Shown in pieces: positions 1 through 64,000 of a stretch of DNA of 64,000 nucleotides. The notes under the pieces are model-generated. The model had not been told where the DNA came from. It made no database searches and saw only the letters and a program-made list of their open reading frames with translations. Source of the DNA: Utricularia gibba. Taxonomy: Eukaryota; Streptophyta; Magnoliopsida; Lamiales; Lentibulariaceae. The translations under genes were made by a program, and so were the position numbers. Every line of letters starts with the position of its first letter. Positions within the stretch are counted from its first letter, which is position 1. The stretch is from assembly GCA_002189035.1 (NCBI GenBank), contig NEEC01000021.1, positions 682,001 through 746,000 of the forward strand, given 5' to 3'.

Positions 1-867
1 CCTTTACCAGGATGATGGTATTCGAATACGCTCCCAATGGCAGCCTCTTCGAGCATCTTCACGGTAAGCTCTTCTGCAACTCTCGCCATGTGTGTTTTCC
101 TGATCCTGGTTTGTCACGCAGTCGAGGAAATGGAGCATCTGGACTGGAAGGCGAGGATGAGGATAGCCATGGGCGTCGCTTACTGTCTTCAACATATGCA
201 CGATCTCAACCCATCTCTGCCCCTCTCCATCCTGACCTCAAAATGCATATTTCTGACTGACGATTACGCTGCAAAGGTGAAAGATTCTGCTGCTTCTGCT
301 TGCATAATGATCGTCTTCGAGCTTCTCCGACTGACCCATGTTGCAGATCGGGGACGGCAGTTTCTGGGAAGAATTCATCACCAACGCGGACGAGAAAACA
401 GAGCACTCCGACCCCCCACCTCCGGCTGATACACAGACGAATGTGTACAGCTTCGGGATCCTGTTGCTCGAATTGGTTTCCGGCCGGCTGCCATACTCGG
501 AAGAAGACGGTCATCTCATTAACTGGGTAATCACGCATCTCCATTCCTTTCACCATCTGCGGTTGAGCTATCTTGAAAACGGTGGTTCGCTTGTTGATGG
601 TCTCAGGCTTCTCAGTACATCAACAGCAGCAAGCAAATGAGCTGCTTGGTGGATCCATCTCTGAAAGATTTCAAAGCCAACGAGCTGGGGATCATCTCTG
701 AGGTTGTTCTCAGCTGCACGCAGCAAGACTTTCGGATAAGACCGCCGATGAAGGAAGTTGTCGAGAAGCTCCAGCAAGAAATCGACATATCACCGGCGCA
801 GGCGGCGCCGAGGACGTCGCCGCTTTGGTGGGCGGAGCTAGAGATCCTCTCGTCGGAGGCAGCCTGA
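1..867 (+). CDS. Receptor-like pseudokinase, MALE DISCOVERER/MRH1 type (3' part only)
   Basis: The gene enters from the left edge, so the LRR ectodomain, membrane span and N-lobe are outside the window. Seen exons: 1-63, 122-276, 347-526 and 616-867, all phase-compatible with GT-AG introns; stop TGA at 865-867. The protein reads VFEYAPNGSLFEHLH, then EHLDWKARMRIAMG, LTDDYAAKV, YSFGILLLELVSGRLPYSE and a C-lobe ending LSSEAA. This matches the LRR-VI group of plant receptor kinases (MDIS1/2, MRH1, At2g40270-like), which act at the plasma membrane in pollen-tube guidance and root-hair growth. The catalytic HRD and DFG motifs are absent: the loop reads LPLSILTSKC and the metal site is replaced by LTDDYAAKV, as is usual in this group, so it is probably a pseudokinase. 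The first intron (64-121) is only 58 bp, near the plant minimum. Family confident; exact member not. Confidence 0.85.
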
Positions 868-1528
868 TTCACACCCTGCTTCCGGTGGCTTTGTTACTCG
901 AATTGAATTGTTATCGGATTGTAACGACGTCGTATCCATCCTGTATGAAATTTATATTCATTTTATTTATTTAATGTTGATAGTGGAAAACACCTAATAC
1001 TATAATTTTTCCTGCTTTTAGTTTTTATTGAAATTGTCAGTCTCCATATATATAATAAAATAAAAATTAATTGAAATTGAGCAAAAATATTCTTCATTAT
1101 TTATTTTAAAAATAAAATCAATCATCAATTTAAATTTTTAATTTTTTTAATTTAATTTTACTTTTTTTCGATCCAATCTGGACTAACACCAATTACTGCT
1201 GCCCACTAATTTTAAAAACTTAAAAGATTTATACTAGAAGTTGTCCAATTTTATTCAATGAAGTATATTTATTTAAATTCAAATAATTTAAATATATAAT
1301 TAACTAAATTACGTTATCAAATACATCACTTCCATGCACACGTGCCCTTCCATGAATCTAACACCATTCGTAAAGAAAGCATTAGAATTTACCTTTAATT
1401 ACCACGGTGAATAATTCCCGAGGTCATCTTTTACCGTCTCCTCTCCCAACTTGGTCTCCCGTACGAGAGCCTGGTCGTGAATTTCCGATCAAAATCCCTT
1501 TTCTCCGGTGCATGGGATTTACCCAGAC
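868..1528. promoter_or_regulatory. Intergenic region with CIPK promoter; G-box at 1339-1344
   Basis: AT-rich spacer between the receptor pseudokinase stop and the CIPK start. It must hold the 3' UTR of the first gene and the promoter and leader of the second. A palindromic CACGTG at 1339-1344, inside ACACGTGCC, lies about 185 bp upstream of the CIPK start and is the core bound by plant bZIP and bHLH factors, suggesting stress or ABA responsiveness. Only the motif is seen; function is inferred. Confidence 0.4.
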
Positions 1529-2860
1529 ATGGAGAAAAGGGGAAACGTTTTGATGAAGAAATACGAAATCGGAAAATTGCTGGGGCAAGGAACATTCGCG
1601 AAGGTCTACCATGCGAGGAATCTGGAAACCGGGAGAAGTGTCGCCGTGAAAATTATGGATAAAGATCGGATTTTGAAGGTGGGTTTAATTGATCAGATCA
1701 AACGGGAAATCGCCGTAATGCGTCTCGTGAAACACCCAAATGTTGTGGAGCTCTTCGAGGTTATGGCGACGAAGGGGAGGATTTACTTCGTAATGGAGTA
1801 CGTCCGTGGCGGCGAGCTTTTTGAGAAGGTGGCGAAGGGGCGGTTGAGTGAGGACGCCTCCCGGAGATACTTTCAACAATTAATCGCCGCTGTGGATTTC
1901 TGTCACAGCCGCGGCGTGTGTCACCGTGATTTGAAGCCCGAGAATCTCCTCCTCGACGAATTTGGGAATTTGAAGGTCACCGATTTCGGGTTGAGTTCGT
2001 TGGTGGATTCGAAAACACGCGATGGACTTCTGCACACGACGTGTGGTACGCCGGCGTACGTCGCGCCGGAAGTGATTCACAGAAAGGGATACGACGGCGA
2101 GAAGGCGGATGTTTGGTCTTGTGGTGTGATCCTATTCGTCTTGTTAGCTGGGTTTCTTCCTTTCCAAGACGCGAATATCATGGAGCTTTACAGAAAAATC
2201 CGGCGAGGTGATTTCCGGTGCCCGCAGTGGTTCCCGCCGGAGGTCCGAAAGCTTCTTTCAAGAATCCTGAACCCAGATCCCTCTTCCAGAATCAACCTTT
2301 CAACAATCATGAACAACCCATGGTTTCGAAAAGAATTCAAGCAAATCCAAATCGAACCATCCCTGGATCTTGAACAGGATCAAGAACAACAACAACAACA
2401 AGAATCCCCACGAAGCGTATTAGACCGAAATCAGAAAAGGGATTCCGATGCCGCCGTTCACCCCCATCAATTCAACGCGTTCGATATCATATCTCTGACC
2501 CCAGGATTCGACCTCTCCGGATTGTTCGAGAAGGAATCGAAGGCTAATTCATGGTTCACGACGCGGATGCCGCCGGCGAGGGTCGTGGAGAAGCTAGAGG
2601 AGCTCGCCGTTACAGAGCGCTTCAAGATAAAGAAAAAAGACGGAGTTGTGAAAATGCAGGGAGGAAAAGGAGGAAGAAAAGGGCAATTACGGATCGAAAC
2701 GGAGATCTTCGAAGTCACCCCGTCGTTTCACATGGTGGAGGTGAAGAAAACCGCCGGAGACACGATGGAGTACCTGGAGTTTTGTGACCAGGAGCTCCGG
2801 CCGTCCCTCAAGGACGTAGTGTGGAAGTGGCGCGGCAGATCATCCGACTCAAACTGGTGA
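1529..2860 (+). CDS. CIPK20: CBL-interacting serine/threonine protein kinase, CIPK20-like
   Basis: Single-exon gene, 443 aa. The start is the ATG at 1529 ([19 protein letters not shown]), because upstream in-frame codons are GTG only and family proteins begin here. The kinase domain shows a glycine loop GQGTFAKV (residues 19-26), catalytic K41, HRDLKPEN with D134, DFG at 152-154, and [10 protein letters not shown] closing the activation loop. A glutamine-rich linker (EQQQQQQE, encoded about 2380-2403) precedes the NAF/FISL motif [19 protein letters not shown] from about residue 316, which binds calcium-loaded CBL sensors. A phosphatase-interaction region follows (about 345-375), then the C-terminal [13 protein letters not shown]. 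CIPKs phosphorylate ion transporters and other targets at membranes when CBLs sense calcium. The N-terminus resembles Arabidopsis CIPK20 most, and lack of introns fits the intronless CIPK clade. Family certain, member number likely. Confidence 0.93.
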
Positions 2861-5800
2861 AGAAGATGACGACGGTGCAATAGCAGTAGTTTTTTCCAGA
2901 AGTTTCGAATCGAGCCTTCTACTCAGCAACCGTGCTGCATATTTGGGCCAACTTTCTACATGGGCCTTCATTGTACTTAGGGCTGTCGGCCCAATTAAAC
3001 AATAGAGAAGTCCATCCTCTTGTGTCCACATGAAGATGCAATGGATTCCAAATGTAAGAAAATTTTGAATTTTGTACCCCATCTATAAACTGCAATTTTG
3101 GAGGTATCACCAGCTGTACTGATGAAGAAGCTATCTTGAAGTATTCCTCTGCTGTAAAGATAGAAGAGTAGAATAGGAATTAACGAATGAATTAGAAAAG
3201 TAGTTATATGTCAAACATGGTGTAAAAAAAATGAATATCCCATGTATAATTTTTTTTTTGAATATCTAAGAGAGAAAATAATAATAATCACTTTTCTTAA
3301 GACCTGGTTGAAGGAAGAGTGTAACAAACTTAAGCGAATTTCATAGTCATTATAAAGTAGAAGAATAGTTTATAAAAAATGATCTTCTTTAATTTTACAT
3401 AAGTTTTTTTAGAATGTAATAACATAAAATTGTAAGAATTGAATATCCAAAACGAATAATATCACATCATGAAAAAATAAATCGTTATATTTGATATCAT
3501 GATTAAGCTAGAGCATGTAACTAATGATAATAATGTTGAGCCTTTTATTTAATTCATTTTGTTTGTTCCAAACTAGTATCCAAATAGGACACACACTCAC
3601 TAGTATAAATTAGTGGTGACTCTAATGAACCGTATTTGCATGGTGTAATCTCAATGTTTAGTAAGAAATCAGAGATTTCGATGAAATTTAAAACGTTTAC
3701 GACACAGAATTAGAGCATGTATCTTAATTTTTTTAGCTTAATATGTTATATATAAACGATAAATAATCAATTTCATAATGCGGAATTGCAACATGGTGTA
3801 GGGTAGGCGTAACTAGAGAGTGATGCGACGATTGGAACCCTAATTAAATGCACTTGTAATAATTTCTATTAGATATGAAAATAATTAGATCCAAGAGGGA
3901 ATCTGCGAATCATGTTGTCGTTTTCGGTAATTAAGGGCGCACATATTCTTCAATAATTGGGAGGCGGAGGGCCGTTGGATGGCCAATCATCCACCCCCAT
4001 GTGCCCCATAAATTCCCCAAATCCCCCGTGTAGATAATTAATTATAGAATTAGCCCCAAATCAGAGTTCATATCCCAATAAAGAATTAATGACGGCAAAA
4101 AATGTTTTATTAAGTTATTCTATTTTCAAAATTCGCATCTATATTTTTGTAATATCCAATAATTCATATTGTTCATTTAAAATAGTTTTGAAAATTTTTG
4201 AAACCTGTTTTTATTTTTTAAAATTACTTTTAAAAAGTTAAAATAAAAAATAAAAGTAATCAATTCCTTATTTTTCCAAAACTAATTTTTGTAGTTATAA
4301 TTTTAAAAGTATTTTTGATAGAACTATTTTTACAATTAAAAATGTTTTAGAATAAAACTATTTTTACTTTTGAAAAGTAAAAATAGATTTTTAAATTTTT
4401 TTCAGAATGCTGTTTAAATGTTATAATTTACCACTTAAAAATATTGTTTTAATTACTTCTATTTCAAAATCATTTGTCACTGATTCCCACTATTTTAAAA
4501 TCGGGTAAAAATAGTTATCACTATTTAAATTAATGATAAAATTCATAATCAATTTAAAAACTTAATTTTTTTCCCAATTTAATTTTACTGTTTTGGACGG
4601 ATATCCATCGTTCGTGTGCCCATTGCCCGTGCACCCACCGGTGCAGGTCGGAAGATGCTCCGAAAAAAAATAGGGATCAATTTTTTAATATTAAGAATCA
4701 ATTATAACTGATATTTAAATAATCAATATAAAAAATAATTGAATTGAAAAAAATAAGGACTAAATATGGAGATTAAATCTATTCAATACATCAAAATTTG
4801 AAGACCAATTATGGTTTTTTTATTAAATATTAAAAACTAATCATGTCAATTTTATTAAATAATGAGGATGTCACTGCTCGAGTGCCCAATAATATATTAT
4901 TTGAAAGGTTGATTGAGATTTAAATAATATTATTTATTTTAAATTTAAATTATTATGAAAACATATATCTTTTTCATAATGATAAATAATCAATTGCGTT
5001 AAATTTCATCCCATTTTTTTATTTTTAATTTGATATCATAATTATTAATTTATCTACAACAATAAATAATATATTTGAAACTAATGCCATATCAATATTT
5101 TTTTCTTAAAACACTTGAACTATTCTAACTTAAAAATGATAGCGTCAAGTACTCGGTGTAATAACCTATATTCATCTTTCAAGATATTCTCCAATTTGTA
5201 TATTTAATTTTAGTGATTTTATATTTTCATCATCTCTAACTTTTTTTTTTCAAAATATCATCCATTCTTAAATTATTCTAACTAAACATGATTAATGTTA
5301 TAATTTATTCCAAAGATCCTATGCTGTGTTTGAGAAAATGTCCCATCCAACATTTATGTAATTTTTCTATTCAATTTCATCATTTATCTCATTCATAATC
5401 GATATTAGATTTATTTAAAATAATTCAACTTTTCCTCGGATGGGACATCACAACTTGATATATCATTTAACTATAAAATTATATAAACAATTTAGGTACA
5501 TTGATTTATTTAAAAAGAACCAACGTAAAGGTGAAGAATGTGAATTTGTAGGAAATGTTTGTCAATTTCGAATATTATAATTGATTGCTAAAAATTAAAG
5601 CCGGTGCACCGAGTGGGGCGGCGTACACGGATTTGCATGCGTGCTAATGCGTGACACTTGGCGCGCTGCCATTGGAGGACTTTTAGTTTATCCTTAGTCC
5701 CCACCGGTGCACCACATTTAGGGTACCCGTACCCATCAAAGATCATTTTCCCCCTCCTTTTCTTTATGTTGGCTCCTTACATTTTCTTTTTTAAAAACAA

Positions 5801-8390
5801 AAAAAAAATTGCAAAAAATAAAAAATTCCCTTTAAATAACTTTAAAAACTATACACACATTTTCAAAAAAAAAAAAAAAAAAAAAAAGTCCCATTCGTGA
5901 TATATTATTTTTATTGGTATTTTAGAAGAGGAGAGGAGAGAGGTTGAAATGAATTTGGGTGGTGGAACATTAATTTGGAAAGGTTCATTTTGGGGGGAGA
6001 CAACCAGACCGTAGGTAGAAAGTGTTGATGTTCATTTCATTTTCGCCTTTACATGTCCACCAACTCCAATCACCACTCAATGCATTCTTCTCATGTATTC
6101 TTGCACTCTCAACTACATTATAATCCTAAGATTTAGAATGCGAGTTTCAGTTACGAATTTCGAAAGTTCAAAGTGATGACATTCGAATCGAAGCTCGATG
6201 GGGTATCCAAAATGGTACAATATTTGTAAATGTGTTATATCGTTAAAATTGAAATTATGTATGATATATAAGTTTATAAATATGTTATTAAAATAATATC
6301 ATAGAAGCACAAATATTTTAATCTTATTTGAAAATATGTAGTTTTTAACATATACATGTTTAGAACTGTACATAAACTTATTTTAATAATTGCAATCCAT
6401 TTTTTTATTTTTTTTTTGTAAAAATATTCTTGAAATATAATATTCGCATGCAAAAAATAGATCTATAAAATAAGTAGTCTTCTTTGACTTTTAACCTAAA
6501 AATTCAAAAATATTTTTAATACGAGAAGAATTAAAAATAAGTTCTATTATATCAATAAATTATTTTTACTTTTCAAAAAATAAAAATATGTTCTAAAATT
6601 TTGTGATAAAAATGTTTTATTCTATGTTTTAATTCATGAATGAATTTCACAAAAATCTATCCCTTTTTTAGATAATATTATCTATTTTGAGTACTTAATT
6701 TTCATGATTTTATGTTTTAATCTATTTGAACTTGTACTCTCTCCTTATCATTAACCAATGTTACCATCATTAGAATTCTGGTCTCAAGATTCAAAATAAA
6801 TACTATGTTGTCTAAAAAACTGTCTTTCTCATACATTAAATGAAAATTGATGTAAATAATTACAAAATATGGCTTAAAAATATTAATAATTTCGCATTGA
6901 TTGTGAGACTAAAACCTACTTAAAAAGATGCTGGCATATGCAATTTTCTAAAACTATGAGGTCATGCGTGTAATAACGCTATTTTCTATCATGTGTTTTG
7001 GATTTTATGAGAATTTGTGCAAAGCGTTTGGGGAAATTATGCTTCGAGGATAAAATAATATTATTAATAAAATAAACGTTGTTTAAATACGTAGTTGGGT
7101 GTCTTTCATTATTTGTGCCTTTTTCTTTTAATTTAATTCGAATTTATTGTTTTTTAATATCATTGAAAAAAAGTGAGACTTTTGCACTAGATAGTGTAAG
7201 TAGTGTGAAATGAAACCATCCAAAGAAGAGCGATGAAGCATGAAAAATAGGCGATTATTATCATAAAAGAAAGGCAAATCTTAGAGTAAGTTGGAAGATG
7301 AAATATGAATCTTCTAAAGTTTTGTTATCCAAATCTAATTTGTAATTTAAAAGCGACAAATTGATGATCCGATTGAAACGAAAGCTAGAAATTTCTTTTT
7401 TCACAATCATCCAAGTTTTTCATTGTTTCATTCCTACTTTTGAGGTGATTCCATATCAAAAATAGCAACAATTTTAACATACATCATAATGGAAATCAAA
7501 TACAATTTAAATACTGTCTGTTATTATTTATCAAAAAATATTTTTTTGATAGATGTTTCTAAAAAAGTGTAAACTAAAAAGTTATAATTTTTTTTTATGA
7601 AAAATGATATTTTTGAATAACACTCCAAATTACAATCAATATAAAAAATTTAATTCTTGAATTTTAAAATTATGTCATAGGTACCTCAATTTGTTTTTTT
7701 TTTATAAATAGCTTATTTTCGAACTTATGAAATATATATTTAATCATTTATATTACCAAAACTAACTGATTTTAACCTTAGAAAAATTACAATTTGAGTA
7801 TTTTTAACATTATTATAATGGTACATCATACAAAATGCAAATATAATATAATTATCATCGTTTTAAATCATATGATTCAATGAAAAGTTCTTACACTAAA
7901 TTTGTTAAGTTTGAAACTATAGTAGATTTACAACATCATGAATCGATTTACTTTTAAAAATTTTGAAAATTATTTTGTTCTACATTGCAAGATTGTGACA
8001 ATTTGAGGTATTTTTTATAATTTTGAGACTTGAGATTTAAATTTTTTTTTTGATGGAATAAAATTTGAGATATTTTTATTGCAATTTTCTCTTTTATAAA
8101 GAAAAAATCTTTTTAAATGTTGAATTTTTTAGAATAAAAATTGATTATGTTTGGTATTAAAATACCTGTGTAGAAATAAAAGGAGTAGTTATTTATTGTT
8201 GGTTTTGAATTTCGTCCTTGATTTGTGTGTGAATTACTGAATTTGTGGCTGCAGGACTGAATTGAAAATACCATTAAAGCAAATTAGAAAAAAGGTGGGA
8301 CTCAATTGAAATTACTCTAAAATAAAGTGGGTTTTTTTATGAAGTAGCATGATGTAGTTGCGGGCAGCTAGTTTTCAATTCGTCTGTCAT
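2861..8390. other. AT-rich intergenic desert without supported genes
   Basis: About 5.5 kb with stops in all frames and many A/T homopolymers, including A23 at 5865-5887. The CIPK 3' UTR should occupy the first few hundred bases. A TGGGCC-type cluster lies at 2943-2996. Three short GC-richer patches share the core CCGGTGCA (near 4638, 5601 and 5704). The ORF at 5658-5900 is low-complexity Lys/Phe and is not a gene. A decayed interspersed repeat at about 7617-8095 has relatives at 36.9 and 47.2 kb (listed separately). Confidence 0.6.
7617..8095 (+). repeat. Dispersed repeat, copy A
   Basis: AT-rich segment that aligns by eye with about 47215-47712 and partly with about 36880-37195, all in the same orientation. 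Shared landmarks are ATTTTAAAATTATGTCATAG against ATTTCAAAACTATATCATAG, then TTATGAAAT followed by TATATATTTAA and CCAAAACTAA. Near the end each copy has TGTAATTTT-like text before a TTGAGA or TTGAAA stretch. No ORF or terminal repeats are recognised, so it is probably a decayed non-autonomous element. Confidence 0.45.
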
Positions 8391-9220
8391 TTAGTGATTC
8401 CGGCGGCGCCAAGACAACTGCTGTCGCCGGTGAAGAGGATTCCCGAAAAGTTTGTGTTTGTGTTCTTGTTGACTTCAATACGTTCAACGCGTCTTTTTTT
8501 TTCTTAGTAAAATTTTGGTGGGAGATGAGAAATGCGGCTGCTGGTGTTCGTTACTAGAGAAATCAAAGGTGATCTCCTCATTCTTGTCTTTGATTAAGTT
8601 TTTGGAGATTATTCGTGTCTGGAAGGTATGTTAAGGTGGCGTTTTCTAACGCTGAACCGCGTTCATTGTCTCCTTCTTCTTTTTGGTTTTTTTCTGGGAA
8701 TTCTGCGAACATGGCGGCGGAGTCTATGAAACAGAAAATTATTCACCGGGTTGATTCATCCTGGTGAAGGATATACTAGGCTGTAGGAAGAAAGTGGCTC
8801 TTTACGTTTGTTAAGGAGATACTTGGCTCATGAACATGTGTTTGTGGTCGAACGAAGGCGCCGGAACTGCACCTTCCATATTGTAGGAGAGACCCACGTT
8901 TCACGCAGCTCACTTTCAGTGATGCTCTGCCATTCTTCAATATTTTATCTTTTTTATCTATTTTCTGCTTCATTCTTTTTTAAATGATGTTTGATTCTAG
9001 AATCCATTGTGCCTTTTTGATCGTGCACTGGCTAGTGTACATTCTTCTACTTTTCTAAATGGATTTATTTGACAGATTTCAGTGACACTGAAAACTCTCA
9101 TTGCTTGTGAGTTGCGCCGTTATTAGTTGGCTTTTTTGGGAGCCTGTTGACAAGAAAGCTTGAGGTGCTATTTTAATTTGGGAAAGTGGACGTCAATGTG
9201 GTCTGATTTGCACAGATTGG
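8391..9220 (+). promoter_or_regulatory. 5' leader region of the augmin-8-like gene
   Basis: The sequence becomes less AT-rich at about 8391 and does not continue the coding frame. A TTTGCACAG boundary at 9214 lies 7 bases before the start codon, so the leader probably contains at least one intron. An upstream ORF begins at 8711 (MAAESMKQ...) and ends with TGA at 8764-8766, 18 codons in all. Transcript start not determined. Confidence 0.4.
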
Positions 9221-11617
9221 ATGGAGGCATATGATCCAGATCCAGTATTGCAAAAGCAATCTACATCTGCTGCAGCAAGAAAACCATTAGTTTCTGCTGA
9301 GAACAAGAATGGAGTTCCTCATGAGTCCCGAAGCAGGGAAACTAGTTTGAGGCATAGGTCACGGACACCATCTTTGGGCTCTGGTCAAAAGCGGCATTCT
9401 TCACCAAATGCAAGTGATTTATCATTTCCTCCAGCTCCATCGACACCATACAGAGCTGCGTCAGTTGAAAGAAGGCACGCTGTGAGGGAATCTTTATCGA
9501 CCCCAGTTCAGGACACAACTGAATGTGAGTTGTTTGCAAGGAAGCAGCTCAGCAGCAAGTTACATGAATCTTTGTGGCCATCCACTATGCGGAGTCTCAC
9601 TGTTTCATTTCAGTCGGATGCTTATACAATTCCAATTAGCAAGAGAGAGAAGCCTGCTTCTCATGCATCTTATGATCGTTTGACAAGAATGTCATCAAAT
9701 ATGACAAATAAACAGGATGAGGATCCTCCCACGTCCAGAAAGTTTACCGCAGATAGGAGGTGTCCACTCAAGGGAAAAAACTTTGTGGATCAGCTGGAGA
9801 ACTCAAAACCTGTTGATACTTTACCACCTCGTCTGGCGGATCAACAGCTATGGCCGAGCAGAACAAGTGGGAAACTTTCAAATGCTTTGAATAAAAGTGT
9901 TGACCTCACTGACAAGATTTCCAGAACTCCAGCATTCTCATCAGCAGTCACTCGATCCTCTTCACTGAGGAGGTTCTCCGTGGATGGAACGACTAAAGCT
10001 TTGTTTAAGTCCTCATGTGATTTGTCAGCGCAGCTCCCAAATGATGGCAATTCACTATCAAGCCACAAGCTTGGCTGTTCAATGTCATCTGATAGATTAC
10101 ACATGGGCAATGCTGCAGCTAGAGCTCTGTGTTCCCAAACTTCTAGAATTCGTTCTTCATCACCTTCTATCTCTAGAGGTGATAGTCCATCTCGAGTTCG
10201 AGTTGCCTCATCTTACAAGGGATCCAATCCTACTAAACAGACACAAACCAGCTCATTTCGGCAGTTTCAGCTTTCTAATTCTGTCTTAAGCTTTATTGTT
10301 GATCTGAAAAAGGGAAAGAAAGCTGCAAATCACATTGATGATGTTCATCAACTGCGGATGCTGTACAACAGATATTTGCAATGGCGGTATGTAAATGGTC
10401 ATGCTGACGTGACATTGCAATCTCAGAAAGTGAAAGCAGAGGTCTGTTCTCATTTTTTTTTCTGGAGATTGTTGATGTTATGACTTCCATCCGTCTTAGT
10501 TTCATTGTGTTTTTAATATTGTAGAGGATGTTATGCTCCGTCCAAAACCTACTTGCTGTTATCTCAGACTCGATACTGGAAAAAAGGATGGTTCTTCAGC
10601 AAATGCATCTAAAATCGAAGCTTCACTCAATTCTGAGTGATCAGGTAGCATCTCTTTACTCCATTTTAAAAATTTTTCTCATGAAGAAGGTGTTCTTGTA
10701 GTGCCTTTTCTTTTTCTAGCCTTATTGATTTCATGCTGCATTACCAACTTTGTTGATGATGATAGCTTGAAGTTTTTCTAGAAACTATGTTTTTTTTTGT
10801 CGTCTTTTCGAATCTGTAATTTTTTTAATATCCATATTTCAAGAATCTGAATCTAATCCAAGTGTAACATATTCAGCTAACATCTCTTGATGACTGGGCT
10901 TCACTCGAAAAAGATCACATCAGCAACTTATCCCACACAATACAAGATCTTCAGGCTTGCACAACTCGCATTCCATTTACAGCGGGTGCCAGGGTAGCTA
11001 TCTTTTACAGAATTTCATTTATCAAGATGCATCTAAATTAACTTGTTCACCTTTTTTTAGGGGCAAACTATAGGTCTGAAGGCAGCTCTCTCTTCTGCCT
11101 TTGACACCCTGCAGGCAGTTATTACTTCCTTGCATCCCATACTTCCCAGGGTAACATTTTGCTTCTTTAGTCCATCCTGCTGATTGTGTTACTGTCCTAA
11201 CTCTAATGCATATCAATGACAAATTCCCATGTGATGATTCTGGCCTCAGGTGGAGGAGATGAACTGCCTCCTGCCTGAGCTTGCTGTCATGGCAGCACAT
11301 GAGAGAGCTTTTCTAAGCGAATGTGAATCATTTTTGTGCAGTATAGACACACTACAGGCAAGGCATCTCCCATATCTTTCTCTTGTTTTCCTCTATCCCA
11401 TCCTGTCTATCTAATGGAACTTAGAATGGATTTCTTTTCTTATCATCCATTACCCTTGCTTAACACTTCAAATGAAACCTGCAGCCGAAATCGAATCGTC
11501 GTCTTTCGGGTTTCGATTTAAATCCCTCACTTGCTCATCCTGAATCTTTGTTTTTTGAAACAGGTAGATGAGTGTAGCCTTAGGACGCAGCTTCTCCAGG
11601 TGAAGTCTCTGTGTTGA
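9221..11617 (+). CDS. AUG8: AUGMIN subunit 8-like protein (QWRF family)
   Basis: Six coding exons: 9221-10441, 10525-10644, 10877-10993, 11061-11150, 11250-11357 and 11564-11617, each a whole number of codons, giving 569 aa. The first 350 residues are basic, Ser/Pro-rich and disordered (HRSRTPSLGSGQKRHSSP, SRGDSPSRVRV), as expected for microtubule binding. The conserved domain begins SVLSFIVDLKKGKKAANHID and holds the family signature, here LQWRYVN rather than QWRF. Later exons give the coiled-coil C-terminal half (LDDWASLEKDHISNL, EEMNCLLPELAVMAAHERAF, ECSLRTQLLQ). Family members bring the augmin complex to microtubules and help gamma-tubulin nucleation during division and growth. The fifth intron begins with GC (CTACAG then GCAAGG at 11358), supported by continuity of the conserved text. 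AUG8 against other QWRF paralogues is likely but not certain. Confidence 0.88.
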
Positions 11618-12592
11618 GATGTTCAGTTCCAGAATTTTTGTCGTTAAGGAACTGGAAGCTAATGAGTTCAGTCAGCTGATGGCCTTCTATCCCCTTCCTA
11701 ACTGTCATTATTTTTAAATATAATTTTATTTACACGAAAAATCAGATTTTGATTATTAAATTTTAAAAAATAAAATCAATTCAATACAACGTAACATCTG
11801 ATATATAGATACAGAAAGGGTATGTTTAATTGATGGAAACACATGGATTTAAAAATAGTATTATAAATTATAAAATGTTTAGTTAATAGTTTTAAATAAA
11901 TTCGGAATTATATTTTTTATTTTAATTTTATGTACATAAGTTTATTTAAAATTACATCTCTTCTTAGTTACTTAAAATCAGTTAATTCTATTTATAATCC
12001 TAATAAGTAATAACAAAATGTTATCTAAAAAATCAATTTCATCAAATCAATTTTATTTAAATTTAAATAAATTAAACTTATTTTATCCAATTCTCATCAA
12101 TTAAATAGTTTCACTTTATAATAACAATTTAATTAATTTTATATTTAAATATTATTATTAAAAATATTTGAAACATAAATTTGATATTGACCTTAAAATA
12201 AATGAAAACAAAATAAAAATTACATGTAAGAATAATTTTAAAAAACATGATTAGAAAAATTATATAAATGCTTTACAAATTGCTGATTTAATTTAAGAAA
12301 AGAAGAATTTCCCAAATCAAAAAATATGTTCTTCATTTGAGTTTGATCAGTTTTTATAAATACCATCAAATTTAAATCTAAATAATAAATATTTCTAATA
12401 TAATCTTATATTCATATATCTTCTAGAAATATACTTATTGTTGTCAATACAAATTGCATATATAATGAAGATCGATTATATTTGTAGTTATCACATTTAC
12501 TATTGAAAACATAAACAATACTATCAAATACAATTTTCGAAAAGACAAAAGTTTGGCCCTTGATTCCAAGAGCATTACCACTAACTCATCAC
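11618..12592. other. Spacer between convergent genes
   Basis: 3' regions of the augmin-8-like gene (+) and the nucleoside transporter (-). Extremely AT-rich from about 11700 to 12530, with no ORF or repeat I can name. Confidence 0.5.
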
Positions 12593-14348
12593 TCAAAACG
12601 ATCCTTTTCCGATGATCCAAAGCCAATCCAGAGCAACCCCACAAAATATGCCGCCGAGGATGAACAGCACCAGCAGATTCCCAAGAGCGTTCTGCTCCGG
12701 CGCCTGTGAGAGAGACGAAGAAGCTCAGATCCATGAAAATGGAAGCTTTAGTCACACAGAATCCCAGTTCTTACCTTGTATCCCTTGGGCGCCACCATGA
12801 GCACGCATACAGTCAGATAACCGTTGGTTATTCCGAGGAAGGAGACGAGGAAGATCATCCAGCCTTGATCTCCGTATTTGGCTGTGAAGTAGAAGCATGG
12901 AATGAACGCGAAACGGGCGAAGCATGCGAGGAGAAGACCCCTTCGTGATTCCAGTTTGATGGGTGGAAGCAGCGGAATGTACCGGCCGATGAGATCCCAC
13001 ACGTTGTACATTGCTATCAGAACGACTGCGTACCTGCGGGAAATTGAGATGAATTATGGTCGTTTCTTGATATGGGTGGCGTTCTCGAGATTGTTACCAG
13101 GATCCGAGCTGGTGTTCGCCGGTGTTCTCGTACAGGAACCCCGGGAAAATGGACAGCGTGAGGACGTATATTGCGAAGAGGTCAGCTGCGTAGTCTGCGC
13201 ATTGTCGGAGGAGCTGCTTGACGGTTAGCCTTTCCTCGTCGCTTTTCACCTGGAAGAGGAAGGAAAATTGGTGCCGGAAGCTCGGGAAAAGGGGTATCAG
13301 AAGGGAAGGATGCTCTATATTACTATTTCATCTCCGGTGGCATGGATTCCGGCAGCAGCAAGATCAGCGGAGACCGTCTTCGACCCTTCTGCAGCCGCCT
13401 TTTTCCGGAAGTACTTCACGACCGGCAGCTTCGCAAACACAAAAGCGTAGAAGAAGATGCAGACGAACTCAATGAACGTGGAGATTGCAAGAAACAGCAC
13501 TAGAAAGTCAACAAGAAGAAAGATCAAAAACTGACAGAAATCGGGCCTCGTGCTTCTGAATTGAAGATACTTACGAACACCCTTTCGAAGTCCATGGCTC
13601 GTCTTGTCGAAAGCGGCTTTTGTTATGAGGCGGAGGCCGGAAGTGAGAGCTCCGGAGGCAGCTAAACCAGCAAAGAAAGACTGATTGAATTCAGGACACA
13701 TGAAGGACAAGTCTCCCACCATGCCACCTTGAACATGTGCATCAGCAACTCCAAAAGCAGCAACGAAAACACAGATACCAATATAGTTTCCGATCCCACC
13801 TTTCCCTGATGTCCCTACATCAATCTGGAATGCACCAGCAGACTCTCAAGTTCAGCACAGCAGTCCTGAACTTTTTCAAGAACACATGAAATGGCGAACT
13901 TACAAGAAGGAGACCCAATGTGCTGAGGCAAAAAAGGACGTATCCAAATATGACCCTCTTCCTGGTATCGATTTTCGATTCGTTATACGCAAGAATCGCC
14001 ATCGCCACATTTGCAAACGGCTGGTAAACAAGAGTGAGTACTCTTGCGGGATGATATTTCTGAACAGACATGACAAAGAAAGATGATGGAATCTGGTGAA
14101 TAGAATGATCCGATAGATTGCTGCAAACTTACTGGAAAAACTTCATAGTAGTAATCTCCAATGGTCAGCATGCTGTTCCATGATATCAGAGAGCCAAGCC
14201 CAAGAAACCAGCAAACAATAATAGCCTTCAGCTTTCCCTGTCATTTAGATCAAACGCTGATTCAGACAACCTTCTGTGAATAGAAAGAAAACAGTTAGCT
14301 ACCCACCTCAAGCTTTGTGGGCTCCGGGGGATGCGAATCACTACCCAT
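12593..14348 (-). CDS. Equilibrative nucleoside transporter (plant ENT3-type)
   Basis: Eight exons on the minus strand: 14307-14348, 14133-14237, 13904-14059, 13575-13824, 13324-13499, 13098-13249, 12775-13033 and 12593-12703. The sum is 1251 bp, 416 aa, matching the usual length near 418. All introns are GT-AG and phases join exactly. The start MGSDSHPPEP fits the short hydrophilic N-terminus of the family. Conserved text includes WNSMLTIGDYYYEVFP, TLVYQPFANVAMAIL, GGMVGDLSFMCPE, KTVSADLAAAGI, LSIFPGFLYENTGEH, FYFTAKYGDQGWMIFLVS and APEQNALGNLL near the end. About 11 hydrophobic helices are visible. Members of this clade move nucleosides and nucleobases across the plasma membrane, often coupled to protons, for salvage. 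It most resembles the ENT3/4/6/7 group; the exact paralogue is not assigned. Confidence 0.93.
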
Positions 14349-15997
14349 CACGAACTGAAACAGCAGTTCTTGAGACAAACAGAGGAGCAAAAGACGACCC
14401 AATAACTAAAAGCTTCAGAGATTGAACCAGGGACAAAGATTTATGAGAAGAATGATCTTAAGATCACAAAATGGTTAAGAGATTCAACTTTTCTTTGATT
14501 AGATTCTTAGTTGCCAACTATCGTTCAAGTCCATGTTACCATTTTCCATTGCAAACATGAAATGCGGTGTGCCACTTGTAAGGAAAAATCTGAATCTTGA
14601 ACTGCTACGGAATAGAGAGGTATTCTATTTTCAAAGCTGTATTAATGAAAAATGCCAGAGGGCTCGAACTCTTACACAGGGAAGTTTGTAGCAGTTTTGG
14701 ATTGAAACTTGAAAGTTGACTCAGAATAACTGTAAACCACAATTAACTGCCGAGGAACATTTTCAACTTGGATGGATAACCCAAATCGTTTTTGTAATGG
14801 TTCTGAGTGAATTGGTTCTATTAAAAAGTATATTTTAAAATGTTATTACAAAAAGTATAAATTGATTTTTTTTAATAAAAACCAATATATGAATATAGTA
14901 TAAGAATAAAATTTGAAATAAATTTAAGATAAAGTTAATGAAAATAAAATAACTATAATAAAATAAAATGATAAAAATAACATCAAAATCGAATAAAATA
15001 AATGATAAAAATGATTTGATCAGTTTTTTTTTTCTGAATATTGGTTCTCCCGATTCAACTCGGCGGTTAAATTTCACAAAGAAAACTTATAGAATTCCAC
15101 CATAGATTTTGAAAAAATTTCAGATTTCATCCACAAATGAAATTTCGGAAAACGATCCAATTTCAAAAATATTTCATTTTAGAAAGAATCCGGAATTTCA
15201 TTGAAATTTAAAACATTCATTCATTCTCATCCGACATACTTCATTCAGAAATTATAAACAAAATGAGATTTTTAGAATACTTCCGAAACACTTAAATTGC
15301 ATTTGTTAGCTTGTTTAAAATTTTAATTATGTAATTTAAAATAAAAAGAGTTTATAAATTTAGATTTTTGGTAAGTAAATTTAATTATGTGATTTAAAAC
15401 AAACTATTTCATTTACTTTTTTTCATAAATATCCATTGTCAATTTAAAATTATTCAATACTAAACAGTCGATCACTCTTCAAAAATCAATTCTAAAAACG
15501 ATCTACCAAACACTACCTAAAATTTACGAGGCATCAACCAAGATCAAAATTATTCCAACATAATTATTTATTAAAATTAAAAAAATTATATATATTTGTA
15601 ATTAGAATAGAATTTTTTTAAATGGATTTTACTTCTCTAATACTTGAGTTACGTATTTTAATTTTATTATAATGAAATAATATTTACAAAATAATTTAAA
15701 TCTAAAGTCGAAATATCCGATATAAATATATTAAAGTCGTTCAAGTTTAAAAATAGACAGGAACAAGAAGCATCGTCATTGACGCAAAGATGCTAAATTT
15801 ATCTGCACTCCTGAAGCTAAATTTAGCACCTGTTCCTGGTAAGCATTAGTTCTTTGTCTTACCTATTACCAATCAAAAAGCTTATTACATCTGCGTCATG
15901 TCCTGATAATGTGTTGCCTCCTCACAGACGCCCATCTTGGAATCACAGTTACTTTTCCAAGCCTAAGAGCACCATTGCTTTGCGCAGTTCGCTCCAT
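14349..15997. other. ENT upstream region and bHLH downstream region
   Basis: 14349-14800 is of gene-like composition and should hold the ENT leader and promoter. 14820-15750 is AT-rich with no supported ORF; the ORF at 14835-15077 is low-complexity. 15750-15997 is probably bHLH 3' UTR and includes an inverted repeat (listed separately). Confidence 0.45.
15759..15838. repeat. Inverted repeat in probable 3' UTR of the bHLH gene
   Basis: CAGGAACA at 15759 is complementary to TGTTCCTG at 15831-15838. Inside it, GATGCTAAATTT pairs with AAATTTAGCACC at 11 of 12 positions around an 18-base loop. It starts about 160 bases beyond the bHLH stop codon in transcript direction, so it may form an mRNA hairpin. 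The left arm carries about 20 extra unpaired bases, unlike a typical miRNA precursor. Confidence 0.4.
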
Positions 15998-17607
15998 CTA
16001 CCTGAAGATCCTCTCGAATGTCGGAGTCCATAAGCCATTAGTCGCCTCGGTGGCCATGGGATAGCTGATGGAGACCGGGATGAGGCACAGCCCTCGAGTT
16101 CTCAGTCCTTGGCTTGTTACCTCATGAACAGTCTGCATATCGTTGCGAGAATGGTTCAAGGTGAAAAGTATCTCACAGAATGTGGAAATGAGTGCTGAGT
16201 TCTTGTACCTGTTGGTGTGGCTCTGATGATGTCTCGCTTTTGAAGTAGGGAGCACTCAGAAGCTGAAATTAGAGGAAGCAGTGTAATGAAGGTTATACTG
16301 TTGTTTCTGGTATGATGTGTTCACCACTTACGTCAACTTGGGCATGGAGGAACTTGATGTACTCGATTGCTTCATGGAGGACTGAAGCAGTATCTGTCTG
16401 AAAGAGATTGAATTTATGGGGTGAATGTAATGAGAAGACACATTGAGAAGTGATCAGTTTTGGAGAAAAAAATGAACCTTTCCAAAAGGTGAAACCAGCT
16501 GCTGTAGTGCGGTTACTCGATCACCAAGCTTCTCTTTTCTAACCTGCCTCAAGAAGACATGAATGATGCCACTTTACTTTTGGAAGAAAATGGATCACAT
16601 CTCGATGGTATCTGCATATTTCTGACCTTGAAAGTTGGCAATGGAGATGGGGATTCTATTCTTTGGCGCTTCGGCAGAGGATTGGCGCCGGAGTTCTTAC
16701 GGGGCGGAGGAGTTCCTTCGCCATGATTCTGAGATATAGGAGCTTTGTATTAGGTCAAGGTAGGAAAACCTAGAGAGAAGAGTAGAAGATCTGGCTCAAA
16801 AAAAAAGCAGAAGAAGAGGAAGAGACGTGCCTGTGAATTGAACTTCTTGTGGTCAGATGCTTTGGTGGATTCAGGAAGGACTTGGTGGTGGTCGGAAGGC
16901 ATCAACATCGCCGGAAAATTGACCAACTGCGATGGATATTCCGGCAGCTCGGCCGAATTGATCATAACCAAGTTCCCAAAGTAGTCATCTTGATTCACCA
17001 TGTAACTTGAATCTCCATCGAACAAGTTTTGCAACAAGGAAGAGGCAAAGGTGTATGAAGAAGAACTCAACTGAGAGCCAGCTGACTCAAAGGAGCCAGG
17101 GAATGCAGAACTGGTTTGCTGCTGTCCTAAGTAGGATTTAGCAGTGGAATCAGCATAGATCGTCGGAGCCGAAAAACCGATCTCCGATTTCATGCCGGAA
17201 TCCTCCATGCCGGTAGCGGCTCCATCTCCATGGCTTCTGCATGATGATTGAGAAGAGAAGGTGGGGAAGACATAGTTTTCAAGATGGTTCCTTTTGCACA
17301 TGATTACAAAGAAACACGCCCAAAAAGAAACCCCTTTTTTCTAAAAGGTGCTTTGAACCATTGGAGACAATGCACATCAACTGGGGCCAAGAGTTTGTAA
17401 CGCAACACAAAGAACCAAACAAGGGTCAAAAGAATAGAAGACTCACAGCAAATCTTGATCCAGAAACGATCTTGATGACGCCTTGCCATCATCAAGCAAG
17501 ACGGCGGAAGAACACGGCGATAGGCCGCCGGAGGAGCAGAGGCTTCTCGGTGAATTCAGCCACCAGCTGCCTCCACAAACCCCACCAGCTCCAAGCTCTT
17601 CAGCCAT
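15998..17607 (-). CDS. bHLH transcription factor, bHLH112/113-like
   Basis: Seven exons: 17447-17607, 16831-17236, 16627-16728, 16478-16543, 16332-16397, 16209-16262 and 15998-16132, giving about 329 aa. Exon 1 encodes MAEELGAGGVCGGSWWLNSP, the family N-terminus, and was missed by simple ORF logic because it ends at a phase-2 GTGAGT donor. Exon 2 is acidic and Ser-rich. Exons 3-5 hold the atypical bHLH: SPSPLPTFK, VRKEKLGDRVTALQQLVSPF, then TDTASVLHEAIEYIKFLHAQ. The C-terminus has LRTRGLCLIPVS, a hallmark of this subfamily. The basic region lacks the classic H-E-R residues, so binding may depart from the canonical E-box, as in bHLH112 relatives that act in stress and development. Two uncertainties: the exon 2 acceptor could instead be at 17290 (adding 18 aa), and intron 2 seems to start with GC (CAG then GCACGT). 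Nuclear. Confidence 0.88.
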
Positions 17608-17755
17608 GGAAGTTGAAGGTTCAAGTCTTGTATTTGGCCTTCTCTCCTTGTCTCTTTCCTTGAGGTTTGTTGCAAACTGTATAGCAGCTTCTTCTCACAT
17701 GGGCTCAAAGGAAAAAAGAATGGAGATTTCCAATGGATGAGGTGTGTCTTGTACA

Positions 17756-17764
17756 CATATATAA
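17756..17764 (-). promoter_or_regulatory. Candidate TATA box of the bHLH gene
   Basis: Read on the minus strand, TTTATATATG about 150 bp upstream of the ATG at 17607 is a plausible TATA element. It sits beside a CA/TG dinucleotide tract (17769-17794). Position is reasonable for a promoter, but the transcript start is not known. Confidence 0.35.
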
Positions 17765-19134
17765 AGCAAACACACACACACACCCCACACACACAAGGAA
17801 TTAGGTTTATATCATCAGAAATGTTTCTGACCACTGAGACCCCTTTTTCTCTTAAGTGGGATTGGGACTTTTTTTATAGTGGCGTTTTGTTGTTTTTTAT
17901 TTTATCCTTACCCCTTTTTACCCCTCATCTTGTGTCCTAATCCATCCATAATATCTTTTTTAAGTTTGTTAATAGTGGCCTATTGATCTCTAATACAAGC
18001 ATAATTTATAAAACGCTAATATAAATCTCTAAGCATGTTTTTTTTTTCTCTCTAAAAATTTTTCTTAATCAACTCAATCTTGATTCATTTTGTTTTCTAT
18101 ATATTCAAAATGCATCTATCAAACATGATATTATTTAAACTACATATTTGTAAAATATATATATCAGACATCCTTTTAATTTTTATCACATAATACTAGA
18201 CCATCGAAACTTGGTATTGAATTTTATGATGTCTAACATTTCTTGCCAAACCTTATTATATTAAATTTTAACAAGATGAATTTTTTTTAAAGCAATTTGA
18301 CAAAAAAAAAGTTTGAGAGATGGAAGTTTGCCAATTTCCAAGAAGAAGAAGCAACGCTTATTGATTCCTATTCGCTTTTTAAGTAAAAATCATTCGTGTT
18401 TGATAACGAAATTATGTCGAAAATATGCGTTTAAAATAATAACTTGAGAACAAAACTATTCCCTAATGACCAAGATTCCATATGTCTGTGGTTCCCTTTG
18501 GGCTTGTCTGTTCAAACGCGAATACGACTGAAATTCAAAGTCTACTCCAGATTTGTAAATCACATGAGCACAATTCTTTGGAGTCATTTGGAAAAATGAT
18601 CATTCGTTATTACATTAAAAAAAGATTAATACCAGAGGGTTTTGGTAAGGGATGCGGCTTGTGATGTGAGAGCAAGAAATTATGATAAACTGGACAAGAA
18701 CGACAGCTCTGAATCACACATTTCAGAACTCTATGATTGCGTTGCTGCGTCTGGGTCGTTATTATTTATATTATTCTTTTAATTCTGTGACTTTGATGTT
18801 ACCTTCGCCTTGGAAGTCGTGACCTCGTTCCAGTTTGCTATCCACATGAATTTCTGCTTTCTTTTTTCCCTTTTTTTGTTTCTTTGGGAACTCCAAAATG
18901 GCAAGAAATGGAAGAAGAAATGGTGCAGTGCAAGTAAGTCCATGTGCTGCTGGTGTCGTTTGCTACTGCCGACTTCAGTTTTTGGTTCCATCCTCGAGAA
19001 GATGGTTTTGAGTATGCACCAAATGTGAGCTTGAGTTCGTCTTGATTCAATTGTTTAATGGTTCTTCACATTCTTTATGCGAGTTTCCATGTTGATGTTG
19101 GCATTGTTGTTGTTATAATGGTGAATTTCATATC

Positions 19135-19610
19135 CTGATATAAAATTGAAATAATCAAATATATAAAAGATTATAAATCATTATAAATTGATTGAATTTA
19201 TTTTTTTTAATATAATTTATATTTGTTGTATACTTAATTTTCATATATAATTCACTAAATTCATCATATCCTTAATTTCAACAATTGTAGCTCATGTATT
19301 CATGATTGAACCCTACTATGTTCATTTGAATATCCATCTTTCGCTATTCATTAGAAAGGAATAGATTGTCATATGAAGAAAATTATGAATAGAGATATTA
19401 TTTGAGATTGTGATATATGTGAGATATATTAAAACAAATAATCTTATATTGGTATTTGAAAGTGAAATAATTAAATATATAAAAAAAATTATAGACTGTT
19501 AATATTCAATTAGATCTATTTTTTTAATACAATATATATTTATTATGTATTTGAATTTTATGTATACTCATTCAACCTTGTGCGATCTTTAATTTATGCA
19601 CATATTTAAG
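19135..19610. repeat. Two adjacent diverged copies of an AT-rich interspersed repeat
   Basis: About 19135-19310 and about 19440-19610 share GTGAAATAATTAAATATATA or AATTGAAATAATCAAATATA, followed by a stretch reading as TTTTTTTAATA(C/T)AAT and then TTCATAT or TTTATGTATA. Related fragments, some inverted, appear near 28290-28420, 33100-33180, 38640-38740, 39230-39310 and 39470-39635. No coding capacity; probably remnants of one non-autonomous or LTR-derived family. Grouping is by eye. Confidence 0.35.
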
Positions 19611-20280
19611 AACATCTTTTTTGATTATGGACATGTTAGAAAACAATAGGTAAAACTGTATTCTTGATGAAAAAAGCACTTCACTTGTATCAATAGGGAT
19701 TAAAAACTTGTTAATTGCAAATATTTTATGTAATACCAATAAAGTAAATCTAAAGATTTATAAAAGTATATTGGTATATTTGAAATGTTAGAAGAAATAA
19801 AGTGTAACAATTCTAACTCTGCTATTATACGATATTATCTATATTAAACATTCAATTTTCATGATTTTACGTTTTATCATTTCGAAAAAAAAGATTTTAT
19901 ACAAGATCAAAAAATACCCTTATATATAAACTATCTTTATATCTTGTCCATAACCAATATGAAATTCACCTAAAATACTTACATAGTTCACAATTTTGAC
20001 GAATCTCTCCCCATCACCTTAACATTCCTTCTTTTGTGATATCTTACAGCATTTCTACATACCATATACTAAATAATAAAAATCTCAGTCTTTCTGCTTT
20101 GTTCAGTTCCGTTTGTACGACCGCGGCGGTGGGACTGGACGGAAGGCTTTCCGATAAACGTCCCCACAATGAATGAAGACGGAGAAAGCAGATTGCGCCA
20201 ACTGGATGCCACAACGCACCATCCTCCCATTCTCCCAAAGCGGGGAGGAGGAGGAGGAGGACCTCAGCAGAGGAGTGAGT

Positions 20281-20298
20281 GGGAGGGAGGGAGGGAGG
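20281..20298 (+). other. G-quadruplex motif (four GGG runs with one-base loops)
   Basis: GGGAGGGAGGGAGGGAGG at 20281-20298 fits the strict G3-N1 quadruplex pattern. It follows a purine-rich GGAGGAGG tract at about 20241-20261. It lies in a 400-bp patch of raised GC that has no supported coding sequence. Confidence 0.6.
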
Positions 20299-20729
20299 AT
20301 CGGTCGTGGGTCTGAGAGTCGCCGGACCCACACGGTGGCACGCGGAGCCTGTCTCCGACAACTGCGGTCTGGTTTTTGTCGTTTGGGATGAACACAATAA
20401 TAGACTCCCTTCACAAAAATGTACAATATCATTCATTCCCAGCAATCATTCATCGCAGACTCCAACCATCGCCCTTCATCCCGCCACGCCTTCGTATCTG
20501 TACCCTCCATTTCACCCTTCACCAACCTCCCAAACCCAATCGGAAAAGTAGACATCCAATTAGCTTATCTATGTTTTACAGAAAAATAGTTATTCGTATA
20601 TTTTTTCTCACAAACTAAGTTAATCAATTTATACTATGGTAATTATTTTTATCATACAATATTTGACATATGATCAGATTTCTAATTCTGATATTTCACG
20701 TAGTAATCCTAACAAATTTATAATTTTTT

Positions 20730-20945
20730 TTTAAATGGATTGGTTCAATCTGCATCCATGATTTTTTTTGGTTCGATTCAATAATGTCTATACAATAAAA
20801 AAAATATTAAATTTTAATAATTAAATTTTAATTTTTATACTATGTTTTCAATAGATTGAACCCAATTCAACAGATTATAAAAAGGGTTTAATCCAAAACC
20901 ATAAATAAATTATTGAATAGATTAAATTAGATTTTAAAACGCTGG
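20730..20945 (+). repeat. Partial copy of the 480-bp dispersed repeat
   Basis: Text around 20895-20945 (GGTTTAATCCAAAACCATAA, then GATTAAATTAGATTTTAAAA) matches the end of the repeat at 47725-48205 (GATTCAATCCAAAACCATAC, GATTTAACTCTTTTAAAAAA). The reverse complement of 40325-40400 carries the same text. Only about half the unit is visible here. Confidence 0.45.
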
Positions 20946-23374
20946 TTAGTAAACGTATTATTTTTTCACAAGGTTCTTGTATTTTAAAATAATTTCTTAA
21001 TTCCAATAATTGAATTTTATTTCAATAGCATGTTTCAATAAGTTCATGAGATACATTAACAAGAACACTTGATTTATATTTATAATTCGACTAATTTTTC
21101 CTCTAATTGGGTTTTGTTTCCTTTTTTATTTGCATTAGAATTGGTTATTAAATTAGAAATATTATTGATTTATAATAATACACATGTTATGCAAATATTA
21201 TTTAAAAATAGTATATATTTTGATTGATTAAACCCCATTTTAATCGAATCTAAACCAAGCCCGTGAGGCTCCGACTCAGGTTTCAAATCCTATTTTAAAA
21301 CTTGGTCGTGATCATGCTCTTCAAAAGAAGAATAACCGAATTTAAAAATTATTTTTAAAATTCCATTTTTTCAGAAATGAAGGAAAAGAAAATGGAGAAT
21401 ATTATAAATTATTAGGTGAGCATGACCGAATAATGACGTATATTTGTAATTTCTTTCTAGAAAAGGATGGGTGACGTCTCACAATTCTCCTGGCAATCGA
21501 ATGAGGGGTTGAATTATTAGGAGACATGGATACCCTACCAACAACATAATTGAAGCAATGATTTTTAAAAAATGAATAAAATACAAATAATAGAAAAAAC
21601 TTATCATAGAGAATTGCAATGAATTTTCTAAATATTGATATCAATACTTCAAGAAAATAAGAATTGAATCACGTTTATTAAATCACCAAAAAATTAAGCT
21701 TGACATTGAATTTAGAGAAGTTTAATAAGAGAATTTAACGGGTATTTGAATTAATTGTATTTAGTAGAATAAATTGAATGTGTTTCTGCAAGACAGATTA
21801 TATAAATATATTTTTAAAATGATATTATGTTTGAGAGATATATTTAAAATAAAAAAAACGTATAATTATAAAAAAAAAACTCATGTGAGATAAGATTTTA
21901 ATAAGATTAATTGAATGAATTTGAAAAACATATCAAATTCATATAAAAAAGCATGCCAAACTTTTCAATCTGCCAAAATTAAATTTTTACGAGTGTTTTT
22001 TTATTAATATCGTGATTTATTCATATATTTCAGGTGTTATTCAATTTTTAGAATAATAGTGTAAAATCACCTACTAATAAATAAAAAATTAATTTGATTT
22101 TGGAATCGTACCTTCAAAGAAATAGCGTTGACTAGAGTCCAAAGGCGACATGTGCTGATTGACCGACCCAAGGAATTTTAGTTCACCTTTCCCTAGTCAT
22201 GAGTCAACTCCCACTACCAAATTACTTTACCTAATTTTTTCAATTTAATTATTTTTATTTTACAAAAGATGATCCTTCTAGGAACTTCTTTTTTACTTTT
22301 CTCTCAGTTTTTTTAACAATAAAACACGAATGTCGGCAATATTATAAATCTGTGCAAAATTGACTATCATTTTTTTAATAAAAAAATATTTAGTGGTATG
22401 TGACTCAAAAGCTATGCTTTCATATTAGTCAGTTAGTAGGTGCTTGTATAAATTTATATTAGAATTTCTGAAAATAATTTCTATTTCTACAAATTACGAA
22501 ACATTATTTTATTTTACTTTATTTCTCATTCTATTTTTCATTCTTATTTTCCATCAGTTTATTTTAAAAAATGGCGCAACAACATTCTTAATCTTGATTG
22601 TTATAGATTAAAATGTTGAAATACACATTTTCTTAGTACACTTTAAGTACTCAAACTTCATGATTTTACATTTTTTTTTAAAAAGATAATATTTTTTTCT
22701 GAGCACGTTTTAAAAATAATTTTGTTATCGAATACAAGTGAATTTCACTTCAAAAATTTAATAAATTTTTTTAAAAAAATTATCAAAATTTCAATTACAT
22801 TTCATTAGAAACACTTTTCAAAAAAAAGTGTTTTCGAAAAATAAAACGAAACAAAACATTAGCATAGTTGATACTGTATGAGAATCTTTTGATGGGTTTA
22901 GGCAAATGTAGTTTCCAAAGTTGATTAGATGTTTTTTTGTCATGCACAAACGCCCACATTGCTACACTGTTCATTCCAACAACTGATTCATTAACTTCCA
23001 AACAGATTGGTTGGTACTTCAGACAAAATTTGTCTCTTAATAACGCCATGTCGTCAACTCTTGTCATTTTATTTTAGATTCGAACAATCTTCTACTAATT
23101 TATTCACTCTTTCAAATCATTGTTTATGTAAATAATGTATATATATGAGATGGTCGTTCTACAATCCTTTTCATCCTATGGCTTAACCCGAAAATGATTA
23201 TGACGAAATTATAGAAGAGTTGTTCTCCTTCTGAAATCTTCCAAGTGCTACAAGACTCATGGTAAGGATTATGTCACCAAACTAACTATTCCTAGGTTTA
23301 AATTCAGTTTAATTGCGAATTCGACGTCGAATAATAACCTTGATCTAATATGGATCTTGATGAATTTGAGTGCG

Positions 23375-23760
23375 TAGAAGATTTTGTCAAATTATATTTA
23401 CAATACTAGTTCTTTGTATTGTGTTTTGTTGTCAAAGCCAAAGGTTGAGCTTGTTTCAATGTAAGAGAAATGAATCTCACACTAATACTAGTTAGAATTT
23501 GAATATAGAGGAATGATAATTGCTTTTTTATCTTTCAAAATCATGGTTTTTCATAACATACATGTAAGTTTGATATCAACTAATAATAAAATTTAACTGT
23601 ATAGAAAATTTTGTCGAATTACATTCACAATACTAATTCTTCATATCCCATTTTGTTGTCAAATCTAAAAATTGATCTCGTCTCAATATAACATAATTTA
23701 AATCTACTATAATAATAATTGATTTTTTATCGTGCAATATTATAGTTTTTAATAACTTTT
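23375..23760 (+). repeat. Imperfect tandem duplication, period about 220 bp
   Basis: The first unit starts near 23375 with GTAGAAGATTTTGTCAAATT and the second near 23597 with ATAGAAAATTTTGTCGAATT. Both continue through ACAATACTA, TTTTGTTGTCAAA, then TTGAGCTTGTTTCAATGTAA or TTGATCTCGTCTCAATATAA. No ORF spans them. Confidence 0.6.
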
Positions 23761-24322
23761 TAAGTTGTTTTTACTCATTTTTTGTATAACTTTTTCACTA
23801 TTTTTCATTGTTTTGGCATTTTTATATCAATTTTCTTTTTGAAATGAAGTACATTTTGTAAATTTTTTAAGTTATTTTCCATAAAAAAATCAAAGTCGAT
23901 TAATTTGTTGGTTGTGAATGCTGAATTTGGGCCGAAACAACGAGTTAGAATGCACAAAAGGATTTGTTGCATTGGATTTACAATATGAATAACCATACTA
24001 CAAAAGATTAGCACCAATCGCATTACTTGAATCATTTCTTTCTTATTAAAAGCTCAATTAGTAATTCTCTAATGTAATATAGTAAAAATAAAATCGTCTT
24101 CACAGAAAAAATTCGATATTCTAACCTCTTCCAACAAGTCTCTCAACGTCCAAACTCATTGCCTCCTAACAACATTATATCATTCCCTTGGGCAAAAACT
24201 TTGCATTACGGTAATATAACCTCGTCATTGCCTCCTAAACCATGTTACCAATTACACTTGAACACCAATCCCTCACCTACGCGTTGAAAACACCAAGGGG
24301 CACATCGGAAATCTGGAAGTTT

Positions 24323-26625
24323 TCATGTATGGGAGTGGAACGATTGGACAGCATCGCAGAGATTTCGAAACCCCATGGCCGTCCCATCGGAGTGACTCCT
24401 CCATATGCTGATCGCCTCAAAGATGGCCATGGAGATCGTCGTCAGGCCGATGGCGATGCTCGTTGCTAGCAGCAGAATGGGTCCTCTTCCGAACTTGCGG
24501 GTGGCGCTTCTCATGAGGAGGAAGCCCGCCAGGGCGGAGAAGAAGGTGATGAGGGAATAGATCAGTGCTCTTGTGACGCCCTCCACGCCGAGGAAGAGAT
24601 ACTGGAAAGCCGACATGGAAGCCGAGAACAGTATCATTAGTGTCGTTGTTGGGGCGGTAACCTGCAAGATGGAGTTAGGTAGTGGTTGAGTCGAATCAAA
24701 TGACACCTTGATATGCATACTTGTTAAAGATTATTTGATAGTATAGTATAAAATATTTATACGTAAGTTTACATATAAATCTTTTGATTAATTAACATAT
24801 ATATATATATATATATATATCGGTATTATATAGTTATACTGGTTATATAATCATTTTTTGAATATATAGATGATATACACAAATAGAAAAGAACGGAAAA
24901 AATGAAATAACTAATTATTTCTATATCGATCATATATGTATACTTCTATTTCATATATCAAACGTTATATATAATTGATAACATATATCCATAATTACAC
25001 CATACTAATACTATATCATCAAATGACCTCTTATTAGAAAAGTAAAATTGAACTATTGTTATTAATTTAATGTCAAGAGATTCTAATAATATCTAGCAAA
25101 AACGCAAGTTTAAGAATCAATGCATGTTTGGTATGTTAGTTTTTGAAAACATATGAATTTTTCTAAACCCGCATAAATCCCATGTTTAGTGGTTTATATT
25201 TATCAAAACCTGCATGAAATTTTTATCTAAATTCATATAGTTTAAATTATATTATTTTTTTTACTAGGGCTTCCAACAGAACTTACTTCAGGTTTGATCC
25301 CAATATGCAGAAGCATTGGGTTCATGATCATGCCGACCCCTCCGACGCCCGAAAGCCCGACCATCACTCCGGCGAGCAATGCGGCTGCCGGAAAAACGAT
25401 CGCGTTGGGAGGCTTAATTTCAGCCGCTTCTCCCCGATCGTTCTTCCTCTCAAGCTCCGTTTCATCCCCCATGTCCTACCATCATCAGAAGAACTGATTC
25501 CACATTCTGAGCAAAGAGCAAGCTCCATGGCAGGATTTCAGAGCCTTACCTCGACAGAAGCAGCACGCTTACTCCTTGTGTACAGTATACAGGAAGTAAA
25601 GAAAACTGCTAGGGGAATCTGGGAGGCGAACATGACCCAATATAGAGCTCCACAAGCCTTTATGTAAAGAATGCCCTACAAAAGATTCAACCTTTTTAGG
25701 AGATGGAACTACGCAGGTAATTATCATCGTAATTACCATTAAAGACTAACAATTAACTTGGGAGTTAATGAAACAATAATATCTATCTATTTAATTCCCG
25801 ATATTTTTTCAAAGATTTCATTTTTCATGAATCAAAAGCTTAAATCCAGAAGAACTCTAAACCCCAAATCTTGAAATCCAAATTGCAAACCTTAAAATTT
25901 TGTCTTGTGGAAATTAAATTATAAAGTTAGTTTACTCTTCCGTATTTATTCCCACGAAGGAGATGCATGGCGAAGAAGGAAAACCAGATGGCCACCAGCA
26001 ACCCTAGCTTCTTCATCCATTGATTCGGAAGATTCCGGGTCGGGTTTTCAGATTCCTCAGCTCCTACCATTTTGGATTCGGATTCCTTCTTCCACATCTT
26101 GATTCCAGATGAGCATATTTTGAAGGTGTTAAAGGAGCTAAATCCTGTAAAAATGATCGCCACAAGCCATCTGGGGAACACCAAGTTCAGTATGACTCCG
26201 ATGCTCACTCCGAGCAGCAAGAACGGCGTCGTTATAAGCATGATATCGATATCCATCACCGGTTTCCGGGGACTCGCGATCAACCGGCAGGCGACGCCGC
26301 ATAGGGATGAACCGGTCATCATGAACGTGGAGTGGCTGATGGCTTCCTTGAGGTCTAGGCCGGCGATGAGGGTGAGGATCGGGACGAAGAGGCCCCCACC
26401 GCCGACTCCGGAAGCGCTTGCGATGACTCCGGCCGGAAAGGATAAGCCGGCGGCCATTAGAAACTTCATGTTGGAGTTTAGGGTGAGGTTTAGCAGCGGC
26501 GGAGGGGATTCATGAACTACTATTTTCAGTGACCTGTGGCTGGGAACAGGCTGCCGGAGTGCCGTACCGGAAGCTTGGGCCACGGCGGAGAAGATGAGGA
26601 GGAAGAGGAGTTTTTGGAAATGCAT
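24323..26625 (-). CDS. Sulfite exporter TauE/SafE family membrane protein
   Basis: Four exons: 25936-26625, 25550-25675, 25287-25475 and 24323-24661, all phase 0, giving 447 aa. The start MHFQKLLFLLIFSAVAQA is a signal peptide or first membrane span. Two TauE/SafE half-domains are visible: the first with FPAGVIASASGVGGGGLFVP and a serine-threonine rich TFMMTGSSLCG, the second with LLAGVMVGLSGVGGVGMIMN after a charged cytosolic loop (ESESKMVGAEESENPTRN). Bacterial relatives export sulfite or organosulfonates; plant members are multi-span membrane proteins with largely unassigned substrates, so the substrate is not claimed. Relatives typically end soon after MGF followed by a Cys; here the frame runs ten residues past MGFRNLC. 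The last intron (24662-25286) holds a MITE. Confidence 0.9.
24727..25030. mobile_element. MITE with TTA target duplication, inside a TauE/SafE intron
   Basis: 304 bp flanked by TTA at 24724-24726 and 25031-25033. The termini are imperfect inverted repeats: AAGATTATTTGATAGTATAG on the left against GAGGTCATTTGATGATATAG from the right end reversed, about 18 of 23 positions matching over the full arm. A three-base TTA duplication and short size fit PIF/Harbinger-derived (Tourist-like) MITEs. A (AT)12 microsatellite lies inside at 24797-24820. A related copy lies at about 61490-61833. Confidence 0.65.
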
Positions 26626-29154
26626 GCTTTTCTTGTCTTTGATTACACAGTTGATTGCAGCCGTGCATGGGGTCCTGTATAAATAAATAAATATACGGCG
26701 GTCTGATTAAAATATTAAATAATTAATATTTGTATATATATAATATAAGAAATCGTATTAATATTAGTATTTCCGTACACTATTAATCTATACATTTAAT
26801 ATCAAATAAAGTCATATTCCAAAAATACAATTTGCAAAACTCATTAGAAGTCTATAGTTCTATTTGGTATAATATTTCGAAAAATATGAACCGATTTTAA
26901 AAAATAAACTTTCATATTTCAAATTTTATTAAAAATAAAAAAAATTCTAAATTATAGTTCTATTTGGTATTCTTGACCTAAAAAATACCGGAATTTAAAA
27001 TAACGTTATAAAACAAGTAACTTTCGACAAATATAGTATTCGCTCCACACCAAATTACATAAGTCACATATTATGCATCCCTCTCATTTACATTTTACTC
27101 TAGCAACATGACTATCCATGTTTTATGTTTATAGTATGATTGATCATATGATGACCTTTTAGTTCTTTCATGTGTGACATATTGATCATTCATTTTACTA
27201 TTTAATCTTTTAGATTATACTCACATTTTGTAAATTACAATAGTCATCATAAAAACTGATACTTCCAAGGAACTTATATTTTAAGATCAATTTACACTCT
27301 TTTCAAATTTTATATTTATGTGATTAGAAAACAATTAAAGACACAATAATTTAGTTATAACAACAGAAATAAACTCCATTGTTGGAAGCAAACACTTTGA
27401 GAATGACAACTGAATGTAAATATGAAAGATAAACTTTCCCAAATGTGAGGTCATGTAAGATATAATTTCCCTTTCCAAAGACCTACCTCCTCCATTTATA
27501 GACATTTGTGTATATGATTTGTATATTGTTTATTCAATACATTAGATGTCAACTATGGGACAAATATCTCAAGTTGGAGGTTTTCTTATCTTGCTTATGC
27601 TACTAATATTTCGAAAATTTGCAAAACTCAAGCCCATAGGTTATAAAAGAGGATTAGGGAGAAGAAGTTGAACTTGGAGGGTGTATAAATAGCTTGGGTA
27701 CTATTAAATATAAACGAGCAACGAAACATAGAAGTAGGAGTTTCAAAATATAAGTGATAGTAATTTTAAAACAATATCAAATTATTATTAAATCAAAAAA
27801 GTAGTATAATGGAAGAAGATAAATATATGAAGCATAATCCTTAAAAAAGTTATTATAAGAAATTAATTTGGAATCGAAGAATGATTAGCAATGCTTGAAA
27901 TTAACAAACCCTTTAAAACAAATCAATTTTATGAGAAATATTTATCAAAAAAGTGTTTCTCGACAAGTAAAACCATAGAATGCCTCGTTTTGGTCATCGT
28001 TTATTGGGAAAAACGTAGTCAAAGTGATGCTACTGTGTGTTTTTTTAATTTAGATTGAGTGTTTCCTAAATAATGTTTTTGAATCGCTAAACAGAGAGAG
28101 AAAGAGAGAGGAGAAGATTAATTAGGCATCTGGTGCAAGTAATTTGCGCAATTAATGGGTGATTAATTGTGTGTGCCACCAACTTCAATCCATCGTACTG
28201 TCATATGAATCAATTTTCCCGGCCTTGGACGCCTATAGCTTTGCTTGAGCCACCGCCAACATCGGACCCCAACATTAGCCACCTGCATCTAGTATATTAT
28301 AACAAATAATCTCATGTCGAAAAATTAAAGTAAGTTGTTATAACATATAAGAAATTATGTATCACTAGTAATTAATTAAATTTAATTTTTTATGTACTTA
28401 AACTTTACATATACTTCAATCTAACTCATGTTATGTATAAATTTTGCTAATTCATGATCCAGAATCATACAAAGACAATCGGGATTGGTTGTACGAAATC
28501 ACTTTTTTTGATGTATTAATTTGACCTTTTTCTTTGTTTTCCACTAGAAAAATCACTTGATGTTACAAAAATTTACATAAAAAGCAATCTAAAATCATCA
28601 AACCCCCTAACATAGTAGTTGATTCCTAAAAAATAATGTTGGAATAACAAATTCTATTTGGTTGGTATTGATTCCCACTCATGAAAACAATTAGTATTTA
28701 GTAAAATAATCAAATTCTTTTTAATTATCTACATGATTATTATTTTTTTTGCTTTAGGTTGTGTGAAAGGTATTTTCTTTAAGATATGGATGTGTTTTAT
28801 GATCTCTATTTATGAATTTAATTGTTAAATTCATGCAAATAAAATTTGAACTCTTTTCAAATGAACAATGATTTGTTATAGCTTTGTAAGACATGCTTAG
28901 ACAAATCCCTACTCAAAATTTGGACAAATCAAAACCACACACCACCCTGAAGCAGCATGTTTGATTCGACCCAAACACATGCATCTTAGTCTAGTTTGTC
29001 TAGTTATGTACATGTTGCTTAGCTGTGTAAGAAAGTAAAATAAAGCAGGTGAACCATGCACATTCATGGGAGAAGGAGATCAAATTACAGGGAAACATTG
29101 CTGAACAAAGCCCAAATTACAGGGTCAGGGATGTTGTGTTGTGGGCATTACAGT
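26626..29154. other. Intergenic region upstream of TauE/SafE and downstream of CRIPT
   Basis: AT-rich throughout. The phrase CTATTTGGTAT recurs at about 26862 and 26963 in a short duplication. A GA-rich tract (AGAGAGAGAAAGAGAGAG) sits near 28095. 28290-28420 carries a fragment of the interspersed family seen at 19.1 kb. No supported gene; CRIPT 3' UTR probably occupies 28900-29154. Confidence 0.5.
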
Positions 29155-30364
29155 TCACACATTGCTTTGCTTGTAGAACTTGGTATCAAGCACTTGCTTC
29201 CCGCACATTGCACAAACTCCTGAAAATGAAAGAATTACATTATGAGTTCTGAATGTGTTGTTGTTCTTTTTCTTCTTCAAGTAAGAGTAGTCATGAGGGA
29301 GAAGATGAGTCACCTTTACTGTAGGCGCATGTGTGGCAGTATTTACCGTCCTGATGCACTTGCTGCTTACAAATCATGCACTTGGTTTGTCCGTATGGCT
29401 TCCATCTGCACATAAAACCGGATCAAGGGAAGTTCTAAAGGGAAAAGCTTAAGCATTGCACGTTACAAGAGCAAACTGCATAACTATCTTGCAGAGGAGA
29501 TGGAATAAGGAAATTAGTTTTTTGTTAGGGGCATGAAGCTTGAAAGCAAACTAAAGGGAAAACCCACAAGAGTCTACTTAGTGTGCAAATTCTCCATGTT
29601 GCAAGCAAGAGGAACAAGAAATGAACCATCATGGTGAAAACAGGTTAGGGCAATCCTTTATCATCCATACATCAAATGAGCATCAACCACGCCACACGCA
29701 TACACAAACTCTCCTTATTGCCAAGCCACATTAGAACACCAATGCTTATAGGATGGGAGTGTGATCTACTTGGGGTTGCAAAACCTCGGTCATCAAAGAA
29801 AAAAACAAAGACACCAAGTTCAAATTCTCCTTATTTCAGCACAAGCCAACTTCCAGGTTCCTTTCAGTCCAAGTGGGGTAAAAATTTCCAACGCAGCAAA
29901 TCAAAACAATAGAATGAAACCAATTGAAAAATTCAGGAATCCACTCCGAAACGACCACACCGACACAACCTTAGTAAGCATCAGACCCAAGTTTAGTTCG
30001 ATGATCACAACAATTCCTTACCGCAGATTAGTGCAATCGGGAAAAAACAATAAATAACCAAAATTGCAACAAAACCCTAGAAACAGAGACTCGACATCAT
30101 TATTGGGTTACGAGGTTAAAAGACAACTTACCTGTTTTTCTTGGAGAGGAGTTTGTTCTCGTTGATCTTCCGGCCGCCTCCTTCAGTGGTGTTGCTGGCC
30201 CCTTCTTTCCACTTATCCGGCACGATCACCTTCGAAAGCTTCTTCTCGCCTAAAACAGATGAACTCTCATCAGTACACCCGATATCCCAAATATGCAAAA
30301 CCCCAACCAAACACAGGAAAATCAACCGTCGCCGGAGAAGAATCTTACACTTTTCACAAACCAT
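29155..30364 (-). CDS. CRIPT: CRIPT (cysteine-rich PDZ-binding protein homologue)
   Basis: Four exons: 30349-30364, 30132-30249, 29314-29405 and 29155-29219, with phases 1, 2 and 1, giving 96 aa, the usual plant size. Exon 1 is only 16 coding bases (MVCEK plus one base) and is joined by a GTAAGA donor. Four CxxC pairs are visible (CEKC, CMIC, CHTC, CAMC), the zinc-binding set of the family. Other conserved stretches are KLSKVIVPDKWKEGASNT, GGRKINENKLLSKKNRW and the terminal VLDTKFYKQSNV. In animals CRIPT binds PDZ3 of PSD-95 and it is also associated with the minor spliceosome; in plants the role is poorly known but the protein is highly conserved. Clustered TGGGCC/T elements upstream suggest housekeeping expression. 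Confidence 0.96.
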
Positions 30365-30455
30365 CGTTCGTCGGAGAACTCGAAGAAACTCTCCAAATTT
30401 ATAACCAACGGAGTTCCATGTTCAATGGAGCAGAAGTAATTGTAGTTCACACAAA

Positions 30456-30524
30456 GCCCATATTTACATGGGCCTCCATAGGCCTTTTCTTTGTGGCCCA
30501 ATATTCGCCCAGGCCCAAGATGAG
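30456..30524 (-). promoter_or_regulatory. Cluster of TGGGCY (site II type) elements upstream of CRIPT
   Basis: Five or six GCCCA/TGGGC motifs fall within about 70 bp (AAGCCCATA, ATGGGCCTC, GTGGCCCAAT, CGCCCAGGCCCAAG), 90-160 bp upstream of the CRIPT start. Such site II elements are known TCP-factor targets in housekeeping promoters. The motifs are seen; promoter function is inferred. Confidence 0.5.
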
Positions 30525-32545
30525 CAATAGGGAAACATGTAAAATCAGATGAAAAGGCTACAACAATAGTCATTTAATTTCTTGGCATCTTGAACCTATG
30601 TTATCAAATGACACGCCTAACGAATTAAATTGTAGGTGAGTCGATAAATGATATAAAATCTATAAGATGTCAATGTCGCATTAAAAAAACATTTATCGCA
30701 TCAGTACTATGAAATGGTGTAATTTTGATTCTCCATAAATATTACTGTTTTAAATGAAAAAAAAATCGTGAATCGCTTACATGAATGACTCATGATTTAG
30801 ATGTCTCGATCGTAATGCTCCTTTTCTAAAAAAAAAAAAAGAATATATATTTTTTGATGTTTTTCCAAACACATTAATTTAAAATATTTCACTAAAATAA
30901 TCCAAACCCATTAATTTGATCATTTTACATAAATAATTTTATGAAATTTTTAGATTTTTAATCATTTTAAATTGAAGTCATCTCAAAAACTAGATATAAA
31001 CATGGACTATTTTGTTTACATAATTTACTGAAATAATTCTGTTTAATTTTTAAAGATTTTAATCTTTAATTGTTTTGTATTAAAATCAAAATTAATGTTA
31101 TATGTTTAACTTCATTATTGATTAAATAAAATTTAATTAAAAAATACATTTATATCATAACATTAAATTATATAATAATTTAATATATTAAATTTTTAAA
31201 AATATATTTTATTACATTTTATAATATAATTTTATACTATCTTATAAAACGGTTTTACAATATCAAAATTAATTATATTTACAAAAATTCAAAGATAATT
31301 CTATTTTACATAATTTTAAACACACTTTCAAATTACATAACACATCAAATCCATAGTAAACTATATCTAAAATATAATTGAATCGTGATTGAAATAAATA
31401 TTATTTATTTGAAAGAAAAAAATAGAAAATATCTGAATTCTTCTGTTCACATTCGCTCGTTCAGAGTCTTCTGACATGTTGACTACAAGAAGCGGCAATT
31501 AAAAAAACAATGTATATTTATAAACAATTCACGTGGGCCCAGGACTTGCTGTTTCCATTTTATCCACCCCAATTTATTGCATTAAAAAATCACTCTGCAA
31601 AATGACTATAAATAAAGGCCTCTGATTTTCAAAATTAAATTTGATTTTTAAAATATGAGCCACTTTTGATTTAAAAATAGTAAAAATTTAAAAGCGAATA
31701 TTTTTATTAATAAATAAAGATAACCAATTTCTATTTTATTATAATACATTATTCAAAATTATTTTTGACAATTACTTATTTCATTTTAAATTGGATGAAA
31801 ATAGAATAAAGGATATGTTAGTCTATGTTTTGTTTTACTTGGAAACACTGGTTGCAAAAAATTATAAATTGGAGTTTTTCAATCTCTTAAAAACAATAAT
31901 TAAGTTAGTTAAGTTTGGAAATTATTAAATTTCTTAAATCTTTATTTTATTGATTAAATAAGAAATTAATTGAAAAAATTATGGTATTCATTTTTTATCT
32001 AATTTAAAAATACATTCACATCATAACATTAAATTATACAGTCATTTAATACACTAAACTTTACAATATATAACTTACTTTATTGATTTTTATTACTTTA
32101 CACTGAAAACTAAGGAAATTCTGTTTGCATATTAGTAAGAACTACAATCTTAGCCACTCATTTTATTTACTTATGTGTTGCTTTATTCTAGATTAGTAAT
32201 AAGGTTTACTGTTTGTTATAAAAAGTGAGAATTCACACACACTGTTTTCAGCCATCTAGTTTGAAAGTTAATAAAAGAATTTTATTTACTTCGTTAAAGA
32301 ATATCAATTGCTTATAAAACCCTATGTTTAATCTAAAAATTGATTGTTTTTTATAGATCAATTTGAACTTGTTGCCACTATATATGGACAGTTGTGTTGA
32401 AATTCAGGATTCGATGAGTCAGGCGAGGTCACACGTGAAACCCAAGTACACAATAAACGTGTATCACAATAGAAAAGATTAGTCTAAATCAATTATTAGT
32501 AATATGTAGTTTCTAATATAATATATTATTTCAATGTCATTTTCC

Positions 32546-32630
32546 GATGTGGAATTGTGTATTCTAACAAGTTGTATATTTTGAATATGTGATTTAGATT
32601 TGAGATGTGGAATTGTGTATTCTAACAAGT
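32546..32630 (+). repeat. Exact 27-bp direct repeat, 58-bp period
   Basis: The same 27 bases, beginning GATGTGGAATTGTGTATTCT and ending AACAAGT, occur at 32546-32572 and 32604-32630 without a mismatch. The intervening 31 bases are unrelated. Perfect identity suggests a recent local duplication or a recombination junction. Confidence 0.8.
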
Positions 32631-33821
32631 GAAACTAGAGTTGAGTGAAACGGTTTAGTTGAACCAGAAAAGGTGTGAGTGAAGGCATTGAAGTATGAGA
32701 CGTGCAAGTGGAGGCGACGGGGGAGACGTACGGCGGCCGCAATTCAGAGCGTTGCTTCCGCAAGGTGGTGGTCGGGGCGGGGCTCTCATTTACTCTTCGG
32801 ACGGCATGCAATCACTGCAACGCCCTTCATCATTATCTGTTATATTGTTTCTCTGTGTCGTAGTTCAGTGGAGTAGCAGACGAGATGTCCCATTCCGATG
32901 CACAAGGGTAGATTAATACTAGTTGTGGTCGGAGACTTGAATAACAACGATATAAGGTTAGTCATGTCTGATAAGACTTGAATAATTCTCCCCTTCCCGG
33001 TAACTCCACACGGCCCTTCTACCTCTCCTTGAAAATTCAATATAATCTTCATATTTGTTTCAATTGTTGAAATTAAGTATCCTATGAAACAACCATATGT
33101 GTAGTTCAAATATAAAAAATTAAATTTTATCAATTATTAATAATTTACAATAACTTATATACTTGATTATTTCGTTTTCATTTATGTATATATGATTGTT
33201 TTTGTTAAAACTTGTTTGTTGTTTTTTTTATGTGTAATTGCAAACAATGCTTGGATCATAAGTCAATTTAATGTTTTGTTGATTAAACCAATTGCATTTC
33301 TTTGTTTTTTTAACTGTAACTTAGATCAATACAAAACTTAGAGCATGGGAGACATGAGTTTACTTAGAAAAGTAGACACTACCAATTTCTATCTCACTCA
33401 CTAGGACAAAATATTTACAAATAGTAAGTTCATTTTTTTCACACTCTCTCTGAACCATAACCAATTTTCTAATTCATTTGGGAGACATGTCATTAAGGTG
33501 TGGGATTCTTAGAACTAGCAGCATGCCCAAATCCATCATCCCTCATGCTAGGACTTGGCCCAAGTGTACATTGATATCACTTTGGTGAAAAGAATGCAAA
33601 ACTGTACATTTACTAGTTGTCTCCTTTTTTTGAGGCTATTTCAACTCTTTTCAACTGCAGTAATGTGTTTTTCACCTGTTTTTTTTATTTTATTTTTTTA
33701 CAGACATCCCTATGGGAAAAACTAAGGGCTATAAAACCAGAGCTCCAATGGCTGAGCATTCAATGAAGGCAGTTGCTAAGACATAAAGATGTCACCCACC
33801 TCCAAGCTTCTCCTGCTCAGT

Positions 33822-33829
33822 TATAAAAT
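33822..33829 (+). promoter_or_regulatory. Candidate TATA box of the CYP77 gene
   Basis: TATAAAAT, in AGTTATAAAATCCC, lies about 75 bp upstream of the ATG at 33900. A second TATAAAA-type motif is at 33730 (GGCTATAAAACC). The nearer one would give a very short leader, so either could be used. Confidence 0.4.
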
Positions 33830-33899
33830 CCCACGCCATTAAACTTTTCAAGGGACAAGCTTTTAACCCTACACTTGGGCTCTGCGCCACTCCGACTTG

Positions 33900-35508
33900 A
33901 TGGATTTGTTCAGCGCCGCGTTGCTTCTACTCGCCGCCCTGGTGTCCTCTTTCTGCTGGCGGGGATGCTTCTCTCGGAGAAGCGCGTCTCCCAAGAACCT
34001 CCCGCCGGGGCCGCCCGGGTGGCCGCTCGTCGGGAACTTGTTCCAGGTCATCCTCCAGCGCCGCCATTTTGTGTTCTTTGCTCGTGAGTTGCGGGAAAAG
34101 TACGGCCCCATGTTTACGTTGAAGATGGGGCAGAGGACTCTAGTCGTCGTGGCGAGCCCTGAGCTTATGCACGAAGCGCTGGTTCAAAAGGGGGCGATTT
34201 TCGCTAGCCGGCCGGCGGAGTCGCCGATTAGGCTGATTTTTAGTTCCGGGAAGTGTACGATTAACTCGGCGGAGTATGGGGCTCTGTGGCGGTCGTTGAG
34301 GAGGAATTTTGTGACGGAGCTGATAAATCCGACGAGGATTAAGCAGTGTAGTTGGATTAGACAATGGGCGGTTGAGAATCACATGAAGCGTATAGAGAAG
34401 GAGGGCGCCGCCGTGGGATACGTCGACGTCATGAACAACTGCCGTCTCACGATTTGCAGTATTCTGATTTGCCTCTGTTTTGGAGTCAAAATCTCTGAAG
34501 AAAAAATCACAGAAATCGAATCCGTCCTCAAGGACGTTGTTCTAATGACAATGCCCAAGTTACCGGACTTTTTGCCAGTTCTGACGCCGCTGTTCCGCAC
34601 GCAAGTTAAAGCGGCGAAGGAGCTACGGCGGAGGCAGTTACAGTGTCTTATTCCTCTGATTCAGAGTAGGAAAGTGTTCGTGGACGGTGGGGAGACCACG
34701 GCTGAGATGGCAAGCCCCCTCGGCGCCGCCTATATCGATTCGCTCTTCAAGTTAGAGGTTCCCGGCAGGGGTAAACTAGGCGACGAGGAAATCGTGAGTC
34801 TCTGCTCTGAAGCCATCAACGGTGGCACGGACACCAGTGCCGCGACGTTGGAATGGGCGTTGTTTCATTTGGTAGTGAATCAAGACGCGCAGGAGAAGCT
34901 GTACAAGGAAATCGTGGAGGTCGTCGGCAAAAATGGCGTTATCACCGAAACTGACGTTCAGAGAATGCCGTATCTTGAAGCTGTCGTCAAAGAAACCTTC
35001 AGAAAACACCCACCAATCTACTTTCTCCTCTCCCACGCCGGTAAAATCTCGATTTCCATTGTCAAACCCATCATGTCCGGTTACGAATCCCATAAAACAT
35101 TTCATTTTTGCAGCAACAAAGGAGATCGAACTGGGAGGCTACACAATCCCCGCTGACGTAAACGTGGAGTTCTACACCGGAGGCATTTCAGAGGACGGCG
35201 ACAAATGGGAAAACCCAAAAGCGTTCATCCCAGAGAGGTTCTTAACCGGCGACGGCGTGGAGGTGGACATCACCGGCATGAGAGAAGTGAAGATGTTGCC
35301 GTTCGGCGCCGGGCGCAGAATCTGCCCCGCCTGGACTCTGGGAGTACTCCACGTGAATCTCCTCCTTGCCAGAATGATCCAGGCGTTCAAATGGCTGCCC
35401 TCGCCCCTGAACCCCCCCAGCGCCGACGAGACCTTCGCCGGCACGGTCGTCATGGCGAGCCCCCTGAAGGCCATAATTCTCCCTCGGTCCCTGGGTTTGA
35501 ATCCGTAG
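33900..35508 (+). CDS. CYP77B: Cytochrome P450, CYP77 family (CYP77B-like)
   Basis: Two exons, 33900-35040 and 35114-35508 (phase-1 GT-AG intron), giving 511 aa. The start is the ATG at 33900; the preceding TTG is not used. The N-terminal anchor MDLFSAALLLLAALVSSFCW is followed by the proline hinge NLPPGPPGWPLVGNLFQV. Substrate-side text LTICSILICLCFG and the oxygen-binding I-helix NGGTDTSAATLEW come next. The K-helix ETFR, PERF and heme loop PFGAGRRICPAW are intact. The intron falls within the conserved SHAATK, which is restored exactly. CYP77 enzymes sit on the endoplasmic reticulum and hydroxylate or epoxidise fatty acids, with roles in cutin and embryo or flower epidermis. Overall text is closest to CYP77B1; the subfamily call is from memory of the family. 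Confidence 0.93.
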
Positions 35509-35841
35509 TAGAACACTGGAATATCATAAATATTTATTTTATAATATCGTATCCTGGAGTGCAATAAATTCTCTGCCGTATCTGAAACGAACACGTGACA
35601 GGATTCCTCTGACAACTAATAATCTCCATACTTCCCTCGTCCTCCCCCAATCCTACACTAAACCCTAATTTATTATAATCCCAATAATTTGATGTAACAA
35701 CCCAACTCTTATTTTAGCATATTATTGGTTTTTAACTTTCAAATTCTATTATTTTAATTTATCCACTTTCGGGGAAAGTGATCGTGTAACCATGTGAGAT
35801 TCACATAAACTAATTCACACTTTCCTTTGTTTTGATACTTA

Positions 35842-36067
35842 GATTGTGTTTGGTAGTTGATATAAGCAATTATAAGCATACATATACTTGATATTGGGAT
35901 ACATAATGTGTGTTTGGTAATTGATATAATTTTTTTTCCAATACATTTATTTACCTTATTATAATCATACATTTATCTCATATAGCACAACTACTTAAAT
36001 TTATTCTAGTTTCATAGATAAATTTACATTATGATAATATATACTAGTATAGCTACCAAACACGTTC
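35842..36067. mobile_element. Tourist-like MITE with TTA target duplication
   Basis: 226 bp flanked by TTA at 35839-35841 and 36068-36070. The left end is GATTGTGTTTGGTAG and the reversed right end GAACGTGTTTGGTAG, 13 of 15 identical. The TGTTTGG core and the 3-bp TTA duplication are typical of PIF/Harbinger-derived MITEs. No ORF inside. An internal copy of GTGTTTGGTAATTGATAT at about 35911 suggests an internal duplication. Confidence 0.7.
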
Positions 36068-36879
36068 TTAATGTCATCTAGGAAATGTATTGTTATTGTT
36101 TAGGTTTGTCTCATAACTGATTATTGTCTTGATTGTAACTATGATATTAAGTGTAACAACTCATCTTTTATTTACATGATATTATTCATTTTGAATATTC
36201 AAATCTTATAATTTTATATTTTTCATTTTTAATTAAAATACATCATATAAAATTAGATATGATTCATCTATATAAACTATCGTTCTATTCCATTCCTAAT
36301 CGATAATAGATTCGTCTAATGAAAAAAAATATATAAACTTTTACTCTTTTTTAGAAAATCATAACTAACTTATCATTAATCATTTTCAACTAAGATATTT
36401 TTTTAGGAGTATAAAGCATTTTTAAAAATAAAATATGTGTATTGAGTAGTACCACCATTACGTTGTCCTCATGATTCCCACGCCAGTGCCAAAACTGACT
36501 ATATTTTTATATAGTGTGTTGGTAATATTTATTATGGTGGATGATTGGTCCATTTATACCACTTTGGGTAATCAAAGTTGAGGGTGGCAGACGAATTGGG
36601 AGTACCACAAAGGGTATGGTTTCTTTAAGGATGGAATGGGTCCGGCAGCAGGATGATAATCACGATGCAATTGCTACCCAGTTTTGTAGTAGAGTTTCCA
36701 AAGACAAAATGTTACATAAGGTATGACAATGGGAAAATTCGGATATACGTAAATCTCAAATACACGAAACAAGATATTTATTATCTCAGATTGTGGAACC
36801 GAGAATAAGAGGATGATGTGAAGATAAATCTTAAGGTATATTTGGAAAAATTACTCTTTTGTAAATAGTTTGTTATCAA

Positions 36880-37195
36880 ATATCTAAAATTATATATTTA
36901 ATATCTCATGTTGCTAAAAATTACGAGACGTGAATACAATATAATTTTAATAATAGATTTTGATTTATCGAATTCCATATGTGAATGTGAATAGCCCTAA
37001 CATGAAATTTTGTTATGTGTTAAACTAAAGCTGATTATAACACCGTAAATTGATTCAATTTTTAAAAATTTTGGAAAATATTACATAGTTTTGATAACTT
37101 GATATGTTTTTTGTAATTTTAAAATTTGAGAATTAAAGTTTTTTATACTAATTGAAACTTAATTCATGTTTTTTTTTGTAATTTTCTAATAAAAA
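36880..37195 (+). repeat. Dispersed repeat, copy B
   Basis: ATTTTGATTTATCGAATTCC then ATATGTGAATGTGAA at about 36957-36991 matches copy C at 47500-47535 (ATTTTGATTTATTGAATTTC, ATATGTGAATGTGAA) almost base for base. The following 180 bases align more loosely, ending in a TTGTAATTTTCT-like segment also seen in copy A. Confidence 0.5.
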
Positions 37196-37843
37196 TAATT
37201 ATTTTAAATATTAATGTTTTTTTTTGTCTTATGAGACAGAAAAGTATGGTGGCCGGTTTTCAAGGAATGGGTTTGAAAGTGGTGAGTCAACAAATACTTT
37301 AAATATGGTGCAGCGCAGCGACGATCACGCTTGGGGGTGGGAACAAAGGGTGTACGGGCGAGAGGGACAGGCTGGGCCGCAGCAGCTGACCGGCCACGTA
37401 ATGGGACCGGACCGGACCGGACCCTTTTGCAATTGTGGGCACCCTTGTAATGTGCAACCACTCGACAGACGGTAGGATTCATTCCGGGCTCAAAAATAGA
37501 TACGTGCTTCAAAACGGCACACATAAAAGTGGCATATAAAACGGGAAATTGCAGTGGTCCCTTGTGAAGAGTTAGCTAGCTTCACCTTCCTCCCCTAATA
37601 ATGAATGGTTTCAGTAGGTGGAAGGTTACTCTCCCCGTGTAACACAAATGCTAACATGGAGGGAGATGGGTTGCCAACTTTATGCCAAAATTGAGAAGAC
37701 GGTACTTGATGTTAAAATGTTAAAAAAACACTTTTATCATCCTTGACCACCCCAAACAACATCACCCGGGAGGGGGGCATGTTATGCATATTTAAAACAA
37801 TAACAAAATCAAGAAACTATAGGTTTGTTAATCTAATATCCTA

Positions 37844-38061
37844 AGTGTGTATTTGGTATATGGATCAATTATATTAAAAATAATAGAAAATATATAAAGA
37901 GAGAATATATGATAATATAATTTTATTATAACTCATTTCTTTTTATTATTTTATTCCATATTTATAGGATAAATTATCTTGATTATTATTTATCTTATCT
38001 ATCAAATATTCTTTTTTTTATCATTTAACTATTCTCTTTTATTCTTTTTAACAAACACACT
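37844..38061. mobile_element. MITE-like element with CTA flanks
   Basis: 218 bp with ends AGTGTGTATTTGGTA and, reversed from the right, AGTGTGTTTGTTA, flanked on both sides by CTA (37841-37843 and 38062-38064). The size and the TGTTTG-type ends resemble the element at 35842. The flank is CTA rather than TTA/TAA, so the call is less certain. Confidence 0.5.
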
Positions 38062-40324
38062 CTAAAATTATTTGTTATCACTCAATTGATGAGTTATATC
38101 TAAGATTTATATGGTTTATTATGAAAGAAGAAATCTCTTTATAGAATATTAACAACTAGATGAAATACAACTAATTTCGTAATTTTAAAAAACTTGATCT
38201 AGTCAATCATTACCTAGTCTTATGCAAGACTAGGAATTTAGTTGTAACAACCTCAGATTAAGCCAAGTCTTAGAATAATCAATTTTCTCTTAATTTACAT
38301 TTCCAATAATTAAATCATTGTAATTAAATACTATAAAATATTATGCCATGCGGGATGTTGCGGCGAGTGTCGCATGCTTCACAAGCTCACTCGCTCCACT
38401 TTCGTGGCCATGGTGCTCGTGTAGCACCTTACTTGAGTGCTAATCGCGATGTCGCCATGCCAGGCATCCGTGCACATGGGCGTCGGTCGACCGTCGGTAA
38501 AGGCTAAGGCGAAGGCGTGCACGTGTAAGGTTGCACAAACATGCCTCAAAGTAAAATCTCATATATGAGAGGCATAGGCATTTGACATGATATTGGTTTA
38601 TGATGAGGTAATAAAAATTTGTGTTTCTGAAAAACTTTTCATACACTATCTTTATTCTCAGTATTTAATATGTAATTTATTATATACTTGATTATTTTAT
38701 TTTCAAATTTCGATATAATATTATTTGATGATAAGATTAAAACATGCATAGACATTAAACGACATGGGCTGCCCTCCTGACGATGCGGATGCGAGTTGGA
38801 GATGTGATAACAAGGGGAGCAACGCCTCCATCTGGTGGCCAGGAGATCCGATCACCCCCCATCTGCCTTCAACCAATGCCAACCACAGCAAGGCAAGGGC
38901 TTCTACTTCCAGCCGGCCGACCAACCGCCACCGGGGCCTCCGTTCCACACAGAGATCAGGAGAACGTCCCGATGCTAAAGATTGCTCTTCTATTCGCAGA
39001 CTTGGAATCATCGTCAAGATCTCATGAATCATTTCTAGCACCTCGGAACTGTGTTTCAGAACTCCGGTTTGAGATTTGGTTAACTTCTATTCATGGTTTT
39101 TTGGATTTGATTTAATAATCTGTATACGAAATTATATATTAAGATTAAATAATTATTTTTATAGATCGATCTTAATAGGAATCAATCATTTGGAATCTTG
39201 AATTTAATCGAATTAAATCAACCATTTACTAGAAATCAATAATTTTTTAATATATTTAAATATTTCATTTTAATTTTTTGATATGAAATTATTTTTTGTA
39301 ATACACATCCTTAAATCCTCTCTCTTGTTTTTTATATGTATGATTTTATCTAATAATTAGGTTATAGATTGATCTAATTTTATCATTGATTCTTTGTTTT
39401 TTTTAATTAGAACTTATCCATCCAATTCATGTTGATGGTGTAAGTAAAATGTTTTGATATTATGTTGAAATTAAATATTTGATAGATCGAACAAACACAT
39501 ATAAATAATAAATACATAATAAATATGAATTATATTAAAACAATTAAATTCAATCAAATATTAATAATTTATAAATTCTTATATATATACTTATTTTATT
39601 TTAATTTTTCGATGTGATATTATTTATTCTAATATACATAAACTAAAGTCATTTTGTTTTTTATTGGATGAATCAGCACCACGCCAACCCAACCATCTCT
39701 CTCTCTATCTATCCCGGCAAGGAGTGGCAACGAAAGCAAAGAGGAGGGCAGGCGGTGACCCCTCCATTGTCCATTCCCTTCCGAGAAGTGGCATCCACAT
39801 CCACCGCAGAGGCGTAGTGCACTGCATTTCCAATCAATTTCGGGTCGGAGGACCAATAAATCAGACAATAAGTTCTCAACTACTGCGCCCAACAACAACT
39901 GTCAGAGATTCATTTCATTCAATATAATGCACTGTTGCTGCTTTGCCACACGGAACTCCGCCACCTCTGCTCTGTTCTTCACTTTTGAGGGACTCTCCGG
40001 CCGCCTGCAGCACCACCCATTTACAGAAACGCCCCGATGGATGGATGGATGGATGATTCTCGACCTCTGCACATTCTTTATTTTCCGGCAGGACGGTTTC
40101 CTCCTCATCAGAGGCTCTGAACTCCTTTTCCGTCATGGTGTACTGTTGCTATCCTTCCTTTGAATCATCAATGCGGGGTTTGAACGCATATTAAGAACCC
40201 AAGCTTCAAATATGGTAAATAAAGGACATTATATGTGGAATTATTGAATATTACCACAAATAGATAACAAAAGTAAAATATTTTATCAATTTATTCATCC
40301 TTTTATAATGTTATATATTGAATC

Positions 40325-40805
40325 AGTGTTTTAAAAATGGGTTAAATTCATTAAACTATTTAGTTATAATTTTGGATTGAACCCTTTTTTAGAATGATTT
40401 GAATTGGATTCATTTATTTTTAATTATACACTCATAATTTAATCTATCAAAATAGTGAAAATATACAAAATTAAAAATAGGTCTCTAAACACTTATACAA
40501 ATACATTGAAAAACTTTATCAAAATCATATTCGTCATCTCATATCTTATTCACATAGTATGTAATTCAAATATAAATGAATATTTTCTACTACCAACACA
40601 AATAAATATATAAAAATATAATTATTACAGTTATTTAAAAAATATATATCAAATAGTTATAACATGCTTTATATTTGTTAGTAAGTATCTTCATAAGGTA
40701 AACAGAAAAAATTAAAAAAAAATTAAAAGTAAAAAAATAGAATTGAATCCTACTCACTAAAATACTGATTTGAATCTAACCCGGTTGAACCTATAGTTTT
40801 AAAAT
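40325..40805 (-). repeat. 480-bp dispersed repeat, inverted copy
   Basis: The reverse complement begins ACTATAGGTTCAACCGGGTT, continues AGATTCAAATCAGTATTTTAG and ends with TTCAATCCAAAATTATAACT and GAATTTAACCCATTTTTAAA. The same blocks in the same order are found at 47725-48205 on the plus strand. No ORF or terminal repeats recognised. Confidence 0.55.
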
Positions 40806-41381
40806 AATGTATTGAATTACATTATCTTAAATGTACATTTAGTAGAGTAGTTTATTTAATAATGTATATAAATTATTTATGCTTAGATGAATAAATATTA
40901 TATAGTTAAAATTGAAAATAGATTTTATAAAAATTCTATAAATATATGTTTATGATGATATCATATTTGATAAAAATATTTATAATACATGAATAAAACA
41001 TTTTAAATCTTTTCTAATTAAAAAAATTCCAAGGTTTCGAGATCTCCATCGAATCGACCGGTAAAAAAGTTATTCAAATATTTAAAAATAATAGTTAGTT
41101 TGCAAAATACAATTTTCAATGTCCGCATGTTTTAAAAATTGTTAGTAAATATACCAAACATAGTCAATATATTAAAATCCCGGTGAAATCTGTTACTATT
41201 TGGGGAACTGTACGTAAGGTCCATTGGACTTCAGGAGTCGAAATTAGTATCGGGCCTGGGCGTATTTGGGCATGTCACTGGATGAATCCATGTTGAAGGC
41301 CCAAGCCCAATGGCAGTTCCAAGAAGTTTTCCAGTGTTCGTTGCTGTGTTGCTGTCGACAGGGATGGCGTCATCGTTGCAG

Positions 41382-43931
41382 CTACACCTTGTTGTATGCA
41401 CTACGCCGGCGTTTTCGCTTAAGCCCGTGGGAGCTGAACGGATCCACCCACCTTTCGTCATCCTCCACAGCTCGATCCCACCGTTTCGCGAAGGTCTCTA
41501 GTTCATGCATCGACTGCCGGCGTATCTGCATCATCCTTCTCTTAACTAGTAATCCCAGTTGCAGGGCGGAGCAAATGCAGGGGTGTTTAACTAACCTCTA
41601 CTCGCTCGTCGTTCCCTCGCCTCTGCGGAAACGAGGCAAGCAGGAGAGGATCGGGTTAGTGTAGTGCTGCTCCAGGGTGGGGTGGAGTGGGGTGCGGTGA
41701 AATAACTAGAAAAGAAGTCTTACTCTCGCTACGTCTTCTCGGATCTGTTCCTGCATCAGTTCAGAAATCTCATTTAAGGTAATAGTTTAAATGAAAAGAA
41801 GCAGAGGACAGCAAAAGGAGCAGGCTTGTGCAGTTCAGAAATGAAGAATATTGCAGTGACCTTCTCTGTAGATGAGCCACCCAGTGTTTGTATACCCTGA
41901 TGGATAACGTATTCGCTGTCTACTATGCCGACCTTTCTTGTTCGATCTCCCTGCATGGCATTTGAAAGATAATCTAATCGACAGAAGACGGCCATGATGC
42001 CGAAGACGAGCATATCGAAAACGCATAAGCTTGTGCACAGCAACGAAGCTTCTGATTCATAGAAAGCTTTGAGGTTTAAGGAAAATAAGTAAACGAGCAG
42101 ATACATATTCGCAGACTTACTTGTGCACAGTACCCAAGTTTCATGTCCATCCCCCATCCATGAACAAGATCATTCTGGCCAAGAAAAAGGTTTGTAAAAG
42201 AAGAGTTGCATCAAGTTCCCTTGAAGCATGTGATGAGGATGTTCTTACCGAGAGTTGTATGGGAAATCATTCTATTCACCATTTTAATGCAAACAACACA
42301 AGCAGTACCTGTATCAAATGCCAGGCACATTGCCAAGCTGATCTAGAAAACACAGGAGCCATCCCTTCAACAAATCTGTGACAAAAGTTTAAACTGGCTT
42401 CTGCTTAATCTTGGAGCAGAATGAATTGGGATTGCAAGAATGATTGCTAAAATGGATTTGAAAGCTAGCAATTTGAAACATCTCACCCGGTGCATGGTGG
42501 ACCGTTGCTATCTTCTACACATTTGGTGCTACCCCGTGTATCGTATACTCGTCTTCATGAAAAAGAAGATGCAACAATCAAACATACTGAAAAATGGGAT
42601 GAAGAAGCTGAGATGCATTCATGGAACCAACCTGTGGAATACGTGTGTTCTTTTTCTCACTGTGAGCCTATGGTGTATGTCAGTTGAATTAGGATCTAAA
42701 GCCGGTTGAGAAATTTCAAAACCTTCTGATTTTATGATATCCAGATACCTTGTTCAAGAGGAAACATACATTAAACAAGATACAGCATGAAGAGAAAGCA
42801 AACAAAAAGAACTATCAGGTGCAGAAATAGGGGCATACCTTCCAGGGTGGAAGTTCTTCACTCCAAGATCTTCATCCCAAAGGAATATGTAATCATACCT
42901 TGAGACAACATCTGGATGTAAAAAGCGTTTCGCAAACCACCTACGAATCAGAATGCCACCATCAGAGTTTAGAGCCTCCAGTATGCAGTCTTGGTGACTC
43001 ACTGGGACTAAGTAGCATTACCATTTTGTTTGGTTATGAGCAACCACATGGACAGCTTCTCGACTCCATTCCAGATCCCACCATCCATCCATGTTTTTAT
43101 CGTAATGAAACAGAATGACAGTAAAGTTTTCTGGAAGGAACTGATCGACAGAGTCTTTGAAACATTTCACAGAGCATGCTTTCAGTAAATATTTGAAAAT
43201 TATCCCACCTTTTTAACAATTGCGTGAACATTTTTCTTTTGTTTGAGTCCAACAGGCATAGCAAGCAAATAATGGGAGCTATTGCTTTCCTGAAAACTCC
43301 AAAGGAAACCCCAAGATGTCACAACAACAAGAAGTGACAAACAACAGGCACTAAACTGCACCTCTGTATTAGGGGCGCTGGTCATCCACAAAGGCTTTAG
43401 CTCTAGATCGGAGCTAGCTTCAATTATACCCCGTGGCAGATTACTTAAACTTGAGGTAGTCACCATCCCATCCTAAGTTGAATAGATGATACTCATCAGA
43501 AAATATTCATGACAATTTCCAGAACATGAGAAAGCCAAACTCTGGCGCATACCTTCAATGAATAGAATAACACATCCGACTCCATCTGATAAAACAGTAG
43601 AAAAGCATGTACGGTGTTTACAGTGAGAAACAAAAAGACAACAGCTCTCAATACCATACCTTAGTGGCTTGATGTTGATAATATGATGTCCTGTATATCA
43701 TAAACAGCATTAAAGTACAGATGATTCCCACTAGTGGGAGTTGCTTAATCTTTGCTCCGCGAAGTCCCTGCAGTTTACATTCACAATGAAAAGAAGAACC
43801 AGTACAATATCTATTTAGGAAGAAGTGAAACAGGAACAAACGATCAGATCAAATTCAAATAACACAATTACCCATTCAAGTAAGAAATGCCGCTTCTTTG
43901 CAACCCACCTCCCAAAGGCAGTTCCTTTCAT
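41382..43931 (-). CDS. DUF707 family protein (plant-conserved, type II membrane protein)
   Basis: Fourteen exons: 43872-43931, 43660-43767, 43553-43585, 43362-43472, 43209-43289, 43022-43140, 42839-42940, 42632-42748, 42487-42552, 42309-42375, 42121-42174, 41861-41950, 41724-41750 and 41382-41525. They total 1179 bp, 392 aa, with every phase consistent. The start MKGTAFGRWVAKKR was preferred to upstream non-ATG codons. One membrane span, LPLVGIICTLMLFMIY, near residue 30 gives a short cytosolic tail and a lumenal body. Core motifs: ESNSSHYLLAMPVGLKQKKN, NFTVILFHYD, RYDYIFLWDEDLGV, FHPGRYLDIIKSEG, GMAPVFSRSAW, HGWGMDMKLGYCAQ and VGIVDSEYVIHQGIQTLGG. The C-terminus QIRRQSMHELETFAKRWDRA fits relatives. 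DUF707 proteins have no proven activity; the WDED and conserved His/Asp motifs hint at a glycosyltransferase-like fold (inference). Confidence 0.92.
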
Positions 43932-46900
43932 AGCCACCTTCAATAAGTAGGTCACACTACAAACTACAGAAGATGCGTTACAGGAACCAACAAAGAAAAA
44001 AGGCTCACACACAAATTAACCTCATAAAAAGGTACCTACAAAATCAGTTAAAAACTAGATCTTCTAAAGCTAACTGAAGGAAGAAAGACTAGCCACGTGT
44101 CCACCCATGCAAATTAATAAGCAGAGACCAGAACCCTGAGCAATGCTTCACCTCATCGAAGAGCCTGATTCAGTTAACACTGATGAGTAGTCTCAATGCA
44201 AGCCCACCAACCCAGACCACCCGTGACTTGACACCGCCAAAAAAAACCAAAAAAGTAGAAGGAATAGTGAAGCCAAAAACTTTAAACCCCGAAGGTAAAG
44301 TAAAATACAGATAAGGTCGCTTGAAAGGCGAGCGCATTCAAAAACAGAAAAAAAAAAAAAAAAAAAAAAAAAGCACACTGTCACACACACGCAACACAGC
44401 AAAATAAACAAATTTTCAAGAACAGAATCTGGGTATACCTCAAAACCATAGACTGTATTGATCTGCTGCAACAAAACTCTCAACGCGGAAGCATCTCCCA
44501 GAAACACCTCTCCCTTCAGTAAAGACCCCCGTGATACACACACACAAAAGCGAAAGCTTCAGGGATATAAATATTCAAAATACTATTCTGCGCCCACACC
44601 GAGAAGCAGCGAAACGGATGAAAAAGAGAAGAGTTCCACGTTAAGAAAAGGGGGAAACGGAGAAGTTTCTCCAGTGCGTCGGAAATGCGCACCGTCTTTA
44701 GTTTCACTGTTCAGTGATTTGAAGCCAGAGAGCAATTAATTTGATCATTTTTCATATTAATTTACATGTAAAGAGGTAAATGAAAAATATAATTTAATTA
44801 AATTACTCGCTAAAAAAACCAAATGTCTAATAATGACGTGGAAATATTTTTTAATCATATAATGGACATTTTAAAATAATTAATATATTTAATATAATTA
44901 TTTTTTTATGAGATTTTTTTTCAAAAACAAAACGTAAAATTTTAATACTTATTTAATGAAAATGAGTAACATTACCTAAGAGCAAGGAATTTATAACAAA
45001 AAATTAATTTTTAATATTGGATTTTGATTTTAATATAAATATTTTAATCATAGTATTATTTATAAAATTATTTTATAAATTAACCAACCAAACCCATAAA
45101 CACAAACTAATTGATTTTTTTAATATACTAATGTAAAAAAAGACACATTTTGATAAAATCAAAGATAAATTGTAAGGATAGAAATCTTATAATGATATAC
45201 TATATCGGTTATAGATGTAAAACAAATATATTTAAATAAAAAAATTATTATATATTGTATAATATATTTTCTTTAAAAAATAAAAAATAAAATCATTAGA
45301 ATATAAAATAAACATGACTCTAAAATCATCTTTAATCATTTCTGGAAATGCTGATGTAGTATTTTTGAAAATGATATAAATGTTTTCGGAAATAAGTAAA
45401 CTTGTTTTTCATTTTTTCAAAAAACTAAAATAAGAAAATCCTGTTTACTTTTTAAAACGATATAAAATGTAGTTTACATTTTTATTTTAATATTATAATT
45501 TTCGAAAATGAATACAAAAATAAATAAAACTTAATAAAATAAGCTCAATAACTTAATTTTGAAAAATACTGTATCAGTATTGATAAAGATGCTTTAATAT
45601 AAACGCACTCCTTCATATAAACTGTCGAGTCTTGGCTTCGCATTGTTCTTAACCAACAACCCAAACGGAATTGGTTGTAGTGTTTGGTGGGGTGCAGCTA
45701 ATGTTGCCTGCTTTTAGAGTAAGCTTTGGAGATATCATAAGAAACGTTGAGGTCATCTGAATGGGGTTTGGGAGGAGGAGGTGTCATGGGAATTGAAGAC
45801 GGGGGCTGTCACCCCAATAAATGCGACAATAAAATAACTCACACGAACCAAAGAGGGACACAAAATCGATGTTACTTTGAAAAATACATATATTTTATTA
45901 ATAAATATATATTAAATTAATAACAAAAATTATACATATGTCCAAAAGTCTTACAAATTATATTACTTTATTTTTTGATAATATAATATAATATTAAATT
46001 AATAAAAAACTTTACACAAAGTTGAGATATAGTTCGTTGTTGGGATCTATTATAATAAGATTTACGATTAAGTTTGGAAAAATCAATTCAAAATTGATTT
46101 TAACATAATTGAAAATTTCAAAAAAATAAGAATTAATATATCGCATACAAGTGAATTGGCAGGGTTTCATGGTGCTGAGATTTTGAAAGTGTTTTTTAAA
46201 ATGATTATTATAATATTTGGAATATCAAAAATAAAAAATTAATTTTAATAAGTAAATAATATATTTATCCATATTTATTATTAACTATATTTATAAATTT
46301 ATAATTTGAAAATATTTTTTATATACCATATATATTATTAAAATATTTATAATTTATATTATTACTTTTATTTATATTGAAATTATAATTCAAAAATTAA
46401 ATCGATTAAATTATTTATAACATTAATTTCAATTTTAAAATTATTTTTCGAAAATCAGTTATCATATAAAACTAACAGCCTGTGTTTATTATACAAATGA
46501 AATGATTTTTAAAAATTAATTCTTATAGAATAGAAATGATTCATATGATTTCCGAACGTTGCTTAATTCTCTTACAATACTTCTTTTCGCTTCATAAAGT
46601 TTATGTGGTTTTTCTCCTATAATTTCATCATGATGCTTCAATTTTATTTAAAATTCATCATCACTCACTTCATCAATAAATTCTTACCAGTTTTTTTATG
46701 ATCTTTTTTTAAAACGGCCCTTTGATTGAAAAGAGGCTATGTGAACGTTACTTTCACTTTCATTCAATGTAATGATGCATAAAATGAGCAACAAGTACAT
46801 TATGAATACACACTACTCGAATTTCATATTATTTAAATAATTTATGATGTTTCGTTTTCCTATTCAGCTCACCAAACCTAACGTGTTCAAATTTCAAAAA

Positions 46901-47214
46901 ATTCTCTTGGCCCAACATCATGTCCGTACGGGCTCCTTCAGTTATGGATCTTGAGGCGCGTCCAGCCAGCCAGTCTGTCCTAACCCAAGAGACCCACGAA
47001 GCCCATCCTAACCCAGCCCAAGAAGACCAACAAGAAGTTGTTCAATTGGGCTTTTTCTGGTCGAGGGCCTAATGTTTTCTGCGGCTGCGTAGCCTCGTTA
47101 TTGGGTTGTGCTTTAGCCCACACTCATTATTGGGCTTAGGTAGGTTTATGTGAAAATACTTAAACAATTGTGGGAACTAGTGTTTTAAAATGGTTAGAGT
47201 TTGTGGTTGACATC

Positions 47215-47712
47215 TCAAATTACATTCACTATAAATAGTTTAATTCTCAAATTTCAAAACTATATCATAGGTCTTTTAATTTATATTCTTTAATAAACAT
47301 TTTACTTCTGAATTTATGAAATTATATATTTAACATTCTCATATTATCAAAACTAATCCATTTTGACCTCGAATCTCATTTTAGCGGTGTTTCATTATAA
47401 ACAGTATTTATGATTTTCATTTTTCCTCTTCTAATGATCTTATCCTTTCGGTATTCCAAAAATCATGAAATACAAACGTGATGTAATCCTAACAACATAT
47501 TTTGATTTATTGAATTTCATATGTGAATGTGAAAAGTTTATTATAAAATTTTTTGGGTGTAAAACTAGAATTGGTTCACAGGCTACAATTTTGAAAAAAT
47601 CATTTGGGTTTTCTCAAAATGATTTTGACAACTTTAAATATCTTTTTTGTAATTATGAAACTTGAAAATTAGTATTTATATACTGATTAAAACTTGAAAT
47701 GTTATTTATGTA
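47215..47712 (+). repeat. Dispersed repeat, copy C
   Basis: Longest and clearest copy of the family at 7617 and 36880, in the same orientation. It shares the segment around CATAGGTCTTTTAATTT with copy A and ATATGTGAATGTGAA with copy B. It ends within about 15 bp of the unrelated 480-bp repeat, so the two may form one composite element. Confidence 0.5.
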
Positions 47713-47724
47713 ATTTGGGTTCGA

Positions 47725-48205
47725 CTTATAGTTCAATCGAGTTAGATTCGAATAGCTATTTTAGTGGGTTGGATATAATTCTATTTTTTTTTCTTTTACT
47801 TTCTTATTTTTTAAATTTTTTACTGTATTCTTTCTAGAGATGGTTAGGAATAAATATATGATATGCTATAAATATTTGATATATGTATTTCAAATAAATA
47901 TTAATAATTAGATATATCTATTTGTATTGATAGTAAAAAATACTCATTTGTATTTGGATTACATATGATTTGAATGAGATATGGGACAATAAAGATGATT
48001 TTGATAAATCTTTTTAATGTAATTATATCAAATGTCAAGTTTTAGGGACATATTTTTTATATTATGATGGATTAAATTATAATTTTATAATTATATTCTA
48101 ATATTTTGATAAATATAATTAAAAATTAAGAATCCGATTCAATCCAAAACCATACTTAAACCTTCCAATGGATTTAACTCTTTTAAAAAATTCGTTGGAA
48201 CTATG
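47725..48205 (+). repeat. 480-bp dispersed repeat, direct copy
   Basis: Starts TTATAGTTCAATCGAGTTAG and ends near GATTTAACTCTTTTAAAAAA. It is collinear with the reverse complement of 40325-40805 and with a partial copy at 20730-20945. The inverted pair brackets the DUF707 gene at a distance of about 7 kb. Confidence 0.55.
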
Positions 48206-48380
48206 TTTTGAAGATTCTTTTCTCATATTATTTTAATAAACTAAGCATATTTTAATTTATATTAAATGATATTTACAATAATTTTGTGTATATAAAAATT
48301 TATATATCTATATGTATTTATTTAAATATGGATAATTCAAATATATTATTAATTAAACCGTCTTTCCACTGGGTCGTTAA

Positions 48381-48420
48381 GATAATCTACCACAACAAAA
48401 GATAATCTAGCACAACAAAA
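48381..48420 (+). repeat. 20-bp tandem duplication
   Basis: GATAATCTACCACAACAAAA is followed directly by GATAATCTAGCACAACAAAA, one mismatch in 20. Short local duplication about 560 bp upstream of the Dof start. Confidence 0.8.
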
Positions 48421-48977
48421 GAGAGCATTGTATTTTTTTTAGGTTAAAAAAAATAAAAGAGCCTTAAGTTTAGATCTTACATTTTTTGAAAATTTAATAA
48501 GGAATAGTTATATAAAAGGCGTTTTACTTTTCTTTTTTACCTAATAAAATGGAATAATTTTATTTGAAAATATTCTTCTTTTCAGATTAATCCGCTTACT
48601 GTAATATGTCGCCGGAGAAGATAATATTGTCCGGGCGTTCGTGTATTTCCTGGTTTTTATTCCAATTTCGTACACAGAATCCGGAGAGATGATGTGCATT
48701 TTGACAAGGAATTGTAAGAAAGTTTTGAGCGGTAAGAATTCATTAATTTCGTAGAAAATAAGAAAAAGCAGATTTTGTCTGGTCTGTTGCTTTTTTGCAT
48801 CTTCTACGAGGATTTTCAGCTGATCGTCGTAATCCCGACTGCTCAATCTGGATTTTCTCTAGGTTTGAGTCGTCGTTCAAGTCATCCCGGAATACATTTA
48901 AAGCTTCTACACTAAATTCTCGTTTCGCTTCTGCACATCTCCGGTTATAAATTAGTGACGCTTCACAGAAAGTGGCT

Positions 48978-49685
48978 ATGGATTCAGGGAAGGCCTCTAC
49001 GACGGTGGAGAGGGGTCGGATGGAGAGACAGACGGCTGGGATGTTCCGGGAGACTCGCCATAACCACCCGCCACCGTTGCCGCAGATTTGTCCGAGGTGT
49101 AACTCAGGGGACACTAAGTTCTGTTATTACAACAATTACAGCCAGGCTCAGCCGCGCTACTATTGCAAGACTTGCCGCCGGTATTGGACTCACGGGGGAA
49201 GTCTGAGAAACGTGCCTGTCGGCGGCGGGAGTAGGAAGAGCAAACGAGGGAAAGGTATGACGGAATGTGAGATTCCGGCTTCGTCGACGGGGTTGTTACC
49301 AGTAGGGCCGTCGATAAGGCGGTTGCCTACAATGGCACCGGCGGTTGGGAACTCCTTCTTGTCCGGGGGGACGCATATGCCGTCGTTGATGAGCCAACCC
49401 GTGAAGTTTCTGTACGGCCAGAATATGAGCTTCTTACAGAGCACGAACCTCTGTTTCAGAAATACACAGGCACCGCAGTACCAAACTCCGGCGATGGATC
49501 GTTCTTTTCAACCGGGCCATTACAGCTCATGGGCACATGATGGGTTCATGCATCTGGATCTCGCTTCCGCCGGAGCCACCGCTTCGGCAGGTTGCCACCC
49601 CGGGGTCGGCACAAACCATGCAAGCTCTTCGTTCATCGCAAATCAGTGGCCCGATTCCGATCATGGATTCAATCCCCAATACTGA
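48978..49685 (+). CDS. Dof-type zinc-finger transcription factor
   Basis: Intronless coding sequence of 235 aa starting at the ATG at 48978 ([10 protein letters not shown]); the codon two positions upstream is GTG and is not used. The Dof domain is complete: [20 protein letters not shown], then [17 protein letters not shown] and [15 protein letters not shown], with zinc ligands C38, C41, C63 and C66 in the CX2CX21CX2C spacing. The rest is Ser/Pro/Met-rich without a known domain and ends DHGFNPQY. Dof proteins bind AAAG cores in promoters and regulate carbon metabolism, vascular development, light response or seed traits; the role of this one cannot be assigned. Its neighbour is convergent (DCN1-like, stop at 50053), leaving 367 bp between stop codons for two 3' UTRs. 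An upstream 5' UTR intron is possible but not seen. Confidence 0.94.
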
Positions 49686-50052
49686 TTTTTCCCATTTTTC
49701 CTTTAGAATATCTTGTTTCATTTGGTGATCGCATATATATACTATTTGCGTTGATGAGTGAACTAAATTTTCTCAATGGCCTCATCATTCCTCAACGCTC
49801 ATAAATATCTGAAAGTTGGAAGTTAAAAAAACACTGAACGACATAGTTGGTATGCTTAAAAAATACAGACCAGCAGATTGGCGTTCAAGTCACTCGCAGC
49901 ATATTACAGAGGCACACTATCAATGCAATCCAATGTTGATGGTGTTTAAAAGCAGTGGATTTCAGACCCTCTTCATCAATTTTACACCCACAATAAGAAA
50001 ATCAGCAGCAGCACAATATCAAGCGAGGAGCTCACTCACTGTTTGAAGCTCT
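49686..50052. other. Spacer between convergent Dof and DCN1-like genes
   Basis: Holds both 3' UTRs. The plus-strand ORF at 49816-50046 shows no domain and lies in the expected 3' UTR of the minus-strand gene. Nothing else is seen. Confidence 0.5.
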
Positions 50053-52137
50053 CTACTCGCTTGGCTTCCCCTTGCCGTTCTCATTCAGGTACTCGACAAA
50101 TTCGTCGATGAGATACGGCCATGCCCCGTCTGGATCGTAGTTGGTCAGCCCTGGATCGATGGTCTAGTTTTAAAAAGAAGAGGTGCATCAGACAGGTAAT
50201 CAGTTAGCAGAAGGTGTAGATAGCTGTAACGGGTTACCCTTGAAAACTCTAGTAACTGGGACCATGTATCACGAGAAATTGCCTTGTTGTGCCTTGCCTG
50301 AAAATTGTTGAAGCCAAACGTGTTGCATGAATTTCAAACAAAAAAGAAAAGCATCAGTGGAGGGAAAATGGAATTCGTGGTCACCTGTAAAAACTGGCAC
50401 CACTGATCCTCCAATGGCCACTGTTTTTCTGCAAAGAGCAGTTGCCACATACCAATTGCAGTGTCCAATGCCAGGCACTTCTGACCCTGAATCCAAATAA
50501 CCCCAACTAAACAACCATCTTGCTTTACTTGCAGAATACTGTTTTTAGGGCTCATTTTTGAAGCTGCTCCATGATACATGGGCGATAAAAAGCACTTCTA
50601 CCAGATAAATAGGGTGTCACATACGATCTAATGTGGTGACAATCATTAAACAAAAGCATGTTTCTGAATGATTTTTAATAGCAAAAGAAAGGCGAAAGAC
50701 TAAAGAAATCTATGGTGAGACCTGGTTGCTACTTTAAGATTCAGTAAACCAGTTTAGTCGGAAAGGATCCTCCAGGAACGTTATGTCATTCCAATTTCAA
50801 TTGGATATCATTTGATACATCAAAAGTATATGGCATCATATTTATATGCAGTGAGCACCAAGGTACCTTCTCTTTTGCCCAGCCAAATGCAAAGTTATAG
50901 ATCTCCCGGAACTTCTCTGGACAAAAACATATTACTACTATTTAGCAATAAATACCGACAACCATATTCTGAGCATTTTTTATACTGACTCAAAAAAAAA
51001 ACAAATAATTTCACAATGTAAGCAGTATTTAGAAGGAATAACTTACGTTCATCCCTTATTTCAGCACGCAAGAATGGTAACCTTTCCCTGAACTTCTCCA
51101 GCGTGTCTATCCTGCCAATACGAATAATGCACGAGAAAATGTCTGAATTGACTGTGTAAACATGCATTCCTGGGAAATAATGGAATTCGCAATCCTAACC
51201 CCATTGCTTGCAGTCCTCCAACAAACTCCTGCTTTGTGAATTCACACATCGTAGCAGCTTTCATATGCCATGAAATAACCAGCTAAAAAATTTCAGGGTA
51301 AGGCAGTTCATAGGAATCCATCCCAAAAACTGGGCATAATATGTTAATTTAGAATTAACTTACCATGACAATATCTTGAGGCTCAACCTACGAAAATTAC
51401 GAAAATCTACTAGTTAATTCCATAGATATAGAAAAAATCCGCAAAACTTGTTAAGAGTGGGGAAACATCGTAACTAGTCAACCTGAATGTCACTGCAGAG
51501 AAGGGTGATCCCATCGACCAGAATCATGTCCGCATACGGATCTAAAATAACACAGGTCTTTTTAAAGCAAACATTGAAATTCAACACTTGGAAACCCAAG
51601 ACTCAGTATGGCGCTTGCCTTTGTATCTATTGTAGAGCTCCTCAATATGCCTTGTGTCAGCATGTGACTTAAGCTGGGGGTGACTGTAAAATATGTCGAA
51701 TGCCCCTTCAAACTGCCAATCACTGGACTTAAGAACCTGGATGGCGACCTTCTCACTGCATCATGTCGATCAATCATCACAATATACAAGTTCCATGAAA
51801 CCGCATATCACAACCAGATCAAAGTCAACACGATTCGAGCATCAAACAACAATTCAACCTCTTCAACTAAAACCACAAACAATAAACTAAAATACATCTC
51901 AGCATGGGATAGAGTGCTACCTCGCCCCTGTAATCAGCATAAACTGCTGCACCTTGTCACGCTGACCTCTCCCCAACTTGTTCTGATATCCAGTTCAAGA
52001 ACCAATCGATTCACACAAAACCCATAACTTTTTAAGAATGCAAAACCAGGTCTAAACTGACATTGAATACCAAAAATACATGGATTTCATAATCAAAATC
52101 GAGTGACCCTCCCAGAGGAACCAGCAGGACATACCAT
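50053..52137 (-). CDS. DCN1-like protein (cullin neddylation E3 co-factor)
   Basis: Eleven exons: 52135-52137 (coding part), 51921-51982, 51619-51755, 51483-51541, 51364-51387, 51200-51282, 51047-51111, 50867-50916, 50385-50486, 50238-50297 and 50053-50163. They total 756 bp, 251 aa, the expected size. Only the ATG lies in exon 1, directly before GTATGT; exon 2 continues [20 protein letters not shown]. An N-terminal UBA-like domain (to about residue 45, [14 protein letters not shown]) precedes the potentiating-neddylation (PONY) domain: [69 protein letters not shown], and the C-terminal [22 protein letters not shown]1 proteins bind cullins and the E2 UBC12 and promote NEDD8 attachment, activating cullin-RING ligases. 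Intron 3 begins with GC (AAAG then GCAAGC); joining there restores YKDPY. Confidence 0.93.
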
Positions 52138-53690
52138 TTCTGAAGTGATTTCGGAAACCCGGATTCCGTAGTGGACTCGTCAACAGAGCAAAAGGGGAAC
52201 TAGGGCTCGGATGATCTCCTTCAAATCAAATGAACAGTCCCCCAGCCCACCCTCTCCTCACTACCTGTGTTTTCTAGCGGGTTATTTTGAAGAATACCTT
52301 GTTAATAATAACCATCCTTTATTAAAAAACTTTAAATAAATAAAAAATATATATGTAATTATAAAATATAAAATTATATTTACAACATTTTAATACAATA
52401 TAAAAATATAATAGTATAAATATATTAATATACAGTATTTGATATGTAAATTCATTATTATATAATACTTACAAAATAAATGATAAAAATAATTTAATAT
52501 TTCAAAATAAATTTGGAGTGACCTTTCCACGCGGTTGCGACTTCGCCCCGCCCGCCCGATCCGACTCCGGATCCCTATACCCTACACCACCCAATCATGC
52601 CATTTCGCATTAAATTACAATTAATACTAATCACATTTTCAATTATTTAAATTATTAATATATTTCCTGATCCAATGACACGGTTCACATTCTTAAACTA
52701 TTTATTATTATTATAGTCTTTCATTTTCATTTTATATTAAAAATTGTGCTAATGTTTTCTATATTTTTAATATTTTTCAAAGAATAGTAATCAATTATTA
52801 ATGATTTTGAAATAGTAAGTATTAGAATACTATTACAATAGTTCATCCTCTACTTCTACAATATTGTTCGATTTAGGCATTCAAATTTTATGATTTTACG
52901 TTATCCCATTTTGAGAAAAAGATTTCATGCAATATTAGATAATATCGTTTTATATAAATTCTATATCTATTTCATCTGCAACCGATATAGAATTTACCGT
53001 CCCTATACCTTTCTTTAGACTGAGTCGTTGAGATTAAGTATGTCATTAAGGTAAATAATATGGATTATTTCTGTAGTTTTACTTTACGTAAATGAAGTAA
53101 AGCAATAAGTTCAAATAAGGAAGTGAACAAGTTCAAAATAATTTTTAATAATCAACTTCCATAAAATAGGAATATTGATGTTTAGGGTTTTCAATTCATA
53201 TTTGAATAATTATATACTTTCGACCCAATTCATCAATTTCTTTTCTATTCAACCAAACATTTCCATAGAAAAAAATATAAATTAAATTAAAGATAATCCC
53301 CACGTCATAATCATAATTAAAATAAATTCTATCGTATCTAATCCTTCTAACAAATATATATCTAAAATGATATTAATCAAATAAAAGCTAATTTAATTTC
53401 TCGGTAATTAACTATCCGTACGCACTCAAGGGTTCCGCGTGCATGGCTGCTGGACGTGGGTGCTCCTAGTTATGGAACACGTTACAGTCGCTGGAGTGCC
53501 CGCAGGCTACACGTGGCGGCATCGGCGATGGTGAGCTTCCACCACGCTCGCCGTCCTCCTTTTCATCCTCCCAACATAAAGCCTCCCTTGACCGTACCGG
53601 AATCTCCATCTTTTTTCCCAACGTAAGGTACTCAGAGTAACTGACTCTACATTTTGTGTGCAGTTTGCGTGCTTGGTGCTGCTGCAGGAT
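52138..53690. other. Intergenic region between DCN1-like and NF-YC genes (divergent)
   Basis: 52138-52300 is the probable DCN1-like leader. 52310-53400 is AT-rich apart from a short GC-rich patch at 52515-52580. 53410-53690 is the NF-YC promoter and leader. GCTGCAG at 53681-53687, four bases before the start codon, looks like a splice acceptor, so a 5' UTR intron is likely. Confidence 0.45.
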
Positions 53691-54323
53691 ATGAATACCT
53701 CAGGCGAGAGGCGCCAACATTGTAAGCCAGCAGGGGAGTCGTCGGAATCTCCTACACCGGAGCCTGCCGCCGGGTTCATGCCGTACCATCAGAGGCAGGT
53801 GTACCGTAATCCGCGGCAAATACAGAGCTTCTGGTCTGGTCAAATGCAGGAAATCGAGCAGACGGTTGACTTTAAGAGCCACAGTCTCCCTGTGGCGAGG
53901 ATCAAGAAGATTATGAAGGCCGACGAGGACGTCCGGATGATATCATCAGAAGCGCCGGTCGTCTTCGCCAAGGCCTGCGAGATGTTCATCCTGGAGCTGA
54001 CGCTGCGGTCGTGGATCCACACGGAGGACAACAAGAGGAGGACGCTGCAGAAAAACGACATCGCGGCCGCCATCTCGAGGACAGACGTGTTCGATTTCTT
54101 GGTAGATACCATTCCCAGAGAGGAAACGAACGAGGAGGCTCTTGGGATTCCTAAGCCCGGCGTCCCGTTGTTCAGATCTTCCCCGGAGGTCATGCCTTAT
54201 TATTACGTCATCCCGGAAGCCGCCGCGTCGGGCAGTGCTGTATACCCTCCCCACCCTACTTCCCCGCCCTTCATGCCGTGGCCGTCGCATCCGGAGCACC
54301 ACCCGAGTAACCCCGACGTGTAG
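53691..54323 (+). CDS. NF-YC: Nuclear factor Y subunit C (CCAAT-box binding)
   Basis: Coding sequence without introns, 210 aa, start at ATG 53691 ([10 protein letters not shown]) just after a probable 5' UTR splice acceptor. The histone-fold core spans about residues 66-144: [20 protein letters not shown], then [40 protein letters not shown] and [29 protein letters not shown] precedes it, as in plant NF-YC1/3/4/9-type proteins. The C-terminal part is Pro/Tyr-rich ([20 protein letters not shown]). NF-YC pairs with NF-YB through the histone fold, then with NF-YA or CCT-domain proteins to bind CCAAT promoters; known roles include flowering time, ABA response and light signalling. The N-terminal part is shorter and less Gln-rich than in some relatives. 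Family certain; paralogue not assigned. Confidence 0.95.
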
Positions 54324-57300
54324 TGTACGGCCACAGGGTGGTCGCCTTTGTTCCTATTGCATGTTAGCTCTTGTTTTCAAGATTGAACTTCTAGTTCTCA
54401 ACAACAGTTAAAAATTAATAAGTCAATTGTTTCCAAAAAATTAAAATTTTGATGCTACTGTAAATCTGTATACAACAAACAGAGGGCAAAATTACAAAAT
54501 AGGGACACAAGTCATGGAACTTAGAAGGAAAATAGGAAAAGCTTATGTGAACATAAAATCGACAACCTAATGAATCAGAAGGGATTTTCAGTATATGGTA
54601 TGTAAATAGGTGCAGAGACTTAAATCAATTGTTAATGGGAGTATCAACAAAAGATCGATCTATATACCATAAATTGGCATACGAGTGCAAATTGTACAAA
54701 CATAATCGATAAAGCAGGCACCTATGTAAGGGGGACATGAAATGGATAGTGTAAGATTCCAACTGTTCTAGGACAGTTTGAAAAACAACCTATTTGCAAA
54801 AATTCAAAGAAGATGACAATTAACTATCAACAGTACCATAAATGAGATAAAGCATATTCTACAAGCCATAGAAAACAACTGATCTTTTCAGAATCGATCG
54901 TCGAAGTTTCTTCTATGAATAAGAACTTAGTTCAAAAGAAAGTCTTTTTATATTATGTGTCAATTACACATTTTATAATCTTTTCCGTTCTTCTCAGCAA
55001 AATCTATATTCTTTGATGACTTCTTCCAATATCGTGATTTTATGTCACAATAGTTTACATATAAAAATCTTTGATTCTTTTTCTAACTTTTCAAATAACC
55101 AAATTCGGTTCAAAATCTTGATACAAATAATCAAATTCAGTACTAAATTTTGATAAATCGGAAATCAGCAATATCACCCTCAATCCGAATTTAAACCACG
55201 ACTAAATTTAAAACAATTTCTTATTTTAAAAACTATGACTCTTTTGTGTATTTTGAATATGTAATTAACATTATATAAAATATAATTATTTTTAGATAAT
55301 GTGAATAAAATTAATTTAAAATTATAATTTTTTGTAATTAAAATTATATATATAATTTAATATATTCAATTATATAATAATTTAATATTATAATATAAAA
55401 ACATTTTGAAATAGATAAATATTAATAATATAATTGTTTAATTAATCTCTTATTTAATTATTAATATATAGATTCAAAAAATTAATAATTTTGTAAATTT
55501 AATCTCATAATGAAAATTTTATAATTTTACAATAAAACGTTTAAAAACAGAATTAATTCACAAATTATATAAATATTACACGTCATATAAAATTTTGCCT
55601 TCTAATTTTTTAAAATTATTTATTAAAAATGATTTTATAAAACAGATCTACCAAACATGCATTATTCATAAAACATATCTATTTAAATAGTTGAACACCG
55701 CTTACCAAACATGTCACAAGGGTGCATTCAATACCTTGGTATACATAATTAAGATTTCAATTATTTTCGTTTAAATAAAAAAAATATGTAATTATATGTG
55801 GAGATGCATTTTCAATAAATATATCGCAATTATTTATATTAAATACGAACATGCATTGGAAAGATAACATAAAATATTAATTATAACTTTGATTTGATAT
55901 GTTCATAACTTTTTCTTGAATAGTAACTATTTATTATTTTTTTAATGCTTAAAAGAACTAAAGATATTTAATTTTAAAATACAAAATTTAAATGACAACT
56001 GTTTTAAATCATCATGTGTCTTATCTGTAATTATTAATATTTGAACCTTTTTTGTATTTCTTAGATTTCAAATACTAAATAATATTTATAACTATGTTGA
56101 CTATCTTCCTTACCTTTTTTTATTTTTTTTAATTCCAAATCTCAATTTGTGGTGTCTGATTTTTTGTCATTTTTAATTTCAGACAAGGCAAAGTCAAATT
56201 CGCTGTGCATAGAATTTTTTTTTTTTTTTCCTGGCACCGCATTTTGTAATTTTTTATTTTAAATTACAGATATCCCAAAAGCAAATTTATTTATTTTATT
56301 TTTAATTTCAATTATCAGACCTGGATTTGCCCATGTCTGAATGTTTTTAATTTTTTTTCCAAGGTGGGGAACCTCAGATTTGGGATGTCTTGAGATTTAA
56401 TAAGCATGATGACAACCCAACCAGGGACGGTTCTCCTTGAACATAGGAGGGGGTATCGCCCCCTAATTAAAAAAAATCAATACAATTTAGATTTACAAAG
56501 TTATTAAAATTTGAAATTTATTACAAAATCAAGATAACGATATCTCATATCTCATATTAGTTATGAATTGGTAAAAAGGTTAATTAAATAAATAAATCTT
56601 AATTTTGTATCATGTTCTTTTATCTAGAAGAAAAAAACATAATTTCAAAAAATTGTAGTATTATTTTAAAAAATTAAAATTAATCTAATTTTTAATTTTC
56701 TAAAAATAATTTTTGTAATACAATTTTAAAAATATTTTTTGATAAAATTACTTTTACAATTTATATTATTATAGAATAAAACTATTTTTATTTTTGAAAA
56801 ATAAAAATATATTTAAAAAATTTTAAAGAACACAAATTTAATATGCAAAATGTACAATATCGTAAAATTGAAATATGATTATTGACTTATGATACAATAA
56901 AAAAAAGATTTCTAATCTAAATTCATTTGGAAGATAAAGAGACGCACTCATATTTGTGTGCTATTAATTATCTTTCTTTTTAAATTAATTGGAAATAAAT
57001 ATGGAGTTTAATGCGTCGTTTTTGTTTGTTGCTTCATTGAATGTTGGTTTGGGTCATGGTCATGCATTGAATGGATTGGAAGTTGCATGCATTAGAGTTG
57101 TCGTTTATCCCCTACATGTGCATTCTGGAAGGCTTTCCTTCTTTCCCAATTCTTTAAACGACAATGATTTAAATTCTAATAGTTTCAGAATATTTAAATA
57201 CTTTTATTATTAAATAATTTGAATTTAATAACATAAGTCCAACTATGATATCCCATATTAATGATAGACGGATGAGAGATTAAATATGCTTAAATCTAAG

Positions 57301-57993
57301 AATAGTTTTAATTTTATATGAAACGTTTTCTTACAAATAAAATACATAAAATCGTAAAAATTAAATATCAATTTGATAGCTTATTTTTCAAAAATAATAA
57401 ATTATATCAAAAATTAACCTCATTTCTCTAAAATCACTTCATCCAAAACTAATGAAACACAACTTGAGTTAATACAGACATGCAAAACACAAGGAGCTTT
57501 AGATGGACTAGAATTTATTAGAAAAAATATAACTTTTAATGAAAAAATTTCGAATATTTCTACAAAATCACTTCCTCTAAAACTAATGAAACACAACTTG
57601 AGTTGAAATACATACATGCAAAAATGGGTAACTTTAGGTTTCCTGGAATTCATTTGAAAAATGAACATACTTTAGAAAAACATATATATTTTGAATGAGT
57701 GTGTGAGAGAGAAGATGGCCACGTAAGGACCAGCTCCTCTCTGCTTGGGGGCCCCATACTGATCTGCGTCGTCTCCGACGATGCTCGGACTGGAGTTTCT
57801 TGAACACAAGAGGATGATATAACAAACAAGCCATTGTTTCAAAAAAACGAAAAAAAATTACAATATACCAATGATATGAATGGGAAACAATGCCACACTT
57901 TCTGCTAAGACAGCAGCCACACTGTAAAATGTAAGGAGCACAAACTTGTAGTAACCAAGTTCTGTGATGGGGAGTGTTACCTTTTATTGTTTC
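54324..57993. other. 3.7-kb intergenic region between NF-YC and the CYP96A-type gene
   Basis: NF-YC 3' UTR first, then AT-rich DNA from about 54960. 56421-56464 contains CAGGGACGG followed by a GC-rich palindrome AGGGGGTATCGCCCCCT, resembling a fragment of a transposon end. 57430-57660 is an imperfect direct duplication. The ORFs at 56989-57213 and 57420-57668 are not supported; 57634-57993 should be CYP96A 3' flank. Confidence 0.5.
57430..57660 (+). repeat. Imperfect direct duplication, offset 134 bp
   Basis: AAAATCACTTCATCCAAAAC starts at 57430 and AAAATCACTTCCTCTAAAAC at 57564. Both continue TAATGAAACACAACTTGAGT without mismatch and then ATGCAAAA. The unit is about 100-110 bp. Confidence 0.7.
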
Positions 57994-59523
57994 TCATGTT
58001 CTTTTGGTGAGGAGGACTTTCAGTCCATGCTGAGCGTGAAGCATGATGGAGTCGCGGGGCACCACGCGGTGGCTCTCCACGGCCTGAACCTTGTAGCGGC
58101 GCAGAATGGCGGCGGCCACCATTTTGACCTCGGCGTAGGCCATCTCCTTCCCCAGGCACGTCCGCGGCCCGACGTTGAACCCCGGGAACTTGTAGGAAGG
58201 CATGGTTATCAGCGACCCTTGGGAGCTGATCCACCTCTCCGGCTTGAATTCCATGCAGTCTTCCCCCAGAGAGACTTCATTCGGCCGACGGAGTAAAACG
58301 CGAGCACGACCTTGGAGTTGGGCCGGAGGCGATGGCCGCTGGGGAGGACATCTTCCTGGAGGGGGATTTGTACTGCAGCGCCAGAGGGGGAAGAGTCTGA
58401 CGGATTCGGAGATTGCTGCGTGGAGATAGACGAGTTTGTGTGATTCTTCTACAGTGAAGTTCCTCCACTTCCCATCTAGAACCTTCTCGATCTCTGCAAG
58501 TATCTTCTTCTCCGTTTCGGGGTGTTGGGAAACAAGGAAGAAGAGCCATGTTAGAGTTGTGCTGGAAGTGTCACTGCCTGCAAAGAGCAGACTCAGCAAT
58601 GTGTCCCTTAGGAAGGTCCTCAGGTCGCCGGAGATGGCGCTCTTGTTGTCGTTATACGCCTGTGTGAAGCTTTTCCAGATGGTATGCTCCAGCCGATTTG
58701 GTTTTTCATCGCTTTCAGAAGTTGACAGATAGGAGTAAATGAAGTCATCAAAGTCCTTCCAGGCTTCAGCTAGCTTCCTTTCCTCCCCAATTCTCAGCAG
58801 CTTCATCACTTTCCAAACCCATTTAGGCAAAACATGGCGCTGAAACAAGGGCTTCAGAGCCTTCCCAAAAGCTTTCTCACAAGGAACTGGTGGTAGACCA
58901 GGGGACAAGCTACCAGGGTCGGAGTTGATTAGCAGGAGGAAGATGTTGTCAAATGCAAAGCGCTGAAAAATGTCCTGCATATCAAAAGCAGCAGATTTCG
59001 CACAGAAATCTTCAAGGACTGGATACAAACCAGTCTCGATCTTGAACCAGACACTTCTCTCCAGTGCTTGGTGGAACTTGGGCCCGCTCATGAATGAAAG
59101 AATGGTGGTTCTGTGAACTTGCCATAAGTCAAAATCTGTACAGAAAATCCCATCTCCAAGAATTTCAAACTTCTCCTTGAACTCCATACCCTTTGGGTAA
59201 TTACCAAAGTTTTTGCTCAAAATGTGGTTTATGTCTTGAGGGTTGCAAGTGAAGAGCAAATCCATGTTGCAGAACCACGGCCCTTTGAACAAGAATGTGC
59301 CGCCGGTTGCCGTCAAGAGGTTGTTGGTCTTGTTGTGCACGTCGCTCAGAACTCGCAGCGCTGCCGGAAGCATCCCCAGAACCGGCCAGTTCGTGGGCAC
59401 GCTATAGGGTTTCCCCCTTCTGTGAACGACCCTGTAGAGATAAAGAAAAAGGAAAGCAGCGGTGAAGAAGACGACTTCCGGCCGTTGAAAGAACTTGATC
59501 GCCATTCCCAGAGCTGCATCCAT
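57994..59523 (-). CDS. Cytochrome P450, CYP96A-type, with clustered frameshifts
   Basis: Single-exon gene read as one open frame of 509 aa from ATG 59523 (MDAALGMAIKFFQRPEVVFF) to TGA 57994-57996. Features: membrane anchor, VPTNWPVLGMLPAALRVLSD, I-helix LLFAGSDTSSTTLTWLFF, K-helix ESVR, KPERW, and heme loop FNVGPRTCLGKE with Cys near 456. CYP96A enzymes of the ER hydroxylate fatty-acid-derived chains; Arabidopsis CYP96A15 (MAH1) makes secondary alcohols and ketones for cuticular wax. Between the K-helix and KPERW the protein text is wrong for the family: 58263-58390 encodes a Pro/Arg-rich stretch (STNPPPGRCPPQRPSPPA), while the other frames give family-like LPPLALQYKSP and later VVLAFYSVGRMKS. 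Three one-base deletions in G5/C5 runs explain this and cancel out. Either sequence errors or a damaged gene. Confidence 0.85.
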   Translation of the reverse strand: MDAALGMAIKFFQRPEVVFFTAAFLFLYLYRVVHRRGKPYSVPTNWPVLGMLPAALRVLSDVHNKTNNLLTATGGTFLFKGPWFCNMDLLFTCNPQDINHILSKNFGNYPKGMEFKEKFEILGDGIFCTDFDLWQVHRTTILSFMSGPKFHQALERSVWFKIETGLYPVLEDFCAKSAAFDMQDIFQRFAFDNIFLLLINSDPGSLSPGLPPVPCEKAFGKALKPLFQRHVLPKWVWKVMKLLRIGEERKLAEAWKDFDDFIYSYLSTSESDEKPNRLEHTIWKSFTQAYNDNKSAISGDLRTFLRDTLLSLLFAGSDTSSTTLTWLFFLVSQHPETEKKILAEIEKVLDGKWRNFTVEESHKLVYLHAAISESVRLFPLWRCSTNPPPGRCPPQRPSPPAQLQGRARVLLRRPNEVSLGEDCMEFKPERWISSQGSLITMPSYKFPGFNVGPRTCLGKEMAYAEVKMVAAAILRRYKVQAVESHRVVPRDSIMLHAQHGLKVLLTKRT

Positions 59524-61489
59524 GGCTTCTGTCTCCCCCACTGCGTCTGAGCTGTGTCAATGAATATAAAGAAGACACCCTCAACAACCCACATGTAACA
59601 TCCACTAAATGCTTTCCAATGCTAAACACCCACGAAAAGAAAACACGAAATTACCTCCATGACTACACAACAAAAAAAAAAGTGGTGGAAACAGGGAGAG
59701 CGAACTGTGAAGTAACCCACACACATTCACAACTCATTTCATCCCACACTACAAAACCCACAATCCAGAACACCCAAAATCGAAACTAGAGTGCATTATT
59801 TATCCCTAACCTCCAAGCACTACCTTCTGTAATTCACTAGCAATAACAAAACCCTACATTATTTCATAACTCCCTACTCCCTTGTCCTTGGAATGTAAGG
59901 AAGAAGATAATCCAGAAAGGCAGCGCCCACTCTAATAATGGATGAAGGAGCAGTAATTATTTCATATTTACCAGGACACGTACTTCCCCACGCTGCTTAC
60001 TGTAGATTTCTATACTCAGGACAGTCTTCCCACCGGAGACATAAATTACTGTGTCAGCATCACCCCTCTCTCCCTCCCCCTCCTTCCACGACCAACTAAT
60101 TAATACCAATTTGAAATCAAAACCATCAAATCTAAGTCGTTTTAATGATCAATTAGGAAACCAATTCTTAATTATAAAAATTAGGGTTTGATTAGACTAA
60201 TTACGCACACGTATTGAAAACTACGTGATTATAAAACGAGTATGCATTGTTTTGCTAATCAAATTAATTTTAATTTTTTACTAATATTTTAAAATAATTC
60301 AATTATAAACTAATCACATGGTATATAGACACAAATGATTTAAATATATTATTAATTAAACTATACTATGAAACACATCCCACCCTCATCTTTGCATTGG
60401 ACAGCATCAGACAAAGACAAATCATATTGCCTAAGGTCATTCCCGAACGTGACATATGCAAATAGGGTTGTTCATGGGTCAAATTTGATACGCTAACACT
60501 AGAAATCGAAACCGAATTATTTATAAAATAATCAAATAATTAAAATCCCTAATTGGATGGGGTTGGGATGAATTTTAACTATGTTTTTCCCAATACTTTT
60601 TATCTGTTTTTGTAATTTGAAACCGTACTTTAGATTATGTAGAATATAATGAGTTTGAGATTGTAAAATTGTTTTATGTGATATCATAAAATTTAAAATA
60701 AATGTATACTATAAAGTTTAATATTAATGTTATGATATAAATGTTTTTTTAGAATAGATAAATAATGAATAATATAATTTTTCTAATTAATCTTTTATTT
60801 AATTTATAAAACATATATTTAAGAAATTCAATAATTTCTGAAGCTAATTACAGAATCTTAATTTATGATTTTACTACATAACGAATAAATATTAGAATAA
60901 CACATAACATGGCATGCCCTTTCTTTTAATGTATGGTCAAACAATTGGGTGTTTTTAAAATTATTCTTTTAACCCAAAGTTGAGTGTGATGATGCACAAT
61001 TATCACCATGGCCCTACTCACTCTATTACACTAATTACAACATTATGCACATGATGATGAGTCAAAATAATATTTTCCTTTGTGAAGTTTATTGTAAAAC
61101 AAAGTGGGGGTAAACAAGTAACTTTCTTGGGAAGAGGAGACATACCATGATTGGTCTCAAAATGGTTGTGAAAGCTCCACATGAGAGGGGAGTAGCTGAA
61201 TGAATTGAATGTGGATGGATGGAGATGGAAGACCAGTTCAAATCTCATGTCCCATTATGATGATATCAATCATACACCATATTTATTTTATTTATTTGTT
61301 TTATTTTATTTCTAATATTGGTATATATGTATTTTGAGTGAAATAATACTGAATACTCATAACCACCACATGTGAACCGCGGGGGGTAGTTGGTGGGAGA
61401 AATGGGGGGTTCTGACAACATTGTCCCATCGCCCAACCAACCCCATGCTCTTACTCTCCCAATGTCAACTCCATATTTGACTTATTACA

Positions 61490-61833
61490 CCTCTTTTATT
61501 AATATTTATAAATAATATTTATACTCAAATTTACCTATTCTTTTGTTTTATTAATTAGTATATGTATGTTATTTTTGTATGATTATATGAATTATGTATT
61601 CTTTTTTTGAACATGTGGATGATATTACGTATAAATAGAGGGTAGAAACTAATTTTATACATACCATAGCATGTTTTCTTATTTATACTCATTCAAAGAT
61701 AATTTCTATATTTACTCTAACATATCAAACATTATTTTCTATTGTTATATCTCATACCTTGATTAATTTTTTATATACATACTCAATTATATTATACTTA
61801 AATATACTAATATCTTACTATCAAATGACTTTT
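61490..61833. mobile_element. Diverged relative of the TauE/SafE-intron MITE
   Basis: The right end reversed reads AAGTCATTTGATAGTAAGAT, close to both ends of 24727-25030. Internal blocks are collinear: ATTTATACTCAAATTTAC, TTTTTTTGAACATGTGGATG and CATATCAAACATTAT correspond to ATTTATACGTAAGTTTAC, TTTTTTGAATATATAGATG and CATATATCAAACGTTAT of the other copy. The left terminus is degraded, so the boundary is approximate. Confidence 0.5.
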
Positions 61834-63149
61834 TATGATTATCGTGTTTTGTTGATGTGAACAAGATAAAATAGATTTAATTTACTAGGATTTAAATGCA
61901 AATAATGTGTTGGATTAATTTTTTATGTAGTATCTAGTTATTAACATTTGAAATGAGATTAAGTGACTTCAAATAAAGGGGAAATATGATTTTAAATAAA
62001 CTCATAGACATGAGATTAAAAAAAACTCGTGTGATTTTGGGTTATTAAATCTACCGACTAAACACCATATAATTATAATTTTGCTTTTAAAGTCATGTAA
62101 TCCTATTAACCAATCATTGTTTTAAATTATGAATATTAATAATAAGGGTAGGATTAGATTTGAATGAATCATAATTTGTACACATTTGTACAAAAAATAA
62201 AAAAAATAGGCGTTAAATTATTTTGATAATGAGATTAGTATATATATAGATATTCTTTTCCAAAAATGGATATTTTAAAAGTTGTATAATATAGTATTGA
62301 TATCGATATATCTGATTTTTAAATAGTTCATAAACAAATATAGTACATTATATATGATTGATAGTGCACCATGCTCTTTAGCATGTTAATAAAATAATTA
62401 GTCTGAGCATATTGTAAAGTATTGATATTCCGAAAAATTTCGAGAATAAAATCGATATCCAATATTTCAACCAATTCGTATTCGAATATTTCAAAAGTGA
62501 TTTTAGTATTCATGATATCTTTTCTTTCAAATAATTCAATATTCGACATAATATCCGTAAACATTGAATATTGAGGTGAAGTGTAGATCAACATTAGTTG
62601 GATTAGAAGACAAGTACTTATCTATAGCATGCTTATGAAATAAAAAATGTATGATTTGTTTTTGTGTGGGCCATGTAATCACAACATTAAAAAATGTATG
62701 ATTCGTTTATGAAATAAATGAAATTAAAAATTCGGAAATTTAATAAGTCTGGAGATGACATTTAAAAGGAGGGAGGGAGGGTGTCGTACTCGTGGACTGG
62801 TTAGTTCCTTTGCATTTGCATTTGAATTTGCATTTGCGTGGTGTTTGCATTTAAAATGGGCAGCGCTTAAATGACTGACAGCTGTACGCGTCCGTTAGCT
62901 GTTCCACGCCCGCTTCATTAAGACATGAGACCGGGTCGCCTCCAGACATTTATTCCCCAGACATGGCTTTTTGGGAATTTTAAGATATGATTATTTATTT
63001 TAAATGCACGATTATTGTTATTACTGATTTGTGACAAATCATTACCCCTAATGTCCAAGTGTATGTGCACGGTTCAGCATGCCAACATGGCAAGTTGAAC
63101 TGCAATTATTGGGTGTGCTTTTTATTGGAAATGATTAAAGTTTGTTCAC

Positions 63150-63463
63150 TAAAAGTTCGTTTGATATGAATGTAATTTATATGTTTACGTATAATGTAAT
63201 TGAGTATATATACATAATCAATTGTATATAATATTTGATATTCAAAAATAGAAGTCTTAATATTCAATTTCTATACATATATCTAACTTTCCTCTATTTA
63301 TATATATTCAATTGTATATAATTACTTCAAAAAATAAGTATTTAAATAATATAATTATGCAATATTAATATACGTATACTAGTTAATCAAACAATAATAT
63401 AATCCAAAAATGTTTTCATTATAAAATATAACATATCTAAATTCATTTTTTTAACAAACACAT
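63150..63463. mobile_element. Possible MITE, weak ends
   Basis: Left end AAAGTTCGTTTGATA and reversed right end AATGTGTTTGTTA, with CTA next to both ends. The TIR match is short (TTTG core), so this is only a candidate related to 37844-38061. Confidence 0.25.
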
Positions 63464-64000
63464 TCTAAATCTAAAATTCTGAAATACATTTTATCTTAAA
63501 CCATATTATCAAAATATTAAATAATCTACCAAACACTATTTTTAGAATTTGATGTGCAAAATTAAATAATTTAAAAAATACTTAAATTTAAAATTTATTA
63601 TAATAATTTTGTATGATAAATAAATATTAAGTTTGTTTATTATGTAGAATATTGTGACATCAATTGTAAAAACGCCAATTTACAGAAACTTGTAATTTGA
63701 AAGATTTAAAGATGCTTATTTTTAAAAAAGCCCAATAATGAAGCCCAAATGAATTGATCCATTTCTTGACATCATATGGGGCCCAATGTTGTTCTCATCG
63801 ATGCTGCCATGAACAAAACTCATCTAAGCCCATGTTTTCGAGCATGTGACTTTATATTTATAAACTTGTTTAAGCCTCTTTTTTATTTAAATATAAATAA
63901 TTCAAAAAAGTTATTGACAAAATTATCATATGAAATCCCGCCATATTTATATGTTTTTTGTGATTGATTTTCTTATTATTTTGTGTTTGTTTCGAAATAT

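Follow-up and report, generated by a model that had tools for sequence, protein, structure and literature searches.

In this study we describe a cytochrome P450 gene of Utricularia gibba that, judged from sequence comparisons, is very probably an ordinary member of its family, assembled one base short at three G/C homopolymers through consensus undercalling of long reads. The garbled protein segment within it is most likely a sequencing or assembly error and not a biological novelty. The gene lies in a window of 64 kb (the whole stretch of DNA that was analysed), on a contig of 1.7 Mb in a plant genome of 100 Mb and 516 contigs. Its features are as follows:

57994–59541, minus strand: cytochrome P450 gene, CYP96A-like, one open frame with the signatures FAGSDTSS, ESVR, KPERW and FNVGPRTCLG
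58261–58391, minus strand: garbled Pro/Arg-rich segment of about 43–45 residues in the annotated frame, as read from the frame translations
58386–58390, minus strand: first run, C5 in the gene (G on the plus strand), where the family reading LFPPLALQYK requires six
58361–58365, minus strand: second run, C5 in the gene (G on the plus strand), where the family reading KSPLQEDVLPSGH requires six
58263–58267, minus strand: third run, G5 in the gene (C on the plus strand), where the family reading SLWGEDCMEF requires six

The open reading frame at 57994–59541 (−) extends over 515 codons from a GTG; counted from its first ATG, at codon 7, it has the 509 unbroken codons that had been reported in a sequence-only reading of the window. 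Membership in the Pfam family p450 (PF00067) is indicated by a profile match together with the heme-binding Cys loop FNVGPRTCLG, the ExxR motif ESVR and the I-helix motif FAGSDTSS in the translation. As assembled, the gene matches the profile with 157 bits in two stretches, and with the frames followed it matches with 189 bits in a single stretch. The CYP96A label is tentative and comes from the sequence-only reading and general knowledge. The gene shares the I-helix, ExxR, PERW and heme-cysteine signatures with CYP96A and CYP86-clan P450s and aligns over nearly its full length to paralogs in the same genome; it differs from them in that, as assembled, some 43 residues between ExxR and PERW lie outside the reading frame. 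The family pattern is followed everywhere but between the K-helix ESVR and KPERW, and from the K-helix to PERF/PERW the family sequence is not continuous in the assembled frame. A segment out of frame would speak against a functional enzyme in the form given, but does not call the identity of the gene as a P450 into question. It had been suggested that, if the losses are real, about 40 residues of the meander region are scrambled. The garbling from ESVR to KPERW is there, at about 43 residues, but what lies between the K-helix and the PERW motif belongs mostly to the beta-strand/K' segment ahead of the meander. GC content reaches about 60% in the 3' part of the gene (58000–58499), compared with 34% in the window and roughly 40–55% in the remaining gene. 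A second P450 in the window, at 33897–35508 (+), has a Pfam match split between two frames at profile positions 346–347. A frameshift was considered here as well and rejected, as a GT-AG intron of some 76 bases (about 35039–35114) plausibly accounts for the junction.

The three five-base runs were found exactly where the sequence-only reading had placed them, and the family-like text that it had seen outside the annotated frame is present: one off-frame contains LPPLALQYKSP, the second VVLAFYSVGRMKS. Using a purpose-written aligner of protein to DNA in which frameshifts are permitted, and taking the intact paralog L002 from the same genome as main reference, we located −1 events near 58391, 58365 and 58261 and no others in the aligned part of the gene. 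The claim that one lost base per run explains every frame switch is borne out by this alignment, and so is the claim that the losses add up to one codon; the reading frame stayed open because three single-base losses sum to a codon. With frameshifts the alignment score rose from 893 to 1011, penalties included (net gain 118), whereas controls in which the codons of the segment were shuffled (n = 300) gained no more than 7, with a mean of 0.07. With the more distant references L006 and L007 the first two events were merged into one +1, and with L016 three −1 events were found again. The third event is agreed upon by the more distant references and the first two are located less exactly. The net −1 events sit at homopolymer runs. 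The frame-following reading is SVRLFPPLALQYKSPLQEDVLPSGHRLRPNSKVVLAFYSVGRMKSLWGEDCMEFKPERW, close to the paralog L010 (PPIALNHKAPLESDTLPSGHRVEPNSKIVISFYSMGRMESIWGEDCLEFKPERW), and it is family-like throughout, without decay around the lesions.

Losses of the same kind recur at homologous runs of diverged paralogs on other contigs. The run homologous to the first one (the LFPP site) is one base short in L010 (C6 where 7 are required) and in L024 (C4 where 5 are required). The run homologous to the third one (the WGED site) is one base short in L013 and L022 (both G5 where 6 are required) and in L005 (G4 where 5 are required); L022 carries two more losses upstream of this site. In the GRAS family, which is unrelated to P450s, conserved codons lack a G or C (−1 breaks) in L059, L061, L062, L063 and L064, and in four of these five loci (L061–L064) the breaks fall at or near a homologous GGPP-type site. 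Two GRAS losses, one in L061 and one in L064, concern GG pairs instead of long runs. Frame breaks backed by at least two references in the P450 and GRAS loci amounted to 26 of the −1 and 5 of the +1 type; these are unfiltered counts, which contain some intron edges and errors in the references. The breaks in L004 and the one in L025 resemble introns and were not taken as base losses. L024 has a second frame break (−2 or +1) at about 2536–2560, away from homopolymers, and may be a true pseudogene or contain another error. Many matches to the ketoacyl-CoA synthase family (KCS, PF08392) were split across neighbouring pieces, which may reflect frameshifts, introns or pseudogenes.

Two loci that are present twice in the assembly bear on the question directly. 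L011, on a contig of 5.7 Mb, and L012, on a contig of 29.6 kb, represent one locus and differ at 4 of 3140 columns, 2 of them in run lengths. L011 has G5 and an open frame, L012 has G4 and a stop, so that only L012 is broken there; the second run-length difference concerns a T run and goes in the opposite direction. L047 and L048, likewise two copies of one locus, have 21 differing columns, 20 of which are bases absent from L047, coding G/C runs included, and the open frame is 412 in L047 versus 615 in L048. In both pairs, the frame remains intact in the copy that lies on a contig of several megabases, at the places where missing G/C bases break it in its counterpart. One-sided loss of bases is the pattern that a thinly covered contig would show. 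It is possible that the differences within the two pairs are real alleles. The redundant contig copies are C413 with C376 for L011/L012 and C412 with C316 for L047/L048. The same class of error is thus found elsewhere, twice-assembled loci included. However, the P450 gene itself lies on its 1.7 Mb contig and not on a small redundant one, and the genome assembly contains no second copy of the P450 locus for a comparison of run lengths. A clear depletion of long G/C runs was seen neither in the 64-kb window nor in about 96 kb of loci: the window holds 8 G/C runs of six or more, which is not strikingly rare, and its G/C runs continue from five to six at a rate of 0.20, compared with 0.21–0.23 for shorter runs. 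This argues that undercalling is partial and not universal.

Long-read or assembly undercalling had been proposed in the sequence-only reading, and the recurrent G/C losses in paralogs, GRAS genes and twice-assembled loci support it. During consensus calling, a long-read assembly would lose one base per G/C run in the 3' part of the gene, which is rich in GC, and three such losses, together one codon, would leave the frame open, so that the error would be visible only as a garbled protein segment. The high GC content of the 3' part may explain the local clustering of the lesions. It is our inference that all three runs of this gene are errors and that the reads came from PacBio sequencing. According to a review, the Utricularia gibba genome is an 88-fold PacBio HGAP assembly with a contig N50 of 3.4 Mb (PMC5793159). 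Single-base homopolymer deletions are known from PacBio consensus sequences: a bacterial genome polished with Quiver contained 561 of them (PMC4888979), and seven apparent frameshifts were left in one PacBio-assembled gene (PMC5964635). Our case resembles these residual deletions in that single-base losses break otherwise intact genes (PMC4888979, PMC5964635). It differs in that the three losses cancel, leaving an open frame that a simple stop check would miss, and in that it concerns short G/C runs, of five bases in the assembled sequence.

Could the gene instead have been inactivated recently in the plant? Three real single-base homopolymer deletions would then have been fixed as a compensated pseudogene encoding a full-length P450 that is probably dead, or altered. 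We regard this as improbable. Homopolymers are genuine mutation hotspots, the frame is open, and a net loss of one codon would be unsurprising had a partly functional protein been retained; as in compensated-frameshift pseudogenes, several indels sum to a multiple of three. However, the displaced frames are family-like throughout, with neither stop nor decay, and the remaining gene is intact, so that the inactivation would have to be very recent. Three independent events in the same direction within 130 bases would be required, and in addition independent repeat losses at the homologous runs of paralogs on other contigs. Unlike in compensated pseudogenes, there is no decay elsewhere and the same loss repeats at homologous runs of other loci, a recurrence in the assembly that inactivation of this gene leaves unexplained.

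It is very improbable that the Pro/Arg-rich segment at 58261–58391 is used as a new functional variant between K-helix and PERW, for which only the open frame speaks: taken alone, the segment is not recognised by any Pfam family, no such segment stands in a coding frame of the paralogs that were examined in detail, and the family sequence is retained in the off-frames. Least credible of all is that the assembled sequence is right and slippage at the runs restores the frames during expression; homopolymers can slip and the other frames do hold family text, but a nuclear gene would have to be corrected three times in succession within one short stretch, and we know of no plant nuclear precedent for such a correction.

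In conclusion, undercalled homopolymers in an ordinary P450 gene are the best explanation of the garbled segment. For users of this assembly it follows that open reading frames may conceal garbled segments. The L011/L012 and L047/L048 pairs could serve to gauge the error rate of the assembly. Apparent P450 and GRAS pseudogenes in it may be consensus errors, and gene losses counted from the assembly of this small plant genome could be overestimated if the counts are made without short-read checks.
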